In this document: piece after piece, positions 1 through 64,000 of the stretch
How positions within the stretch are numbered: the stretch's first letter is position 1
Layout of the letters: every line of letters starts with the position of its first letter
Assembly (NCBI RefSeq): GCF_019890615.1
Contig: NZ_JAINVZ010000006.1
Location: 186,001 to 250,000 of the forward strand
DNA length: 64,000 nt
DNA from: Streptantibioticus parmotrematis
Lineage (GTDB): Bacteria > Actinomycetota > Actinomycetes > Streptomycetales > Streptomycetaceae
Direction of reading: 5' to 3'
The notes under the pieces: model-generated
Told to the model about the DNA's origin: nothing
Seen by the model: only the letters and a program-made list of their open reading frames with translations
The model's database searches: none
Position numbers and translations under genes: made by a program

Positions 1-405
1 GGTGCCGGTCTCCGCGATGGCGAGCGCGCACCCGGTGACCACACTTCGCACGCCGTCCAGTCGGGCGTGCGTCAGCCCGGGGTCGTCGGTGACCACCTCC
101 ACGCCCTCGGCCCGCGACAGCCACGCGGACGGCAGACCCCCGGGCACGACCACCGCACGCGACCCCCGTTCGGCCAGCAACTCGGCGACCCGCCGCGGGA
201 TCTCCTGCTCGCCGCAGCGGTGCACCCGGGCCCGGTAGTCGGCGAGGCGGGCGGCGAGCAGGTCCAGCGCGCGCGCCGGGTCGTCGTCGGTGTGCGTGGT
301 CCGGTAGTCGCGCGGCACGGCCACGTCCTCGGGGCGCTCCGCCGCGGGCACGTCGGCCAGCGCCCGGCGGATCCGCCCCAGCACGACGTCACGGCCGCCG
401 CTCAT
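1..405 (-). CDS. lutC: LutC/YkgG-family lactate utilization protein, 5' part only
   Basis: This is the N-terminal 135 codons of the third subunit of the L-lactate oxidation complex LutABC; the rest lies beyond the window edge. The reading frame begins MSGGRDVVLGRIRRAL and reaches a conserved AIAETGT segment at the edge, typical of the LUD domain (DUF162). The ATG at 405 overlaps the lutB stop as ATGA, so translation is probably coupled. LutC is a small non-iron-sulfur LUD-domain protein that works with LutB and LutA in converting L-lactate to pyruvate. The identification rests on both the sequence and the A-B-C order. Confidence 0.9.
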   Translation of the reverse strand, partial: MSGGRDVVLGRIRRALADVPAAERPEDVAVPRDYRTTHTDDDPARALDLLAARLADYRARVHRCGEQEIPRRVAELLAERGSRAVVVPGGLPSAWLSRAEGVEVVTDDPGLTHARLDGVRSVVTGCALAIAETGT

Positions 406-1889
406 TCCCGCTCCCCTTTCGCCGCACGGTGACGGGCCCACCAGTCGCGGAACGGCTCCGGAGGCACGGCGGGCAGGTCACGGCTGTCGCTCCACGCCCT
501 CGCCGGCCCTGGCAGCACCCGCAGCCGCGACGGATGCAGGCGCCGGGTGCGCGAGGCCAGCCGTTCCCCGGCGCGCAGGGCCCGCGGATGATCGAACGTC
601 CAGCGGGCGGCCCGCATCGCGGCCCGTTCGGCGGCGTGGCCCTTGGCCGGCTTGATGGTGACGCGGGCCCCGTGCCGGGTCACCCGCCCGCCCTCGACGA
701 CGCGTTCCCGCAGGTGCACCAGGACCTCCGGGATGTCGATGGCGACCGGACAGACCTCGTAGCAGGCCCCGCACAACGAGGACGCGTACGGCAGCGAGGC
801 GTCCAACGGGTCCGTCACGCCGCGCAGTTGGGGAGTGAGGATCGCGCCGATCGGCCCCGGGTACGCCGAGCCGTACGCGTGGCCGCCCGCCCGTTCGTAG
901 ACCGGGCAGACGTTGAGGCAGGCCGAGCAGCGGATACAGCGCAGCGCCTGCCGTCCCACGGTGTCCGCGAGCGCGTCGGTGCGGCCGTTGTCGAGCAGCA
1001 CCAGGTGGAAGGCGCGCGGCCCGTCGCCGTCCGTGGTGCCGGTCCAGGTCGTGGTGTACGGGTTCATCCGCTCGGCGGTCGAGGAGCGCGGCAGCAACTG
1101 GAGGAAGACCTCCAGGTCGCGCCAGGTCGGCACGATCTTCTCGATGCCGACGACCGAGATCAGGGTGTCCGGCAGGGTCAGGCACATCCGGCCGTTGCCC
1201 TCGGACTCCAGCACCACCAGCGTCCCGGTCTCCGCGACGAGGAAGTTGGCGCCGCTGACGCCCACCTTGGCGCGCAGGAACTTCTCGCGCAGGTGCAGCC
1301 GCGCCGCCTCGGCCAGTTCCGCGGGGTCGTCGCCGAGCGCCTCGGGCGCGGGGCGGCCCCAGGCGGCCATCTCGCGGCGGAAGATGTCGCGGATCTCGCC
1401 GCGGTTGCGATGGATCGCCGGGACCAGGATGTGCGAGGGGCGGTCGTGGCCCAACTGCACGATCAGCTCGGCCAGATCGGTCTCGTACGCCCGGATGCCC
1501 TCGGCCTCCAGCGCGGCGTTGAGCCCCGTCTCCTGGGTGGCCATCGACTTGACCTTGACCACCTCGCGCTCACCGGTCCGCTTGACCAGGCCGGCGACGA
1601 TCCGGTTGGCCTCGGCGGCGTCGGCCGCCCAGTGGACGGTCCCGCCGGCCTCGGTGACGGCGGCCTCCGCCTGGAGGAGGTAGTGGTCGAGGTGGCGCAG
1701 GGTGCGGTTCTTGACGGCCGCGCCCGCCGCGCGCAGGCGCTGCCAGTCGTCGAGTTCGGCGACGGCGGTGGCGCGCTTGGCGCGGATCGTGTGGGTGGCG
1801 TGCCGCAGGTTGCCGCGCAGCCGCTGGTCGCGGGTCGCGCGCTCGGCGGCCCGGGGGAAGGCGGGCATGCCCAGGTCGGTGCGGCTCAT
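402..1889 (-). CDS. lutB: LutB iron-sulfur lactate utilization protein
   Basis: The protein has 495 residues and is the electron-transferring subunit of cytoplasmic lactate oxidation. A LUD domain fills the first two thirds, and two ferredoxin-like clusters follow, CIRCSACLNVCPVY and CGACYEVCPVAIDIP, which should bind two 4Fe-4S centres. A longer open frame exists upstream, but the start is placed at ATG 1889 because the family begins near MSRTDLGMPAFP and this ATG overlaps the lutA stop as ATGA. It sits between lutA and lutC in one operon on the minus strand. Length and motifs are normal for the family. Confidence 0.95.
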   Translation of the reverse strand: MSRTDLGMPAFPRAAERATRDQRLRGNLRHATHTIRAKRATAVAELDDWQRLRAAGAAVKNRTLRHLDHYLLQAEAAVTEAGGTVHWAADAAEANRIVAGLVKRTGEREVVKVKSMATQETGLNAALEAEGIRAYETDLAELIVQLGHDRPSHILVPAIHRNRGEIRDIFRREMAAWGRPAPEALGDDPAELAEAARLHLREKFLRAKVGVSGANFLVAETGTLVVLESEGNGRMCLTLPDTLISVVGIEKIVPTWRDLEVFLQLLPRSSTAERMNPYTTTWTGTTDGDGPRAFHLVLLDNGRTDALADTVGRQALRCIRCSACLNVCPVYERAGGHAYGSAYPGPIGAILTPQLRGVTDPLDASLPYASSLCGACYEVCPVAIDIPEVLVHLRERVVEGGRVTRHGARVTIKPAKGHAAERAAMRAARWTFDHPRALRAGERLASRTRRLHPSRLRVLPGPARAWSDSRDLPAVPPEPFRDWWARHRAAKGERE

Positions 1890-2665
1890 CGCCGGAACCC
1901 TTCCGCCGTCCGCGACGGCGCGTCGGCCTCGGTGCGCGCCAGGATCTCCGCCAGGTGCATCACCCGCGGGCCGCGGCCGGTGCGAGCGATGGTGCCGCCG
2001 ATGTGGGTGAGGCAGGAGTTGTCCGCGGCGCACAGCACCTCGGCGCCGGTCGCCACCGCGTCCGCGACCTTGTCGGCGCCCATCGCGGAGGAGACGGCCG
2101 CGTTCTTGACCGCGAACGTCCCGCCGAACCCGCAGCACTCCTGCGCCCCCGCCAACTCCCGCAGTTCCAGGCCCTCGACGGCCCGCAGCAGCCGCAGCGG
2201 GCGGTCGCCCACCCGCAGCACGCGCAGGGAGTGGCAGGTGGGGTGGTAGGCCACCGAGTGCGGGAAGTACGCGCCGACGTCCGTCACCCCGAGCACGTCC
2301 ACCAGGAACTCCGTCAGCTCACGGACCTTCGGCACCGCCTCGGCCGCCAGCTCCGCCAGTTCGCCGCCGCGCCCCTCGGCTACGGCGCGCTCACCGAGGC
2401 GCGGATAGTTCTCCCGCACCATCGCGGCACACGATCCCGACGGCGTGACCACGTACTCGTAGGGCGCGAACACTCGTGCGAAACGGCGCAGCAGCGGCTC
2501 GGTCTCGTGCCGGTACCCGGTGTTGTACTGGATCTGGCCGCAGCAGGACTGGCCCGCGGGGAAGTCCACCTGGACGCCGAGCCGTTCCAGCAGGGTCACC
2601 GTGGCCCGGCCGGTGCCGGGGAAGAGCGCGTCGTTGACGCAGGTGATGAAGAGCGCTACGCGCAC
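1886..2665 (-). CDS. lutA: LutA (Fe-S)-binding lactate oxidation subunit
   Basis: The protein has 259 residues and two cysteine-rich CCG domains (SCCGQIQYNTG near residue 40, ECCGFGGTF near 175), plus single conserved cysteines in PSGSCAAM and DNSCLTHIGG. This matches LutA/GlpC-like proteins that carry unusual 4Fe-4S clusters of the heterodisulfide-reductase type. It is the first gene of lutABC and begins at ATG 2665. Only 57 bp separate it from the end of the P450 gene upstream, so the operon may be read through from there or have a promoter inside the P450 coding sequence. No lactate permease gene lies next to it in the window. Confidence 0.95.
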   Translation of the reverse strand: MRVALFITCVNDALFPGTGRATVTLLERLGVQVDFPAGQSCCGQIQYNTGYRHETEPLLRRFARVFAPYEYVVTPSGSCAAMVRENYPRLGERAVAEGRGGELAELAAEAVPKVRELTEFLVDVLGVTDVGAYFPHSVAYHPTCHSLRVLRVGDRPLRLLRAVEGLELRELAGAQECCGFGGTFAVKNAAVSSAMGADKVADAVATGAEVLCAADNSCLTHIGGTIARTGRGPRVMHLAEILARTEADAPSRTAEGFRR

Positions 2666-2722
2666 GCCGCCTCCGCCGGTCGGACCTGTCCGTCCGCCTC
2701 ATCCTGCCCCACGCGCCGCCCG

Positions 2723-4024
2723 TCACACAGCGGGCTCGCCCAGCAGCACCGGCAGCCGTTCCGTGCTGTTGGTGACCACCGTGGGCATCGGCGTCAGGTC
2801 CGCGAGCGGCACGGCGGGGGTCAGCGCCGGGAACCGCTCGAAGAGCGCGGCGAGCGCGATCTCGGCCTGCAGCCTGGCCAGCGGCGCGCCCAGGCAGAAG
2901 TGCGGACCGTGCCCGAGCGAGAGGTGCCGCGGCGCCGCCGCGGCCGGATCGAAGCGCGCGGCGCGCTCGCCGTACTCCGCCGGATCGCGGCCCGCCGCCA
3001 TGTACGAGGCGAGGATCGCGTCGCCCTGGCGCAGCGTCACCCCGTCGATCTCCAGGTCCTCGGTGGCGTAGCGCAACGGGAAGTGGGCCACCGGCGAGTC
3101 CCAGCGCAACGTCTCCTCGACCACCGCGCTCCACGGCAGTTCACCGCGCATGGCGGACGCGCGCGCCGCGGGATGGGCGAACAGCGCGCGGACGGTGTTG
3201 GTGATCAGGTTCAGCATCGTCTCGTGGCCCGCGATGAACATCAGCAGCACGGTGCCGAACAGCTCCTGCTCGCTGAGGCGTTCACCGTCGCCGTGCCCAT
3301 CGGGGTCGGCGGCGCGGGCCGCGATGAGCGCGCTGGTCAGGTCGTCGCCCGGCTCGCGCCGCCGCAACGCGATCAACTCGCCCAGCATCCGGTCGAGTCC
3401 CTCCCGGCGGGCCGCCGCGCTCTCGGGGGTGTCCGAAACGCGGACGAGGGCGTGCGTGAGGGCGTGCAGCCGGTGGCGCAGGGAGGCGGGGAGTCCGATC
3501 AGCTCGCAGATCACGTCCAGCGGCAGCGGGTACGCGAAGACCTCCCGCAAGTCGACCGGTTCGGGCGGCAGTTGGGCCATCCGGTCCAGCAGGTCGTGTG
3601 CGAGAGAGACGATCCTCGGTCGCAGGGCCTCGATCCTGCGCGGGGTGAACGCCTGCGACACCAGACCGCGCAGCCTGCGGTGGCCGGCGCCGTCCGCGGT
3701 GGTCATCGCCCGCACCGCGACGATGGCGGTCAGCGGCCACTCGCCCGGTACTTCACCACGGTTCCAGGCGGCCCAGTGCCGGATGTCCTTGGAGACCCGC
3801 GGATCGGTCAGCACGGTCTGGAGCGTGCGGTACCGGGTGACCGCCCAGGCCCGCACGCCGCCCGGCAGTTCCACGGCGACCAGAGGCCCGATCGCGCGCA
3901 GCCGCTCGTTCTCACCGTGCCGGTCGCGCCCGAGAGGGTCGAGCCGGTACGAGGCCGGAGGCGCGGGATCTCCACCGTGCGCGACGGGGCAGGCTGCCGG
4001 GGTGTCGGTCCACGCGCTGTCCAT
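2723..4024 (-). CDS. Cytochrome P450
   Basis: This is a 433-residue soluble bacterial P450. The I-helix oxygen-activation motif is AGHET, the K-helix motif is EETLRW (ExxR), and the haem loop is [10 protein letters not shown] with the axial thiolate predicted at Cys377. Overall it resembles the CYP107 group of actinobacteria, but the subfamily and substrate cannot be fixed by eye. No ferredoxin or ferredoxin reductase gene is adjacent, so redox partners must come from elsewhere. It lies upstream of lutABC on the same strand and downstream of the large palindromic element, which may affect its transcription. Confidence 0.95.
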
Positions 4025-4093
4025 GTCTGCACCGCATCAGGGGGCGGGGCGGGGGTCAAGACGAGAACCGGCCTGCTGGGCGTGGTGGGCCGG

Positions 4094-4453
4094 GCCTCGG
4101 ATGCGGAGTGTTACTTCTGCGCCGCTGCGCGGCTTGAGGGGGCGGAGGCGGGGGGCCATCGGTGCTGCGCACCTGCCTTCGACACCCGGTCGCTTCGCGC
4201 CCGGGCCCGGCTTACGGGGTCCGAGGGCGAGGGTGGTTGGCGGATTAGTTGCTTCACCCTTGTCTCCGGCAACGAGTTGTCACCGCTAGGTACTTGTCGG
4301 AGACAACGGCGAGACAACTAATCCGCCAACCCATACTGCCCTGCGGGCGCGCAGCGACCGGGTATCGAAGGCAGGTGCGCAGCACCGTGGGCACCCCGCC
4401 TCCGCCCCCTCAAGCCGCGAAGCGGCGCAGAAGTAACACTCCGGCCTCAGGCC
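4094..4453. repeat. Large imperfect inverted repeat (REP/MITE-like element)
   Basis: The region between the P450 and the flavin monooxygenase is a near-palindrome. The outer left arm (about 4105-4202) and outer right arm (about 4345-4443) match as reverse complements at roughly 94 percent by eye. They start with GTGTTACTTCTGCGCC on the left and end with GGCGCAGAAGTAACAC on the right. An inner pair, GGTTGGCGGATTAGTTG (about 4233-4250) and CAACTAATCCGCCAACC (about 4316-4332), follows. The centre carries TTGTCTCCG and CGGAGACAA flanking GTTGTCACCGCTAGGTAC. About 29 bp on the left and 12 bp on the right, between outer and inner arms, do not match. The right end reaches the stop codon of the neighbouring gene. 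I find no transposase and no clear target duplication. Confidence 0.85.
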
Positions 4454-5559
4454 GCCGAGCCGACCCCGGGCTCCGCGAGCAACGCCGTGATCTCCCGAAC
4501 CGCCTCCCGCCCAGCCCGGTTCGCCCCGATCGTGCTGGCAGAACCCCCATAGCCGATCAGATGGATCCGCGGATCCTTCGCCACCCGCGTGCCCTCCATC
4601 CGCACACCCCCGCCCGGCTCGCGCAGCCGCAGCGGCGCGAGGTGGTCGAGTGCGGCGCGGAAGCCGGTGGCCCACAGGATCACGTCGGCCTCGACCCGCC
4701 GTCCGTCGTCCCACTCCACCCCCTCGGGCGTGACGCGGTCGAACATCGGCAACCGCTCCAGCACCCCGGACGCCCGTGCCGCTTCGATCTGCGGGGTGAG
4801 CGGCAGGCCGGTCGCGCTGACCACGCTGGCCGGCGGCAGCCCCCGTGCCACCCGCTCCTCCACCCGCGCTACGGCGGACCGCCCGCGGTCGGCGTCGAAG
4901 GGGCCGGGCACGAAGACCGGCGGCCTGCGGGTGACCCAGGTGGTCGAGGCCGCGACACCGGCCAGTTCCATCAGGTGCTGGGTGCCGGACGCGCCGCCGC
5001 CCACGACGACGACCCGCCGTCCCGCGAACTCCTGGGGCCCGCGGTACCGCGCGGTGTGCAACTGCCGCCCGCGGAACGTCTCCTGGCCCGGGTAGTGCGG
5101 CCAGAAGGGACGGTCCCAGGTGCCCGTCGCGTTGATCAGGACCCGCGTGGACCAGGCCCCCGCGTCCGTCTCGACCAGGAGCCTGCCGCCGGGTGCGCCC
5201 GGTTCCGCCTCGCGTACCGCGCAGACGTCCACCGGCCGCCGCACCCGCAGGTCGAAGGCGTCCTCGTACGCCGCGAAGTACCGGGAGACCACCTCGGCGG
5301 CGGGGCGGGCGGCGTCGCCGTCCTCCAGTCGCATCCCCGGCAGGTCGTGGACGCGGTGCGCCTTGCCGTAGGTCAGCGTCGGCCAGCGGTACTGCCAGGC
5401 GCCGCCGGGGCCGGGGGAGTGGTCCAGGACGACGAAGCCGGAGCCGGGACGCAGCCCGGCACGCCGCAGGAAGTAGGCCGCCGACAGCCCGGCCTGCCCC
5501 GCTCCCGCGACCACCACGTCGACCTCGGCGGCCTCACTCGTCACAGCGAAGTAGTTCAC
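4447..5559 (-). CDS. Flavin-dependent monooxygenase, NAD(P)/FAD-binding (FMO/CzcO type)
   Basis: The 370-residue protein has an FAD-binding Rossmann motif near residue 15 (VVVAGAGQAGLS), a second NADP-type Rossmann motif near the middle (VVVVGGGASGTQHL), and a C-terminal ATGF motif (LWATGFRAALDHL). This is the layout of single-component class B flavin monooxygenases and related oxidoreductases; the substrate is unknown. The start is GTG 5559, and a second GTG lies 15 bp downstream. No convincing ribosome-binding site precedes either, and a TACAAT hexamer sits just upstream, so the transcript may be nearly leaderless. It lies 69 bp downstream of ssuD on the same strand, which makes a role in organosulfur oxidation conceivable but unproven. 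Confidence 0.88.
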   Translation of the reverse strand: MNYFAVTSEAAEVDVVVAGAGQAGLSAAYFLRRAGLRPGSGFVVLDHSPGPGGAWQYRWPTLTYGKAHRVHDLPGMRLEDGDAARPAAEVVSRYFAAYEDAFDLRVRRPVDVCAVREAEPGAPGGRLLVETDAGAWSTRVLINATGTWDRPFWPHYPGQETFRGRQLHTARYRGPQEFAGRRVVVVGGGASGTQHLMELAGVAASTTWVTRRPPVFVPGPFDADRGRSAVARVEERVARGLPPASVVSATGLPLTPQIEAARASGVLERLPMFDRVTPEGVEWDDGRRVEADVILWATGFRAALDHLAPLRLREPGGGVRMEGTRVAKDPRIHLIGYGGSASTIGANRAGREAVREITALLAEPGVGSAA

Positions 5560-5560
5560 G

Positions 5561-5587
5561 ATTGTACGAACGCGGGGCTCCCTCCAA
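5561..5587 (-). promoter_or_regulatory. Possible promoter of the flavin monooxygenase gene
   Basis: On the minus strand a TACAAT hexamer (5566-5561) lies 1 bp upstream of the GTG start. A TTGGAG hexamer (5587-5582) lies 15 bp before it. The -10 match is good, but the spacer is short and no transcription data are available, so this is only a suggestion that the gene has its own near-leaderless promoter. Confidence 0.3.
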
Positions 5588-5628
5588 CCCTTCCCGAGGA
5601 CGCCCCCACTCCGAAGGCCCCGGCCGCT

Positions 5629-6798
5629 TCAGCGCCCGCTCGCCACCAGCAGCGGTGCCGGGACCCGCGGTGCCGCGTCGGCGGCGGGGCCGGTCAGCCC
5701 GCGGGAGGCCAGCTCGGGCGTGACGCCCTCGCCGAACCAGTACGCCTCCTCCAGGTGCGGGTAGCCGGACAGGACGAAGTGGTCGACGCCCAGCGCGTGG
5801 TACTCCTCGATCCGGTCGGCGACCTCCGTGTGGCTGCCCACCAGCGCCGTCCCCGCACCGCCGCGCACCAGACCCACTCCCGCCCACAGGTTCGGCGCGA
5901 TCTCCAGCTGGTCGCGGGAACCGCCGTGCAGCGCCAGCATCCGCTGCTGGCCCACCGACTCGCTGCGGCCGAGCGCCTGCTGCGCGGCGGCCACCGTGGC
6001 GTCGTCGAGGTCGTCGAGCAGCCGGTCCGCCGCGGCCCAGGCGTCGCGGGCGGAGTCCCGGGAGATGACGTGCAGCCGGATGCCGAAGCGCACATCGCGC
6101 CCTTCGCGTTCGGCCAGCTCCCGGATCCAGGTGATCTTGCGCCGGACCTGCTCGGGCGGCTCGCCCCAGGTCAGGTAGACGTCCGCGTTGCGGGCGGCGA
6201 CCGGTCCCGCGGCCGCCGAGGATCCGCCGAAGAAGATCTCGGGAAGCGGGTCGGGCGGCAGCGCGGTCAGCCCGCCGTCCACCTGGTAGTGCTCGCCGTG
6301 GAAGTCGAACGGCCCGCCCTGCCACACTCCCCGGACGATCCGCAGGAACTCGTCGGTGCGGGCGTAGCGCTGGTCGTGGTCGAGGTGGTCGCCGAAGCGC
6401 CGCTGCTCCACGGAGTCGCCGCCGGTCACCACGTTGAGCAACAGCCGCCCGCGGGTGAGGCGTTGATAGGTGGACGCCATCTGCGCGGCGAGCACCGGTG
6501 AGATCACGCCCGGCCGGAACGCGACCAGGAACTTCAGGCGTTCGGTGTGCTGGGAGAGGGCCACCGTCGTCAGCCAGGCGTCCTCGCACCAGGTGCCGGT
6601 GGGCGTCAGCACCGCCTCGAAGCCGAGTCGTTCCGCCGCCTTGGCGATCTGGGCGAGGTACTCGACGTCCGGGGCGCGCACCCCGGCGGGCAGGGCGGGC
6701 CGGGGGCGGCCGGTGCCGTTGTCGGTGTAGGCGTGCCGGTCCACCAGGGTGCGGCCGTCGCCGCCGGTGGGCAGGAACCAGTGCAGGTGTACGGACAT
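5629..6798 (-). CDS. ssuD: FMNH2-dependent alkanesulfonate monooxygenase SsuD
   Basis: The protein has 389 residues and belongs to the bacterial luciferase-like monooxygenases. It should cleave C1-C14 alkanesulfonates to aldehyde and sulfite using FMNH2 from a partner reductase. Recognisable SsuD features are the N-terminal HWFLPTGGDGR, the central LLLNVVTGGDS and the C-terminal FVLSGYPHLEEAYWFGEGV. The start is ATG 6798, because the open frame continues far upstream only as an overlap with ssuA. It is the last ssu gene of the operon, 44 bp after ssuA. No ssuE reductase is in the cluster; the flavin reductase at 33.8 kb is a possible but unproven partner. Confidence 0.95.
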   Translation of the reverse strand: MSVHLHWFLPTGGDGRTLVDRHAYTDNGTGRPRPALPAGVRAPDVEYLAQIAKAAERLGFEAVLTPTGTWCEDAWLTTVALSQHTERLKFLVAFRPGVISPVLAAQMASTYQRLTRGRLLLNVVTGGDSVEQRRFGDHLDHDQRYARTDEFLRIVRGVWQGGPFDFHGEHYQVDGGLTALPPDPLPEIFFGGSSAAAGPVAARNADVYLTWGEPPEQVRRKITWIRELAEREGRDVRFGIRLHVISRDSARDAWAAADRLLDDLDDATVAAAQQALGRSESVGQQRMLALHGGSRDQLEIAPNLWAGVGLVRGGAGTALVGSHTEVADRIEEYHALGVDHFVLSGYPHLEEAYWFGEGVTPELASRGLTGPAADAAPRVPAPLLVASGR

Positions 6799-6842
6799 GT
6801 GCGCAGGTCTCGATTCGGTCGTCCGGGGCGGGGGCTCGGCGG

Positions 6843-7880
6843 TCAGGATCCGGAGGCGGCGCGCGGCGGCGTGGTGGACGGCGGAAGGCCGGTGTTGTAC
6901 CGGGTGTCCACGAACTTGGAGAAGTCCACGGTGCCCGGGATCAGCTTCAACTGGCTGAAGGTGTCGGCGATGCGCTGCTCGGAGGCGACGGCGGCCTGGT
7001 CCACGGCGACCGTCACCGTGGTGCCCTGGGAGCGGCGCACCGCGTCGAGGGCGACCGGGTAGGACAGGCCGGTGTCCTCGGCCCATGCCTTCGCCCACTG
7101 CTCGGGGTGCTCGTCCGCCCACGACTGCGCCTTGCGCAGTCGCTGGAGGTAGTCGGCGATCGCTGCGGCCTTCGCCTTGTCGGCCAGTGCGGAGGGCGAA
7201 GCCACTTCGAAGCTGAGCCCGTTGGCGATGCCCTGTCCGGTCGCCAGGACGCGGGCGTGCTCGTCGGCGACGACCTGGGAGGTGTACGGGTCCCAGATCG
7301 CCCAGGCGTCCACCTTGTGCTGGGTGAACGCGGCAAGTGCGTCGGCGGGTTGCAGGTAGTCGAACGTCACGTCGGACGGGGACAGGCCCGCCGAACGCAG
7401 CGCGGCCACCAGCGTGTAGTTCGACGAGCTGCCCTGCGCGACGGCGACCGACTTGCCCTTCAGGTCCTTCAGCGACTTCAGCGGCGAGCCCTGCGGCACC
7501 ACGATCGCGTCGCCCGCGGAGGAGGTGTGGGAGGCGGCCACCACGGAGATCTTCGAGTGCGACGCCGCCGCGAACACCGGCGGGGTGTTGCCGACGCCGC
7601 CGAGGTCCACCGCCTTGGCGTTGACCGCCTCCAGCAGCGGTGGCCCGGAGGTGAAGGTGGACCACTTGATCTTGTAGTGCAGGTCTTTCAGTTCGCCGGC
7701 CGCGTCCAGTACGGCCTGCGAACCGCCCTTCTGGTCACCGACGTCGAGCGTGACGCTGCCGGATCCGTCGGTGCGACCGCCGGAGCCGGTCAGGGAATTG
7801 TCGGCCGCGGAGTTCCCGCCGCACGCGGCGGCCAGCACGGCGAGGGGGAGGAGCAGGGCGCCAACGACACGGGATTTCAT
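6843..7880 (-). CDS. ssuA: Aliphatic sulfonate ABC transporter substrate-binding lipoprotein SsuA
   Basis: The 345-residue protein is the extracellular sulfonate-binding component. It begins MKSRVVGALLLPLAVLAAAC, a lipoprotein signal peptide whose lipobox cysteine is followed by a short Ser/Gly-rich linker. The body matches the SsuA/NMT1 periplasmic-binding fold, with VDLGGVGNTPPVFAAA near residue 110 and QHKVDAWAIWDPY near residue 190. It lies between ssuB and ssuD in the same operon, with 93 bp and 44 bp gaps. The wider gap before it could hold an mRNA processing or regulatory site, but I see no clear hairpin there. Confidence 0.95.
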   Translation of the reverse strand: MKSRVVGALLLPLAVLAAACGGNSAADNSLTGSGGRTDGSGSVTLDVGDQKGGSQAVLDAAGELKDLHYKIKWSTFTSGPPLLEAVNAKAVDLGGVGNTPPVFAAASHSKISVVAASHTSSAGDAIVVPQGSPLKSLKDLKGKSVAVAQGSSSNYTLVAALRSAGLSPSDVTFDYLQPADALAAFTQHKVDAWAIWDPYTSQVVADEHARVLATGQGIANGLSFEVASPSALADKAKAAAIADYLQRLRKAQSWADEHPEQWAKAWAEDTGLSYPVALDAVRRSQGTTVTVAVDQAAVASEQRIADTFSQLKLIPGTVDFSKFVDTRYNTGLPPSTTPPRAASGS

Positions 7881-7973
7881 GGGGAGTTCCGTCTCTCTAC
7901 GGGTACGGGTGAGTGCGGTGCGTGAGGGGTGTCGCGCGGGTGTGGGGGCGTGAGCGGCACGCGGGAGGTGAGG

Positions 7974-8768
7974 TCAGGCGGCGCGGTCGTCCGTGGCCGG
8001 CGTCGCGGTCTTCACGTCCAGCCGGTCGAGCAGTGCGGTACGCAGCCAGGTGAACTCCGGGTCCGCCACGTCACGCGGACGCGGCAGGTCCACCGGTGCC
8101 TGGTGGGCGATGACACCATCGCGCATCACCAGCACCCGGTCGGCGAGCAGCAGCGCCTCCTCCACGTCGTGGGTGACCAGCAGCACCGCGCAGCCGCGCC
8201 GCCGCCAGACCTCGGCGACCTGCCGTTGCGCGTTGAGCCGGGTGAGCGCGTCGAGGGCGCCGAACGGTTCGTCGAGCAGCAGCAGATCGGGCTCGCGGAC
8301 CAACGCCCTGGCCAGCGAGGCGCGTTGGGCCTCGCCGCCGGAGAGCGTCTTGGGCCAGGCGTCGGCGCGGTGCTCCAGGGAGACCTCCGCCAGGGCGGCC
8401 ACCGCCGCGTCACGGTCGGGGCGGCCGGGCAGGCCGAGCAGCACGTTGCGCCACACCCGCTTCCACGGCATCAGCCTCGGCGCCTGGAACGCCACCGCGC
8501 GGCGGCGCGGCACCAGGACGGTGCCGTCGATCTCCCGGTCCAGTCCGGCCAGCACCCGCAGCAGGGTGCTCTTGCCGCAGCCGCTGCGGCCGAGCAACGC
8601 GACGAACTCGCCCGGCGCGATCTCCAGGCGCAGCTCGTCCAGCACCGGTCGGTCGCCGAAGCGCCGCGTCAGCCCCTCGACCCGGACGACCGCACCCGGA
8701 TCGGCCGACTCCACCGGCTCGGCGCGTTGGTGACGAGATGTCACTTTCCCGTGAATGTCGGTCGCCAT
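7974..8768 (-). CDS. ssuB: Sulfonate ABC transporter ATP-binding protein SsuB
   Basis: This 264-residue ATPase drives sulfonate import. It shows Walker A GRSGCGKST, the signature LSGGEAQR, Walker B LLLLDEPFGALD and the switch histidine in VTHDVEEAL. The Q-loop region reads AFQAPRLMPWKRVWRNV, as in SsuB/TauB. ATG 8768 overlaps ssuC by 28 bp and has an AAAGG about 11 nt upstream. An alternative GTG at 8744 would overlap the ssuC stop as GTGA and give 256 residues. Either start implies translational coupling with ssuC. Confidence 0.93.
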   Translation of the reverse strand: MATDIHGKVTSRHQRAEPVESADPGAVVRVEGLTRRFGDRPVLDELRLEIAPGEFVALLGRSGCGKSTLLRVLAGLDREIDGTVLVPRRRAVAFQAPRLMPWKRVWRNVLLGLPGRPDRDAAVAALAEVSLEHRADAWPKTLSGGEAQRASLARALVREPDLLLLDEPFGALDALTRLNAQRQVAEVWRRRGCAVLLVTHDVEEALLLADRVLVMRDGVIAHQAPVDLPRPRDVADPEFTWLRTALLDRLDVKTATPATDDRAA

Positions 8769-9622
8769 TGCAGCAGCAGCCTTTCGAGGAGACGGACGAT
8801 CAGGTCGGCGAGCAGGCCGAGGAAGGCGTAGACGACCAGGCAGACCACGATGACGTCGGTGCGGAAGAACTCCCGCGCCTGGTCCATCAGGAAGCCGATG
8901 CCGTTGTCGGCGTTGACGGTCTCGCCGAAGACCAGCGCCAGCCAGGCGGTGGCGAGGGCGTACCGCAGTCCGGTCATCGCGCCCGGCAGTGCCCCGGGCA
9001 GCAGGACATGGCGGATCAGGCCCCAGCGGGACAGTCCCAACGAGGTGCCCGCCTCGATCAACTGCTCGTCCACACCGCGTATCCCGGCGTAGACGTTGAG
9101 GTAGAGGTGGAAGGCGACACCGAGCGCGATCAGGGTGATCTTGGGCGTCTCGCCGATGCCCAGCCAGATGATGAACAGCGGGATCATCCCGACGAACGGC
9201 ACCGCCCGCAGCATCTGCACGGTGGCGTCGATCAGGTCCTCACCCAGCCGGGACAGCCCCGACAGCAGCCCGAGCGCGGTCCCGATCACCGTGCCGAAGA
9301 CCAGGCCGACGGCGACGCGGCGCAGCGACACCGCCATGGCGGAGGGCAGCGTGCCGTCCGAGGTCAGGTCCCAGGCGGTCCGGGCGATGGTGGCGGGCGA
9401 CGCGAGGATGTCGGACCCCAGGACGCCGGTGGCGCTGAGGACCCCCCACAGCACGAGCAGCAGCAACGGACCGGTGATGCGCCGCAGCCAGCGGGGGACG
9501 GAACGCCGCCTGGTGGCGACGGAGACCACGGGTTCCAGATCGATCGCCCCGCGGTCGGGCGATATAGGGGATATGTCGGAGGGTTCGGAGTGTGGCGTGG
9601 GCAGCGCTGTGCCGGCGCTCAT
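8741..9622 (-). CDS. ssuC: Sulfonate ABC transporter permease SsuC
   Basis: This 293-residue inner-membrane permease has about six hydrophobic segments and the binding-protein-dependent transport loop EAGTSLGLSRWGLIRHVLLP that contacts the ATPase. ATG 9622 is preferred over an upstream in-frame start at 9646 because AGGAG lies 7 nt before it. It is the first structural gene of the ssu operon, and a 27-codon leader peptide gene lies 105 bp upstream on the same strand. Confidence 0.94.
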   Translation of the reverse strand: MSAGTALPTPHSEPSDISPISPDRGAIDLEPVVSVATRRRSVPRWLRRITGPLLLLVLWGVLSATGVLGSDILASPATIARTAWDLTSDGTLPSAMAVSLRRVAVGLVFGTVIGTALGLLSGLSRLGEDLIDATVQMLRAVPFVGMIPLFIIWLGIGETPKITLIALGVAFHLYLNVYAGIRGVDEQLIEAGTSLGLSRWGLIRHVLLPGALPGAMTGLRYALATAWLALVFGETVNADNGIGFLMDQAREFFRTDVIVVCLVVYAFLGLLADLIVRLLERLLLQWRPTFTGK

Positions 9623-9727
9623 GAAGGGACTCCTGACGGAGGGCAAGGGGGTGCGCGCGCCGGCGTATACGCGGGCACGGAGCTCAGCGGCGACGGGCCG
9701 CGAGAGGGGAAAAGAGCGAAGAAGGCG

Positions 9728-9811
9728 TCAGCGGCCGCGGCGACACGCGGAGGAGGCCACCCGCAGCAGGTCGATGTGCCCGCGCGTGGTGAGAAGGGCT
9801 GAACGCGACAT
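9728..9811 (-). CDS. Putative sulfur-responsive leader peptide upstream of ssuCBAD
   Basis: A 27-codon frame starts at ATG 9811 and ends with TGA at 9728-9730. The peptide begins MSRSALLTTRGHIDLLR and ends RVASSACRRGR. The RGHxDLLRVxSxxCRR pattern is, from my knowledge of actinobacterial genomes, a recurring small leader found upstream of sulfur-assimilation and sulfonate/cysteine genes; it usually has a single cysteine followed by arginines. It precedes ssuC by 105 bp on the same strand, which fits a role in sensing cysteine or sulfur supply by ribosome behaviour. I see no clear terminator hairpin between leader and ssuC, so the mechanism is open. It is too short for ordinary gene callers. 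Confidence 0.8.
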   Translation of the reverse strand: MSRSALLTTRGHIDLLRVASSACRRGR

Positions 9812-9844
9812 GCGCCAGAACGTAGCGACGCGCGCTCACCCAGG

Positions 9845-10363
9845 TCAATGGGCGTCTCGCCAGGCGGACATCGCGTCTTGGCCCGTGGATGCCGCCGCGT
9901 TCGCCGCGACCGAGCCGACCAGCGGCAGCATCCGCGATCGCACGCGTTCGCGCAGGACGACCTCCGTGCGCGTGCGGACCACGCCCGGCATCCGGATGAT
10001 CAGCTGGATCACGTCTTCCAGATGGGTGTTGTCGCGCGCCGCGACCCGGGTCAGCAGGTCGCCGCCGCCGGTGACGGAGAACGCCTCGATGATCTCCGGC
10101 ACCGCCGCGAGCCGTTCACCGACGTCGTCCAGGTGGCCCTGGGTGACCTCGATGTGGACGAAGGCCAGCACCGGGTGGCCCAGCGCGGCGGGTGACAGCC
10201 GCGGCCCGTACCCGGTGATCACGCCGTCACGTTCCAGCCGGTCGAGCCGGGCCTGGAGGGTGCCGCGGGCCACGCCGAGGATGCGGGCGTACTCCCGCAC
10301 GCTGGTGCGCGGCTGCTCCAGCAGCAGTCGCAGGATCCTGGCGTCCAGCACGTCCACAGCCAT
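9845..10363 (-). CDS. Lrp/AsnC family transcriptional regulator
   Basis: The 172-residue protein has an N-terminal winged helix (residues about 1-55, ILRLLLEQPRTSVREYARIL) and a C-terminal RAM ligand-binding domain with SVTGGGDLLTRVAARD and IIRMPGVVRTRTEVVL. These form octameric or dimeric sensors of amino acids in the Lrp family. ATG 10363 is chosen because GAGGAGG precedes it by about 10 nt; the longer upstream frame lacks support. It is divergent from the FUSC-type membrane protein gene across 270 bp, so it may control that gene, itself, or the ssu operon downstream. Confidence 0.92.
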   Translation of the reverse strand: MAVDVLDARILRLLLEQPRTSVREYARILGVARGTLQARLDRLERDGVITGYGPRLSPAALGHPVLAFVHIEVTQGHLDDVGERLAAVPEIIEAFSVTGGGDLLTRVAARDNTHLEDVIQLIIRMPGVVRTRTEVVLRERVRSRMLPLVGSVAANAAASTGQDAMSAWRDAH

Positions 10364-10634
10364 GGGCCAGCGGCCTCCTCGCGGTCGATGGGAACCCGGT
10401 TCGACTGTACCAATGGCCCAGTGGATCGTCGGTCGCTTGAGCCGCTGACCCAGCGGATGCTTTCCTGGGGGCATCGATGGCGTTGCGCAGGGCCGACGGT
10501 CGGGACGGCGGCGGAGCCGCCCGCGCCCCGCGGCGCCCCAGGCGTACCCGCGCGACCGCCCCCCACCGGCCGCCTCCGGGACGCGCCCGTCCCACCTGTC
10601 CGCACACCGCTCGTGATCCCGGGGGAACCCACCG

Positions 10635-12140
10635 TTGAAGAGGATGTTCGTCGCGCCCGACCCGGGGCGCGCCCGGCTGCGGGCCGGACTGCGCGCCGTC
10701 GCCGGCATCGGCCTGGCCTGCGCCGCCGACCTGCTCGGCGGACTGCCGCTGACCGCCGTGGTGGCGGGCGGGCTGGCCGCGCTGCTCGCGCTCTTCACCG
10801 TCGCCGACCCGGGCGTCGGCAGGCAGGCGGTCACCACCGCGCTGCTCCCCGTCGTCGGCTACCCCGTGCTCGCGCTCGCCGCGGTCCTCGACCCGTACCC
10901 GCCCGCCCGGGACGCGGCCTTCCTGGCCGTGGTCTTCGCCGGTGTCTACGCCCGCCGGTGGGGGCCGCGCGGGCACGCGCTCGGCGTCTTCGCGTTCATG
11001 ATGTTCTTCACGGCGCAGTTCGTGAAGGCGCAGGCCGGACAGCTTCCGGAACTGTTCGCCGCGCTGAGCCTGGGGCTCGCCTGCGCCGCCGTGGTGCGCT
11101 TCGGCTTCTGGTGCTACGAGCGGAGGTCGCCGCTGTCGCCCGCCGTCGCCCACGACGAGCCCGGCGGGCTGCGCAGGCCCACCACCCGGCAGGCCTTCCA
11201 GGCCCTGGCCGCCGCCGCGTTCGCGCTGGGCGTCGGCGAACTGGTCTCCGGCGCCCGCTGGTACTGGGCGGTCGCCGCCGCCTGGTGGATCTTCGTCAAC
11301 ACCGCCTCCCGGGGCGAGACGCTGGTGCGCGGCTTCCGCCGCTTCCTCGGCACGGTGCTCGGCATGGTGGCCGGGCTCGCCGTGGCGCTGCCGGTGGGCG
11401 GCGCGCCGGTGCCGACCGTCGTGCTGCTGGCGGCTTGCGTCTTCGGCGTCTTCTACGCCGCGCCGGTCTCGTACAGCTGGATGATGTTCTGCGTGACGCT
11501 GCTGGCCGGACTGCTGTACGGGCTGATGGGGGTGCTGACCCCGGCGCTGCTGGTGCTGCGGGTCGAGGAGACGCTGACGGGGGCGCTCGGCGCGGCGCTC
11601 GCGGTGGCGCTGGTACTGCCGGTCACCACGCACGCGGCCACCGACGCCTGGATCCGCCACGCGCTGCACGCGGTGCGGGACGCCACGGCCGCGGTCGGCG
11701 CCCGCACGCCGCTGGAGCCGCACATCGCCCGGCTCGACCTGCTGCTGGGCCGGGTCCGGCTCGCGGTCGCCCCGCTGGTCCATCCGCTCAGCCCGCTGCG
11801 CGCCCGCAAGGAACGCGCGCGGCAGGTGCTGGAGCTGCTCGACGACTGCGCCGGGCAGGTACGCGGCCTCGCGGCGGTGGTCGCGGAGCACACCGGCCCG
11901 GCGCACGGCGCCCACCCGGGGCACCACGAGCGGCTGCGCGCCGCCTGCGCCCGCGTCGAGGAGGCCATCGCCCACCTCGTCACCCCGCACGCGCACGGCG
12001 AGGTCGCGCGGCACGGCGTGGACCCGGCGCACGAGCCGCTCGGCGACCCGGCGCTCGGCCACCTGCACGCCCTCGAACGCAGCCTGACCGCCCTGCACGC
12101 CCCGCTGCGCGCCGACGAACGCGCGCCTGTCGCCGCCTAG
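10635..12140 (+). CDS. FUSC family membrane protein (aromatic-acid exporter like)
   Basis: This protein of about 501 residues has two hydrophobic blocks, near residues 15-150 and 200-335, separated by a charged loop, followed by a soluble C-terminal half rich in Arg and His. That matches the FUSC/YccS-like family, some of which export aromatic acids. The predicted start is TTG 10635 with GGGGGA about 7 nt upstream; an ATG lies nine bases later at 10644. The gene is divergent from the Lrp-type regulator. I cannot name a substrate. Confidence 0.85.
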   Translation: MKRMFVAPDPGRARLRAGLRAVAGIGLACAADLLGGLPLTAVVAGGLAALLALFTVADPGVGRQAVTTALLPVVGYPVLALAAVLDPYPPARDAAFLAVVFAGVYARRWGPRGHALGVFAFMMFFTAQFVKAQAGQLPELFAALSLGLACAAVVRFGFWCYERRSPLSPAVAHDEPGGLRRPTTRQAFQALAAAAFALGVGELVSGARWYWAVAAAWWIFVNTASRGETLVRGFRRFLGTVLGMVAGLAVALPVGGAPVPTVVLLAACVFGVFYAAPVSYSWMMFCVTLLAGLLYGLMGVLTPALLVLRVEETLTGALGAALAVALVLPVTTHAATDAWIRHALHAVRDATAAVGARTPLEPHIARLDLLLGRVRLAVAPLVHPLSPLRARKERARQVLELLDDCAGQVRGLAAVVAEHTGPAHGAHPGHHERLRAACARVEEAIAHLVTPHAHGEVARHGVDPAHEPLGDPALGHLHALERSLTALHAPLRADERAPVAA

Positions 12141-12257
12141 CGGCCCGAGCGTGAGCGCACACCGGCGGCCCGCCCGCCCCGGAGCGCCCGCGCCGAGCGG
12201 CCCGTACTAGCGTCTGCCGTACGGGACCACGCGAGCGCGAAGGGGACGGGAGCCGCG

Positions 12258-13313
12258 GTGAGCGAGAGCGCGACGGGCACACTCAGGGCGTACATCGGAT
12301 CGTTCACCTCGGCGGGAGGGCGCGGAGTCGTCGCGGCCCGCGTCGATCCGGTGACCGGCGCGCTCACCGCGACGCACGCCACCGACGCCGTGCCGGACCC
12401 CTCGTACCTCACGCTGTCGCCCGACCGCGCGACGCTCTACGCGGTCAGCGAGCGCGAACCGGACGGCGCCGCCGCCGCGTTCACCCTGCGCGACCCGGAC
12501 GCGCCCGAGCCCGTCGGCACGCCGGTCCCGGTCGGCGGCGCCTCGCCGACCCACCTGTGCGTGGCCGACGGTCATCTGCTCACCGCCAACTACGGCTCCG
12601 GGAGCGTCAGCGTGCTCCCACTGCCGCAGGCCGCGCCCGGAGCGCCCCGGCACGTCCTGCGGCACGAGGGCGCGGGCCCCGACCCCGACCGCCAGGAGGG
12701 TCCGCACGCGCACGCCGTGCTGCCCGACCCGGGCGGGCGGTGGGTGCTCACCGTCGACCTGGGCACCGACGCCGTCCACGTGTACGCGCTGGACCCCGCG
12801 ACGGGACGGCTCACCGTCCACCGCACCCTGGACCTGCCGCCCGGCACCGGTCCGAGGCATCTCACCTTCCACCCGCGCGGCCACCGCGCCTACCTGGTGG
12901 GCGAGTTGGCGTCCACCGTGACGGCGCTGGCCTGGGACGCGGACACCGGGACGCTCACGATCTCGGGTGCGGCGGCCACCGTGCCCGGGAACGCCGGGGG
13001 CGAGGCCAACTATCCGTCCGAGGCCGTCGTCTCTCCCGACGGCCGTTTCCTGTGGATCGCCAACCGGGGCCACGACAGCATCGCGGTTTTCACCCTTGAC
13101 GGGGACGGCGATCAGCTGGAGTTGACGGACACGGTGTCGTGCGGTGGCCGCTGGCCGCGCGACCTGGCCCTCGGCCCGACCGGCCGCCACCTGTACGCGG
13201 CCAACGAGCGCTCCGGTGACGTCACCTGGTTCGCGATCGACGCGGCCACCGGGATCCCGCGCCGCGCGGGTTCGTTGCCCGCCCCGGCGGCCTCCTGCGT
13301 GACCTTCGCCTGA
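12258..13313 (+). CDS. Lactonase family protein (6-phosphogluconolactonase-like beta-propeller)
   Basis: The 351-residue protein has the seven-bladed propeller repeats of the PF10282 family. Repeated blocks resemble PSYLTLSPDRATLYAVSE, GPRHLTFHPRGHRAYLVGE and WPRDLALGPTGRHLYAANE. The cytosolic YbhE/Pgl type hydrolyses 6-phosphogluconolactone, but many actinobacterial members have unknown substrates. There is no signal peptide. GTG 12258 has GGGAG a few bases upstream. It is a single gene, ending at a strong hairpin shared with the convergent CbiX-like gene. Confidence 0.88.
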   Translation: MSESATGTLRAYIGSFTSAGGRGVVAARVDPVTGALTATHATDAVPDPSYLTLSPDRATLYAVSEREPDGAAAAFTLRDPDAPEPVGTPVPVGGASPTHLCVADGHLLTANYGSGSVSVLPLPQAAPGAPRHVLRHEGAGPDPDRQEGPHAHAVLPDPGGRWVLTVDLGTDAVHVYALDPATGRLTVHRTLDLPPGTGPRHLTFHPRGHRAYLVGELASTVTALAWDADTGTLTISGAAATVPGNAGGEANYPSEAVVSPDGRFLWIANRGHDSIAVFTLDGDGDQLELTDTVSCGGRWPRDLALGPTGRHLYAANERSGDVTWFAIDAATGIPRRAGSLPAPAASCVTFA

Positions 13314-13345
13314 GGGGCCGCGCGGCGTCGAAGGCGGCAGCACGC

Positions 13346-13393
13346 CGAAGGGCCGCCGCAGGCCACGATGCGGTGGCGTGCGGCGGCCCTTCG
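13346..13393. terminator. Bidirectional hairpin terminator
   Basis: A 15-bp perfect stem pairs 13346-13360 (CGAAGGGCCGCCGCA) with 13379-13393. The 18-nt loop itself contains a GCCAC/GTGGC inner stem. It lies between the convergent lactonase and CbiX-like genes and can serve both. Confidence 0.85.
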
Positions 13394-13413
13394 GACCTTC
13401 GTACCCGGGCGGG

Positions 13414-14316
13414 TCAGTGCTGCGGCGCGCCCAGCGGCTGCTGCGTCGTGATGCCCAGCAGCGCCGCGTACTTCGACAGCACCAGCTTGCCGACCGCCGG
13501 GTACGCGCCCAGCGGCTCCGCGGTGGCGACGCCCGCCTGCTCGGCGACGGCGGCGAGCAGGCCCTCGGGCAGCTCGGGACCGATGACGCACGGCGCCAGC
13601 GCCAGCCGCTGCGACCCGGCGGCGCGCAGCTGGTCGGCGGTCGCCGCCACGGCACCGTCCACGTCCAGCCCGGCCGCCAGCACCGGCACCGCGAGGCGGG
13701 CGGCGAGCAGCAGTCCCGTCACGCCCGCGGCCTGCACGGCCTCCTCGCCGCCCACGGTGGCCATGACGATGCCGTCCGCCGCCGTCGCCACGGTGAACAG
13801 CCGCGCCCGGTCGGCGCGCGCGAGCCCCACCTCGGACAGCCGCACGTGCAGCGCCTCGGCGAGCAGCGGGTGCGGGCCCAGTACGTCGGTCACCTCGGCC
13901 TTGACGCCGCTGTCCGCGATCGACTGGCCGATCCGGTCGAGCACCGCCGCCTCGGGCCCGACCAGCAGCGGCACGACGACCGCCACCGGGCCCTGCCCCT
14001 CGCGCTCCACGGTGGCCGAGGCGGCCAGCACGTCGGTGAGCGCGGGGAAGTCCCGTGCGTCCAGCCCCTCGACACCGCCGGCGGCGTCCAGGTATCCGAC
14101 CCGGGCGTCCAGACCGGACAGTTCGGACCGCGCGATGCTGATGACCTCGTCGACCAGCGAACGCGTCGCGGCCGTGGGGGTGCCGGGTATCGCCAGCACG
14201 AGCGCGGGCGCGCCCTGCGGGGCGGCCAGCGGCTCGGGACGCCGGTGCCGTCCGGGCTGTCGGGGGCGCGGCATGCGTACGGGCAGGCCAGGTGCGGGGC
14301 CAGTGGCTGAGCTCAT
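13414..14316 (-). CDS. Sirohydrochlorin chelatase-like (CbiX family) protein
   Basis: The 300-residue protein has the two-domain CbiX/SirB layout, which inserts cobalt or iron into sirohydrochlorin. The motif VLGPHPLLAEALHVRL near residue 150 carries one conserved metal histidine, and DGIVMATVGGEE begins the second half. The first-domain motif that normally contains a histidine (AHGS type) reads ALVLAIPGTPT here, so the first metal ligand appears to be missing. An N-terminal basic, proline-rich extension is present. The start is ATG 14316 with GAGG just upstream. It stands alone, away from cobalamin or sirohaem genes, so activity as a chelatase is uncertain. Confidence 0.8.
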   Translation of the reverse strand: MSSATGPAPGLPVRMPRPRQPGRHRRPEPLAAPQGAPALVLAIPGTPTAATRSLVDEVISIARSELSGLDARVGYLDAAGGVEGLDARDFPALTDVLAASATVEREGQGPVAVVVPLLVGPEAAVLDRIGQSIADSGVKAEVTDVLGPHPLLAEALHVRLSEVGLARADRARLFTVATAADGIVMATVGGEEAVQAAGVTGLLLAARLAVPVLAAGLDVDGAVAATADQLRAAGSQRLALAPCVIGPELPEGLLAAVAEQAGVATAEPLGAYPAVGKLVLSKYAALLGITTQQPLGAPQH

Positions 14317-14453
14317 GGCCTCGCATGCTAACGGTTCCCCGGGGCCGGGCGCTCCCTCGGGTGCGGCGCCCGACCGTAGCGTCCCGGTGTATCCGGTTTT
14401 ATCGACCGTAGCCTCTCATCTGCGTAAACACCCGGCGCGGGCGCGGGAGCCGG

Positions 14454-15449
14454 TCACGCCCGCGCGCGGTGCACCGTCAGCAGCGCGGGGTCTTCCGGAA
14501 GCGCCGGGCCCCCCTCGGCGAGGGTCGCGGCGATCCGCAGCGCGCCCTGGAGCGGACCGGCCCGCGCGGTCACCAGCCGCACGTCGGGCAGCAGTTGGGC
14601 GGCCAGCTCGCGGACCGGCGCTAGCAGTGGTGCGCCGATCCGGGTCAGCCCACCGGTCAGCGCCACGTCACCGTCCGCCGGGCGCACGGCGGCGGCCGCC
14701 TCCACGATGTGCCGGGCCGCCTCCCGCAGGATCCCCGTCGCGACCGGATCGCCCCGCCCCGCGCACTCGGCGACGCGGGGGGCGAAGGACGCCAGCACCG
14801 CGGGCCGGTCACTCCTCGGATACAGCTGTCCCGGCATGTGGGACGCCGGTCCGAACTCCGCTTCCAGGCACGCCAGCAGCAGTGCCGAACCGCCTGGCCT
14901 GCCGTCGTACGCGCGCAACGCCGACTCCAGCCCGGCCCGCCCGATCCACGCGCCGCCCCCGCAGTCGCCGAGCAGATGCCCCCAGCCGTCGGCGCGCCGC
15001 CAGCCGGTCCCGTCCAGCGCGGTGCCCAGCGCGATCAGGCCGGTGCCGGCCGCGACCACGGCGCCCGGGCGCATCCCGAGCGCGCCCGCGTACGCGGTCA
15101 CCGCGTCCGCCGCCAGCGCCAGTCGCCGCGTCCCGATCGCCGAACGCAACGCCTCCGGCAGCCGTTCGCGCAACTCGTCACCGAGCGACGCCATCCCCGC
15201 CGCGCCGACGCAGGCGGCGACCACCTCGCCCGCACCCGCCTCAGCCGTCAACCCGCCCACGAGAGGCAGCAGTTCGGCGAGGAACGCGGCGGCGTCGATG
15301 CCACGGGGGCCGGTGGGCACCGGACGCGCACCGGCGCGTTCGAGCACCGGGGCCGCGCCGTCCGCGCGCGCCAGCGCGCACCGCAGGCCCGAGCCACCGG
15401 AGTCGACGCCGAGGACCCAGCCGGAAGCCGGGCCCGGCCGCCCGGTCAG
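14454..15449 (-). CDS. BadF/BadG/N-acetylglucosamine-kinase-type ATPase
   Basis: This sugar-kinase-fold protein has about 331 residues. The phosphate-binding loop is VLGVDSGGSGLRCAL at the N-terminus, the second phosphate motif is VVAAGTGLIALG, and WGHLLGDCGGGAWIGR and DVALTGGLTRIG complete the ATPase core. The family phosphorylates N-acetylglucosamine or related amino sugars. No ATG or GTG fits: the open frame upstream only overlaps the LURP-type gene. CTG 15449 overlaps that gene's stop as CTGA and has AGGA 6 nt upstream, so I take CTG as the start. The two genes are then translationally coupled. Confidence 0.8.
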   Translation of the reverse strand: MTGRPGPASGWVLGVDSGGSGLRCALARADGAAPVLERAGARPVPTGPRGIDAAAFLAELLPLVGGLTAEAGAGEVVAACVGAAGMASLGDELRERLPEALRSAIGTRRLALAADAVTAYAGALGMRPGAVVAAGTGLIALGTALDGTGWRRADGWGHLLGDCGGGAWIGRAGLESALRAYDGRPGGSALLLACLEAEFGPASHMPGQLYPRSDRPAVLASFAPRVAECAGRGDPVATGILREAARHIVEAAAAVRPADGDVALTGGLTRIGAPLLAPVRELAAQLLPDVRLVTARAGPLQGALRIAATLAEGGPALPEDPALLTVHRARA

Positions 15450-16453
15450 CGGCTGTCCTGCTTGAGCGCGGTGTCCACGGTCAGCGCGGAGGCGACCACC
15501 ATGCTCAGCAGCGGGTCGGCCAACGGCCGGTGGACCTGGAGGACGTAGTTGTCGGCCGTGGTGAAGACGGCCTTGGCGAAGCCCTCCCACGTCTTGGTGA
15601 TCCGGGCGATCTCGGTGTCGGTGTGGTCGACGATCGCGAAGTTCCAGGCCCGCCAGTTCTCCGCCTTGATGGCGCCGATCTGCTGGCCGTTCACCAGGAA
15701 ACCGAAGTTGATCTTGCCGATCGCGTTCTGCTGGACGATCTCGCCGAGCTGGGTGCCGTCCGGACGCTGCACCAGCACCTTGGACTTGATGAACTTCGCC
15801 GGGCGGGTCAGCATCAGCACCGGCTGGCCGAAGGCGTCGCGCACCTCCAGCTTGTGCGTCATGAACTGGTCGTAACTGGACAGGAAACGCACGACCTTCT
15901 TGGCCGTGCTCTGGCCGACCTCGACGACCGCGCCGAGCTGACGGCCGGACTGGTCGAAGACGCTGTACTCGTTGCTCACCTCGATGAGCTTCGCCTTCTG
16001 GTTGACCACGAGGACCGGTTCGGTGAACAGCGTGCCGCCGCCGCCCTGCACCGGGCCGACGCCCGCCTGCTGCTGGACCTGACGCTGGATGCGGTTCGGG
16101 TCGTGCGCCGAGTCGACGTTCAGCTCCCAGGGGTTCTCCTTCTCCTGGGGAACGCCGCCCTGCGGCGCGTACGCCTGCTGCGGGTAACCCTGCTGAGGTG
16201 CCTGGGCCTGTTGAGGGAAAGCCTGCTGGGGGAAGGCCTGTTGCGGCTGCTGGGGCGCCGCCTGCGGGGCCTGCGGCTGCTGCGGGATCGACGGCTGCGG
16301 GGCCTGCGCCTGCGCCGTCGCCTGCCGCGCGCCGGGCTGGGTGCCCGCGTGCGTGTGGTCGGTCCACTGCGAACCGTCCCACCAGCGCAGCAGTTCGGGC
16401 GTGCCGTGCGGATCCGCGTACCAGCCGGCGGGGATATTCGAATGCGTGGTCAC
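15446..16453 (-). CDS. DUF2510 plus LURP-one/scramblase-like domain protein
   Basis: The 335-residue protein begins with a DUF2510 module (PAGWYADPHG, then LRWWDGSQWTDHT, residues about 9-35). A Gln/Pro/Ala-rich linker with repeated PQQA and FPQQ units follows (about 45-115), and then a phospholipid-scramblase/LURP-type beta-barrel domain (about 140-330). There is no signal peptide. DUF2510 is common in actinobacterial envelope-associated proteins. Function is unknown; membrane association is inferred. It is upstream of, and overlaps, the kinase gene. Confidence 0.88.
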   Translation of the reverse strand: MTTHSNIPAGWYADPHGTPELLRWWDGSQWTDHTHAGTQPGARQATAQAQAPQPSIPQQPQAPQAAPQQPQQAFPQQAFPQQAQAPQQGYPQQAYAPQGGVPQEKENPWELNVDSAHDPNRIQRQVQQQAGVGPVQGGGGTLFTEPVLVVNQKAKLIEVSNEYSVFDQSGRQLGAVVEVGQSTAKKVVRFLSSYDQFMTHKLEVRDAFGQPVLMLTRPAKFIKSKVLVQRPDGTQLGEIVQQNAIGKINFGFLVNGQQIGAIKAENWRAWNFAIVDHTDTEIARITKTWEGFAKAVFTTADNYVLQVHRPLADPLLSMVVASALTVDTALKQDSR

Positions 16454-16480
16454 GCGCGGCAGACTATCGCGCGGTCCCGG

Positions 16481-17158
16481 TCAGGGCAGTCGCCAGTCCA
16501 CCGGCGCCGCACCCTGCGCCACCAGCATCTCGTTGGCCCGGCTGAACGGACGGGAGCCGAAGAACCCCCGGTCCGCGGACATCGGCGAGGGGTGCGCCGA
16601 CTCGATCGCGGGCAACGCGCCGAGCAGCGGCCGCAGATTGCGCGCGTCACGGCCCCACAGGACCGACACCAGCGGGGTGCCCCGGGCGGCCAGCGCGCGG
16701 ATGGCCTGCTCGGTCACCTCCTCCCAGCCCTTGCCGCGGTGCGCGGCGGGCTTGCGAGGGGCGGTCGTCAGCGCCCTGTTGAGCAGCAGCACGCCGTTGC
16801 GCGTCCACGGCGTCAGATCCCCGTTGGACGGGGCCGGATGGCCGAGGTCGGTGCCGTACTCGCGGAAGATGTTGATCAGACTGCCGGGCAACGGGCGCAC
16901 CTCGGGGGCGACCGAGAAGCTGAGCCCCACCGCGTGCCCCGGCGTCGGATACGGGTCCTGTCCGACGATCAGCACCCGCACCTCGTCGAACGGCTGCTGG
17001 AACGCGCGCAGCACGTTCGCGCCGGACGGCAGATAGGTGCGTCCGGCGGCGATCTCGGTCCGCAGGAAGTCGCCCATCGCGGCGATCCGGTCGGCGACCG
17101 GTTCCAGCGCCTTCGCCCAGCCGGTCTCTACGATCTCGCTCAAAGGTCGTGCAGCCAC
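16481..17158 (-). CDS. ung: Uracil-DNA glycosylase, family 1
   Basis: The 225-residue enzyme removes uracil from DNA in base-excision repair. The catalytic water-activating motif is [17 protein letters not shown] with the catalytic Asp at residue 68. The uracil-binding segment LLLNRALTT and the DNA-intercalation loop [14 protein letters not shown] are both present. The start is GTG 17158. Length is normal. It is followed 27 bp downstream by the DUF2510 gene on the same strand. Confidence 0.97.
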
Positions 17159-17248
17159 GGCCGGTCACTCTACTGGCTCAGCGGTCCGTCCCGGCAATCG
17201 TCCCGCTCCTTCCGGACATCGCGCGCCCCCGGTGCGGTGCCGCCCGCC

Positions 17249-17863
17249 TCAGCGCGGCGCGGGCTCCTCGTCCTGCGGCGGAGTCCCCAACTCCCACTCC
17301 AGCCCGTACCGTTGGAACAGTTCGGCGCGCAGGCTGCCCAGCGGCATCGGCGCGCCCGGCAGCAGCAGGGCGACGACCGCGCCCATCAGCAGCGCGCGCA
17401 GCAGCCGGTAGTCGTGCTCCGGCTGCTCGGAGCCGTAGCGCGTGACGGTGTCCTCCAGCAGGAACGCCAGCCGCTGCTGCTCCGGGCACTGGATGAAGCC
17501 CTCGGCCTGGAGGATGCCCGCCATATGCATGCGCATCAGGGTGGTGTGGCTGCGGGTCAGCCCGAGGACCGCGTCGATCGCCCGGGCCATCCGCTCGCGT
17601 CCGTCGGTGGTGACCGGCTCCCGCTCCAGCGCCTCGGAGAGCGTCATGTGCATCAGGCGGTGCACCGCCGACTGCACGAGAGGACGTTTTCCGGGGAAGT
17701 AGTACGACACCAGCCCACGCGCCGCACCGGCCCGGTCGGCGATGTCCGCCAAGGTCGTGGCCTCGTAGCCGCGCTCGCCGACCAGTTCTACCGTCGCCTG
17801 CAGCAGCCGCTCGCGGGAACGGCGCCGCAATTCTTCATTGACCGATGCGCTTCGCGGGGACAT
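17249..17863 (-). CDS. TetR/AcrR family transcriptional regulator
   Basis: This is a 204-residue repressor with a TetR DNA-binding domain at residues 14-60 (ATTLADIADRAGAARGLVSYYF) and an alpha-helical ligand domain. ATG 17863 has GCAGGAG 7 nt upstream. A perfect 6-1-6 palindrome 20 bp upstream is the probable operator and suggests autoregulation. The divergent neighbour is the lipoprotein gene, 421 bp away. Confidence 0.93.
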   Translation of the reverse strand: MSPRSASVNEELRRRSRERLLQATVELVGERGYEATTLADIADRAGAARGLVSYYFPGKRPLVQSAVHRLMHMTLSEALEREPVTTDGRERMARAIDAVLGLTRSHTTLMRMHMAGILQAEGFIQCPEQQRLAFLLEDTVTRYGSEQPEHDYRLLRALLMGAVVALLLPGAPMPLGSLRAELFQRYGLEWELGTPPQDEEPAPR

Positions 17864-17883
17864 GCTGTAACTCCTGCGTTGAC

Positions 17884-17896
17884 TGGCTCTGAGCCA
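17884..17896. promoter_or_regulatory. Probable TetR operator
   Basis: The palindrome TGGCTC-T-GAGCCA is perfect and sits directly upstream of the TetR gene. It overlaps a TATATT -10-like hexamer on the minus strand (17901-17896). This placement is what an autorepressor would use. The remaining 388 bp to the lipoprotein gene hold only the heptamer repeat at 18141 and no gene that I can support. Confidence 0.6.
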
Positions 17897-18140
17897 ATAT
17901 ACTCAGCGCAGCACCCCATGGCCGTGTCGGCATGGGGCCCAGGGGGCGCGGCACGGTGCCGGGCGACGCGGGGGATCGTCCGGCACCGCCGTCGTGGGCG
18001 GGAGGACGGCGACGCGGCCGGACGTGAGCGGGCGGATCGCCTCGTGCTCACGGTGCCGGAATCACGTCCGCGATGAGCGCGATGAGGCCGTCGGCGTCCG
18101 GGCGCATCGGGTACGTCGTCGTGCGCGCCGGATCGTTCCG

Positions 18141-18168
18141 CAGACCGCAGACCGCAGACCGCAGACCG
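18141..18168. repeat. Four tandem copies of the heptamer CAGACCG
   Basis: Four exact head-to-tail copies of CAGACCG lie in the non-coding region upstream of the lipoprotein gene. A seven-base unit would shift frame in any coding use, which supports a non-coding location. Copy number may vary between strains. Confidence 0.9.
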
Positions 18169-18284
18169 GTCCGGGGCGGGTCGTGGGCGGCCGGGTCGGG
18201 GCGGGTCCTGTCTCCGGGTGCCGCGTGGGGCGGCGAGGAGCAGACTGGGCGGCGGCGGAACGTACCGCACCGAGGAGCGTCACG

Positions 18285-19307
18285 ATGCCCGGCACGCCCG
18301 ATGGCCGCACCGGTCCCGACCGCCGCGCCGTCCTGCTGGGCGCCGCGGGCGTCCTGCTGGGCGCGGCCGGATGCTCCGGCGGCGGGGGCTCCGCCTCGCC
18401 CACGGCCGCCTCGTCCACGAGCCGCGCGCCGTCGTCCACCGTGCCGACCGCGACCGGTTCCGCCCCGGGCGCCCTCCCGCACACCACTCCCTGGCAGCCC
18501 AGCCGCGCCGACATCGACCCGCAGGTCAAGCTGCGCGCGGCGCAGCTCATCGAGGCGCTCGGCGCCTGGCCGCCCGGCGGCGGGGGCCAGGCGAAGGCGA
18601 GCGCCCGGGCCACCGCGCAGGGTGTGCCGGGTTCACTGGCCGGGCAGGCCGGGCCGCTGCTGCCGGACGCGGATTCCGCCGCGCTCCAGGTCGTCTTCGC
18701 CCAGTACGGCGGCATCCTCACCGATTCGGCCAGCGTGCTGGTGGTCTGCGACCAGTGGACCCGCGACGGGAACGGTCCCGTGCACGCGGGCGGCACGACC
18801 GTCGACGTACGGCTGAGCGCCGCGTCCCCCCGGTGGAAGGTGACCGCGCTGCACCCGGCCGACCCGGGCCCGCCCGCCGCGACGCTCCCCGACGAGGCCC
18901 ACCGGGTCCTGGCGGACCGCGCCATCCGACTGCCGCCCGCCGCCCACGCCGACGTGCTCAGCGGCAACGTCCACGTCAGCGCGTTGAAGGGCATGCTCAC
19001 GCTGGCCGGCACGTACCGGATCGACATCAGCGTGGTGCGCTCCGGACACCCGATCGACGTCTTCGGCACCGACCGGCCCAGCGACCACCCCAAGGGCCGG
19101 GCGTTCGACGTGTGGCGGATCAACGGCCGGGCCGTGGTCGACCCCGCCACGCCGCGTTCCCTCATCGAGGGCTTCATGCGGGCGGCCGCGACGGCCGGTT
19201 CGTACAACGTCGGCGGGCCGATCCAGCTGAGCGGCGGCGCGACCGTCAACCAGTTCTTCTCCGACAACACCCACCACGACCACGTCCACGTCGGATTCGA
19301 CACCTGA
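18285..19307 (+). CDS. Tat-type lipoprotein with M15-like (DD-carboxypeptidase) fold
   Basis: The 340-residue protein starts with [19 protein letters not shown], a twin-arginine lipoprotein signal, followed by a Ser/Thr linker to about residue 65. The C-terminal part carries [12 protein letters not shown] (SxHxxGxAxD) and [11 protein letters not shown]. These are the zinc-ligand motifs of VanY/M15-type peptidases, which trim peptidoglycan stem peptides. ATG 18285 is chosen because GAGGAG lies 7 nt upstream. The middle region (about 80-200) is not one I recognise. A role on the outer membrane face in cell-wall processing is inferred. Confidence 0.85.
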
Positions 19308-19444
19308 ACAGGCCGAGGACGAGGGTCCGGCCGGCCCGGGGTGTGCGAGAGTCGCGGACGACCGGCGTGGAACACCGGTCACCTCAGCGGCGGTACGGCT
19401 CGCCAGGGCCCTTCCGCCACACGACGAACGACAGGAGTGCCGCG

Positions 19445-20530
19445 ATGCAGCAGGTGCGTGCCGTGGTGGCCAAGGCGAAGAACGCGCCCGTGTCCATCGA
19501 GACGATCAACGTGCCCGACCCGGGGCCCGGCGAGGCGGTGGTGAAGGTGCAGGCGTGCGGCGTCTGCCACACCGACCTGCACTACCGCGAGGGCGGCATC
19601 AACGACGAGTTCCCCTTCCTGCTCGGCCACGAGGCCGCGGGCGTCGTGGAGTCGGTGGGCGAGGGCGTGGACACCGTGGCGCCCGGCGACTTCGTGATCC
19701 TCAACTGGCGTGCGGTTTGCGGCCGTTGCCGTGCCTGTGAGCGCGGCGAGTCGTGGTACTGCTTCGACACCCACAACGCGGCGCGGAAGATGACGCTCGA
19801 GGACGGCACCGAGCTGACGCCCGCGCTGGGCATCGGCGCGTTCGCGGAGAAGACCCTCGTGCACGCGGGCCAGTGCACCAAGGTGGACCCGCAGGCGTCC
19901 CCGGCGGCGGCCGGGCTGCTCGGCTGCGGGGTGATGGCCGGGATCGGCGCGGCGATCAACACCGGCGCGGTCGGCCGTGGCAAGTCCGTGGCGGTCATCG
20001 GCTGCGGCGGCGTGGGCAACGCGGCGATCGCCGGGTCGGCGCTGGCCGGGGCGAGCCGGGTCATCGCCGTCGACCTGGACGACCGCAAGCTGCGGCTGGC
20101 CGAGAAGATGGGCGCCACCCACACCGTCAACAGCCGCGAGACCGACCCGGTCGAGGAGATCCGGCGGCTCACCGGCGGCTTCGGCGCGGACGTGGTGATC
20201 GACGCGGTCGGCCGCCCCGAGACGTATCAACAGGCCTTCTACGCCCGGGATCTGGCCGGCACGGTCGTCCTGGTCGGCGTGCCCACGCCGGACATGAAGC
20301 TGCCGGACATCCCGCTGATCGACGTCTTCGGCCGCGGCGGCGCGCTCAAGTCCAGCTGGTACGGCGACTGCCTGCCCTCGCGTGACTTCCCGATGCTCAT
20401 CGACCTGTACCGGCAAGGGCGGCTGGACCTGGACGCGTTCGTCTCCGAGCGCATCGGACTGGACGACATCGAGGCCGCGTTCGACCGGATGCGCGAGGGT
20501 GACGTGCTGCGTTCGGTGGTGGTCCTGTGA
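19445..20530 (+). CDS. mscR: S-(hydroxymethyl)mycothiol dehydrogenase / S-nitrosomycothiol reductase
   Basis: This 361-residue zinc-dependent dehydrogenase oxidises the formaldehyde-mycothiol adduct to S-formylmycothiol with NAD+ and can also reduce S-nitrosomycothiol. Catalytic zinc ligands are in ACGVCHTD (Cys41) and LGHEAAG (His62). Four structural-zinc cysteines lie in [15 protein letters not shown], and the NAD-binding motif is [15 protein letters not shown] 19445 has AGGAG upstream. Its stop overlaps the MBL hydrolase start, the usual actinobacterial pairing. Confidence 0.93.
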
Positions 20531-21147
20531 ACGCGGCCGGACCCGCCCGCGTCGACCACGCCGTCGTCTCCGGCACGTTCAGCCTGGACGGCGAGACGTT
20601 CGACGTCGACAACAACATCTGGGTGGTCGGCGACGACACCGAGTGCGTGGTGATCGACGCCCCGCATGACGCCGACGCGATCGCCCACGTGGTGGGGGAG
20701 CGCAGGCTGAAGGCGATCCTGTGCACCCACGCCCACGACGACCACGTCCGGGTCGCGCCCGCGCTGCGGTCCCGCACCGGCGCGCCGATCCACCTGCACC
20801 CGGCGGACCGGCCGGTGTGGGAGCTGACCCACCCCGGCGTCGCGTGGGACGCGGACCTGGCGGACGGCGACGTCGTCGAGGTGGGCGGGAGCCGGCTGCG
20901 GGTGCTGCACACGCCGGGGCACACGCCCGGCGCGGTGTGCTTCCACGACGAGGAGGCGGGCGTGCTGTTCACCGGCGACACCCTCTTCCACGGCGGCCCC
21001 GGCGCCACCGGTCGCTCCTTCAGCGACCACGGCACGATCGTCGCCTCCATCCGCGAGCGGCTCTTCGCGCTGCCCGACGAGACCGTGGTCCACACCGGCC
21101 ACGGCGAGGACACCACCATCGGCGCCGAGCGCGCCAGGGGAGTGTGA
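20527..21147 (+). CDS. MBL-fold metallo-hydrolase, partner of MscR
   Basis: The 206-residue protein has the metallo-beta-lactamase signature THAHDDH near residue 74, plus later histidines in [11 protein letters not shown] and a metal-bridging FTGDTLF. It overlaps the mscR stop by 4 bp (GTGA), so the two products are made together. Given this constant pairing in actinobacteria, the likely job is hydrolysis of S-formylmycothiol or another mycothiol thioester to release formate. This is an inference from context; the family also includes glyoxalase II-like enzymes. Confidence 0.88.
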
Positions 21148-21170
21148 GGCGGCCCGGACCCGTCGGCGTC

Positions 21171-21201
21171 CGCCCGCCCCGGCACCATGCCGGGGCGGGC
21201 G
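21171..21201 (+). terminator. Terminator of the mscR operon
   Basis: A 13-bp perfect stem pairs 21171-21183 (CGCCCGCCCCGGC) with 21189-21201 around a 5-nt loop. It lies 24 bp after the MBL gene stop. Confidence 0.75.
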
Positions 21202-21270
21202 TTCCCGTACGACGACCGCACGCGGCGCGGCGCACCGGGCGGCTTCGGTTTCCGCTTCCGGTTCCGGGTT

Positions 21271-21329
21271 CCGGACGGGATTCGAAAATTGTTCAGGCGG
21301 TTTCGCAATTCCGGGAACCTACCGTCCGG
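21271..21329. other. AT-richer structured intergenic segment
   Basis: CCGGACGG (21271-21278) and CCGTCCGG (21322-21329) form an 8-bp inverted repeat around 43 nt. That interval contains a second AATTG/CAATT pair and is unusually AT-rich for this genome. It lies between two terminators and two convergent genes. I find no tRNA fold in it. Confidence 0.4.
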
Positions 21330-21348
21330 CCCGTACGTCATACACGGT

Positions 21349-21383
21349 GAGGCCCTGCGGCATCCCCCCGTCCGCAGGGCCTC
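21349..21383. terminator. Hairpin terminator for the M56 peptidase side
   Basis: A perfect 12-bp stem, GAGGCCCTGCGG at 21349-21360 with its complement at 21372-21383, encloses an 11-nt loop. It lies 35 bp beyond the stop of the M56 gene and can act in both directions. Confidence 0.75.
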
Positions 21384-21417
21384 GCTACGTCCTGGGACAG
21401 CCGCTGGGCGTCACGGC

Positions 21418-22353
21418 CTACGACAGCGCGCCGATGCCCGGGCCGAAGGCGACCAGCAGGGGGACCACCGGCAGGAGCAGTGCCACCGCCGTCAGCTGGA
21501 GACGGCGTGCCCTGGTCAGCCGGGGGCCGGGGGCCAGCAGGCGGTCGACCCGGCCCGGCACCATGGCGGGCGTGGAGCAGGGGCCGAACACCCCTCGGTC
21601 CTCGTTGAGTCCGACCAGCGCCAGCGCCGTCGTCATCCGCCCGAACCTGCGCGACGCCACGTCGTCGGCCGCCAACTCGACCAGCCGGTGCACCTGTTGA
21701 CGGAAGCCGTCGAACACCGGCACCTGCGGGAAGCCCGCCGCCAGCCCGTGCGCGCAGGCCAGCAGCCAGTCGTGCCGGGCCCTGGCGTGTCCCAACTCGT
21801 GCGCGAGCACGGCGTCCAGCTGCCTGCCCTTGAGCCGCCGCAACGCCGCCGTGGTGATCACCAGCCGGGGCCGCGCCCCCGCCAGCCACCACGCGTCGGC
21901 GCGATCGCTCTCCAGCACGGCCAGCCGTTCGTACGACAGGTCCGGCTCACCGGGCAGTCGGGGCGACCTGGCCAGCAGTTCCGCCCGCCGCCTGCGCCGC
22001 TGCGCCCGGGCACCGCGCACCTCACGGGTGAGCATCGCCGCCGTCCAGGCGCCGCCGCACGCCAGCAGCCCGGCGAGCGCGCCGGCCCAGGGACCGTAGG
22101 CGGGCAGCCCGTAGGCGGCGACCACGCCGCGCGGCGCGAAGGCGAAGACGTGCCAGCGCACGGCACTGGACGCGGCCGAGGCGCACAGGGCCAGCGCGGT
22201 CACGCAGCACAGCAGCACGGCGGCGACCACGCACTGCCACACCCACAGCGCCAGCACCGGTTCGCGGTCCGGCCACTGCGCGCGGACCAGCAGGCGGGGC
22301 GCCAGGGCGGCCGTCAGTGCGCCGAGCATCAGCAGCACGAACGGGACCGTCAT
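21418..22353 (-). CDS. M56 family membrane metallopeptidase
   Basis: The 311-residue protein has hydrophobic segments near its N-terminus (about 1-25, 35-60, 75-100) and one at the C-terminus. The zinc protease motif HELGHARARHDW lies near residue 183, with a downstream ELAADD third-ligand motif. This is the BlaR1/MecR1-type M56 peptidase fold without a sensor domain. ATG 22353 is the best start; an in-frame GTG at 22362 is also possible, and neither has a clear ribosome-binding site. A BlaI-type repressor often accompanies this family, but none is adjacent here. Confidence 0.88.
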   Translation of the reverse strand: MTVPFVLLMLGALTAALAPRLLVRAQWPDREPVLALWVWQCVVAAVLLCCVTALALCASAASSAVRWHVFAFAPRGVVAAYGLPAYGPWAGALAGLLACGGAWTAAMLTREVRGARAQRRRRRAELLARSPRLPGEPDLSYERLAVLESDRADAWWLAGARPRLVITTAALRRLKGRQLDAVLAHELGHARARHDWLLACAHGLAAGFPQVPVFDGFRQQVHRLVELAADDVASRRFGRMTTALALVGLNEDRGVFGPCSTPAMVPGRVDRLLAPGPRLTRARRLQLTAVALLLPVVPLLVAFGPGIGALS

Positions 22354-22521
22354 GGCGCTCACATTAAGGGGCGTACCCGGCGCGCGGGCCCGGGCCTCCC
22401 GCCGAAGTGACGCACGCCTCACGCCCCCGCGACGAATTCCGCACCCCACGCCCCCGCGCACGCCCTCCGCCACTCGCGCCCTCGCGCCCCGCGCACGCCG
22501 CCCGCATCCGTCGCGCGCCGG

Positions 22522-23175
22522 TCACATCGTCAGCAGCATCGCGAACATGCCGATGCCCAGCGACACCCGGCAGGCGGCCGCCAGTTCCGGCGCGCGCAGC
22601 ACCGCCCCCGGCACACCGCTCGCCACACCCGCGCCCACACCCGCCGACGCGCCCGCGCCCACCGCGCCCGACCCGACCGGTTCCGCCCCCACGGCGGGCA
22701 GCATGCGCAACGCCGCCCACACCGCGTAGAGCCCGAAGTAGACCAGCAGCAGGCCCGTGAGGAACGGCACCCCGATCGACCCGTCGGCCATGCCCCCCAT
22801 GTCTCCCATGGAGGTCATCCCCGCCCCGGAGGGCGTCAGCCCCATGGCCACCGCCATGTAGACCATCGCCGCCGAGCCGACCGCCAGGTGGACGTGGTGG
22901 GCCGGATGGTGCTCGCGTATCAGCAGCGACAGCGACCACAGCGTCATGCCGCCGAAGACCGCCGTGAACAGCGGCGGCCCCCACGGCCGCTGGTCCAGCG
23001 CCGAGGCGGGGACCGCCATCAGCGCCATGCCGAGCCCCTTGATCCCCTCCGCCCTGGCCACCCTGCGCTCGCCCGGCGTCAACGCGCACACCCGCCGGGA
23101 CCGCAGCAGACAGGAGATCCCGGTGGCCGCGCCGAGCAGTACCACGAGCCAGCCGACCAGCGGCGGACCGCCCAT
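22522..23175 (-). CDS. DUF5134 domain-containing membrane protein
   Basis: The 217-residue protein has about five hydrophobic helices. Histidines in EHHPAHHVHLAVGSAAMVYM and methionine-rich loops (MTSMGDMGGMADG) look like metal-binding side chains. DUF5134 is a Streptomyces family of unknown function; the His/Met content suggests copper or another soft metal, which is inference. ATG 23175 has GGGAGGG upstream. The long open frame beyond it is not coding here. An Ala/Gly-rich stretch near residues 165-190 is probably a linker. Confidence 0.82.
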   Translation of the reverse strand: MGGPPLVGWLVVLLGAATGISCLLRSRRVCALTPGERRVARAEGIKGLGMALMAVPASALDQRPWGPPLFTAVFGGMTLWSLSLLIREHHPAHHVHLAVGSAAMVYMAVAMGLTPSGAGMTSMGDMGGMADGSIGVPFLTGLLLVYFGLYAVWAALRMLPAVGAEPVGSGAVGAGASAGVGAGVASGVPGAVLRAPELAAACRVSLGIGMFAMLLTM

Positions 23176-23260
23176 GACCCCTCCCTCGTCGAACCCACCC
23201 CGTCCCCAGGTTTCCCGTCGTGGGGGGCGCACAATCTGGTGCACGGGAGTACGGGAGGTG

Positions 23261-23365
23261 TTCAGGCCCTCTGTGCTGAGGCCTTCTGCGCTCAGGTCCC
23301 CTGCGTTCAGGTCCCCTGCGTTCAGCTCTCCTGCGCTCAAGCCAACTGCGTTCAGGCCTTCTGTG
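23261..23365. repeat. Seven tandem copies of a 15-bp unit
   Basis: Seven head-to-tail 15-bp units run without gaps. Typical copies are TTCAGGTCCCCTGCG and CTCAGGTCCCCTGCG. The block overlaps the last codons of the EamA gene and then runs downstream of it. Read on the minus strand in another frame, it gives repeated five-residue units such as LNAGD and LSAEG, similar to pentapeptide-repeat proteins, but this frame has no start of its own. Confidence 0.92.
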
Positions 23366-24239
23366 TGACCGCCACGCAGACCAGCACGGCCAAGGCGGTC
23401 AACGCGGTCGCGGGGCTGAGGTGTTCGCCCAGCAGCAGCGCGGACCACACCAACGTCAGTAGTGGCTGGGCGAGTTGGAGCTGGCTGGCGCGGGCGATCC
23501 CGATCGTGGCCATGCCGCGGTACCACACCACCATCCCGCCGAACTGCGAGACCGCCGCCAGATATCCCAGCCCCACCAGCGCCTGTCCGCCGAGCCGCAC
23601 GGGTTCGACCGTCAACGCCACGACGGCGGCGGGCAGCGTGACCGGCAGCGAGCCGACCAGCGCCCAGCCGATCACCTGCCAGCCGGGCATCGAGGCGGCC
23701 AGCCTGCCGCCCGCCACGTACCCGGCCGCGCACACCCCGAGCGAGGCGAACAGCAGCACGTCGCCCCGCGACGGACTGCCGTGGCTCTGCGCCAGCGTGA
23801 ACGCGACCACGGCGGCGGTGCCCGCCAGCGCGGTGGCCCAGAAGGCGGCCGAGTGCCGGGTGCGGGCGACGGCCGAACCCACGGCGGCCGTGGCGAGCGG
23901 CAGGGCGCCCACCACCACGGCCGCGTGCGAGGTCTGTGTGGTGCGCAGCGCCAGCGTCGTCAGCAGCGGAAATCCGATGATCACTCCCAGCGCGACCACG
24001 GCCAGCGCGGGCCACAGTCGCCGTTCGGGCACCGGCGCCCTTCCGGCCAGCAGGAAGCCGCCGGCCAGCGCGGTGGCGAGCAGTGCCCGCAGGGTCACCG
24101 TGGTCCACGGGCCGAAGCCGGTCAGCGACCAGTCGGTGGCCGGGAAGGTGAGGGAGAAGATCGCCACGCCCAGCGCGGCGAGCACGGTCCCGCCGACCGC
24201 TATCGACGGTCGGGCGATAGCGCTATTCTGTGCTGTCAT
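23352..24239 (-). CDS. EamA/DMT superfamily transporter
   Basis: The 295-residue protein has ten hydrophobic segments in two EamA halves (about 10-140 and 150-290), the architecture of drug/metabolite exporters. Typical motifs include FSLTFPATDWSLTGFGPW in helix 2 and ASQLQLAQPLLTLVWSALLL near the end. Its ATG at 24239 shares the CATG tetranucleotide with the start of the divergent MocR gene. The promoter must therefore lie inside the opposite gene, and the mRNA may be leaderless (a TACCGT hexamer ends 5 nt before the ATG). Exporters of this family next to MocR regulators are common. Confidence 0.9.
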   Translation of the reverse strand: MTAQNSAIARPSIAVGGTVLAALGVAIFSLTFPATDWSLTGFGPWTTVTLRALLATALAGGFLLAGRAPVPERRLWPALAVVALGVIIGFPLLTTLALRTTQTSHAAVVVGALPLATAAVGSAVARTRHSAAFWATALAGTAAVVAFTLAQSHGSPSRGDVLLFASLGVCAAGYVAGGRLAASMPGWQVIGWALVGSLPVTLPAAVVALTVEPVRLGGQALVGLGYLAAVSQFGGMVVWYRGMATIGIARASQLQLAQPLLTLVWSALLLGEHLSPATALTALAVLVCVAVTQKA

Positions 24240-25692
24240 GAACAACGGTAGCAGTGCCGCCAGTAGCTCCGCATCCGTCGCGGAGGCACTGCGCGAGCAA
24301 CTGAAGCGCTACTCGCCGGGGGAGAAGCTGCCGTCGAGCCGGGTGCTCGTCGAACGGTTCGGGGTCAGCCCGGTCACCGTTTCCCGCGCGCTGGCCGCGC
24401 TGGCTGCCGAGGGCCTGGTCGTCACCCGTCCCGGCGCCGGCACGTACGCCGCCCGCCCCGTGGAGCCGCCCGCAGGTGCCCGCGCCGCCGACACCTCGTG
24501 GCAGCAGATCGCGCTGAGCGCCGACCCGGCCGGGGACGCCGCGCCCCGTGTGGTGGACGCCTCCGGGGTGACCGCCACGCTCGCCGTCCCCGCGCCCGGC
24601 GTCATCGCGTTCAACGCGGGCTATCTGCATCCGGCCCTCCAGCCGGAGCAGGCCCTGGCCGCCGCGCTGGCCCGTGCCGCCCGGCGGCCCGGGGCGTGGG
24701 AACGGCCGCCGCTGGAGGGGCTGACGGCGCTGCGGTCGTGGTTCGCGCGCGAGGCGGGCGGGGTGACGGCGGCGCAGGTCCTGATCACGGCGGGCGGCCA
24801 GGCGGCGCTCACCACCGCGTTGCGCGCCCTGGCCGCCCCCGGCTCGCCCCTGCTGGTGGAGTCGCCGACGTACCCCGGCGCGCTCGCCGTCGCCCGCGCG
24901 GCCGGACTGCGTCCCGTGCCGGTGCCGCTCGACGCGGACGGCGTGCGGCCCGACCTGCTCGCGGACGCCTTCGCGGCGACCGGTGCGCGGGTGTTCTTCT
25001 GTCAGCCGCTGTTCCAGAACCCCACCGGTGCCGTGCTCTCCACCGAGCGGCGCCGTCAGGTGCTGGACATCGCCCGCGCCGCCGGGGCGTTCGTGGTCGA
25101 GGACGACTTCGCGCGGCGCCTGGGCCACGGCGGTCCGCTTCCGCCCCCGCTGGTCGCCGACGACCCCGACGGCACCGTCGTCCATCTCACGTCACTGACC
25201 AAGCCGACCTCGCCGAGCCTGCGGGTGGGCGCGCTGATCGCCAGGGGCCCGGTGCTGGAACGGCTGCGCGCGATCCAGGTGGTCGACAGCTTCTTCGTGC
25301 CCCGCCCGCTCCAGGAGGCCGCCCTCGAACTCGTCGGTGCTCCTGCCTGGCCGCGTCATCTGCGTGCGGTGGCCACAGGCCTGAGGGAACGAAGGGACGC
25401 GCTGCTCACCGCACTCCACCGCGACCTGCCGCACCTCGTTCCGGCTCAAGTACCGCACGGTGGCTACCAGTTGTGGCTGCGGCTGCCCGACGGGACCGAC
25501 GAGACCGCGCTCGCCGCCGCCGCGCTGCGGGCCGGGGTCGCCGTCGCCCCGGGCCGCCCGTACTTCGCCGCCGAGGCCCCCGCGCCGTACGTCCGCGTGA
25601 GCTTCGCGGACACCTCGGGCGCCGACGAACTCGCCGAGGGCGTACGACGGTTGGCGGCCGCCTGCGCGGAGGCGGGGGTCGGGCAGAGCTGA
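24238..25692 (+). CDS. MocR-type regulator: GntR HTH fused to aminotransferase-like domain
   Basis: The 484-residue protein has a winged-helix domain at residues 15-75 (LPSSRVLVERFGVSPVTVSR) and a class I aminotransferase fold from about 130 to the end. The likely PLP lysine is K322 in LTSLTKPTSPSLRVG. Regulators of this kind sense pyridoxal phosphate or amino compounds and control divergent genes. The start ATG 24238 coincides with the divergent EamA start. No Shine-Dalgarno precedes it, and TATTCT ends 8 nt upstream, compatible with a leaderless message. The EamA exporter is its probable target. Confidence 0.9.
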   Translation: MNNGSSAASSSASVAEALREQLKRYSPGEKLPSSRVLVERFGVSPVTVSRALAALAAEGLVVTRPGAGTYAARPVEPPAGARAADTSWQQIALSADPAGDAAPRVVDASGVTATLAVPAPGVIAFNAGYLHPALQPEQALAAALARAARRPGAWERPPLEGLTALRSWFAREAGGVTAAQVLITAGGQAALTTALRALAAPGSPLLVESPTYPGALAVARAAGLRPVPVPLDADGVRPDLLADAFAATGARVFFCQPLFQNPTGAVLSTERRRQVLDIARAAGAFVVEDDFARRLGHGGPLPPPLVADDPDGTVVHLTSLTKPTSPSLRVGALIARGPVLERLRAIQVVDSFFVPRPLQEAALELVGAPAWPRHLRAVATGLRERRDALLTALHRDLPHLVPAQVPHGGYQLWLRLPDGTDETALAAAALRAGVAVAPGRPYFAAEAPAPYVRVSFADTSGADELAEGVRRLAAACAEAGVGQS

Positions 25693-25727
25693 CGGCACGT
25701 CAAGAAGATCTAGCAGAACGGTAGTTA

Positions 25728-26114
25728 TCAAGGCCGGTAGCGCATCGGGTGGTCCTCGGGCACCTCGACGACGCAGATGCGCACCGCGTCCGGGTCCTCG
25801 ATCCACATCTCGATCAACCCCCAGGGCTCACGCCGCGGTTCGCGGACCACCTTCACCCCGCGTCCGCGCAGCTGTTCGTGCGCCGCCTCGATGTCCGGCA
25901 CCTGGAGCCACAGCGACATCCCTGGCGCGGGCGGCGTGTCCGACCGGCCGGAGACCTCCAGGTATCCGCCGCCGAGGAAGAAGACCGTGCCGCGCTGCGG
26001 TCCCTCGCCGAACTCCCGGAAGATCGCGAGCCCCAGATCGTCCCGGTAGAAGGCGCGGGAGCGCTCCAGGTCGGTGGGCCGCAGAAGCGTCCTGCTGCTC
26101 AGTACGTTGACCAT
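25728..26114 (-). CDS. VOC (glyoxalase/dioxygenase) family protein
   Basis: The 128-residue single-domain VOC protein has paired beta-alpha-beta units (SSRTLLRPTDLERSRAFY at the start and LWLQVPDIEAAHEQLRGRG in the second half). The family includes glyoxalases, dioxygenases and fosfomycin/bleomycin resistance proteins; no specific substrate can be read here. The start is ATG 26114. It lies convergent to the MocR gene with 35 bp between the stop codons. Confidence 0.88.
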   Translation of the reverse strand: MVNVLSSRTLLRPTDLERSRAFYRDDLGLAIFREFGEGPQRGTVFFLGGGYLEVSGRSDTPPAPGMSLWLQVPDIEAAHEQLRGRGVKVVREPRREPWGLIEMWIEDPDAVRICVVEVPEDHPMRYRP

Positions 26115-26163
26115 GCGCCGGACGATACGCGGGGTGCGACCGGTGCGCGACCACGCGTGACCG

Positions 26164-26197
26164 GCGCATCTACGCCGGTGAACCCGCGTAGATGCGC
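26164..26197 (-). terminator. Hairpin overlapping the CBS gene 3' end
   Basis: A 12-bp perfect stem pairs 26164-26175 (GCGCATCTACGC) with 26186-26197 over a 10-nt loop. It includes the TAG stop of the CBS gene, so the terminator is embedded in the last codons. Confidence 0.65.
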
Positions 26198-26595
26198 TCC
26201 GCCCAGGCGCCGATCTGCTCCTCCGACAGGTGCTGGGCGAGGTCCGCCTCGCTGATCATGCCGACCAGGCGCTTGTTCTCGATCACCGGGAGCCGGCGGA
26301 TGCGGTGGCTCTCCATCTCCCGCAGCACCTCGTCCACGTCGGCGTCCGCGTCGATCCAGCGGGGTGTGCCCTGCGCCAGCTCGCCCGCGGTGACCCTGGA
26401 CGGATCGCGTCCGGTCGCCACGCAGCCGACGACGATGTCGCGGTCGGTGAGGATGCCGCACAGGCGCTCGTTCTCGTCGCTGATCGGGAGCGCGCCGACG
26501 CCCAGGTCGCGCATCAACTGCGCCGCCCGGTCCAGCATCACCCCTTCGGGAATCCAGGCCGCGCCCGGATGCATGATGTCCCGCGCCGTGGTCAT
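26170..26595 (-). CDS. CBS-domain pair protein
   Basis: The 141-residue protein is made of two CBS motifs (about residues 8-60 and 73-128) with LCGILTDRDIVV and LVGMISEADLA. Such pairs bind adenosine nucleotides and form dimers that sense energy or redox state. ATG 26595 has GGAGGTG upstream and replaces a longer open frame with no support. No linked partner gene is obvious. Confidence 0.93.
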   Translation of the reverse strand: MTTARDIMHPGAAWIPEGVMLDRAAQLMRDLGVGALPISDENERLCGILTDRDIVVGCVATGRDPSRVTAGELAQGTPRWIDADADVDEVLREMESHRIRRLPVIENKRLVGMISEADLAQHLSEEQIGAWAERIYAGSPA

Positions 26596-26807
26596 GGCAC
26601 ACCTCCGTGTCCCTCGCCGGTGCCGTTCCTCCCATCGTCCGCCGGGCACCGTACGGCCGCTACCGGCGGCGGACCGGTCTCGTGCCGCCGCCCGCGCGAG
26701 GCATACGCTCGATGCCCGGCAACCACCACCGGGCGCGATCGGCAAGACGGGATCAGGACATGATCCGGCCGGATCGCCCCGGTCAGGCACGAGAGGACCC
26801 CGCCGTC

Positions 26808-27344
26808 ATGAGCGCCACCGCCCAGCCCGTCTTCCGTACGGCCACCGAGGCCGACGTGCCCGCGCTCGTGGCGCTCATCGAGTCGGCGTACCGGGGAGAG
26901 TCCAGCCGGGGCGGCTGGACGACGGAGGCGGACCTGCTGAAAGGCAGGCGCACCGATCCCGAAGGCGTCCTGGCCGTCATCCGCCGCGAGGGCAGCCGCA
27001 TGGTCGTGGTCGAGCGCGGCGGCGAAGTGACCGCCTGCTGCCAGCTGGAACGGCGCGAGGGCCACGCCTACTTCGGGATGTTCGCGGTGCGCCCGCAGCG
27101 GCAGGGCGGCGGCCTGGGCAAGCAGGTGCTGGCCGAGGCGGAGCGCTTCGCGCGCGACGAGTGGCGCGCGGGCGAGATGCAGATGACGGTCATCTCGGCC
27201 CGCGGGGACCTCATCGCCTGGTACGAGCGCCGCGGCTACCGGCGCACCGGGCACATGACGCCGTTCCCGTACGGGGACGAGCGCGTCGGGGTGCCGCAGC
27301 GCGACGACCTGGAGTTCGAGCTGCTGGTCAAGAAGCTGGGCTGA
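26808..27344 (+). CDS. GNAT family N-acetyltransferase
   Basis: The 178-residue protein has the acetyl-CoA loop FGMFAVRPQRQGGGLGKQVL (R/QxxGxG/A type) near residue 90 and a C-terminal ARGDLIAWYERRGYRRTG strand. The substrate is unknown. GTC-ATG at 26808 has GAGAGGA 9 nt upstream; an earlier ATG at 26760 is a weaker choice. The stop codon is inside the stem of a strong terminator hairpin. Confidence 0.9.
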   Translation: MSATAQPVFRTATEADVPALVALIESAYRGESSRGGWTTEADLLKGRRTDPEGVLAVIRREGSRMVVVERGGEVTACCQLERREGHAYFGMFAVRPQRQGGGLGKQVLAEAERFARDEWRAGEMQMTVISARGDLIAWYERRGYRRTGHMTPFPYGDERVGVPQRDDLEFELLVKKLG

Positions 27345-27372
27345 GCGCCCGGGAGCGGTCCCGGGCGCTCAG
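27341..27372. terminator. Perfect 14-bp hairpin terminator
   Basis: The stem CTGAGCGCCCGGGA (27341-27354) pairs exactly with 27359-27372 over a GCGG tetraloop. It starts at the stop codon of the GNAT gene and also faces the convergent GDPD gene. Confidence 0.85.
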
Positions 27373-27380
27373 CGGCGCAC

Positions 27381-28067
27381 TCAGGCCCGCGCCGCCCGCC
27401 GCTTGGTGTCCGGGGCGTCCGTCACCCAGCCGACCAGGCCGAGTGCCCGGGCCAGTGCCAGGTCCTGGTCGGTGTTGACGGTCCAGGCCATCACGTCGAT
27501 GCCTGCCTGTCGGCAGCGCTCGACGGTGCGCAGGTTCAGTTCCTCCAGCTCCAGGCTGACCAGCCGCGCGCCGACCGCCTTCGCGCGGTCCGGGAGGTCG
27601 GGGCCGGTCGCCTCACCGACGAGCACGGTGGTGGCGTCCGGCAGCAGCTCGTGGACCTCGCGCAGGGCCTCGTCGTGGAAGGAGAGCACCGACACCCGCT
27701 CCAGCAGGTCGCGCTCGCGCAGCACCCCGGCCAGCACCCGCGCGGCCGCCACGTCCTTGATCTCGGCCTGGATCGGCAGGCCGGGCCCGACCGCGTCGAG
27801 CACCTCCTCGAAGACCGGGACCCGCTCGCCCAGCCCCGCGTCGAGCGTGCGCAGCTCGTCCAGGGTGAGGTCGGCGACGGCGCCGCGGCCGTCGGTGGTG
27901 CGGTCCACGGTCTCGTCGTGCATGACGACGAGCGCGCCGTCCTTGCTCAGGTGCAGGTCGAGCTCGATGCCGTCCAGCCCCTCGCGCTCCGCACGCAGGA
28001 AGGAACGCAGGGTGTTCTCCGGCTCGGCGGCCATGACGCCGCGGTGGCCGATGGTGAAGAAAGTCAC
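27381..28067 (-). CDS. Glycerophosphodiester phosphodiesterase
   Basis: The 228-residue enzyme has the GDPD signature: IGHRG (His8) at the N-terminus, EPENT, ELDLHLSKDGALVVMHD and a later AEIKD. It hydrolyses glycerophosphodiesters to glycerol-3-phosphate and an alcohol. There is no signal peptide, so it is cytosolic. The start is GTG 28067. It is divergent from the DUF6421 operon with 215 bp between them. Confidence 0.93.
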   Translation of the reverse strand: MTFFTIGHRGVMAAEPENTLRSFLRAEREGLDGIELDLHLSKDGALVVMHDETVDRTTDGRGAVADLTLDELRTLDAGLGERVPVFEEVLDAVGPGLPIQAEIKDVAAARVLAGVLRERDLLERVSVLSFHDEALREVHELLPDATTVLVGEATGPDLPDRAKAVGARLVSLELEELNLRTVERCRQAGIDVMAWTVNTDQDLALARALGLVGWVTDAPDTKRRAARA

Positions 28068-28282
28068 CGGAGCAGCCTAGTGGGCCGTCTGTTGACGGGC
28101 ATGGAACGGGCGGTTGCGGGGACCCGTACGGTCAAAGAAACCTTCGCCCCTCGGTCCTCGCACAGGAAAAACGTCGGTACGAGCCCGGCTGTGCCGGATA
28201 AATGTTCGTAACGTCTCTTGTGCGGGAGAAGGTGGCCTGAATACGGTGTCTTAACGCAAGGTTCTCCGGTGGAGGAGGGGCA

Positions 28283-29680
28283 ATGAGGGAAAAACTTCTG
28301 TCCGTGGCGACTGGCGAGGCCGCCGGAGGGCCCGAGGGCATAGTGAGCCGCCCGGCCTGGGGCGTGCTCAAGGCGGCGGTCGAGACGATCCGCCCGTGGC
28401 AGTCCAAGGACGGCTCGATCGACTTCGCCGCCGAAGGCGCGCCCGGCAAGGCGGACGTCGACGCCGAGCTGGAGCGTGTCATCGCCTCGGTCGAGGAGCT
28501 GTCCCCGCTGGTCCCGCACGACGCGGAGTACCACCGCGCCCTCGTCGCCGACCTGCGCCGCTGGGCCGAGGACGGCTACGGCGTGCCGGACTTCCTGGAC
28601 TCGCTGCTGGCCTTCCAGCCCGCCTCCGACCGCCGCGACGGCCTGGAACACCTGGTCGTCTTCGCGATGTACACCCAGAACGGCAACCCGGACCGCAACC
28701 TGGAAGCCGTCGCGCTGCGCGTGGTCTGGCCGGAGTGGCTGTCCGAACTGGAGCGCACTCGGTACGACAACCCGATGTTCGTGCCGATCACCTTCCAGGA
28801 CTTCACCACCGGCTACGACACCAACTCCGCCGTCCTCTTCCCGGAGACCGTGGCCGTCCGCGAGGTGCCGGAACGATTCACCTGGGGTGGCATCTTCTGC
28901 GACCGCGAGGCCGCCCGCTTCCGCAAGGTCACCCAGGCCGCCGTCGACACCCTCGGCCTCGACCTGCCCGAGGACGCCGCCCGGCTCGTCGCCGACCAGG
29001 AACTGGCGCAGCAGACCTTCGTGCTGTGGGACATGATCCACGACCGCACCCACAGCCACGGCGACCTGCCGTTCGACCCCTTCATGATCAAGCAGCGCGC
29101 GCCGTTCTGGATGTACGGCCTGGAAGAGCTGCGCTGCGACCTGACCGCCTTCAAGGAGGCCGTCAAGCTGGAGGCCGACGGCTACGAGCAGGGCCGCAAC
29201 GTGCAGTACGCGATCCTCTTCGACCGCCTCTTCCGCTTCCCCGTCACCGGTGACCGGGTCCGCAACTACGACGGCCTGGGCGGGCAGCTGCTCTTCGCCT
29301 ACCTGCACAAGCACGATGCCGTGCGCTGGACCGACAACACCCTGCGCATCGACTGGCCCCGGGCCACCGAGGTCACCAACCAGCTGTGCGCCGAGATCGA
29401 GAAGCTCTACCGGGACGGCATCGACCGGCCCAAGCTCAACCACTGGTTCGCCGCGTACGACCTGGTCTCCACCTACCTCTCGCCGCACCCGGGCTCGCGC
29501 TGGGCCAAGGGTCCGGACGCGCTCGACCTGACCCTGGCGCCGCGCAAGCTCGTCGACGACGTGCTGGCCGACGAGTTTCCGCTCAGCATGTTCTACGAGG
29601 CCCTCGCCAAGAAGCTGCGTAACGTGATCGCCTCCACCAAGGGCATCACCGCCACCGGCGCCGGGCAGGAGGCCGCGTGA
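28283..29680 (+). CDS. DUF6421 family protein
   Basis: This is a 465-residue soluble protein with no transmembrane segments. A conspicuous motif near residue 253, WDMIHDRTHSHGDLPFD, followed by EELRCDLTAF about 25 residues later, is rich in His, Asp and Glu and could bind a metal. I recognise the family only as DUF6421, an actinobacterial group without assigned activity. ATG 28283 has GGAGGAGG 4 nt upstream. It is the first gene of a tight operon with an SDR (GTGA overlap or short gap) and a threonine-aldolase-like enzyme, so it may catalyse a step in the same pathway. Confidence 0.85.
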   Translation: MREKLLSVATGEAAGGPEGIVSRPAWGVLKAAVETIRPWQSKDGSIDFAAEGAPGKADVDAELERVIASVEELSPLVPHDAEYHRALVADLRRWAEDGYGVPDFLDSLLAFQPASDRRDGLEHLVVFAMYTQNGNPDRNLEAVALRVVWPEWLSELERTRYDNPMFVPITFQDFTTGYDTNSAVLFPETVAVREVPERFTWGGIFCDREAARFRKVTQAAVDTLGLDLPEDAARLVADQELAQQTFVLWDMIHDRTHSHGDLPFDPFMIKQRAPFWMYGLEELRCDLTAFKEAVKLEADGYEQGRNVQYAILFDRLFRFPVTGDRVRNYDGLGGQLLFAYLHKHDAVRWTDNTLRIDWPRATEVTNQLCAEIEKLYRDGIDRPKLNHWFAAYDLVSTYLSPHPGSRWAKGPDALDLTLAPRKLVDDVLADEFPLSMFYEALAKKLRNVIASTKGITATGAGQEAA

Positions 29681-29703
29681 CCCACGACGAGGAGGCGAAG
29701 GCC

Positions 29704-30462
29704 ATGACGGACGCAGGCGCTGCGGGATCGCTCCAGGGCTCGGTCATCGCGGTGGCCGGAGCGGGCGGCCCGGCGGGCAGGGCGACCCTGCGCCGTCTGG
29801 CCGAGGCGGGGGCCCACGTGGTGGCCGCCGACGCGCAGCCCGAGCGGCTGGCCGAATCGGTGGACGCGGCCCGTTACGCGGCCGGCGGCGCCGACATCAC
29901 CGGCGACATCGTCGACCTGCTGGACCCGGAGGCGGCCCGCGAATGGGCGGCCCGCACCGAGAAGCAGTTCGGCCACGTCGACGGCCTGGTCCACCTGGTG
30001 GGCGGCTGGCGCGGCGCGGCCACGTTCACCGACACCGACCTGGGTGACTGGACGTTCCTCAACGACCTGCTGATCCGCACCGTCCAGCACACCTCGCTGG
30101 CCTTCCACGACGCGCTGCTGCGCAGCCCCCGCGGGCGGTACGTGCTGATCAGCCAGTCCGGCGCGACCAAGCCGACCGCGGGCAACGCCGCCTACGCCGC
30201 CGCGAAGGCCGCCGCCGAGACCTGGACCCTGGCGCTCGCCGACTCCTTCCGCAAGGCGGGCGGCGAGCAGGGCCCGTCCGCCGCGGCCTGCGTCCTCGTC
30301 ATCAAGGCCCTGGTGCACGACGAGATGCGCGCCCAGAAGCCCAACGCCAAGTTCGCCGGATTCACCGACGTCGCCGACCTGGCCCAGGCCATCGCGGACG
30401 TGTGGGACCGGCCCGCTCAGGAAGTGAACGGAAACCGCCTGTGGCTGACGCCCCGCCCGTGA
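29704..30462 (+). CDS. Short-chain dehydrogenase/reductase
   Basis: The protein has 252 residues. The cofactor loop VIAVAGAGGPAGRA (GxxGPxG type) is near residue 15, and the catalytic YAAAKAAAE (YxxxK) follows SGATKPTAGN. ATG 29704 has GAGGAG 8 nt upstream, while GTG 29677 would overlap the DUF6421 stop as GTGA. The longer form adds nine residues. It sits between DUF6421 and the threonine-aldolase-like gene. The substrate is unknown. Confidence 0.9.
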   Translation: MTDAGAAGSLQGSVIAVAGAGGPAGRATLRRLAEAGAHVVAADAQPERLAESVDAARYAAGGADITGDIVDLLDPEAAREWAARTEKQFGHVDGLVHLVGGWRGAATFTDTDLGDWTFLNDLLIRTVQHTSLAFHDALLRSPRGRYVLISQSGATKPTAGNAAYAAAKAAAETWTLALADSFRKAGGEQGPSAAACVLVIKALVHDEMRAQKPNAKFAGFTDVADLAQAIADVWDRPAQEVNGNRLWLTPRP

Positions 30463-31535
30463 CCCAGCACCCCGCCACCGACGCCGTACGCCACCACGAC
30501 CCGGAGTACCGCGGGTTCGCCAGCGACAACTACGCCGGCGCGCACCCCGAGGTGCTGGCCGCGCTCGCCGTCGCCAACGGCGGCCACCAGATCGCGTACG
30601 GCGAGGACGACTACACCGCGCACCTTCAGGAGGTCGTCCGCCGCCATCTCGGCCCGCGCGCCGAGGCGTTCCCGGTCTTCAACGGCACCGGCGCCAACGT
30701 CGTCGCCCTCCAGGCGGTCACCGAGCGCTGGGGCGCGGTGGTGTGCGCGAAGTCGGCGCACATCAACGTGGACGAGTGCGGCGCGCCGGAGCGCGTGGGC
30801 GGCCTGAAGCTGCTCACCGTGCCGACGCCGGACGGCAAGCTCACCCCCGAGCTGCTGGACTCCGAGGCCTGGGGCTTCGACGACGAGCACCGCGCCCAGC
30901 CGCAGGTCGTCTCGATCGCCCAGACCACGGAACTGGGCACCTGCTACACGCCCGAGGAGATCCGGGCGCTGTCCGACCGCGCCCACGAGCACGGCATGGC
31001 CGTCCACCTGGACGGCGCCCGCCTCGCCAACGCGGCCGCCACGCTGGACCTGCCGCTCTCCGCGTTCACCACCGACGCGGGCGTGGACATCCTCAGCTTC
31101 GGCGGTACGAAGAACGGACTGGTCTTCGGTGAGTGCGTGGTCGTACTCGACCCCGAACGGGTCCGCGCGATGAAGCACCTGCGCAAGCTGTCGATGCAGC
31201 TGGCCTCGAAGATGCGCTTCGTCAGCGTGCAGTTCGAGGCGCTCCTCGCCGGGGACCTGTGGCTGCGCTCGGCCCGGCACGCCAACGCCATGGCGACGCG
31301 GCTCGCCGAGGCGGTGCGCGGCATCGAGGGCGTCACCGTGGTCCGGCCGGTCCAGGCCAACCAGGTCTTCGCCGTCCTGCCGCGCGAGGTGACCGAACGG
31401 CTCCAGAAGCGCTACCGCTTCTACGTGTGGGACGAGGCGACCGGGGAGGTGCGGTGGATGTGCTGCTTCGACACCACCGAGGCCGACGTGGACGCCTTCG
31501 CCGCCGCCGTCGCGGAGGAGATGGCGACGCGCTGA
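30459..31535 (+). CDS. Threonine aldolase family PLP enzyme
   Basis: The 358-residue fold-type-I PLP enzyme matches low-specificity L-threonine aldolases, which split L-threonine or L-allo-threonine into glycine and acetaldehyde. The PLP lysine is K218 in SFGGTKNGLVFGE. Other motifs are FASDNYAGAHPEVLAAL at the N-terminus and VHLDGARLANAA. GTG 30459 overlaps the SDR stop as GTGA. Its operon partners (DUF6421 and an SDR) suggest beta-hydroxy-amino-acid chemistry, but the true substrate is unproven. Confidence 0.9.
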   Translation: MTQHPATDAVRHHDPEYRGFASDNYAGAHPEVLAALAVANGGHQIAYGEDDYTAHLQEVVRRHLGPRAEAFPVFNGTGANVVALQAVTERWGAVVCAKSAHINVDECGAPERVGGLKLLTVPTPDGKLTPELLDSEAWGFDDEHRAQPQVVSIAQTTELGTCYTPEEIRALSDRAHEHGMAVHLDGARLANAAATLDLPLSAFTTDAGVDILSFGGTKNGLVFGECVVVLDPERVRAMKHLRKLSMQLASKMRFVSVQFEALLAGDLWLRSARHANAMATRLAEAVRGIEGVTVVRPVQANQVFAVLPREVTERLQKRYRFYVWDEATGEVRWMCCFDTTEADVDAFAAAVAEEMATR

Positions 31536-31555
31536 GCACGCCGTATTCACGACTC

Positions 31556-31600
31556 ACGCGGAAGGGCCGGGCGACTCGCAGTCGCCCGGCCCTTCCGCGT
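31556..31600. terminator. Perfect 21-bp hairpin terminator
   Basis: The stem at 31556-31576 (starts ACGCGGAAGGG) pairs without mismatch with 31580-31600 over a 3-nt loop. It separates the convergent threonine-aldolase and acyltransferase genes and is the strongest hairpin in the window. Confidence 0.9.
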
Positions 31601-31613
31601 GGATCGTCGGCCG

Positions 31614-32351
31614 TCAGGCGTCCAGCGCCGCCGCCTCCTGCGGGGTCGGGGCGGTGCCGCCGAGGTGGGCCGGGAGCCACCAGGTGTCCCGCTCGCCCGA
31701 CGGACGCACCGGATAGGCGTTCTGCGCGGCCTCCAGCAACTCCTGGACCCGGCAGCGCAGCCGGTCGGTCAGGCTCTCCACCTGCTCCTGCGGCTCCGGG
31801 GCCAGCGGCGCGCCGACGCGCAGCGTGACCGGGAAGCGGTGGCGGCCCAGGCGGCGCGGGTGACCCTTGGTCCACATCCGCTGCGTGCCCCACAACGCCA
31901 TCGGCAGCAGTGGCACGCCCGCCTCCTGCGCCAGCCGCGCCGCGCCGGACTTGAAGGCCTTGAGCGTGAACGAGCGCGAGATGGTCGCCTCGGGGAAGAC
32001 CCCGACGACCTCGCCGGCGCGCAGCGCCCGCAGCGCGTTGTCGTACGCGTGCACGCCCTGGGCGCGGTCCACCGGGATGTGCTTCATCGCCCGCATCAGC
32101 GGACCGGAGACCTTGTGCCGGAAGACCGACTCCTTGGCCATGAACCGCACCAGCCGCTTCGCCGGGCGGGCGGCCAGACCGGCGAAGACGAAGTCCAGGT
32201 AGCTGATGTGATTGCTGACCAGCACCGCGCCGCCCTCACGGGGCACGTGCTCGGTGCCCGCGATGTCGAAGCGCAGGCCCTGCACCTGGAACATGGTGCG
32301 GGCGAAGCCGATGACCGGCGGGTACACGAGTTCTGCCACGTCGGGGGACAC
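31614..32351 (-). CDS. 1-acyl-sn-glycerol-3-phosphate acyltransferase (PlsC-like)
   Basis: The 245-residue protein has the catalytic NHISYLD (HX4D) motif near residue 47 and the substrate-binding VFPEATIS motif near 124. It transfers an acyl chain to lysophosphatidate during phospholipid synthesis. GTG 32351 is the longest start; GTG 32339 (AGAAGG about 11 nt upstream) is an alternative four residues shorter. It is transcribed alone. Confidence 0.9.
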   Translation of the reverse strand: MSPDVAELVYPPVIGFARTMFQVQGLRFDIAGTEHVPREGGAVLVSNHISYLDFVFAGLAARPAKRLVRFMAKESVFRHKVSGPLMRAMKHIPVDRAQGVHAYDNALRALRAGEVVGVFPEATISRSFTLKAFKSGAARLAQEAGVPLLPMALWGTQRMWTKGHPRRLGRHRFPVTLRVGAPLAPEPQEQVESLTDRLRCRVQELLEAAQNAYPVRPSGERDTWWLPAHLGGTAPTPQEAAALDA

Positions 32352-32536
32352 CTTCTGGTTCGGGGACGGCGTGAGCCGGGGGCACGGCCGGAAGTTACGT
32401 CCCCGTAGCCTCGGCCGTCGCGAGATGGTCCCCTGACAACGCGCCGCTTGTCACCTCCGGTGCCCGGGCACGCGCGAGATTCTCGTCACGTCGCCGCGCC
32501 CGTTCCCGCATCCCGCCCCCGCTCGCAGTGACCGCG

Positions 32537-32986
32537 TCACCGGGTCGCGCGCAGCAGCAGCACGTACGTCTCGCAGCCCAGGCAGTACCCGAACGCCGCG
32601 TTGAGGAAGGCCGCCGCCAGCGCCAGCCCGGTCGCCGCCATCCCCAGCCACAGCGGTCCGGCGACGTACCCGACGAGCCCGATCGCGGCGAAGACCAGCC
32701 CCACCGTCTGCGCGAAGCGCGGCGGCGCCGGGTCCTCCGTGCGCTCCACCGGACCGAGCCGGGGCCGCACCACGGCCTGGAAGAGCCGCCCGTACGGCGA
32801 ACGGGCCACCCCCAGCGCCGCGCCGAGGGCGAAGACCAGCGTCTGGGCGGCGAGCAGCCAGGCGCTGCCCGTGATCAGCACCACCGCCAGCACCACGCTC
32901 GTGACCGCCGCGCCGAACCTCGGCCCGCGCACGTCCACGGCCCCGATGCGGCGCGAGGCGGCGCGCTGCGTAGCCTGCGTACTCAT
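32537..32986 (-). CDS. DUF4395 domain-containing membrane protein
   Basis: The protein has 149 residues, with four hydrophobic segments and a C-terminal NAAFGYCLGCETYVLL that carries a CxxC pair close to the membrane. DUF4395 proteins occur beside thioredoxin-like proteins, and this one is divergent from such a gene. A thiol-exchange role in the membrane is inferred. ATG 32986 is chosen, with ATG 32995 three residues upstream as an alternative. Confidence 0.85.
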   Translation of the reverse strand: MSTQATQRAASRRIGAVDVRGPRFGAAVTSVVLAVVLITGSAWLLAAQTLVFALGAALGVARSPYGRLFQAVVRPRLGPVERTEDPAPPRFAQTVGLVFAAIGLVGYVAGPLWLGMAATGLALAAAFLNAAFGYCLGCETYVLLLRATR

Positions 32987-33086
32987 GGCACCCATGATTC
33001 CTCGCGTCGCGGCCGTTCGGACCTGGGGAATCATTGCGGTCTCGTGAACGCTGCAACGCGTGGGACGGATCGACCCGGAGGCTCGG

Positions 33087-33509
33087 ATGACCGGACTGGT
33101 GGTGTGCCTGGCGGTGCTCGCGGGTGCGGGCGTGTTCGGCCTGGTCCACCGGCGGCGGGAGGGAAGGATGCGGGTGCGGGGCAAGGACACCGCTGCGGCG
33201 CGGCTGACGGCCGACGAGGTCGGCGGACCGCTGGGCGAGCGGGCGACGCTGGTGCAGTTCTCCAGCGCGTTCTGCGCGCCGTGCCGGGCGACTCGCAGGA
33301 CGCTGGCCGAGGTGGCGGCGATGGTGGACGGCGTCACGCACGTCGAGGTCGACGCCGAGCGGGAGTTGGAGCTCGTACGGAGGGTGGGGATCCTCAAGAC
33401 GCCCACCGTGCTGGTGCTCGACGCGTCGGGCGCGGTCGTGCGGCGCGCCGCGGGCCAGCCGCGCAAGGCCGACGTGATCGCCGCGCTGGGCACGGCGGTC
33501 GGCGCCTGA
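33087..33509 (+). CDS. Membrane-anchored thioredoxin-family protein
   Basis: The 140-residue protein has an N-terminal hydrophobic anchor (LVVCLAVLAGAGVFGLVHRR), then a thioredoxin domain with CAPC at Cys63 and Cys66 and the cis-proline segment LKTPTVLVLD. ATG 33087 has GGAG 6 nt upstream. It is divergent from the DUF4395 gene with 100 bp between the two starts, and the pair may exchange reducing power across the membrane. Confidence 0.9.
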   Translation: MTGLVVCLAVLAGAGVFGLVHRRREGRMRVRGKDTAAARLTADEVGGPLGERATLVQFSSAFCAPCRATRRTLAEVAAMVDGVTHVEVDAERELELVRRVGILKTPTVLVLDASGAVVRRAAGQPRKADVIAALGTAVGA

Positions 33510-33776
33510 CCGGGGTGCGGGGCGTGACCCCGATCCAGGGTGTGCCGGGCGTGACCCCGGTCCCAAAAGGCCGGACCGCCTTGACGTGGCGCGACCCGAA
33601 TCGTCAGTCTGACGTTATGTCGAGGGATCTTCTCCGCCGGCGGGCCGTCGGGCCGATGCCGGTCCCGGGCGCCCGGCGAGCGCACGCCGTCCGAGCCGTT
33701 GACCACTCCTGACGACCGCTCAGCCCCGGTGCCCCCCGTTCCCGGTTCGACCACCGCAGAAGGACCACGCGATTCC

Positions 33777-34295
33777 ATGACCGCCTCGCCCGACCTCGAC
33801 GCAGCCCTCGGCGACGGCACGGGCCTGGACCCCGACGTCTTCCGCTCGGTCTTCCGCCGCCACGCCGCGGGCGTCGCCGTGGTCACCGCGGCGGGCGCCC
33901 GGCCGGTCGGCTTCACCGCGACCTCGCTCACCTCCGTCGCCGTCGAGCCGCCGCTGCTGTCGTTCGGCATCAGCGTCTCCTCCTCCAGCTGGCCCGTCGT
34001 GGCCGCGGCGGAACACGTCGGCGTGCACGTGCTCGGCGAGCACCAGGAGGACCTGGCGGGCACCTTCGCGCGCAGCGGCGCCGACCGGTTCGGCGAGGCC
34101 ACCTCCTGGCGCTCCGGGCCGCACGGCGTGCCGCTGCTGGACGGGGTGTCCGCGTGGCTGGTGTGCCGGGTGGTCGCCCGGGTCCCGGCGGGCGACCACC
34201 GGATAGTCGTCGCCCAGGCGGTCGCGGGCGACCCGGCGGGACCCGGCCGCCCCCTGCTGTACCACCAGGGCCGTTTCACCGCGCTGCGGCACTGA
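33777..34295 (+). CDS. Flavin reductase family (FMN-binding) protein
   Basis: The 172-residue protein has the flavin-reductase-like barrel with GFTATSLTSVAVEPPLLSF near residue 45. It should reduce FMN or FAD with NAD(P)H for a partner monooxygenase. ATG 33777 has AAGGA about 12 nt upstream; a TTG at 33699 would add 26 residues. It is distant from ssuD, so it is only a candidate partner. Confidence 0.87.
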   Translation: MTASPDLDAALGDGTGLDPDVFRSVFRRHAAGVAVVTAAGARPVGFTATSLTSVAVEPPLLSFGISVSSSSWPVVAAAEHVGVHVLGEHQEDLAGTFARSGADRFGEATSWRSGPHGVPLLDGVSAWLVCRVVARVPAGDHRIVVAQAVAGDPAGPGRPLLYHQGRFTALRH

Positions 34296-34485
34296 CCCGC
34301 CCCACCCGCCGGACGTCGGCAAGGTCACAGTTTCCGCGCTTGCGGTGCGGGAACGAGACGAGTGTACTGACGAGTAACATTCAGTCGGGGCGCCGTGGCG
34401 CTCCGGACGGATCCGGCACCGTGCAGGCGCCTATGCTGCCTACACATGGCAGTTGACGAGTCGAGCAGTAGGTAGGAGAGCAGGC

Positions 34486-35271
34486 GTGAGCTTGAGGATC
34501 GTTGTCTGTGTGAAGTACGTGCCCGACGCCACCGGCGACCGGCACTTCGCCGAGGACCTGACCACTGACCGCGACGCCGTGGACGGCCTGCTGTCGGAGC
34601 TGGACGAGTACGCGGTCGAGCAGGCCCTGCAGATCGCCGACGCCGCCGACGACGCCGAGATCACGGTGCTCACCGTCGGCCCCGAGGACGCCAAGGACGC
34701 GCTGCGCAAGGCGCTGTCGATGGGCGCCGACAAGGGCGTGCACGTCGAGGACGACGACCTGCACGGCACCGACGTCGTGGGCACCTCGCTGGTGCTGGCC
34801 AAGGCCGTCGAGCACGTCGGGTACGACCTGGTGCTGTGCGGCATGGCGTCCACCGACGGCACGATGGGTGTCCTGCCCGCCATCCTGGCCGAGCGGCTCG
34901 GCGTCCCGCAGGTGACACTGCTGTCCGAGGTGGCGGTGGCGGACGGCACCGTGACCGGCCGCCGCGACGGCGACGCCGCCAGCGAGCAGCTCCAGGCGCA
35001 GTTGCCGGCCGTGGTCTCGGTGACCGACCAGTCGGGCGAGGCCCGCTACCCGTCGTTCAAGGGCATCATGGCGGCGAAGAAGAAGCCGGTCGAGTCGCTG
35101 GACCTGTCCGACCTGGGCATCGACGCGGACGAGGTCGGCCTCGGCGGCGCCTGGACCAAGGTCGAGGACGCGGCCAAGCGTCCGGAGCGCACCGCCGGCA
35201 CGATCGTGAAGGACGAGGGCGAGGGCGGCAAGCAGCTGGCTGAGTTCCTGGTCAGCCAGAAGTTCATCTGA
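34486..35271 (+). CDS. etfB: Electron transfer flavoprotein beta subunit
   Basis: The 261-residue subunit binds AMP and pairs with EtfA to pass electrons from acyl-CoA dehydrogenases to the respiratory chain. It begins LRIVVCVKYVPDATGD, and the middle holds ALRKALSMGADKGVHV and LVLCGMASTDGTMG. GTG 34486 has AGGAG 9 nt upstream. It forms a two-gene operon with etfA (42-bp gap). Confidence 0.95.
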   Translation: MSLRIVVCVKYVPDATGDRHFAEDLTTDRDAVDGLLSELDEYAVEQALQIADAADDAEITVLTVGPEDAKDALRKALSMGADKGVHVEDDDLHGTDVVGTSLVLAKAVEHVGYDLVLCGMASTDGTMGVLPAILAERLGVPQVTLLSEVAVADGTVTGRRDGDAASEQLQAQLPAVVSVTDQSGEARYPSFKGIMAAKKKPVESLDLSDLGIDADEVGLGGAWTKVEDAAKRPERTAGTIVKDEGEGGKQLAEFLVSQKFI

Positions 35272-35313
35272 TCGCACCGCCCCCCGCACACCATTCCGTA
35301 GGAGAACGTTCCC

Positions 35314-36276
35314 ATGGCTGAAGTCCTCGTCTATGTCGACCACGTGGACGGTGCCGTCCGCAAGCCGACCCTCGAACTGCTGACCCTGGCCCGCCGCGTC
35401 GGCGAGCCGGTCGCCGTCGCGCTGGGCAACGGCGCCGCCGACACCGCCGCCACGCTCGCCGAGCACGGCGCCGTCAAGGTGCTGACCGCCGACGCGCCGG
35501 AGTTCGCCGAGTACCTGGTGGTACCGAAGGTGGACGCGCTGCAGGCCGCGTACGAGGCCGTCTCCCCGGCCGCCGTGCTCGTGCCGTCCTCCGCCGAGGG
35601 CAAGGAGATCGCCGCCCGCCTCGCGGTGCGCATCGGCTCCGGCATCATCACCGACGCGGTGGACATCGAGGCCGGCGCCGACGGCCCGGTCGCCACGCAG
35701 TCCGTGTTCGCCGCCGCGTTCACCACCAAGTCGCGGGTCTCCAAGGGCACACCGGTCATCACCGTCAAGCCCAACTCGGCCCCGGTGGAGGCCGCCCCGG
35801 CCGCGGGTGCGGTCGAGGCGCTGTCGGTGACCTTCGGCGACGCCGCCAAGGGCACCAAGATCGTATCGCGCACCCCGCGCGAGTCCTCCGGCCGCCCGGA
35901 GCTGACCGAGGCCGCGATCGTGGTCTCCGGTGGCCGCGGCGTCAACGGCGCGGAGAACTTCCACGTCATCGAGGAGCTGGCCGACTCGCTCGGCGCGGCC
36001 GTCGGAGCCTCGCGCGCCGCGGTGGACGCCGGCTGGTACCCGCACAGCAACCAGGTGGGCCAGACCGGCAAGTCGGTCTCCCCGCAGCTGTACGTCGCCA
36101 ACGGCATCTCCGGCGCCATCCAGCACCGGGCCGGCATGCAGACCTCGAAGACCATCGTGGCCGTCAACAAGGACCCCGAGGCGCCGATCTTCGACCTGGT
36201 CGACTACGGCGTCGTGGGCGACCTGTTCCAGGTCGTCCCGCAGCTGACCGAGGAGGTCAAGGCCCGCAAGGGCTGA
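35314..36276 (+). CDS. etfA: Electron transfer flavoprotein alpha subunit
   Basis: The 320-residue FAD-binding subunit ends with the conserved [20 protein letters not shown] and [18 protein letters not shown] segments that hold FAD. ATG 35314 has GTAGGAG upstream. It follows etfB and ends at a hairpin terminator. Confidence 0.96.
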
Positions 36277-36291
36277 TCCCCCCGCCGCACC

Positions 36292-36331
36292 CGAACGGCC
36301 CCGTACGCCCCGCGCGTACCGGGGCCGTTCG
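36292..36331 (+). terminator. Terminator after etfA
   Basis: A 12-bp perfect stem (36292-36303, CGAACGGCCCCG, with 36320-36331) closes a 16-nt loop. It starts 16 bp after the etfA stop. Confidence 0.75.
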
Positions 36332-36375
36332 CGTACCCGGGGTGTTGACCTGGTGCTCGGCCCGCGGCTAGCGTC

Positions 36376-36396
36376 ACTTCAACGGTTTGTTGAAGT
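36376..36396. promoter_or_regulatory. Candidate operator of the DUF6986 gene
   Basis: ACTTCAAC-GGTTT-GTTGAAGT is a perfect 8-5-8 inverted repeat 59 bp upstream of the DUF6986 start. Its shape fits an IclR-, GntR- or FadR-type dimer site, but the regulator is not encoded next to it. Confidence 0.6.
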
Positions 36397-36454
36397 TGTC
36401 GCGCGGGTGCCGGTCGCACCGGCGCCTTCGGCGTTCGGGCTGGGGAGAGTGCAG

Positions 36455-37708
36455 ATGCGTACATCGCTGTCGGACGCGGTACGTGGGGACGTCGGCGCCT
36501 CGCTGGCGGACGTCGACGCGGAACTCGCCCGCCGCTACCCCGGCGACCCCGGCACCCGGCAGCCCGTGCACACCGTCTACGTCCCCGGCGACGCCTTCGC
36601 CGCCGACACGGTGCGCTCCTGGGGCGACCGGGCGCTCGCCGCCCTCGACGCCCACGCCCCCGACGCCGCGGCGCTGGCCGCGTTGCTCGGCCTGCCGCAG
36701 GACCTGGCCGGGCCGGTGCACGACCGTGTTCGCGCCAAGCTGGAACGCGAACCGGTGGAGGACCTGCGCGTCGACTTCGAGGACGGCTACGGGGTACGGG
36801 CCGACGCCGAGGAGGACGAGGCCGTGCTGCGCGCCGCCGAGCTGATCGCCGCCGCGGTCGCCGACGGCAGCGCGCCCCCGTACATCGGCATCAGGACCAA
36901 GTGCATGGAGGCGGCCGTCCGGGACCGCGGCATCCGCACCCTGGACCTCTTCCTCACCGCGCTGCACCGCTCCGGCGGACTGCCCGACGGGCTGGTGCTG
37001 ACGCTGCCGAAGGTGACGTACCCGCAGCAGGTCACCGCGTACGTGCGGCTGCTGGAGGAGTTCGAGAAGTCCTTCGGGCTGACGCCGGGCCGCATCGGGT
37101 TCGAGATCCAGATCGAGACCACCCAGGCCATCCTGGGCGCGGACGGCCGGGCGACCGTGGCCCGGCTGATCGACGCCGCCGAGGGCCGCGCCACCGGACT
37201 GCACTACGGCACGTTCGACTACAGCGCGTCCTGCGGGGTGAGCGCCGCCTACCAGTCCATGGACCACCCGGCGGCCGACCACGCCAAGGCGGTCATGCAG
37301 GTCGCGGCGGCCGGGACCGGCGTGCGGCTGTCGGACGGCTCGACGAACGTGCTGCCGGTCGGCCCGGCCGAGCGGGTGCACGAGGCCTGGCGGCTCCACC
37401 ACGGCCTGGTCCGGCGCTCGCTGGCCCGCGCCTACTACCAGGGCTGGGACATGCACCCCGGCCACCTGCCCACCCGGTACGCGGCCGTCTACGCCTTCTA
37501 CTGCGAGGGGCTGGACGCGGCGGCGGCGCGGCTCGCCGCCTACGTGGGCCGCGCGGGCGGCGACGTGATGGACGAGCCCGCCACCGCCAAGGCGCTCAGC
37601 GGCTACCTGCTGCGCGGGCTGGACTGCGGCGCGCTGGACGCGGCGGAGGTCGGACGGGGGACCGGACTGGACCGCGCGGGGCTGGAACGGCTGGCCGGAC
37701 GCGGGTAA
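36455..37708 (+). CDS. DUF6986 family protein (HpcH/HpaI/CitE-like lyase fold)
   Basis: The 417-residue protein resembles malyl-CoA/citrate lyase beta-barrel enzymes. DLRVDFEDGYGVR near residue 110 and GRIGFEIQIETTQAILGADG near 215 hold the acidic residues that bind Mg2+ in that fold. YYQGWDMHPGHLPTRY is a C-terminal signature of the family. ATG 36455 has GGGGAGA upstream. It stands alone between the etf terminator and the convergent LacI gene, behind a clean palindromic operator. The substrate is unknown; a role in C2/C4 acid or purine-catabolite metabolism is conceivable. Confidence 0.85.
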   Translation: MRTSLSDAVRGDVGASLADVDAELARRYPGDPGTRQPVHTVYVPGDAFAADTVRSWGDRALAALDAHAPDAAALAALLGLPQDLAGPVHDRVRAKLEREPVEDLRVDFEDGYGVRADAEEDEAVLRAAELIAAAVADGSAPPYIGIRTKCMEAAVRDRGIRTLDLFLTALHRSGGLPDGLVLTLPKVTYPQQVTAYVRLLEEFEKSFGLTPGRIGFEIQIETTQAILGADGRATVARLIDAAEGRATGLHYGTFDYSASCGVSAAYQSMDHPAADHAKAVMQVAAAGTGVRLSDGSTNVLPVGPAERVHEAWRLHHGLVRRSLARAYYQGWDMHPGHLPTRYAAVYAFYCEGLDAAAARLAAYVGRAGGDVMDEPATAKALSGYLLRGLDCGALDAAEVGRGTGLDRAGLERLAGRG

Positions 37709-37774
37709 CCCGTCCGCGTCCGTCAGACGGGAGCCGTCCGGGTGCCGCCCGCCGAGGCGGGGGTTGTACGTGGG

Positions 37775-38827
37775 TCAGGCCGACGGCGGGGGTATCTCGC
37801 CGGAGCCGCGCGCGACCAGGCGCCCCGGCAGTTCCACCCGGCGCGGCGGTTCCGCGATGCCGTCCAGGCGGCGGAAGAGCAGTTCCGCCGCCGTACGGCC
37901 CAGCCGGACCGGGTCCTGGGCTATGACGGTGACGCCGGGGCGCAGCAGGTCGGCCAGTTCGAAGTCGTCGAACCCGACCAGCGCGACCGGGTCGGGGCGA
38001 TCCGCCAGCACCCGGACGGCGGTGACGGTCACCCGGTTGTTGCCGGAGAAGACCGCGGTGACCGGCGCGGGCCCGGACAGCATCCGGTCCAGCTCGGAGC
38101 GCACCCGCTCCGGTGAGGTCGGGCCCATCGACACCCAGCCCTCGTCCACCGGCAGCCCGGCCGACGCCATCGCCTCGTGGTAGCCGCGCACCCGCTCGTC
38201 GGCGGTGTAGATGCCCTCGGTGTCGCCGATGAAGCCGATGGCGCGATGACCGTGGGCGATCAGGTGGGCCACCGCGTCGCGCGCCCCGCCCGCGTTGTCG
38301 GTGAGCACGGTGTCCACGTCGATCCGGCCGGCCGGGCGGTCCACGAAGACGGTCGCGACGCCCGCCGCGATCTCCGGCTCCAGGTAGCGGTGGTCCTCAC
38401 TGGCCGGAACGATGACCAGGCCGTCCACCCGCCGGGCGCACAGCGCGAGCGCCAGCTCCTGCTCACGTTCGGGAACCTCGGCGCTCGAACCGGCGAACAG
38501 CAGACTGCCGTTGGCCCGCGCGACCTCTTCCACGGCCCGGCTGAGCGGGGAGTAGAAGGGGTCGGCGAGGTCTTCGAGGACCAGCCCGATGCTGGCGGTG
38601 CGGCCCTTGCGCAGCACCCGCGCGCTGTCGTTGCGCCGGAAGCCCAGCGCCTCGATGGCGGCGCGCACCCGCGACTCGGTCTCCAGCGTCACCCCGGGCT
38701 CGCCGTTGACGACGCGGGAGACGGTCTTGAGCCCGACGCCCGCCCGGGCGGCGACGTCCTTCATCGTCGGGCGGCTGCCGTAACGTACGGGCGGTGTCGG
38801 ACGCGAGTCGGCGGGAAAATCGGGCAC
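37775..38827 (-). CDS. LacI family transcriptional regulator
   Basis: The 350-residue protein has an N-terminal LacI helix-turn-helix (MKDVAARAGVGLKTVSRVVNG) and a periplasmic-binding-type effector domain that ends with RRVELPGRLVARGSGE. GTG 38827 has AGGAT about 8 nt upstream; the ATG at 38764 would start directly at the HTH. It faces the ROK kinase gene across 367 bp that hold two GACAACGT sites, so it probably represses itself and that kinase in response to a sugar. Confidence 0.9.
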   Translation of the reverse strand: MPDFPADSRPTPPVRYGSRPTMKDVAARAGVGLKTVSRVVNGEPGVTLETESRVRAAIEALGFRRNDSARVLRKGRTASIGLVLEDLADPFYSPLSRAVEEVARANGSLLFAGSSAEVPEREQELALALCARRVDGLVIVPASEDHRYLEPEIAAGVATVFVDRPAGRIDVDTVLTDNAGGARDAVAHLIAHGHRAIGFIGDTEGIYTADERVRGYHEAMASAGLPVDEGWVSMGPTSPERVRSELDRMLSGPAPVTAVFSGNNRVTVTAVRVLADRPDPVALVGFDDFELADLLRPGVTVIAQDPVRLGRTAAELLFRRLDGIAEPPRRVELPGRLVARGSGEIPPPSA

Positions 38828-38869
38828 GGGCGGGTGATCCTGTCGTCGGGTGCGGCGCCTGTCGTCGCA

Positions 38870-38904
38870 GGACAACGTGAGCCTAGGGGCTGGACAACGT
38901 TGTC
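38870..38904. promoter_or_regulatory. LacI-type operators
   Basis: The perfect palindrome GACAACGTTGTC (38893-38904) has the central CG pair typical of LacI-family operators. A half-site with the identical GGACAACGT begins at 38870, 22 bp away, about two helical turns. Both lie just upstream of the LacI gene. Confidence 0.7.
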
Positions 38905-39074
38905 AACAAAGGGGAACACTACTCTCGGCTCTCCGCTGCCCAACGAACAGGTGAGGAGTGAGGCCCGCGCCCTGGCGCGAATCCCGCACGAACCCTGCCG
39001 AACCGCTGCGAAAGACCCCACGGAACCGCCGTAAACGGAACCGCTGCAAAGGGCCTCACGTAATCGCTACAAGG

Positions 39075-39166
39075 GAACACGCCGCACCGCCGCAAGCGAG
39101 CACTCCGCACCGCCGCAAGCGAACATTCCGCACCGCTGTAGACGAGCACGCCGGACCGCCGACCGA
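39075..39166. repeat. Four tandem 23-bp repeats in the ROK kinase leader
   Basis: Four consecutive 23-bp units begin GAACACGCCGCACCGC, GAGCACTCCGCACCGC, GAACATTCCGCACCGC and GAGCACGCCGGACCGC. Weaker copies of the core ACCGCYGCAAR can be seen back to about 39002, spaced 15-24 bp. There are no unique spacers. The block ends 28 bp before the kinase ATG, so it is probably transcribed as leader. Confidence 0.85.
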
Positions 39167-39194
39167 CCGCCGCCACGAGGGAGACACCGAACCG

Positions 39195-40187
39195 ATGCAG
39201 AGCGAAGGCGCCGCAGTGCGACCGGCGACCGCCGAGGCCCCCTCGGGCGGCAGGCTGGTCGCGGCACTGGACATCGGCGGCACGAAGATCGCCGGAGCGC
39301 TGGTCGACGGCGAGGGACGGCTGCTGGCCAGGTCGCTGCGGCCGACCCCGGCGGCGCAGGACGGCGCGACGGTGATGGCGGCCGTCGCCGAGGTGCTGGG
39401 CGAGCTGACCGCCGACCCCGCCTGGGTCCGGGTGACCGCGGTCGGGATCGGCAGCGCCGGGCCGGTCGACGCCTCCCACGGCACCGTCAGCCCGGTGAAC
39501 GTCCCCGGGTGGCGCGGCTTCCCGTTGGTCGAGCGGGTGCGCGAGGTGACGGGGCCGCTGCCGGTCACCCTGACGGGCGATGGCGTGGCGATCGCCGCCG
39601 CCGAGCACTGGCAGGGCGCGGCACGGGGGTACGACAACGCGCTGTGCATGGTGGTCTCCACCGGCGTCGGCGGCGGCTTCGTGCTGAACGGCGCCCTGCA
39701 CCCCGGGCCGACCGGCAACGCGGGCCACATCGGCCACATCAGCGTGGACCTGGACGGCCCGCTCTGCCCGTGCGGCGCGCGCGGCTGCGTCGAACGGCTG
39801 GCCAGCGGACCCAACATCGCCCGCCGCGCCCTGGAGAACGGCTGGCGTCCGCAGGCCGGCCAGGAGCCGACGGCGGAGGCGGTGGCCGCGGCGGCGCGAG
39901 CCGGTGACCCGGTGGCCGCGGCGTCCTTCGCCCGCGCCGCGCAGGCCCTGGCGGCGGGCATCGCGGCGGCGGCGACTCTGGTCGAGATCGAGGTCGCGGT
40001 GATCGGCGGGGGAGTGGCGGGCGCGGGCGAGGTGCTGTTCGCCCCGCTCCGCGACCATCTGCGCGCGTACGCCACGCTCTCCTTCGCCTCCGGCGTACGC
40101 GTGCTGCCCGCCCAACTCGGCACGGACGCGGGCCTGGTGGGCGCGGCCGCGGCGGCGTTCGGCGGGGTGCTGCGGGCGCGGGGCTGA
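39195..40187 (+). CDS. ROK family sugar kinase (glucokinase-like)
   Basis: The 330-residue kinase has the phosphate-1 loop LVAALDIGGTKIAGAL and the zinc-binding CPCGARGCVE motif typical of ROK proteins, with VIGGGVAGAGEVL near the end. It lacks a DNA-binding domain, so it is an enzyme; the sugar is not evident. ATG 39195 has GAGGGAG about 10 nt upstream. The divergent LacI regulator probably controls it. Confidence 0.92.
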   Translation: MQSEGAAVRPATAEAPSGGRLVAALDIGGTKIAGALVDGEGRLLARSLRPTPAAQDGATVMAAVAEVLGELTADPAWVRVTAVGIGSAGPVDASHGTVSPVNVPGWRGFPLVERVREVTGPLPVTLTGDGVAIAAAEHWQGAARGYDNALCMVVSTGVGGGFVLNGALHPGPTGNAGHIGHISVDLDGPLCPCGARGCVERLASGPNIARRALENGWRPQAGQEPTAEAVAAAARAGDPVAAASFARAAQALAAGIAAAATLVEIEVAVIGGGVAGAGEVLFAPLRDHLRAYATLSFASGVRVLPAQLGTDAGLVGAAAAAFGGVLRARG

Positions 40188-40389
40188 CGGGCGCGTGCCG
40201 GGGCGCGGCGGCCTGTGGAGGGCACGCCGGAGTCCGGGACGGGGCGCGCGCGGGGGCGCGTCGGCCTATGCCAGAGGCGCGTAGTGGACTGGCCGAGGCG
40301 TGCCCTCCCGGGTCCCGCGGGCGTTTGCGCTCCCATGCGCCCCGGGCACAGACAATGGGTCGAACGGGGGCAACGGAGGAGGGGGCACC

Positions 40390-41442
40390 GTGATCGTCTG
40401 GCTGAACGGCCCGTGCGGCGCGGGCAAGACGAGCGCCGCGCGTGAACTGCTCGACCTGATACCCGGAAGCACCCTGTACGACCCGGAGATCGTCGGCCAG
40501 GGGCTGCGGTCGATGCTCCCGGACAAACGGCTCGCCGAGGTCGGCGACCAGCAGGACCTGCCGTCCTGGCGCCGCTTGGTGGTGGACACCGCCGCCGCGC
40601 TGCTGATGGAGACGCCGGGGCCGCTGCTGGTGCCGCTGACGCTGCTGCGGCAGGAGTACCGCGACGAGATCTTCGGCGCGCTGGCCGCCCGGGGCATCCC
40701 GGTGCGGCATGTCCTGCTGCACGCTGATGAAACGATCCTGCGTACGCGGGTCGCGCAAGGCCGCGCGGACCTCGCGCCGGACACCGACCACGACGGTCCC
40801 GTGGGCGACTGGCGCCCGGACCCGGTCGGCAGCTATGCCTCGGCGCTCTCCTGGCTGACCCGGGACGCCCACGTCATCGACACCGGCTCCCGCACACCGC
40901 GCGAGGTGGCCGAACTGGTCGCCGCGGCGCTGCGGGACGGCTCCGGCTCCTGCGGGATCGTGCAGACCCCGGAGCCGACCGGCGCGACCCTCGCGGCCGG
41001 CGTGCTCTTCTTCGACGAGCGGGACCGCGTCCTTCTGGTCGATCCCACCTACAAGCCGGGCTGGGAGTTCCCCGGCGGCATAGTGGAGCCCGGCGAACCC
41101 CCGAGCAGCGCCGCGGTGCGCGAGGTCGCCGAGGAACTCGGCATCGTCCTCGCCGCGGGCCGCCCCCTGCGGCTGCTCGTGCTCGACTGGGAACCGCCCC
41201 GGCGCCCGCGCTTCGGCGGGCTGCGGCTCCTGTTCGACGGCGGACGGCTGTCCGCGGCCGAGGCCGACCGCCTCCTGCTGCCCGCCGCCGAACTGCGCGC
41301 CTGCCGCTTCGTGACCGAACAGGAGGCGGCGACCCTCCTCCCCCCGGAGCGCTACGCCCGCCTGCACTGGGCGCTGCGCGCCCGCACCGAGGGCTGTCCG
41401 GTCAACCTGGAGGCGGGCGAACCGGTCCCGGCCCGCGATTAG
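40390..41442 (+). CDS. P-loop kinase/NUDIX hydrolase fusion protein
   Basis: The protein has about 350 residues. The first part (1-190) is an AAA-type nucleoside/antibiotic-kinase-like P-loop domain with Walker A GPCGAGKTS at residues 7-15 and a VLLHADETILRTRV segment. The second part (about 200-330) is a NUDIX domain with the box GGIVEPGEPPSSAAV then REVAEELG. GTG 40390 has GGAGGAGG upstream. Fusing a kinase to a NUDIX pyrophosphohydrolase suggests linked steps on one nucleotide-like substrate, but it is not known which. Confidence 0.85.
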   Translation: MIVWLNGPCGAGKTSAARELLDLIPGSTLYDPEIVGQGLRSMLPDKRLAEVGDQQDLPSWRRLVVDTAAALLMETPGPLLVPLTLLRQEYRDEIFGALAARGIPVRHVLLHADETILRTRVAQGRADLAPDTDHDGPVGDWRPDPVGSYASALSWLTRDAHVIDTGSRTPREVAELVAAALRDGSGSCGIVQTPEPTGATLAAGVLFFDERDRVLLVDPTYKPGWEFPGGIVEPGEPPSSAAVREVAEELGIVLAAGRPLRLLVLDWEPPRRPRFGGLRLLFDGGRLSAAEADRLLLPAAELRACRFVTEQEAATLLPPERYARLHWALRARTEGCPVNLEAGEPVPARD

Positions 41443-41508
41443 CCGCCCACGCCGCCGCGTGCCCCCCGCGCGCGGCGGCTGGGTGCGGCGGCCGTGTGCG
41501 GCGGCTGT

Positions 41509-41535
41509 GCGGCACCCCGGAGCCCGGGGTGCCGC
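41509..41535. terminator. Hairpin terminator between convergent genes
   Basis: GCGGCACCCCGG (41509-41520) pairs perfectly with 41524-41535 around an AGC loop. It lies between the kinase-NUDIX and M20 genes. Confidence 0.8.
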
Positions 41536-41554
41536 GCTGTCGCCTGACCTAACG

Positions 41555-42928
41555 TCAGTTCTGCTTGTCTGCCGCGTAGTTGAGCAGGAACAGCGCCTCC
41601 GCGATCGACAGCCGCCGCAACTCCTCCGGCGACACGCTCTCGTTGACCGCGTGGATCTGCGCCTCCGGCTCGCTCAGACCGATCAGCAGGATCTCCGCCT
41701 CCGGGTAGAGCGAGGCCAGGGTGTTGCACAGCGGGATCGAGCCACCCTGCCCGGCGATCTGCATCTCCTGGCCGTCGTAGGCGTCCCGCAGCGCACGCGC
41801 CATCGCGGCGTAGGCGGGGCTGGTGGTGTCCGCGCGGAACGGCTGGCCCTTCCCGCGCGGCGTCACCTCCACCCGCGCACCCCACGGCGCCGCCGCCTCC
41901 AGGTGCGCGGCGAGCGCCTTCTGCGCCTGCTCGGCGTCCACGCCCGGCGGCACCCGCAGGCTCACCAGCGCCTTGGCGCCCGCCTGCACCGACGGCGTGG
42001 CGCCGACCACCGGCGGGCAGTCGATGCCCAGCACCGTCACCGCGGGCCGCGCCCAGATCCGGTCCGCGACGGTCCCGCCGCCCACCAGACCGACCCCGTC
42101 GAGCACCTTGGCGTCCGCGCGGAACAGCCCCTCCTCGTACTGGAGCCCCTCCCACGTCGCGTCGCCCGCGAGGCCGTCCACCGTGGTCGCGCCCGACTCG
42201 TCGCGCAACGAGTCGAGTATCCGGATCAGCGCCGCCAGCGCGTCCGGAGCGGCGCCGCCGAACTGCCCGGAGTGCAGATTGCCCTCCAGCGTGTCCACGG
42301 CCACCTCGACCAGCGTCATCCCGCGCAGCGTCGCCGTCACCGTCGGCAACCCGACCCGGAAGTTGCCGGTGTCACCGATCACGATCGCGTCCGCCGCCAG
42401 CAGCCGCGGGTGCTGCTCCGCGTACTGTTCCAGGCCGCTGGTGCCCTGCTCCTCCGAGCCCTCGGCGATCACCTTCACCGACACCGGCACGCCACCGTTG
42501 GCCCGCAGCGCGCGCAGCGCGGTCAGGTGCATCAGCACCCCGCCCTTGCAGTCCGCAGCACCCCGGCCGTACCAGCGGCCCTCCCGCTCGGTCAGCTCGA
42601 ACGGCGCGGACACCCAGGCCGCCTCGTCCAGCGGCGGCTGCACGTCGTAGTGCGCGTACAGCAGCACGGTCGGCGCGCCCTCGGGCCCGGGCAGGTAGCC
42701 GTAGACGGACTGGGTGCCGTCCGGGGTGTCCAGCAGCGCCACGTCCTCGAAGCCCTCGGCCCGCAACGCGTCGGCCACCCAGCGGGCCGCCTTCTCACAC
42801 TCCTCGCGCGGGAACTGCCGGGGGTCGGCCACCGAGCGGTACGAGACCAGCTCCGCCAACTCGGTCCTGGCACGGGGCATCAGACCGGCGACGGCTTCGG
42901 TGAGCGCGAGAAGTGGCTCCTGTGACAT
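41555..42928 (-). CDS. M20 family dipeptidase
   Basis: The 457-residue metallopeptidase has the M20 zinc motifs YAHYDVQPP, GRGAADCKGG and the catalytic EGSEEQGTSG. A bacterial-exopeptidase dimerisation domain lies between them. It should cleave dipeptides or acylated amino acids. ATG 42928 has AAGGAG 6 nt upstream; the longer frame is not supported. It ends near a shared terminator. Confidence 0.93.
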   Translation of the reverse strand: MSQEPLLALTEAVAGLMPRARTELAELVSYRSVADPRQFPREECEKAARWVADALRAEGFEDVALLDTPDGTQSVYGYLPGPEGAPTVLLYAHYDVQPPLDEAAWVSAPFELTEREGRWYGRGAADCKGGVLMHLTALRALRANGGVPVSVKVIAEGSEEQGTSGLEQYAEQHPRLLAADAIVIGDTGNFRVGLPTVTATLRGMTLVEVAVDTLEGNLHSGQFGGAAPDALAALIRILDSLRDESGATTVDGLAGDATWEGLQYEEGLFRADAKVLDGVGLVGGGTVADRIWARPAVTVLGIDCPPVVGATPSVQAGAKALVSLRVPPGVDAEQAQKALAAHLEAAAPWGARVEVTPRGKGQPFRADTTSPAYAAMARALRDAYDGQEMQIAGQGGSIPLCNTLASLYPEAEILLIGLSEPEAQIHAVNESVSPEELRRLSIAEALFLLNYAADKQN

Positions 42929-43071
42929 GGACGCTCCTTGTGGGTGCGACGGGTCGTACGGGTGTTTCGTCCGCGCGGGACGTGCTGCCGATGGTCCCAC
43001 AGCGAATCACCGCCGGGCTCCGCCATAGGATGCGGTGAAGGCCTCATGGACGAGCGGGAGCGAAAACACAC

Positions 43072-44298
43072 GTGAGCAGCGACAACGCGGCGCGCAGCGG
43101 CGGGCCTGAGGAGAGCGCGGACACGGCGGTCTGGGACGTCGTCGTGGTCGGCGCGGGGCCCGCGGGGGCCAGTGCCGCGCACGCGGCGGCCACCGCCGGC
43201 CGACGCGTCCTGCTCCTGGAGAAGGCCGAGTTGCCCCGCTACAAGACCTGCGGCGGCGGCATCATCGGTCCGTCCCGGGACGCCCTGCCCGAGGGGTTCG
43301 AGCTTCCGCTGCGCGACCGCGTGCACGCCGTGACCTTCAGCCTCAACGGCAAGCTGTCGCGCACCCGCCGCTCCCGGCGCATGCTCTTCGGCCTGATCAA
43401 CCGCCCGGAGTTCGACGCGGGCCTGGTCGAGGCGGCCAAGCTGGCCGGCGCCGAGGTGCGCACCGGCGCCACCGTCTCCCGCGTCGAGCAGCACGGCCCG
43501 GCCGTCCCCGACCGGCGCACGGTCGCCGTCGTGCTGGCGTCCGGCGAGACGGTGCTGGCCCGCGCGGTCGTCGGGGCGGACGGCAGCGCCAGCAGGATCG
43601 GGGCGCACGTCGGCGTCAAGCTCGACCAGGTGGACCTCGGTCTCGAGGCGGAGATCCCGGTGCCGCCCTCGGTCGCCGAGGACTGGGCGGGGCGGGTGCT
43701 GATCGACTGGGGCCCGCTGCCCGGCAGTTACGGGTGGGTCTTCCCCAAGGGCGACTCCCTCACGGTCGGTGTCATCTCGGCACGCGGCCAGGGCGCCGCG
43801 ACCAAGCGTTACTTCGAGGACTTCACCGCACGGCTCGGCCTGGCCGGGTTCGAACCGAGTGTCTCCTCCGGTCACTTGACCCGCTGCCGTGCCGAGGACT
43901 CGCCCCTGTCCCGTGGCCGGGTCCTGGTCTGCGGGGACGCTGCGGGTCTGCTGGAGCCGTGGACCCGGGAGGGCATCTCGTACGCGCTGCGCTCCGGCCG
44001 GATGGCGGGGGAGTGGGCGGTGCGGATCGCCGAGGCGCAGGACGCGGTGGACGCGCGGCGCCAGGCGCTCAACTACGCGTTCGCGGTCAAGGCGGGCCTG
44101 GGCGTGGAGATGGCGGTCGGGCGCAAGATGCTGGCGCTGTTCGAACGGCGGCCCGGGCTGCTGCACGCGGTGCTGACCTCGTTCCGCCCCGCGTGGAACG
44201 CGTTCGTGAAGATCACCCGGGGCTCGACGACGCTGGGCGAGCTCGTGCGCGACCACCCGGTGGCCGGTCGGGCGCTGTCCGGGGTGAGCAGCTCCTGA
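43072..44298 (+). CDS. Geranylgeranyl reductase family FAD-dependent oxidoreductase
   Basis: The 408-residue protein has the FAD motif VVVGAGPAGASAAHAAA near residue 25, the family motif YKTCGGGIIGPSRDALP near 60, and the GD motif VLVCGDAAGLLEPWTREG near 285. Family members reduce isoprenoid double bonds, for example of menaquinone side chains or archaeal-type lipids. GTG 43072 follows GGGAG by 12 nt. The neighbours do not show the substrate. Confidence 0.9.
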   Translation: MSSDNAARSGGPEESADTAVWDVVVVGAGPAGASAAHAAATAGRRVLLLEKAELPRYKTCGGGIIGPSRDALPEGFELPLRDRVHAVTFSLNGKLSRTRRSRRMLFGLINRPEFDAGLVEAAKLAGAEVRTGATVSRVEQHGPAVPDRRTVAVVLASGETVLARAVVGADGSASRIGAHVGVKLDQVDLGLEAEIPVPPSVAEDWAGRVLIDWGPLPGSYGWVFPKGDSLTVGVISARGQGAATKRYFEDFTARLGLAGFEPSVSSGHLTRCRAEDSPLSRGRVLVCGDAAGLLEPWTREGISYALRSGRMAGEWAVRIAEAQDAVDARRQALNYAFAVKAGLGVEMAVGRKMLALFERRPGLLHAVLTSFRPAWNAFVKITRGSTTLGELVRDHPVAGRALSGVSSS

Positions 44299-44409
44299 CG
44301 CAACGGGTCCCGTTCGGCGGGGCCCCGGCTTCGCGGCCCGGTCGCGGCTTCGCGCGGCGGCCGGGCGGGCTCGCGGCCGATCAGGGCGCGGGCGTCAACC
44401 GTCGCCGTC

Positions 44410-44892
44410 TCAGCCATCCGCCCGGGTGATCTCGAATATGGGGTGCTTCGGGGCGATCTCGCGCAGCTGTTCGTCGGTGGAGTCCGGGCCGACGCCGTCG
44501 AAGAACATCCCCACTTCGGCTTTCCAGCGCTTGAGGTAGGCACGCAGCACCGCGGGCTTGTCGTCGTCGGGGACCTCGACCGCCGTGAAGCGCTCCGCCG
44601 AGCGGCCGAGCCACAGCTCGCCGCCGCCCGCGGCTCTCATGTTGTGCGTCCACTGGACGTGGCCCCGGGGCGCGACGAGGTAGCGCCGGCCGTCGAGGGT
44701 CAGCGGGTTGACCGGGGTGCGGCGCCAGTCGCCGGTCTTGCGGCCCCGGACCGCCAGGACGCGGGAGCCCCACACGCTGACGCCGTGCCGGGTCAGCCAT
44801 CCGACGGCGCGGTTGAGGACGTTGACCGTGAACCACCCGGGCTTGAGGGCGTGCTGCGCCGGGGGCATGGGGGATGCGGTGTTCGCGGACAT
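44410..44892 (-). CDS. Deazaflavin (F420)-dependent nitroreductase family protein
   Basis: The 160-residue protein belongs to the DUF385/DDN family. It has LKPGWFTVNVLNRAVGWLTR near residue 16, LAVRGRKTGDWRRTPVNPL in the middle and VAPRGHVQWTHNMRAAG. These enzymes use cofactor F420. A divergent TetR regulator and two identical operators lie upstream, so it is probably induced by a substrate or stress. Confidence 0.9.
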   Translation of the reverse strand: MSANTASPMPPAQHALKPGWFTVNVLNRAVGWLTRHGVSVWGSRVLAVRGRKTGDWRRTPVNPLTLDGRRYLVAPRGHVQWTHNMRAAGGGELWLGRSAERFTAVEVPDDDKPAVLRAYLKRWKAEVGMFFDGVGPDSTDEQLREIAPKHPIFEITRADG

Positions 44893-44964
44893 GGCGGGCT
44901 CTCCTGTTCGTGCTGTCTTCTCGTGTTGTCTTCTTCGGGCCGTCTTCGTGACGCTCCATGAAGT

Positions 44965-44979
44965 GAGAGCGGTGCTCTC
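44965..44979. promoter_or_regulatory. TetR operator copy 1
   Basis: GAGAGCGGTGCTCTC contains the palindrome AGAGC-GGT-GCTCT. It lies 73 bp upstream of the F420-type oxidoreductase start. Confidence 0.75.
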
Positions 44980-45017
44980 GCTTGCGATCAGTGTGGCACC
45001 GCTCGCACCCGAAAAGC

Positions 45018-45032
45018 AAGAGCGGTGCTCTC
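45018..45032. promoter_or_regulatory. TetR operator copy 2
   Basis: The same 13-mer AGAGCGGTGCTCT recurs at 45019-45031, 53 bp from copy 1 and 40 bp before the TetR start. Two copies in a divergent promoter region fit control of both genes by the adjacent repressor. Confidence 0.75.
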
Positions 45033-45071
45033 GTTGTTGGTCGCTGCTCCGGAACGTGGCACACTGTTCCC

Positions 45072-45764
45072 ATGAGCGTGATCAAGGGAGCCAGGGAACG
45101 GGCCCGCGTCGAGGTGACGGCGGCCATCAAGGAGGAGGCCAGGCGTCAGCTGGCCGCCGAGGGCGCTGCCCGGCTGTCGCTGCGCGCGGTCGCCCGCGAG
45201 CTGGGCATGGCCTCCTCCGCGCTCTACCGCTACTTCCCCAGCCGTGACGACCTGCTGACCGCCCTGATCATCGACGCGTACGACTCGCTGGGTGAAGCGG
45301 CCGAGGCGGCGCTCGCGGAATCCGCGAACGCCTCGGCGGCCGAGCGCTGGACCGCGGTCTGCCGCGCGGTGCGGAAGTGGGCGCTGGCGCATCCCCACGA
45401 GTACACGCTGCTGTACGGCTCGCCCGTGCCCGGCTACCGCGCCCCCCAGGACACCGTCGCTCCCGCCGCCCGGGTCGGGCTGGCACTGGCCGCGGTGGCG
45501 CGGGACGCCCAGGCGACGGGCGAGTTGAGGTCACCGGCGGCAAAGGCCCTGCCGGAACGGGTGCGGACGGATGCCGAGCGGATAGCCGCCGACCTCGGGA
45601 CCGACCTGCCCGAGCCCGCCGTGGCCGGGCTCACCGCCGCGTGGTCGCAGCTCTTCGGGCTCGTGGGCTTCGAGGTCTTCGGCCACTTCCACAACGTCGT
45701 CGAGGCGCGCGACGAGTTCTTCGACCACTCCTGCGCGGCGCTGGCCCACCAGGTCGGCCTGTGA
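45072..45764 (+). CDS. TetR/AcrR family transcriptional regulator
   Basis: The 230-residue protein has an N-terminal TetR DNA-binding domain (LSLRAVARELGMASSALYRY at about residues 35-55) and a C-terminal WHG-type ligand domain with AHPHEYTLLYGSPVPGY. ATG 45072 is chosen over an upstream frame that would run across the operators. It should repress itself and the divergent F420-type oxidoreductase. Confidence 0.92.
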   Translation: MSVIKGARERARVEVTAAIKEEARRQLAAEGAARLSLRAVARELGMASSALYRYFPSRDDLLTALIIDAYDSLGEAAEAALAESANASAAERWTAVCRAVRKWALAHPHEYTLLYGSPVPGYRAPQDTVAPAARVGLALAAVARDAQATGELRSPAAKALPERVRTDAERIAADLGTDLPEPAVAGLTAAWSQLFGLVGFEVFGHFHNVVEARDEFFDHSCAALAHQVGL

Positions 45765-45855
45765 CCGGACCGGGCGATCTCCGTGGACCGGCCCCGGCCG
45801 ATTCCGCTGACCGGCCCCGGTCGGTCTCCGGACCGGTCGATTCCCCCGGATGGCG

Positions 45856-45889
45856 CGTGCGCGTACTGCGCGGGCCGTGCGCGTACTGC
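45856..45889. promoter_or_regulatory. 14-bp direct repeat upstream of the two-component operon
   Basis: CGTGCGCGTACTGC occurs at 45856-45869 and again at 45876-45889, 20 bp apart (two helical turns), 69 bp before the kinase start. It may be a response-regulator or activator site. The rest of this 193-bp gap is short, imperfect GACCGGCC-type repetition. Confidence 0.45.
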
Positions 45890-45957
45890 CCTCGGAGTAC
45901 ACACACGCACCGCGCCGGTGGGACGCCGCGGCGCCCGCGCCGGTCTAGCGTGGCGTC

Positions 45958-47376
45958 ATGAGCCAGGGAGAGGGAGGACTGCGGCCGGACGCCAACGGGC
46001 CCTTCGGCGACCGTGAACGCCGTGACCGCGAACGCCGTGACCGTGGCGACTGCCCCTGGCCCGGCGGCACCCTCCGCGACCGGCCTTCCCCGTTCGGAAG
46101 AGGCCCGCTCCGGGACGGCCCCCTGCGGCGGTGGTGGAGCGGTGCGGACGGCGGGTCGGCGCCGCGACTGCCGTGGCGTGCCGCGCTGGTCGTCGCGTTC
46201 GTCCAGGTGGTCGGCTCGACCGAGGCGCAGGGGCACCAGACCGAACGCGTGCATCTCAACGCTCCGGGCTACGTGCTGCTGCTGCTCGGGCCCGCGCTGC
46301 TGCCGTTCCGGCTGAGGCGGCCCACCGCCGTCGTGTACGCGACGGCCGCCGTGACGCTCGGCTACCTGGCCGCCGGATATCCGTACGGCCCGTTCTTCCT
46401 GAGCTTCGCGGTGGCCTTCGGCTCGGCGGTCTACGCGGGCCGGCGGCGGCACGCCTGGGCCGCAGCGGTCGGGCTCTACGGCGGCCATCTGCTGCTCAGC
46501 CACTGGCTCTACCGCTGGCTGCCGCCGTCCGGCGACGCGGGCGCGGGCTGGGTGTCGGAGTCGGCGTTCGCCGCCTGGCTGCTGGCGTTCGGGGCCGCCG
46601 TCGAACTCGGCCGGGTGCGCCGCGAGCAGTTCGCCCGCAACCGCCGGGAGCGGGCCGAGGCCGAGCGTCGCCGGGCCGACGAGGAACGCCTGCGCATCGC
46701 CCGTGAGCTGCACGACGTCGTGGCACACAGCCTGTCGGTCATCAGCGTGCAGGCGGGCGTGGGCCTCGCCCTCATCGACGAGCGCCCCGAGCAGGCGCGC
46801 ACCGCGCTCACCACCATCAGGGCGACCAGCAAGGAGGCGCTGGGCGAGGTGCGGCAGGTGCTGGGTTCGCTGCGGTCGCCGGGGTCGGCTCCGAAGGCTC
46901 CCGCGCCGGGCCTGGACCGGGTGCCGGAACTCGCCCGCCAGGCCGCCGCCGCGGGCCTGGACGTGCGGGTGACCACGGAGGGCGGGCCCCGGCGGCTGGC
47001 GCCCGGCGCGGACCTGGCCGCGTTCCGCATCGTCCAGGAGGCGCTGACCAACATCGTCCGGCACTCCGGAGCCCGTTCCGCCCGCGTCCACGTGGGCTAC
47101 CGGGCCGGCGCGCTGCGGCTCTCGGTGGACGACGACGGTCCGGCCACCGGGGACGGCGACTCCGGCGGCGGCAACGGGCTGATCGGGATGCGGGAGCGGG
47201 CGGCGGCGCTCGGGGGCACCGTAGAGGCGGGCCCGCGCGGCGACGGCGGGTTCCGGGTGGTCGCCACCCTGCCGCTCCCGGACGCCGACGCGCCGACAGC
47301 CGAAACGCCCGCAGCCGAAACGCCCGCAGCCGAAACGCCCGCAGCCGAAACGTCCGCAGGAGAAGGGGAGCGATGA
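45958..47376 (+). CDS. Two-component sensor histidine kinase (HisKA_3 type)
   Basis: The 472-residue kinase has a charged, Arg/Asp-rich N-terminal tail (about 1-60), several membrane segments (about 75-215), a HisKA_3 dimer domain with RELHDVVAHSLS (phospho-acceptor His252), and a HATPase domain with EALTNIVRHSGA and NGLIGMRERAAALGG. It is NarX/DesK-like. The C-terminal tail is a 15-bp repeat coding a repeated AETPA pentapeptide. ATG 45958; the stop overlaps the regulator start as ATGA. Confidence 0.94.
   Translation: MSQGEGGLRPDANGPFGDRERRDRERRDRGDCPWPGGTLRDRPSPFGRGPLRDGPLRRWWSGADGGSAPRLPWRAALVVAFVQVVGSTEAQGHQTERVHLNAPGYVLLLLGPALLPFRLRRPTAVVYATAAVTLGYLAAGYPYGPFFLSFAVAFGSAVYAGRRRHAWAAAVGLYGGHLLLSHWLYRWLPPSGDAGAGWVSESAFAAWLLAFGAAVELGRVRREQFARNRRERAEAERRRADEERLRIARELHDVVAHSLSVISVQAGVGLALIDERPEQARTALTTIRATSKEALGEVRQVLGSLRSPGSAPKAPAPGLDRVPELARQAAAAGLDVRVTTEGGPRRLAPGADLAAFRIVQEALTNIVRHSGARSARVHVGYRAGALRLSVDDDGPATGDGDSGGGNGLIGMRERAAALGGTVEAGPRGDGGFRVVATLPLPDADAPTAETPAAETPAAETPAAETSAGEGER
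47299..47358 (+). repeat. Four 15-bp tandem repeats inside the kinase gene
   Basis: Three copies of GCCGAAACGCCCGCA and one with a single T substitution run head to tail and encode repeated AETPA units at the kinase C-terminus. In-frame expansion or loss would only lengthen or shorten the tail. Confidence 0.92.
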
Positions 47377-48038
47377 CCAGGGTGCTGCTGGCCGACGACC
47401 AGTTGCTCGTACGCGCCGGATTCCGGGCGCTGCTGGACGCGCAGCCGGACATCGAGGTGGTCGGCGAGGCCGCGGACGGCGGGGAGGCGCTGACTCAGAC
47501 CGTGCGGCTGACGCCCGACGTCGTGCTGATGGACATCCGCATGCCCGTGCTCGACGGGCTCGCGGCGACGCGGCGGATCACCGCCGACCCGCGGCTCGCG
47601 GACGTCAAGGTCGTCATCCTCACGACCTTCGAGCTCGACGAGTACGTCTTCGAGGCGATCCGCTCCGGTGCCTCGGGGTTCCTGGTGAAGGACACGGAAC
47701 CGGACGAACTGCTGCGCGCGGTACGGGCCGTGGTGTCGGGCGACGCGCTGCTGTCCCCCGGGGTGACGCGCAGGCTGATCGCGGAGTTCGCCGCACGCTC
47801 CAAGGAACCCGCCGCGGCCACCGCGCTCGAACAGCTCACCGAGCGCGAACGGGAGGTGATGGCGCTGGTCGGCATCGGGCTGTCCAACGAGGAGATCGCC
47901 CGGCGCCTGGTCGTCAGCCCTCTCACCGCCAAGACCCACGTCAGCCGTACGATGGTCAAGCTCGGGGCCCGCGACCGCGCCCAACTCGTCGTGCTGGCCT
48001 ACGAATCGGGGCTGGTGCGGCCGGGGTGGCTCGGCTGA
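47373..48038 (+). CDS. NarL/FixJ-type response regulator
   Basis: The 221-residue protein has a receiver domain with DVVLMDIRMP (phospho-acceptor Asp54), VVILTTF and SGFLVKDTEPDEL, then a LuxR helix-turn-helix (LTEREREVMALVGIGLSNEEI). It overlaps the kinase stop as ATGA. It should be phosphorylated by the adjacent kinase and may bind the direct repeat upstream of the operon. Confidence 0.95.
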   Translation: MTRVLLADDQLLVRAGFRALLDAQPDIEVVGEAADGGEALTQTVRLTPDVVLMDIRMPVLDGLAATRRITADPRLADVKVVILTTFELDEYVFEAIRSGASGFLVKDTEPDELLRAVRAVVSGDALLSPGVTRRLIAEFAARSKEPAAATALEQLTEREREVMALVGIGLSNEEIARRLVVSPLTAKTHVSRTMVKLGARDRAQLVVLAYESGLVRPGWLG

Positions 48039-48300
48039 GGCGGCGGCGCCGGTCGTAGCGCCACAGTACGGAGACGGCCCGCGCCACGCCGATCGCGCAC
48101 CCGGTGATCACCGCCGTCGTCGACCACACCGCCGCCGCGCGGCCGTGCGCCTGCCCCAGCAGGACCGGTGCCGACAGGACGAGCACGACCAGCGCGCCGA
48201 GCAGTGCGCCGGTGAGCAACGCGAACGCGATCTCCACGGTCGTGCCGTCGCGCTCCGCCGCGTTCCCCGTGTGCGTCGCCCCGTTCCCCGTATGCGTCAT
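47956..48300 (-). CDS. DUF6332 family small membrane protein
   Basis: The protein has about 114 residues, with two hydrophobic helices (VEIAFALLTGALLGALVVLV and a second near AAVWSTTAVITGCAIGVAR) and a basic C-terminal tail. I recognise it as DUF6332, of unknown function. ATG 48300 has a weak GGTGA. Its 3' end overlaps the response-regulator gene by 83 bp on the opposite strand; the tail may be partly a consequence of that overlap. Confidence 0.65.
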   Translation of the reverse strand: MTHTGNGATHTGNAAERDGTTVEIAFALLTGALLGALVVLVLSAPVLLGQAHGRAAAVWSTTAVITGCAIGVARAVSVLWRYDRRRRLSRATPAAPAPIRRPARRVGRGRGPRA

Positions 48301-48468
48301 GGTGTCACCGTGGCAGACGGCGGGGCACGAAGCGCCCTCGCGCGGCCGGATTCCGGCCACGGGACGGTCACCGCGGCCGACACGCCGAACACGTGCCGAC
48401 GGAACCGCCGCCGCCTGCGCCGACGTGGGCTTTGGCGGCCGAGCCCCGGTCCACCTGCCGACCCTGTT

Positions 48469-48497
48469 TTGTTCAGCCTGGGTACAAAGTAAGAATA
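48469..48497 (+). promoter_or_regulatory. Possible promoter of the ROK regulator
   Basis: TTGTTC (48469-48474) and AGAATA (48492-48497) are 17 bp apart, and GTG 48503 starts 5 nt after the -10, compatible with a leaderless transcript. Mapping is needed to confirm it. Confidence 0.4.
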
Positions 48498-48502
48498 GGA
48501 CC

Positions 48503-49729
48503 GTGACGCAGACTCGCACCAGGCTTGAGAGGGGACGCGCGGCGCTCGGCCCCGCGTTGACGCTCGTGCACACCGGCAGCGCTCCCACCCGCGCGGTGCT
48601 CACCGCGGAACTGGGGGTGACCCGGGCCACCGCCGGCGCGGTCGCGGCCGAGTTGGAGCTGCTGGGGCTTATCAGGGTGGACACCCGGCCCACCGTCGCG
48701 GCCGGCGCCCAGGGGCGGCCCTCGCACCGGCTGACCGTCGACCCCGACGGGCCGGTCGTGCTGGCCGCGCAGGTGCACGCGGACGGTTTCCGGGCCGCGC
48801 TGGTCGGGCTCGGCGGCTCCCTCGTGGCGACCACGCCCGGCTGCATGACGGTGCCCGCCGACCCCGCGCACGTGCTGGGGCTCGTCGTGGCGGCCGGTGC
48901 CGACCTGCTGAAGTCGACCGGACGCGTCTGCCTGGGCGCCGGGCTGGCCGTGCCGTCCGCGGTCGCCGAACCCGAGGGCACGGCGCTCAACCCGCTGCAC
49001 CTGGCCTGGCCCGCCGGTGCGCCGGTGCGCGAGGTCTTCGCCGAGCAGGTCCGCGCGCACGGCGTGACCGGGCCGGGCGGCACCCCCGTGGCCTCCTTCG
49101 TGGGCAACGACGTCAACGTCGCGGCGCTCGCCGAACACCGGCACGGTGCGGGGCGTGGCGCGCAGCACCTGCTCGTCGTCGCGACCGGGCACCGCGGCGT
49201 CGGCGGCGCGCTGGTACTCGACGGCCGCCTGCACACCGGCAGTTCGGGTCTCGCCCTCGAAGTCGGGCACCTCACCGTCAACCCCGAGGGCGGGCGGCCG
49301 TGCCACTGCGGCAGCCGCGGCTGCCTGGACGTCGAGGTGGACCCGCTGGCCTTCCTGGAGGCGGCCGGACGCGTGCCCGGCCCCGAGGTCTCGTTGCTCG
49401 ACCAGTCGGCGGCCCTGCTGCGCGAGGAGTACGACGACCCCTCGGTGCGGGTCGCGGCCGAGACGCTTGTCGACCGCCTGGGGCTGGGACTGGCCGGGCT
49501 GGTCAACGTGCTCAACCCGGACCGGATCGCCCTCGGCGGCCTGCACCGGCGTCTGTTCGAGGCGGATCCCGAGCGGCTGCGCGCGGTGGTCGCCGACCGC
49601 AGCCTGTGGGGACGCAGCGGCTCGGTGCCGATCCTGGCGTGCGGCCTGGACCACAACAGCCTGGTCGGCGCCGCAGAACTGGCCTGGCAGCCGGTGCTCG
49701 ACGATCCGCTGGGCGCCCTGTCGGTCTGA
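48503..49729 (+). CDS. ROK family transcriptional regulator
   Basis: The 408-residue protein has an N-terminal winged helix (about 15-60, VLTAELGVTRATAGAVAAEL) followed by a ROK sugar-kinase-like domain with CHCGSRGCLDVE (zinc motif, Glu replaced by Asp). GTG 48503 is preferred because the longer frame has no support. It is probably a sugar-responsive repressor; its target is not adjacent. Confidence 0.88.
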   Translation: MTQTRTRLERGRAALGPALTLVHTGSAPTRAVLTAELGVTRATAGAVAAELELLGLIRVDTRPTVAAGAQGRPSHRLTVDPDGPVVLAAQVHADGFRAALVGLGGSLVATTPGCMTVPADPAHVLGLVVAAGADLLKSTGRVCLGAGLAVPSAVAEPEGTALNPLHLAWPAGAPVREVFAEQVRAHGVTGPGGTPVASFVGNDVNVAALAEHRHGAGRGAQHLLVVATGHRGVGGALVLDGRLHTGSSGLALEVGHLTVNPEGGRPCHCGSRGCLDVEVDPLAFLEAAGRVPGPEVSLLDQSAALLREEYDDPSVRVAAETLVDRLGLGLAGLVNVLNPDRIALGGLHRRLFEADPERLRAVVADRSLWGRSGSVPILACGLDHNSLVGAAELAWQPVLDDPLGALSV

Positions 49730-49885
49730 GGCCGCCCGCGGACACGCCCCCGCCCACTCCCGGGAGCCCGCCTACTCCCCGGGAGGTATCGCGGGTGGCG
49801 CCGTGCGTACGACGACTTCGCGGCCGTGCCGGGCGACGCTCGAAGGGTCCGGAAAGGGACCCGGCACATCGAGGAGTTGACCGGA

Positions 49886-50194
49886 ATGAACACGCTGGCG
49901 TCGTGGGGTCATGGCGGACCCGGACCGTGGATCCTGTTGGTCCCGCTGCTGTGGGCGGCGGTGATCGTGGGCGTCGTCACCGTGGTGCGGCGCGTCGCCT
50001 GGCACGGTCGCGGCCCGTGGGAGCGCGGCGGCCCCTGGGACCGTCGTCCGCGCCCGGTGCGGCCCGACGAGCAGTCGCCGCTGGCGGTGCTGGGGCGCCG
50101 GTTCGCGGCGGGGGAGATCGACGAGGACGAGTACTGGCGCAGGCTCTCCGTGCTCGACCCGGAGTTCGGTACGCATCGGGGCGAGGAGCGCTGA
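49886..50194 (+). CDS. SHOCT domain-containing small membrane protein
   Basis: The 102-residue protein has one hydrophobic segment (PWILLVPLLWAAVIVGVVTV) and a C-terminal SHOCT motif (PLAVLGRRFAAGEIDEDEYW). ATG 49886 has GAGGAG upstream. SHOCT domains mediate oligomerisation in many small membrane proteins; no specific function is known. Confidence 0.87.
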   Translation: MNTLASWGHGGPGPWILLVPLLWAAVIVGVVTVVRRVAWHGRGPWERGGPWDRRPRPVRPDEQSPLAVLGRRFAAGEIDEDEYWRRLSVLDPEFGTHRGEER

Positions 50195-50268
50195 ACGGGA
50201 GTCGCGCTCAGGTGAGTTGACGGCAGCGGTGTCGGTGAGCGGGCCCGGGCGCGCGTCGCCCCGCGACC

Positions 50269-50453
50269 GGATGACTCGGCGGCAAGCCCCAGCACCTGGA
50301 TGACTCGGCGGCAGCCCCGCGTCCGAACGGCCCGGCGGCGGGCCGCGTCCGAACGGCCCGGCGGGGAGCCCTCGGCCGGTGTCGGGCCGTCGGGCTCCCC
50401 GGCCGATGCGGTGTGGAGGCGCGGAAACCGATGGGGCGTGGAGGCGCGGAAAC
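50269..50453. repeat. Cluster of three short direct duplications
   Basis: This 306-bp intergenic stretch (50195-50500) holds GGATGACTCGGCGGCA twice (50269, 50298), CGCGTCCGAACGGCCCGGCGG starting twice (50318, 50344), and GTGGAGGCGCGGAAAC twice (50413, 50438). The spacings are 25-29 bp. No gene is supported in it. Confidence 0.85.
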
Positions 50454-50500
50454 GTGGTGGCGCTCCTGGTGCTCCCCCCCCCGGTCGCGATCGCCGTCCG

Positions 50501-51019
50501 TCAGGCGGTGGCGATCGCGACCGGCTGCGGCCTCGCGTCCAGCGCGATCGGGTGCGGCGTCGGCACCGCCGCCACGGGAGCGCGGGCGGGAACGGCGACC
50601 GGTGTCGGCGCGGTGATCGGGTCGCGGAGGGTGAACCACACGACCTTGCCGTCGCCGTTCTCGCCGGGCCGGGTGCCCCAGCCGTCGCTGAGCGCGGCGA
50701 GCATCGCCAGACCACGGCCGCAGGTGTCCATCGCGTCGGTGCGCAGCCCGATCCGCGGCGGGCGCGGGTCGTGGTCGAAGACCGAGACGGTCAGGCGCCC
50801 TTCCCCGTAGGACAGTTCGACCGTGCAGTGCTTGTCGGGCTGGGCGTGGCGGTGGACGTTGGCCAGCAGTTCGGTGATGCCGAGCAGCGCGGTGTCGATG
50901 ATCGGATCGAGCTGCCAGTAGCGAAGCTGCGCAGAGACGATTCTGCGTACCTGCCCGATCCGGTGCGGCAAGGCCTCGAGTTGCAGGGCGCACTGTCGGG
51001 TTCGCTGGGTGGTGATCAC
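50501..51019 (-). CDS. ATP-binding protein of the RsbW/anti-sigma HATPase family
   Basis: The 172-residue protein has the GHKL N-box LGITELLANVHRHA, the D motif VFDHDPRPP and the glycine-rich GRGLAMLAALSDGWG. Actinobacteria contain many such stand-alone HATPases that bind sigma factors or anti-anti-sigma partners. GTG 51019 has GGAGGGA 9 nt upstream. The C-terminal 25 residues are Ala/Pro-rich. No sigma factor gene is adjacent. Confidence 0.88.
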   Translation of the reverse strand: MITTQRTRQCALQLEALPHRIGQVRRIVSAQLRYWQLDPIIDTALLGITELLANVHRHAQPDKHCTVELSYGEGRLTVSVFDHDPRPPRIGLRTDAMDTCGRGLAMLAALSDGWGTRPGENGDGKVVWFTLRDPITAPTPVAVPARAPVAAVPTPHPIALDARPQPVAIATA

Positions 51020-51230
51020 GGCTGCGACTCCCTCCGCGGTGGGGCCGACCTTGTTCCGGGACCGTGCCCCGTACCGCTCGATTGGGAAAGCCTGTGCGGT
51101 AAACACTGAGAGTGACAGAGTCTGTACTCCGTGTGTGTGACCAGGTTGACCCCGGTGACGGCATTCCGCAACTCCCGGCACGCCAGTCCCTTCGGTTTCG
51201 GCTCCGTACGGGTGGGGCGGTCGGCGGTAT

Positions 51231-51587
51231 TCAGCCTCGGCCGGTGCCCGGCACGCCCCGCGGCGCGTGCTCCCGCGCGCCGGCGAGAACGCCCAGCAGC
51301 CGCGCTCCGGCGTCGGTCCCCGCGTTCACCTCGTCCCAGGCCGCGTTCCCGTCGAGCCGCAGCGCGTAGCGGCGGCCGTCGAGCGCCACCCTGGCCCGGC
51401 CGCGCGGGCCGTACCAGCGAGGCGTGCTCGCCTGGACGTCGGACAGCGGGGCGCTGTCGATCTCGCGGCCCCGGCTGGTCAGCAGCGCCAGCCTGCCGTC
51501 CCGCACCACGACCGCACCGGCCCGGGTCAGGGAACGCGGCCATCTGCTGATCCGCACCCCGCTCGCGCTGAACTCCGGCTGCGTCAC
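51231..51587 (-). CDS. Hypothetical protein
   Basis: The protein has 118 residues with no recognised domain. It holds beta-strand-like segments (RAGAVVVRDGRLALLTSRG, RARVALDGRRYALRLD). GTG 51587 has GGGGGTG upstream. It is next to the HATPase gene on the same strand. Confidence 0.6.
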   Translation of the reverse strand: MTQPEFSASGVRISRWPRSLTRAGAVVVRDGRLALLTSRGREIDSAPLSDVQASTPRWYGPRGRARVALDGRRYALRLDGNAAWDEVNAGTDAGARLLGVLAGAREHAPRGVPGTGRG

Positions 51588-51763
51588 GGCACACCCCCTC
51601 AGGCGGTTCGCGTCCTGCGGCAGTCTGCCCCGGTCCGCGGGAGCGCACCAGGGCGCATGCCGGATCGCGGCGCGCCCATTGACCTGGGCCTGCCTATGAT
51701 CGTGGCAACCCCGGCGATCCGGCCGGGCCTGACCTGCCGGGGGACGATCGGGAGGCGGAACGC

Positions 51764-52915
51764 ATGGACACCGTCGGACAGGCCGGTACGGACGGCCGGA
51801 CGGACCCCGGGGCACCGCGTCCCACCCTGGACGTCGACCGCTCCGACGCGGGTCACCGGGCCTGGCTCAAGGAGGCCGTCCGCCGGGTGCAGGCGGACGC
51901 CAACCGCAGCGCCGACACCCATCTGCTGCGCTTTCCGCTGCCCGAGCACTGGGGCATCGACCTGTACCTGAAGGACGAGTCGACCCATCCGACCGGCTCC
52001 CTGAAGCACCGGCTCGCGCGCTCCCTGTTCCTCTACGGGCTGTGCAACGGCTGGATCCGGCCGGGCAAGCCGGTGATCGAGGCGTCCAGCGGCTCGACCG
52101 CCGTGTCCGAGGCGTACTTCGCGCAACTGATCGGGGTGCCCTTCATCGCGGTGATGCCCCGCACGACCAGCCGGGAGAAGCAGCGGCTCATCGAGTTCCA
52201 GGGCGGACGCTGTCACCTGGTGGACGAGGCGCGGACCATCTACGAGGTCTCCGCCCGGCTCGCGCGGGAGACCGGCGGCCACTACATGGACCAGTTCACC
52301 TACGCCGAACGGGCGACCGACTGGCGGGGCAACAACAACATCGCCGAGTCCATCTACCAGCAGCTGCGGCGGGAACGCCATCCGGAACCGGCGTGGATCG
52401 TCGCCACCGCCGGCACCGGAGGCACCTCGGCCACCATCGGCCGCTACGTCCACTACCTCCAGTACGACACCCGGATCTGCGTGGCGGACCCGGAGAACTC
52501 GTGCTTCTTCGACGGCTGGGTCAGCGGTGACGCCGACGTCGACTGCGAGCGCGGCTCACGCATCGAGGGCATCGGACGGCCGCGGATGGAACCGAGCTTC
52601 GTGCCGGGCGCCATCGACCGCATGATGAAGGTGCCCGACGCCGCGTCGGTGGCCGCGGTGCGCGCGCTGGAGCACGCGATCGGGCGCAAGGCGGGCGGCT
52701 CGACCGGCACCGGGCTGTGGGCCGCGCTGCGCGTCGTCGCGGAGATGCTGGCGCAGTCCAGGACGGGCAGCGTGGTGACGCTGCTGTGCGATCCGGGCGA
52801 CCGCTACCTGGACAAGTACTACTCCGACGAGTGGCTGGCCGCGGAAGGGCTGGACATCACGCCGTACGCGTCCACCATCGACACCTTCCTGGCCACCGGC
52901 GCCTGGCCCGTCTGA
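51764..52915 (+). CDS. cds1: PLP-dependent cysteine desulfhydrase-like protein (cysteine-synthase fold)
   Basis: The 383-residue fold-type-II PLP enzyme has Lys81 in [10 protein letters not shown] as the probable PLP lysine, [10 protein letters not shown] as the substrate loop and [14 protein letters not shown] for the phosphate. It resembles mycobacterial Cds1 (Rv3684), which releases H2S from L-cysteine. ATG 51764; no strong Shine-Dalgarno is visible. It could return sulfide in line with the ssu system, but this is inference. Confidence 0.82.
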
Positions 52916-52942
52916 GACCGCGCCGCGCACACCGGCCGGGGG

Positions 52943-53422
52943 TCAGGCCGCCATCCGCCCGGTCAGCCGCGCGTCGAGAGCCCTGGCCGCCTGGTGGAAG
53001 GAGCGGCCCATCGCGGCGCGACCGGCGTGCAGCAACACCCGGACCGCGGCCGGGCCGTCCGCAGCGAAGGTCCACCGCAAGCGGGTGCCGCCCGAGGGCA
53101 GCGCCGTCAGGAGCCACTCCTCGGCCATCGCCGTCAGACCGGGCACGTTGACGGTGTCCACGCGGTACGCGTACCGCTCGTCGGGATCGCGGGCGAGCAC
53201 CGTCTCGGTGAAGCGGATCCCGCCCACCAGCGCGACCTGCCGCCCCGCCTCGACCGGCCGGGCGGAGGCCACCGCGCCGAACCAGTCGGGCCAGCCCGCG
53301 GTGTCCTTCGCCAGCGCGTGGAAGACGTCCGCCGCGGGCGCGGCCAGACCGGCCGCGTAGTGGTGGCGGACCGGGGCCGAGGCGATGAAGTCCAGCTCGA
53401 CGGGCCGCAGGCGTCGCACCAT
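52943..53422 (-). CDS. SRPBCC family protein
   Basis: The 159-residue START/Bet v1-like helix-grip protein includes APAADVFHALAKDTAGWPDW near residue 28. Such proteins bind hydrophobic ligands or act as polyketide cyclases. ATG 53422 has GGAGG upstream. CCTGAC (53469) and GTCAGG (53487) upstream form a 6-bp inverted repeat that might be an operator. Confidence 0.85.
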   Translation of the reverse strand: MVRRLRPVELDFIASAPVRHHYAAGLAAPAADVFHALAKDTAGWPDWFGAVASARPVEAGRQVALVGGIRFTETVLARDPDERYAYRVDTVNVPGLTAMAEEWLLTALPSGGTRLRWTFAADGPAAVRVLLHAGRAAMGRSFHQAARALDARLTGRMAA

Positions 53423-53509
53423 CGACAACCTCCAGGACAGGGACACGGCGGTGACCCACCGTACGATACCTGACGTACTGTCACGTGTCAGGGGCGCCGC
53501 GTGACGGGA

Positions 53510-54358
53510 TCAGGCCCGCGACACGGTCCCGGGGGCGTCCGCCACGACCAGGTCCGTCAGGTGCTCGGCGATCTCCGCGCGGAGCCCCTGGGGTATCCCC
53601 GAGTCGGTCACCCAGGTGGAGACCTCCTCCAGCGAGGCGAACGAACTCAGGCCCACCGTGCCCCACTTGGTGTGGTCCGCGATCACCACCACCCGCCGCG
53701 CCGACCGCACGAACTGCCGGTTGGTCTCCGCCTCCGCCAGGTTGGGCGTGGACAGTCCGGCCTCCACCGACATCCCGTGCACGCCGAGGAAGAGCAGGTC
53801 GAAGTGGAGCGAGCGGATCGCCCGGTCCGCCACCGGCCCCACCAGCGAGTCGGAGGGCGTGCGCACCCCGCCGGTCAGCACGACCGTCGCGGCGCCCGGC
53901 CGGCCGGTGGACTGCGCGCCCGCCCCGGCGCGCCGCTGGCCGGAGTGGAAGACGTCCGCCACCCGCACCGAGTTGGTCACCACGGTCAGGTCGGGCACGT
54001 CCAGCAGATGGTGGGCGAGCGCGTAGGTGGTGGTGCCACCGGACAGCGCGATGGCGCTGCCGGGGGCCACCATCGCGGCGGCCGTGCGCGCGATGGCCTC
54101 CTTGGCGCCCTGCTCCAGACCCGACTTCGCCTCGAACCCCGGCTCGTGGGTGCTGGCCTCGGCCACCGGGACCGCGCCGCCGTGCACCTTCTCCACGACG
54201 CCCTGGTGGGCGAGGGCGTCCAGGTCGCGGCGGACGGTCATGTCGGAGACGTTGAGCTTGCGGGTCAGCTCGTTGACCCGGACACCGCCGCGCCGCCTGA
54301 CCTCGTCGAGGATCAGGGCGCGCCGCTGCTCGGCCAGGAGGTTCTGGTTGTCGCCCAC
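53510..54358 (-). CDS. DeoR/GlpR family transcriptional regulator
   Basis: The 282-residue regulator has an N-terminal DeoR helix-turn-helix (VRVNELTRKLNVSDMTVRRD) and a sugar-phosphate sensor domain with SGGTTTYALAHHL and HTKWGTVGLSSFASL. GTG 54358. The sugar is not shown by the context. Confidence 0.92.
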   Translation of the reverse strand: MGDNQNLLAEQRRALILDEVRRRGGVRVNELTRKLNVSDMTVRRDLDALAHQGVVEKVHGGAVPVAEASTHEPGFEAKSGLEQGAKEAIARTAAAMVAPGSAIALSGGTTTYALAHHLLDVPDLTVVTNSVRVADVFHSGQRRAGAGAQSTGRPGAATVVLTGGVRTPSDSLVGPVADRAIRSLHFDLLFLGVHGMSVEAGLSTPNLAEAETNRQFVRSARRVVVIADHTKWGTVGLSSFASLEEVSTWVTDSGIPQGLRAEIAEHLTDLVVADAPGTVSRA

Positions 54359-54538
54359 CCGTGCCCGTCCTTCCTCACGACCCCACGACTGCCCGCACCG
54401 GGTGACGCTCCGGTGTCCGCACCGGTGACACCCCGATGGTTCCGGTCATCTTCCCACGCGGGAGGCGTGTCGCGCGGTCCTGGGCGCACACCGGTGGGAT
54501 TCCCGTACGGCGTCGGCGCGTACCCCGAGACGCGGGAA

Positions 54539-57001
54539 TCAGGACAGTCCCGGCAGATCCCCCGGGTAGAGCAGCTGGAGGTCGTCGTGGCTCGGTTCGG
54601 TCAGCTGGGCGACCCGGCCCGCGTGCCGCTCCACCATCGCCTCGAAGGTCAGCCGCGCGGTGCGGCCGTTGCCGAACGAGGAGCCCTTGGGCAGCGCGGT
54701 GAAGTACGTCAGCAGCGCGTCGCCCGCGCCCTCGCCGAGCCGGTACTCGTGCTCCTCCGCCTGTGCCTCGACGATCCGCAGCAGCTCCCGCGGGCTGTAG
54801 TCGCCGAAGGTGATGGTGCGTGAGAAACGCGAGGCCACACCGGGGTTGGAGGCCAGGAAGCGTTCCATCTCCGCGGTGTACCCGGCGACGATCACCACGA
54901 CCGCGTCACGCTGGTCCTCCATCAGCTTCACCAGCGTGTCGACCGCCTCGCGGCCGAAGTCGCGGCCGGAGTCCTCAGGCGCCAGCGCGTACGCCTCGTC
55001 GATGAACAGCACGCCGCCACGGGCCCGTTCGAACGCCTCCTGCGTCCTGATCGCGGTCGAGCCGATGTGCTCGCCGACCAGGTCGACCCGGGAGACCTCG
55101 ACCAGATGGCCGGTCCCCAGCACCCCGAGCGCCGCGAGGATCTCCCCGTACAGCCGGGCCACCGTGGTCTTGCCGGTGCCGGGGGAGCCGGTGAAGACCA
55201 GGTGGCGGCGGAGCGACGGCGCCTTGAGACCGGCCTCCTGGCGGCGCCTGCCGACCGCGATCAGGTCGATCAGCGCGCGCACCTCCCGCTTGACGCTCTC
55301 CAGCCCCACCAGGGCGTCCAGTTCGCCCAGCACCGTGTCCGCGTCGCGACCGGCGACCGGCGCGGACGCCACGGGGGGCTCCTCGCCGCGGCGCGGCCCC
55401 GGGACGCCGCCGAGCAGGCCGTACGACTGGACGGCGGGCGCCGTGGCGGTGGTGGTCGCGGCCGCCGGGTGCGGCGGCAGTCCGGCGGAGGAACCGGACG
55501 CGGTGGTGGGCGCGAGCGGGGCGGGGGCGCGGTGCTCGGCGCTCTCGTCGCTGGTGCACTCCTCGACCAGCGGTCCCGGCTCGGCGAACTCGTAACCGCC
55601 GCGCCCGCAGCGCTCGGTGCGGCAGCGGGTCAGCGTGGTGCGGCAGCCGTCGATGACGTGGAAGCCGTAGCCGCGGCTGCCGGTGACCCGGCACCCGGTG
55701 AACGTGCCGCGCGCGCCCGCCGAGACGTAGAAGCCGGACTCGGCCGCGTTCTCCACGACACAGCGCTCGATGGCCGGGTCGGCGCCCTTGGTGACGATCA
55801 CCCCGGTCGCGGTCGAGTCGATGGTGCACGAGGCGAGGGTGCCGCCGCTGCCGTGGTCGCGGAACCAGGCGCCGGTCGCCGCCTCCCTGATCCGGCAGTC
55901 GTCCAGTTCGACGGTGGCGCCGTCGCTGACCGAGACCGCGGTGTTGCGCACCTGGGATATGTCGCTGTCGAGCACGTCGGCCCGCGAACCCCGGTCCAGT
56001 ACGAACAGCGCGTCGGGCACGTCGTGCACCCGGCAGGAGTCCAGCACGGCCGCGGCGCCGTCGCTGATCCACACCGCCGGGTAGTCGCCCGTGCTCTCGT
56101 GGATCTCGCACTGGTTGGCGTCGGCACGGGTGCCCGGGTCCCACACCGACAGGCCGTTGCGGCCGAAGCGGCGCACCGTCGAGCGGGTCAGCGTGAGCAC
56201 CGAGCGGGACCGCAGGTCGATCGCGTTCTCCGGCACGTCGTGGATGTCGCAGTCGGCGAGCGCCAGGACCGCGTCGGTGTCGAGCGTGACGCCGTCGCCG
56301 GTGGTGCGGTGCACCCGGCAGTCGGTGAGCTGGCCCGCGGCACGGGCGGCCACCCGCACCCCGGTGCCGTTGATCTCGTAGACCTCGCAGCCGATCGCCT
56401 CGGCCGCCGTGCCCTCGCCGGTCAGCTCCAGACCCGCGCGGCCCGTGTGGTGGATACGGCAGCGCTCCAGACGCGGCGCGGCACCTCCACGGGCGGCGAA
56501 CCCCGACTGGCCCGCCGCGACCACCTCGCACTCCTCGAACAGCCCGCCGGCGCCGTCCAGCACGCTCACCCCGAGGCCCGCCGGGTTGTCCACGGTGCAG
56601 CGGCGCACCGTCGGCCGGGCACCGTCGCGCACCTCTATGCCGACCGCGGAACGGGTCACCACCCGCAGGTCGGTCAGCTCCGGCGCGCATCCTTCGATCA
56701 GCAGCGCGGGAACGGAGGTGTCCTGGCCCTCGACGCGCAGGTCCTGCACGACGGCGTCGGCGCGCACGGTCAGCGCGACCCCGCCGGGCGGCGCGATGCG
56801 CACCGAGCCGGGACCCTCCGCGCCGCGCAGCGTGACGGCCCGCTCCACCACGACGTTCTCCCGGTACGTGCCGGGGACGATCGCGACCACGTCGCCGTCG
56901 CCCGCCGCCTCCAGGGCCGCGGCGAGGGATTCGTACTCGCCGGTGCGGCGCCGCCACCGCGAAGAGCCGGTGTGCGTCACCTGAGCCACGCCCTGTGCCA
57001 T
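54539..57001 (-). CDS. Parallel beta-helix repeat protein fused to CbxX/CfqX-type AAA+ ATPase
   Basis: The protein has 820 residues. Residues about 20-500 form a right-handed beta-helix of many short turns with alternating CxVxD/GxG patterns; examples include LTDCRVHRTTGDGVTLD and LDDCRIREAATGAWF. A Pro/Ala/Thr linker (about 500-560) joins it to an AAA+ domain (about 570-800) with Walker A GSPGTGKTT near residue 605, Walker B GGVLFIDEA near 663, and a sensor-2-type arginine. This AAA+ class includes CbbX and the EccA subunit of type VII secretion, where the N-terminus is usually TPR. Start ATG 57001. Confidence 0.9.
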   Translation of the reverse strand: MAQGVAQVTHTGSSRWRRRTGEYESLAAALEAAGDGDVVAIVPGTYRENVVVERAVTLRGAEGPGSVRIAPPGGVALTVRADAVVQDLRVEGQDTSVPALLIEGCAPELTDLRVVTRSAVGIEVRDGARPTVRRCTVDNPAGLGVSVLDGAGGLFEECEVVAAGQSGFAARGGAAPRLERCRIHHTGRAGLELTGEGTAAEAIGCEVYEINGTGVRVAARAAGQLTDCRVHRTTGDGVTLDTDAVLALADCDIHDVPENAIDLRSRSVLTLTRSTVRRFGRNGLSVWDPGTRADANQCEIHESTGDYPAVWISDGAAAVLDSCRVHDVPDALFVLDRGSRADVLDSDISQVRNTAVSVSDGATVELDDCRIREAATGAWFRDHGSGGTLASCTIDSTATGVIVTKGADPAIERCVVENAAESGFYVSAGARGTFTGCRVTGSRGYGFHVIDGCRTTLTRCRTERCGRGGYEFAEPGPLVEECTSDESAEHRAPAPLAPTTASGSSAGLPPHPAAATTTATAPAVQSYGLLGGVPGPRRGEEPPVASAPVAGRDADTVLGELDALVGLESVKREVRALIDLIAVGRRRQEAGLKAPSLRRHLVFTGSPGTGKTTVARLYGEILAALGVLGTGHLVEVSRVDLVGEHIGSTAIRTQEAFERARGGVLFIDEAYALAPEDSGRDFGREAVDTLVKLMEDQRDAVVVIVAGYTAEMERFLASNPGVASRFSRTITFGDYSPRELLRIVEAQAEEHEYRLGEGAGDALLTYFTALPKGSSFGNGRTARLTFEAMVERHAGRVAQLTEPSHDDLQLLYPGDLPGLS

Positions 57002-57186
57002 GGTGCTGTTGCGCCCCCACCTCGTACCGCTGCGGACCGGGGGACCACGGTAGCGTGCGTGACGGGCGGAGCCGCACGGGCGACCTCAGGAACCCGTACA
57101 GATGGGGGAGTTCGGGCGGACGTGACCGCGTCGTGGACACGGCCCGTCCACGCCCGGCGCCGCGAACCGCCCGGTCCTCGCCCTTC

Positions 57187-57789
57187 TCAGCCTTCGGCTC
57201 CCGCACGGCCCCAGTCCTGGCTCACCCGGGCCCACTCGCGTTCCCACTCGGCCAGCCGGGACCGCATCATCCGCCAGCCGATCACCCGGCGCACCGCGAA
57301 CGCCAGCGCCGTGACCGCCGCGGCGGCGGCCAGTCCGGCGGCCACCGCGTTGGTGACGGCCGTCATGGTGTCCATCGGGCGGTCGGTCAGACGCCCCGCG
57401 TCGTCGGCCCACAGAGTGATCGCCGCACCGGGCGGGCGGCCGCCGACCAGCCGCACGGTGGCGTCGTGCGCGGAGCCGTCCGGCATGGTCCAGCGCACGA
57501 CGGCGATCCGCGACACCGACTGCCCGGTGGCCGGGTCGGTGTCGGCGGCGGGCGGCGTGCGGCGGGTGCTGCTCAGCACGGTGGCCCGGACCTGGTGCCG
57601 GTCGGCGTGCTCGACGGCGACCTGGTGGCGCAGTTCGGAGCCGATCGTGCCGCCCGCCACGAGACCGGCGGTCGGCGCTCCCACGGCGACCACGGCCAAG
57701 GTGGCCAGTCCCGCCCACGCTTCGACGACATCGCCCCGGCGTCGCAGCGGATTGCTCCGCCACCGCCACAGTCCTGGTACCGCTCGCAT
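57187..57789 (-). CDS. Rv1733c family membrane protein
   Basis: The 200-residue protein has two hydrophobic segments (WAGLATLAVVAVGAPTAGLV and a second near residue 150-175), an extracellular-looking middle and a basic tail. Rv1733c-like proteins are conserved actinobacterial membrane proteins of unknown function. ATG 57789 has AAGGGG upstream; the longer frame is not supported. Confidence 0.85.
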   Translation of the reverse strand: MRAVPGLWRWRSNPLRRRGDVVEAWAGLATLAVVAVGAPTAGLVAGGTIGSELRHQVAVEHADRHQVRATVLSSTRRTPPAADTDPATGQSVSRIAVVRWTMPDGSAHDATVRLVGGRPPGAAITLWADDAGRLTDRPMDTMTAVTNAVAAGLAAAAAVTALAFAVRRVIGWRMMRSRLAEWEREWARVSQDWGRAGAEG

Positions 57790-57916
57790 CGCACCACACC
57801 CCTTCACCCGGTCCAAGTACCGCGCACGGCACGAGGCATGCACGAGAACGGGCCGGAATCGGACGGAGTCCGGCACGCGTCACCCCGACGGTGGCACCGG
57901 ACGCCGACAGGGCCGC

Positions 57917-57977
57917 TCGGTCGTTCGGTCGCTCAAGTCACTCGGTCATTCAAGTTCGCTCGGTCATTCAAGAACGG
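57917..57977. repeat. Short tandem TCGGTC-based repeats
   Basis: Units of about 17-18 bp begin TCGGTCGCTCAAG and then TCGGTCATTCAAG twice, with shorter TCGGTC copies before them. They overlap the stop codon of the MOSC gene. Confidence 0.7.
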
Positions 57978-58803
57978 AGAACGTGTCACCCACGCGTAGT
58001 GTTCCGGTCGACCGCGGTATGAGTTTGACCCCGAACATCAGCCCGTCGCCGATCCTGCGGTGCCTGGCGAGGGTGCGCAGCGGCTCCCGGCCACGCGTCG
58101 CCGTGGCCTGGTCGGTGGTGGTGATCACGCAGCGGGCGCAGGGCTTCGCGACCCGGAAGACCACCTCCCCGATCCGCACCACGCGCCAGTCGTCCTCCGC
58201 CCACGCCCCGGTCCCGTCGACGACGATGTTCGGCCGGAAGCGGTCCATGGGCAGCGGTCCCTCGTGCGGCCGGTCGCCGTCCGCGACAAGGGAGTTGAGG
58301 GCGGCGAGGGAGGAGGACGCGGCCAGCAGCAGCGGATGGCTGTCGGCCAGGTTCACCGTCTCGCCGGGCAGTGAGTACTCCGGCTCGATCGGACGCCGCC
58401 GTGCCGGGTCGTCCAGATACGTCAACCGCGCCCGGACACCGAGGAATTCGGAGAACCACGCGCCCGCCTCGGCACCGGCCGCGACCACGTCCACCGGATC
58501 GCCGAAGATCCGTACCGGCTCCGCGTCGCCCGCCCCCGGGACGGCGACCGTCAGCTCCTCCATCCCCTCCGCGCCGAGCGTGATCCCGCCGGGCGCCGCG
58601 CCGCCACCGCGGACCGGCCGGGCGCGCGCCAACGCCAGCCGTGGCTGTTCGCGTTGGGTGATCGCCCGGCCGTCCTTGTCGACCACCAGCCATCTGCGGT
58701 CCCCGGCGAGCCCCCACGGCTCCACGGCCGCCTCGCCGGGCGCCGGTCCCTGGACCGACTTGACCGGATAGATGTGCAGTGCGCTCAGCCGCGGTGTCGT
58801 CAT
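57964..58803 (-). CDS. MOSC domain protein
   Basis: The 279-residue protein has an N-terminal beta-barrel MOSC_N domain (LSALHIYPVKSVQGPAPGEA) and a C-terminal MOSC domain with PCARCVITTTD, whose cysteine can bind sulfur or molybdenum. MOSC proteins take part in molybdenum-cofactor sulfuration or N-hydroxylamine reduction (YcbX/mARC-like). ATG 58803; the upstream frame is not supported. Confidence 0.92.
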   Translation of the reverse strand: MTTPRLSALHIYPVKSVQGPAPGEAAVEPWGLAGDRRWLVVDKDGRAITQREQPRLALARARPVRGGGAAPGGITLGAEGMEELTVAVPGAGDAEPVRIFGDPVDVVAAGAEAGAWFSEFLGVRARLTYLDDPARRRPIEPEYSLPGETVNLADSHPLLLAASSSLAALNSLVADGDRPHEGPLPMDRFRPNIVVDGTGAWAEDDWRVVRIGEVVFRVAKPCARCVITTTDQATATRGREPLRTLARHRRIGDGLMFGVKLIPRSTGTLRVGDTFSVLE

Positions 58804-58891
58804 GCGGCCATGGTGCCAGTGCGGCACCGCTCAGCGGCCGTCACGCACGGTGATACCCGCGGCTCACCGGGGCGTGTGCCCCGCTCTCGGC

Positions 58892-59404
58892 TCAGTAGCC
58901 CTGCCCCTGGTACGGGCGGCGGTACTGGTCGTCGCCGTAGCCCTGGTAGCCGCCGGGAGCCTGCTGGCGCGGCGGGACCGGCTGGCGCGGCGGCACCGGG
59001 CGGGGCGGCACCGGCCGCGCCGCCTCGTAGCCCGTCGCGCCGCCCTGGTACGGCGCCTGGCCCGGAGCCGGGTAGCCGTTGGGGTAGCCACGGGGAGCGC
59101 TCGCCTGCTGCGGGATGTACGCGGCGGGCGCGGGCTGCGCCGGGTAGGCCGCGGCCGGGTACGCGGCCGGCAACTGGCCGGTGTACGTGCCCTGCTGCGG
59201 CGTGTGGTGGGAGGGACCCGAGGGGAGCGCCGGGAGCGCCGGCAGCGCGGGGAGCGAGCTGCCGGTGTCGTACGGCGAAGGAACCCGGATCGGAGCGATC
59301 TGAGGGGTGCCCCGCTCCGCGACCAGGCTGTCGTAGATGGGGGTGTCCGGGAAGGCCGACGAGGCGTAGTAGCCGCCGCCGTAGGTGCCGCGGGGGGTGG
59401 TCAT
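58892..59404 (-). CDS. DUF6643 family protein
   Basis: The 170-residue protein begins MTTPRGTYGGGYYASS and DTPIYDSLVAERGTPQIAP, characteristic of DUF6643. The rest is a low-complexity Pro/Gln/Tyr/Gly tail with repeated PVPPR units. ATG 59404 lacks a clear ribosome-binding site and may be leaderless. Function is unknown. Confidence 0.85.
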   Translation of the reverse strand: MTTPRGTYGGGYYASSAFPDTPIYDSLVAERGTPQIAPIRVPSPYDTGSSLPALPALPALPSGPSHHTPQQGTYTGQLPAAYPAAAYPAQPAPAAYIPQQASAPRGYPNGYPAPGQAPYQGGATGYEAARPVPPRPVPPRQPVPPRQQAPGGYQGYGDDQYRRPYQGQGY

Positions 59405-59746
59405 GCTGCATAAGTTAAGCCCACGATGTGCTGTTAGGGGAGCCCGATAAGCGGGTTGTTTGTGGCGTCCGGTGTGGAGTGCGATCCCCAATCGATGCGA
59501 ATCCGCGAAAATCGGTCGCCCCGAGGCGTTTCGATCGTGTAAAGGCTGAGCCTCCACTGTGTTCGATCATGGGAAAAAGCCCGTGTCGGAAGGGGGTTAC
59601 CCTCGGTCTGACGGGTCGTCGGGTGCCGTGGCGGCGCGGGTCGGCGTGAGCGACGGGCGCGGCCGTGTTCCGTCCCGGGACGCGTGGGGCCTAGGTTGGG
59701 CGTACGGCACGCGGTGGGCACCGGGTACGAGGGGGAAGCGACGTCG
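59405..59746. other. Intergenic region between DUF6643 and TerD genes
   Basis: These 342 bp are somewhat AT-richer in the first half. They should hold divergent promoters for both genes. I find no gene, hairpin terminator or riboswitch that I can support here. Confidence 0.6.
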
Positions 59747-60991
59747 ATGAACGCGACGAACTCGATGAACAAAGGCGCCAACACGCCGGTCACGGCGTCG
59801 GGCGTACGGGTCGAGGTCGGCCGGGCGGCCGGTCCCGGGGTGCCGGAGGCGCAGGCCACGGCGCTGCTGTTGTCCGACGGCCGGGTGCGCCACGACGGCG
59901 ACGTGGTCCAGCGCCACCGCCCGGTGCACGCCTCGGGCGCGGTGCGCCACGAGGGCGACAGGACCGAGGGCGGGTCGGTGGTCGACGTGCTCGCGGTGGA
60001 CCTCGGCGGCGTGGAGCCCGGCGTCGAGCGGATCGTGCTGGCGGCCACCTCCGACGGCGGGTCCTTCGCGGGGGTGCCGGGGCTGTACGTCAGGTTGACG
60101 GACGCGGCGGGTGGCACCGAGATCGCCCGTTACGACAGCGTCGACGCGACGGTGGAGACCGCCCTCGTGCTGGGGGAGTTGTACCGCAGGAACGGCCAGT
60201 GGAAGTTCCGCGCGGTCGGGCAGGGCTACGCGAACGGGCTCGCGGGCCTGGGCGAGCAGTTCGGCGTCGCGCCGGACGCCGTGCGTCCGACGGCTCCGGC
60301 CGCCGCCCCGGCGCCGCCCGCCCCGGCTCCCGCCGCCCCGGTCCGGCCCGCGCCGCGAGCCGCCCCCGTCAGGCTGTCGAAAGTCACCCTGACGAAGGAC
60401 GCTCCTTCCGTCTCGCTGACGAAACAGGGCGGGATCTCCGGGGTGATGAGGGTGAACCTCAGCTGGCAGGCCGCCCCGGCCAGGGGATGGCTGCGCAAGC
60501 CCGGCGCGGGCGGTTCCGACGTCGACCTCGACCTGTGCGCGCTGTTCGAACTGCGCGACGGCACCAGGGGCGTCGTGCAGGCGCTCGGCAACGCCTTCGG
60601 CACACTGGACCGCCCGCCGTACATCCACCTCGACGGCGACGACCGCACCGGCGGCACGAGCGGCGAGAACCTCACCGTCAACCTCGACCACAGCGCCGCG
60701 TTCCGCCGCATCCTGATCTTCGTCACGGTCTACGAGGGCGCCCGCAGCTTCGCCGGGCTGCACGCCACGACCACCCTGACGCCGCAGAACGGCGCGCCCG
60801 TGGAGTTCTTCCTCGACGAGTGCACCGTCCCGTCCACCGTCTGCGCGCTCGCCCTGATCACCAACGAGGGCGGTGAACTCGTCGTGCGGCGCGAGGCGCG
60901 CTACCTCGTCCCGGCCCGCGGCGTCAGCCCCCAGCGCACCGTCGACCAGGCCTACGGCTGGGGCATGCGCTGGACCCCGGGCCGCAAGTGA
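59747..60991 (+). CDS. Double TerD-domain protein
   Basis: The 414-residue protein has two TerD-like domains (about 10-170 and 215-385) joined by an Ala/Pro-rich linker. The second has the canonical calcium motif GGSDVDLDLCALFEL and GDDRTGGTSGEN. The first keeps SGAVRHEG and LAVDLGGVEPGVERIVLAA but lacks the early Asp-rich motif, so its calcium site appears degenerate. Tellurite-resistance-type TerD proteins act in envelope stress and signalling. ATG 59747; ATG 59765 is an alternative. Confidence 0.9.
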   Translation: MNATNSMNKGANTPVTASGVRVEVGRAAGPGVPEAQATALLLSDGRVRHDGDVVQRHRPVHASGAVRHEGDRTEGGSVVDVLAVDLGGVEPGVERIVLAATSDGGSFAGVPGLYVRLTDAAGGTEIARYDSVDATVETALVLGELYRRNGQWKFRAVGQGYANGLAGLGEQFGVAPDAVRPTAPAAAPAPPAPAPAAPVRPAPRAAPVRLSKVTLTKDAPSVSLTKQGGISGVMRVNLSWQAAPARGWLRKPGAGGSDVDLDLCALFELRDGTRGVVQALGNAFGTLDRPPYIHLDGDDRTGGTSGENLTVNLDHSAAFRRILIFVTVYEGARSFAGLHATTTLTPQNGAPVEFFLDECTVPSTVCALALITNEGGELVVRREARYLVPARGVSPQRTVDQAYGWGMRWTPGRK

Positions 60992-61010
60992 GCGCGAACC
61001 CGCCGCGTTC

Positions 61011-62213
61011 TCAGGGGCGTTCGGTCGTGACCGGGCCTTCCGGCTCCCGCTCCCGCTCCGGCTTGGCGTAGGTGCGGCCCTTCCACGCCGCGCCGCGACC
61101 CCGGTAGTGCTGCACGGCCGAGTCCGCCGTCATCGCCGCGTACAGCGACGCGGTGAACGGCAGCAGCGGCGCGAGCCACAGCGGCTGACGGTAGTAGCGC
61201 AGCATCGGCAGATACGTGCCGGTCATCACCGCCCACGCCACCGCCCCCACGGCGCACAGCGTCCAGCGCCCGGCGACCGCGCCCCCGACCGCCGCGACCG
61301 GCGGCACCACGTAGACCAGCGCCAGCCCGAGCAGCGTCCCGGCCAGCAGCAGCGGGTTGTGCCGCAACTGGGCGTACGCGCTGCGCGAGACCATCCGCCA
61401 CAGCTGGGACAGCCGGGGATACGGCCGCACGCTGTCCACCCGCTCCGCCAGCCCCAGCCACACCGTGCCGCCGGACCGCTTGACGGCCCGGGCCAGCGCG
61501 ACGTCGTCGATGACCGCCTGCCGGATCGAGTCCGGCAGCCCGGCCCGCTCGGCGGCGGCACGCCGGATCAGCACGCAGCCCCCGGCCGCCGCGGCGGTCC
61601 GCCCGCGCGGCCGGGCGATCCAGCGGAACGGGTACAGCTGCGCGAAGAAGTAGACGAACGCGGGCACGATGAGCCGCTCCCACGCCGTCGCCACCCGTAG
61701 CCGCGCCATCTGGGAGACCACGTCCGTCCCGCTGCCGTGCGCGGCGGCCACCAACTCCCGCAGGGAATCCGGCTCGTGGGCGATGTCGGCATCGGTGAGC
61801 AGCAGGTACTCCGGCGCGTACGCGGCCGTCGCGGCGGCCACACCGTGCCGCACCGCCCACAGCTTCCCCGTCCAGCCCGCCGGCGGTTCGCCCGGCGAGG
61901 TCACCGTCAACGGGAGCCCGCCGCGTTCGGCGGACAGTGCCCGGGCCAGCTCACCGGTGCCGTCCGAGCTGCCGTCGTCCACCAGGAACACCTCGGCCCG
62001 TCCCGGGTACTCCTGCGCCAGCAGTGACGGCAGGCTGACCGGCAGCACCTCGGCCTCGTCCCGGGCGGGCACCACCACGGCCACGGACGGCCACGCGGGG
62101 GGTACCGCGCGCGGCGGCAGCCGCACGTCGGTGCGCCAGAACATCCCCTGCGCCAGCAGCAGCCACACCCAGCCGAGCAGCGACACGACAGCGATCACGG
62201 TCAAAGCGCTCAC
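61011..62213 (-). CDS. Family 2 glycosyltransferase, HpnB-like
   Basis: The 400-residue protein has an N-terminal membrane segment, a GT-A domain with VVVPARDEAEVLPVSLPSLL, VFLVDDGSSDGTGEL and LLLTDADIAHEP (DxD-type), and C-terminal membrane helices. The layout resembles hopanoid-associated HpnB, but no other hopanoid gene lies in the window. GTG 62213 is preferred; the longer frame has no support. Confidence 0.87.
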   Translation of the reverse strand: MSALTVIAVVSLLGWVWLLLAQGMFWRTDVRLPPRAVPPAWPSVAVVVPARDEAEVLPVSLPSLLAQEYPGRAEVFLVDDGSSDGTGELARALSAERGGLPLTVTSPGEPPAGWTGKLWAVRHGVAAATAAYAPEYLLLTDADIAHEPDSLRELVAAAHGSGTDVVSQMARLRVATAWERLIVPAFVYFFAQLYPFRWIARPRGRTAAAAGGCVLIRRAAAERAGLPDSIRQAVIDDVALARAVKRSGGTVWLGLAERVDSVRPYPRLSQLWRMVSRSAYAQLRHNPLLLAGTLLGLALVYVVPPVAAVGGAVAGRWTLCAVGAVAWAVMTGTYLPMLRYYRQPLWLAPLLPFTASLYAAMTADSAVQHYRGRGAAWKGRTYAKPEREREPEGPVTTERP

Positions 62214-62280
62214 CGGCGCAGTCTGCCCCACACCACGTCCACCGGAACCGCGCCCCACCGCGAACGCGTCCACGGGGACG

Positions 62281-62324
62281 GGAAACGATCACGGTGAAGC
62301 CGACAGGAAACGATCACGGTAAAG
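62281..62324. promoter_or_regulatory. Pair of direct repeats in the divergent promoter region
   Basis: GGAAACGATCACGGT occurs at 62281-62295 and at 62306-62320, 25 bp apart, each followed by GAAG or AAAG. It lies between the divergent glycosyltransferase and racemase-like genes and may be a regulator site. Confidence 0.5.
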
Positions 62325-62437
62325 TTGCGCGGGCGGTCCACGACACGCCCGTACGTAACCGAACCATCCCGGTACGTGCGCGCCGCCGGACGAGGCGGAC
62401 GCGGACGCACCGGCGCAGCACCGGAAGGGCACGCAAG

Positions 62438-63247
62438 GTGAAGATCGCGCTCATGGACTCCGGCATCGGCCTGCTGGCCGCCGCCGCCGTACTGCGGGCC
62501 CAGCTCCCTGACGCCGATCTCGTGCTGTCCAGCGACCCCGCCGGCATGCCGTGGGGCCCGCGCACCCCGCAGGACCTCACCGCCCGCGCGCTCGCCTGCG
62601 CCGAGGCCGCCGCCGCGCACCGCCCGGACGCGCTGGTGGTCGCCTGCAACACCGCCTCGGTGCACGCCCTGGAAGCGCTGCGCGCCCGTCTGGAGCCGTC
62701 CATCCCGGTGATCGGCACGGTGCCCGCCATCAAGCCCGCCGCCACCGCGGGCGGCCCGGTGGCGATCTGGGCCACCCCGGCCACCACCGGCAGCCCCTAC
62801 CAGCGGCGCCTGATCGCCGAGTTCGCGAACGGCGTCGAGGTCACCGAGGTCGCCTGCCCCGGCCTCGCCGACGGCCTGGAGCGCGCCGACGACGCGGCGA
62901 TCGACGCGGCCGTGACCGCCGCCGCCGAGCACACCCCCGCCGACGTGCGCACCGTCGTCCTGGGCTGCACCCACTACGAGCTGATCGCCGACCGCATCCG
63001 CGCCGCCGTCCAGCGGCCCGGCGGCCCGGCGGTAGCGCTGCACGGCTCGGCCGTCGCGGTCGCCGCCCAGGTCCTGCGCCGCACCGGCGCCGTGGCCCGG
63101 CCCGACGCGGAGCCGACCGGCGGGCTGACCGTCCTGCTCGGCGGCGAGCCCGGCGAGCTGCCCGCCGCCGCCCTGGCCTATCCGCAGGGCCGCGCGCTGG
63201 CGGGCCCGCACGCGTCCGTCGCGGCGCACCCGGCCGACGCGCGCTGA
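62438..63247 (+). CDS. Glutamate racemase-like (Asp/Glu racemase family) protein
   Basis: The 269-residue protein begins KIALMDSGIGLLAAAAVLRA and has the two catalytic-cysteine motifs VVACNTASVHALEAL and VLGCTHYEL of MurI-type cofactor-independent racemases. The first part is less conserved than in housekeeping MurI, so this may be a paralogue with another substrate. GTG 62438 has GGAAGG upstream. Confidence 0.85.
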   Translation: MKIALMDSGIGLLAAAAVLRAQLPDADLVLSSDPAGMPWGPRTPQDLTARALACAEAAAAHRPDALVVACNTASVHALEALRARLEPSIPVIGTVPAIKPAATAGGPVAIWATPATTGSPYQRRLIAEFANGVEVTEVACPGLADGLERADDAAIDAAVTAAAEHTPADVRTVVLGCTHYELIADRIRAAVQRPGGPAVALHGSAVAVAAQVLRRTGAVARPDAEPTGGLTVLLGGEPGELPAAALAYPQGRALAGPHASVAAHPADAR

Positions 63248-63332
63248 GCCCACCGGCGGACGGCCACGCTGGGTCCACCCGGTCGCCGCACACTGAGTGC
63301 CGCCGGGCGGCCCCGCGAGTACGCTCCCAGGC

Positions 63333-63920
63333 ATGGAGGACTCCACCGGCGGCTCCCGCGGCGCGGGGGGCGCGACATCACCTGTGTCCGCGGCCGAGGT
63401 GTGGACCGGACGCGCCAGCAACCGCGCGCAGTGGCTGCTGGCCGTCGCCGGGGCCGGATGCCTGGCGCTCGGCGTCGAGCTGGCCGTCGACTCGTCCTGG
63501 GCCTCCGGGCTCACCGCTCTGGTGATGTCGGTCGTCGGGTGCCTGGCGGCGGGCGTCCTGGTGCTCTTCGGCACCCTGGCCTTCACCCATGTGCGGGTAC
63601 GCGTCGACGGCGACTGCGTCGAGGTGCGCTGCGGCCACATCGGGGTGCCGCGCCGCCGCATCCCGCTGGACCAGGTGGACTCCGCGCGGCTCGCGCCCTG
63701 GATCAGCCCGCGCAACTGGGGTGGCTGGGGCTACCGGTGGCGCCCCGAGATGGGCACCGCCGTCATCGTCAGGCGCGGCCCCGGGATCGTCGTGGACCTG
63801 GGCAGCGGACGGCTGTTCACGGTGACCGTGGACGATCCGGAGGGCGCGGTGCGGGCGATCCGCGACCGGCTGCGCACGGCGGGCCCGCGGGGCGCGCGAC
63901 GGGCCCTCGGCGACGTGTGA
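63333..63920 (+). CDS. Hypothetical membrane protein with C-terminal PH-like domain
   Basis: The 195-residue protein has two adjacent hydrophobic segments (about 33-55 and 58-82), then a beta-rich domain ending LGSGRLFTVTVDDPEGAVRAI that resembles small PH-like domains. ATG 63333 is 7 nt after TACGCT and has no ribosome-binding site, so translation may be leaderless. The last 80 bp of the window hold no gene. Confidence 0.75.
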   Translation: MEDSTGGSRGAGGATSPVSAAEVWTGRASNRAQWLLAVAGAGCLALGVELAVDSSWASGLTALVMSVVGCLAAGVLVLFGTLAFTHVRVRVDGDCVEVRCGHIGVPRRRIPLDQVDSARLAPWISPRNWGGWGYRWRPEMGTAVIVRRGPGIVVDLGSGRLFTVTVDDPEGAVRAIRDRLRTAGPRGARRALGDV

Positions 63921-64000
63921 GGCACCGTCCGGCGACGTGTGCGCCGCGATCCGCTCCCGGGCGACGCGTGAGCCGCCGCGACCACCGCTCCGGCGGGGCG

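Follow-up and report, generated by a model that had tools for sequence, protein, structure and literature searches.

A modular, interspersed palindromic repeat with a candidate protein-binding core in Streptantibioticus parmotrematis and a few Streptomyces relatives

Results

Between two minus-strand genes of the window, the whole 64,000-nucleotide stretch of Streptantibioticus parmotrematis DNA analysed here, lies a long near-perfect palindrome. A cytochrome P450 gene (PF00067, 2723-4024) flanks it downstream in transcription, and a flavin-dependent monooxygenase-like gene (PF13738, PF00743; 4447-5559) upstream. Left of the P450 gene, 402-2665 holds lactate-utilisation-like genes (LUD domain, CCG domain), and the right side (5629-9529) a luciferase-like monooxygenase with transporter-like genes downstream; in this wider neighbourhood Pfam was used for 402-1889, 1886-2665 and 5629-6798, and the remaining genes were judged by eye. 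The element was first reported as 4094-4453, and its symmetric part spans 4104-4443. The outer arms (4104-4203 and 4344-4443) are 100 nt long, 94% complementary and 140 nt apart, close to the ~98 bp and ~94% of the preliminary description. Nested inside them, the inner arms (4235-4272 and 4294-4331; 38 nt, 87% complementary) include both the 17-bp perfect stretch GGTTGGCGGATTAGTTG and the TTGTCTCCG/CGGAGACAA core stretch singled out earlier. The gaps between outer and inner arms had been given as 29 and 12 nt; the 12 was reproduced, and the 29 measures 31 in the present alignment. The right edge does touch a stop codon, the right outer arm ending 3 nt before that of the monooxygenase-like gene. 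An inverted-repeat scan of the window (at least 30 nt, within 1 kb) yielded four pairs, and the two outside the element are only 76% and 72% complementary.

None of the four open reading frames that extend into the element matches Pfam at 1e-3, in keeping with the earlier view that they are shadows of the symmetry; a coding element is thereby ruled out, as is a protein family spanning the palindrome. A known RNA family is ruled out as well, with 0 Rfam matches at gathering score among 4227 families in the 64-kb window. RNA folding of 4094-4453, a check proposed at the outset, gave -310.2 kcal/mol on the plus strand and -310.0 on the minus strand (z -20.2 and -26.7), and 0 of 100 shuffles on either strand folded as well. 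Such a fold, the 3-nt distance of the window copy from a stop codon and the placement at gene 3' ends described below all speak for a purely RNA-level device, either a very strong two-way intrinsic terminator or a 3'-end stabiliser, kept by RNA pairing. The stable stem has no obvious T run beside the arms, and many actinobacterial intrinsic terminators lack a U run. We nevertheless regard this explanation as unlikely: the element is much longer than such a device needs, lone arms are not unusually stable, and its core carries further features, given below, that count against it.

Compared with its own genome (G000), the element produced 77 overlapping rows on both strands (E up to 10), which resolve into nine strong loci: C56:190094 (the window copy), C21:8146, C12:24465, C12:258795, C17:23177, C15:40164, C10:59618, C10:20511 and C6:24965-25823. 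With up to 3 mismatches allowed, this genome has 27 copies of the end motif GGAGTGTTACGTCTGCGCCGC, every one inside a family locus, against 0 for a reversed control. Arm and core occur together at nine loci, which rules out a single local palindrome, and at eight in the congener G001, the only other genome of the genus examined; cores stand alone at eight and nine places, respectively, with one solo arm end in addition in G001. A covariance-model search added one further core (G000:C12:435243), which lies outside the placement counts below. A single-copy match confined to one species, named beforehand as a refuting result, is thus not what was found: the element is multi-copy and present in more than one species. 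Streptomyces genomes at large, the range first envisaged, proved too wide: the arm model matched 7 of 150 Streptomycetaceae genomes, namely the two congeners plus G054, G117, G132, G153 and G170, and these five carriers (among 148 other family genomes) all belong to one other genus. DNA matches at 1e-10 were found in 3 of 100 relatives, and in a collection of 84,980 species, from which records of the genome itself may be left out, Streptomyces sp. ICBB 8177 was the only named species with an exact motif-pattern match. Blastn of the window element against 72,556 plasmid and 50,697 phage records gave no match, two second-genus elements and one G017 element had none among the plasmid records, one second-genus element had none among the phage records, and two consensus patterns had no exact match in viral contigs; the absence of plasmid or phage matches rules out such an origin for the elements tested. 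The family is a scattered non-coding repeat of a few Streptomyces relatives, with an unusual modular build. The initial proposal of a MITE, REP-like element or terminator RNA stands in so far as this is a dispersed multi-copy non-coding repeat; membership in those specific classes is not established.

Profile searches over the fetched loci split the family into an arm of 97 nt and a core of 87 nt. In the window the arm profile matches 4104-4201 on the plus strand and, inverted, 4443-4346 on the minus strand. Each arm consists of three small hairpins. On the left these lie at 4121-4133 (GCCGC-TGC-GCGGC), 4161-4173 (GGTGC-TGC-GCACC) and 4187-4203 (loop TTC); their right-hand counterparts, read on the plus strand, lie at 4414-4426 (GCCGC-GAA-GCGGC), 4374-4386 (GGTGC-GCA-GCACC) and 4344-4360 (loop GCA). 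The arm alignment has 32 rows (33 arms minus two weak L114 arms, plus one arm from another genus), and 93 of its 96 loops read TGC or TTC. Arm stems covary modestly: both sides have changed in 19 cells, where shuffles give 7.2; the number of pairs with such changes (3) is not above shuffles. Additional arms occur at several loci (for example L110, L114, L133 and L135), nested or lined up in tandem beyond the element. Outside L132-L134 there are repeats of a 31-nt terminal unit. The 97-nt arm has the end motif GCGGAGTG..., and neither a GTAG nor a CGTC tag is conserved at its end. No Y1 transposase (IS200/IS605-type, PF01797; RAYT) was found in the 12 genomes searched, G000 and G001 among them, while the control was positive in 5 of 14 named genomes; without transposase or tag, the family does not qualify as REP/RAYT. 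Loops that stay constant while stems change (the second genus described below has TGC in 56 of 59 perfect 5-bp triloop stems) might point to a single-stranded DNA hairpin element, like Streptomyces telomere palindromes or HUH-transposase substrates, with recognition of sheared G-A-closed GCA/GAA loops, the complements of TGC/TTC; passages of PMC4513846 describe G-A-sheared GCA loops in the published telomere palindromes II and III. This strikes us as highly improbable, since loop uniformity is explicable by the relatedness of the copies, the Y1 family is absent, and a single arm as a DNA hairpin is no stabler than shuffled DNA (z -0.80 to 0.73), which rules out extra stability of lone arms in that form.

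The core palindrome (4235-4331 in the window) can also stand armless at other loci. Its six TTG/CAA half-sites (4249-4317) begin at 4249 (TTG), 4260 (TTG), 4270 (CAA) and, after a 21-nt spacer, 4294 (TTG), 4304 (CAA) and 4315 (CAA). Across an alignment of 29 cores (35 minus six partial ones), the order TTG-8-TTG-7-CAA-spacer-TTG-7-CAA-8-CAA is strict in 26, bearing in mind that the search pattern itself contains the half-site TTG, and the other three keep the half-site pattern within 2 substitutions per half. The central spacer measures 21 nt in 16 cores, 31 in three, 32 in eight, 42 in one and 43 in one; the classes 21, 31-32 and 42-43 nt are thus separated by steps of 10-11 nt, about one helical turn. 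DnaA boxes (consensus TTGTCCACA) were considered and dropped as not convincing, 22 of 26 cores having at least 3 mismatches, three having 2 and one having 1. Two solo cores, at L047:2891-2976 and 5396-5482 (G000:C4), lie 2.5 kb apart, each between convergent genes.

The same core reappears with other ends in a third genus. Among 14 genomes the core model matched only G000, G001 and one of the 12 others, G017, where it has eight places; the figures that follow rest on the seven that were read (L226, L229, L232, L235, L244, L250 and L253, about 1472-1625 in each). Half-site spacing is the same in all seven, with a spacer of 21 nt in six and 20 nt in one, and the inner letters CGTTGACTGGT...ACCAGTCAACG are constant. 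These copies have no arm module and are bounded instead by another outer inverted repeat around GGCGTGTCGG, forming a separate palindrome family of ~155 bp with constant CGTTGACTGGT half-sites and GGCGTGTCGG ends. Two of the seven (L229, L235) begin just before open reading frames that look transposase-like. Because half-site spacing is equal in two genera and spacers change in steps of 10-11 nt, we read the core, from its sequence, as a putative protein array on DNA. The spacer classes may also stem from only two ancient insertions, in which case the fit to the helical turn could have arisen by chance, at odds that we put at roughly 1 in 12.

Covariation bears on the level at which the core is constrained. 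The 29 aligned cores comprise 35 dyad pairs with 83.3% of cells paired, and both partners of the pair have changed in 87 cells; shuffles give 59.7 ± 7.0 such cells, and slid versions no more than 27. Of the five covariation measures, two fail to exceed shuffles (154/500 and 261/500); the first of these is the number of pairs with both-side changes (18). In a small test on codirectional cores, mismatches read along transcription were G-U in 33 and A-C in 30 cases (p 0.80). Pairs that covary without a bias of G-U over A-C suggest constraint on DNA rather than RNA. For an RNA-level device this is a point against, as RNA selection should favour G-U, and so is a spacer quantised at 21, 32 and 43 nt.

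In the second genus the same arms flank, in facing orientation, another conserved centre, GTGGATCACTAAGGACGG(T/C)CAGAACTC and neighbouring letters, which 14 of 19 loci contain when up to 6 substitutions are allowed. This centre was found in 5 of 200 genomes, the same five that carry the arms. A non-coding centre GTGGATCACTAAGGACGGYCAGAACTC... is conserved in the second-genus elements of L192-L210 (G054, G117, G132, G153, G170; e.g. L198:2941-3060); by eye it appears unrelated to the TTGTC core, and the core HMM gave no match to it below 0.01. Arm matches at 1e-5 occur in 4 of 35 genomes of this genus, 44 of them in G153, where head-to-tail tandem arms occupy one side of the centre and inverted arms the other. 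Tandem periods there are 137 in L204 (1953-3133), 176 in L202 (2485-3330) and about 150 in L206 (2390-3164), and second-genus elements with tandem arms reach ~1.2 kb.

Placement between genes is skewed. The 35 places in the first genus comprise 10 convergent, 21 codirectional and 4 divergent intervals; the baseline of 110 gene pairs without an element (at least 60 nt apart, from the same first-genus loci, called with a simple gene caller of our own) has 9, 61 and 40. Convergent intervals are commoner (p 0.004) and divergent ones rarer (p 0.006) than in this baseline, and merging orthologs to 25 places leaves p 0.004 and 0.018. Nineteen second-genus places (one of 20 was dropped for want of a left gene) are convergent in 10 cases, codirectional in nine and divergent in none, compared with the baseline from first-genus loci. 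Convergent pairs are thus favoured and divergent ones avoided in two of three lineages. The seven G017 copies divide into none convergent, three codirectional and four divergent, so 3'-end placement is not general; copies away from 3' ends also sit poorly with an RNA-level device.

Ten sites are common to G000 and G001, one of them (L134/L118) with only end pieces in G001; the solo end in L118 could be a remnant or else a minimal element. At the window site both flanking genes are retained in G001 (92-93% identity), and the two matches lie ~107 nt apart. BLAST spacing had suggested a precise empty site there, an idea dropped when the interval was found to hold TGCGGAGTG and an 18-nt arm piece (E 2e-4); this orthologous copy (L142:2860-2962, G001:C17) consists of the end-motif piece and the arm piece only. 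Within the limits of so short a match, the remaining pieces point to a decayed copy and not to an absent one. The empty sites that the preliminary description proposed to look for did not appear in clean form at the sites compared between the congeners (two relevant sites), which hold remnants instead, and no target-site duplication was found at the sites compared. GCCTC stands at both edges of the window element, but paralogs elsewhere also have the left copy, so this repeat belongs to the element and is no target duplication.

Relationships among copies are mixed. Near-identical cores stand at different sites (L132/L133/L134 at 96-97%, L114/L115 at 99%), the L133 core being 97% identical to L132 and L134 and 86% to its ortholog; the right arms of L128 and L129 share 97% identity with each other and 85% with their orthologs. 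Concerted evolution as a general rule finds mixed support in seven pairs of orthologous cores: in four (L130/L112, L139/L120, L140/L123, L047b/L124) each core is most similar to its ortholog, in one (L129/L110) paralogs are nearer in either genome, and in two (L128/L111, L133/L116) they are nearer in one genome only. Arm identity averages 81% within an element (18 pairs) and 76% between elements (447 pairs), a small difference. In some cases paralogs resemble each other more than they do their orthologs, so gene conversion on a local scale, or recent copying, probably acted on some copies.

These histories bear on whether the family is an ordinary MITE, a non-autonomous element whose ends are moved in trans by a DDE or other transposase and whose palindromy is a by-product of long terminal repeats. 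The repeat is indeed short, non-coding and multi-copy with terminal inverted repeats, its end motifs all fall within family loci, near-identical copies occupy different sites, and two G017 copies adjoin the presumed transposase-like frames. Set against this are the lack of a gene between paired arms at 20 of 20 second-genus places, an arm spacing in the window copy too short for a transposase gene, congener sites that hold the element or its remnants and no clean empty site, edge GCCTC repeats of the window copy that are no target duplication, and long hairpin arms that are nested or in tandem, which is un-MITE-like. An autonomous copy may still lie elsewhere or have been lost. On balance we think a MITE rather unlikely.

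Discussion

The reading we favour, at a probability of about one half, is a non-coding, chromosomal, interspersed palindromic repeat of BIME/RIP-like kind, with a candidate protein-binding core and mostly at gene 3' ends. The core would be a dyad of six TTG(T/C)C half-sites in helical register, docked by a multimeric protein, and the arms would be arrays of small hairpins closing the element on both sides, as wrappers. At gene 3' ends the long symmetric hairpin might stop transcription from either side, and the repeat perhaps doubles as a two-way terminator; arms and core together would form a two-way boundary between transcription units. Copies would be inherited at fixed sites and decay by internal deletion, and some may be homogenised or re-copied within one genome. 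A bolder reading, which we hold tentatively and consider doubtful, is that of a new modular element class in Streptomycetaceae, in which hairpin arms and protein-docking cores are interchangeable, the six half-sites keep strict helical register, the two halves of a core move apart only by whole turns, and the arms can re-wrap an unrelated core in another genus. Such an element would work at the DNA level, as a nucleoprotein structure that insulates or organises neighbouring transcription units.

Should the core prove to be an array of protein in helical register, it would offer a directly testable target (which protein docks there, and what role it has between genes) in bacteria for which little is known about the nucleoprotein functions of intergenic repeats. 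Long palindromes tend to be unstable, and near-perfect ones of ~340 bp that persist at shared sites in two species provide a natural case.

Among the top-ranked papers of a literature search, none described an interspersed palindrome family of such build for Streptomyces. By build, the arms recall Streptomyces telomere palindromes, which passages of PMC4513846 portray as series of small GC-rich hairpins with GCA-type triloops, whereas the present element is internal, intergenic, symmetric and cored, and lacks the terminal-protein context. REPs, as characterised in parts of PMC3733652, measure 20-40 bp, bear a GTAG (or CGTC) tag and have an associated IS200/IS605-type transposase; the REP/RAYT system (REPtron) shares with our family extragenic palindromes paired head-to-head, and differs from its 97-nt arm without conserved tag or such a transposase. 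Correia/NEMIS, RUP, ERIC and YPAL are likewise small non-coding repeats with inverted ends, stable folds and sometimes an internal protein site, and sections of PMC2229807 present NEMIS as a small mobile sequence with an internal IHF site. The Streptantibioticus family departs from these in its length (340 nt to ~1.2 kb), its GC richness without TA ends, the lack of target duplication at compared sites, and arms and cores that recombine as separate modules. BIME/RIP elements number hundreds per genome, against about 10-20 places per genome here. Further differences from that group are the ~97-nt three-hairpin arms, the ~90-nt core of six half-sites, the different sequence and the absence of RAYT. 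BIME/RIP is nonetheless the nearest known kind, followed by bacterial MITEs such as NEMIS, and interspersed palindromes at gene 3' ends are found in two of our three lineages, G017 being the exception. In enterobacteria, passages of PMC2267715 describe BIME/RIP (RIB) elements as REP palindromes with gyrase and IHF sites at the 3' ends of transcription units, and our family resembles them in having extragenic palindromes scattered at 3' ends, with a part that binds protein, here putatively, lying between or beside inverted modules.
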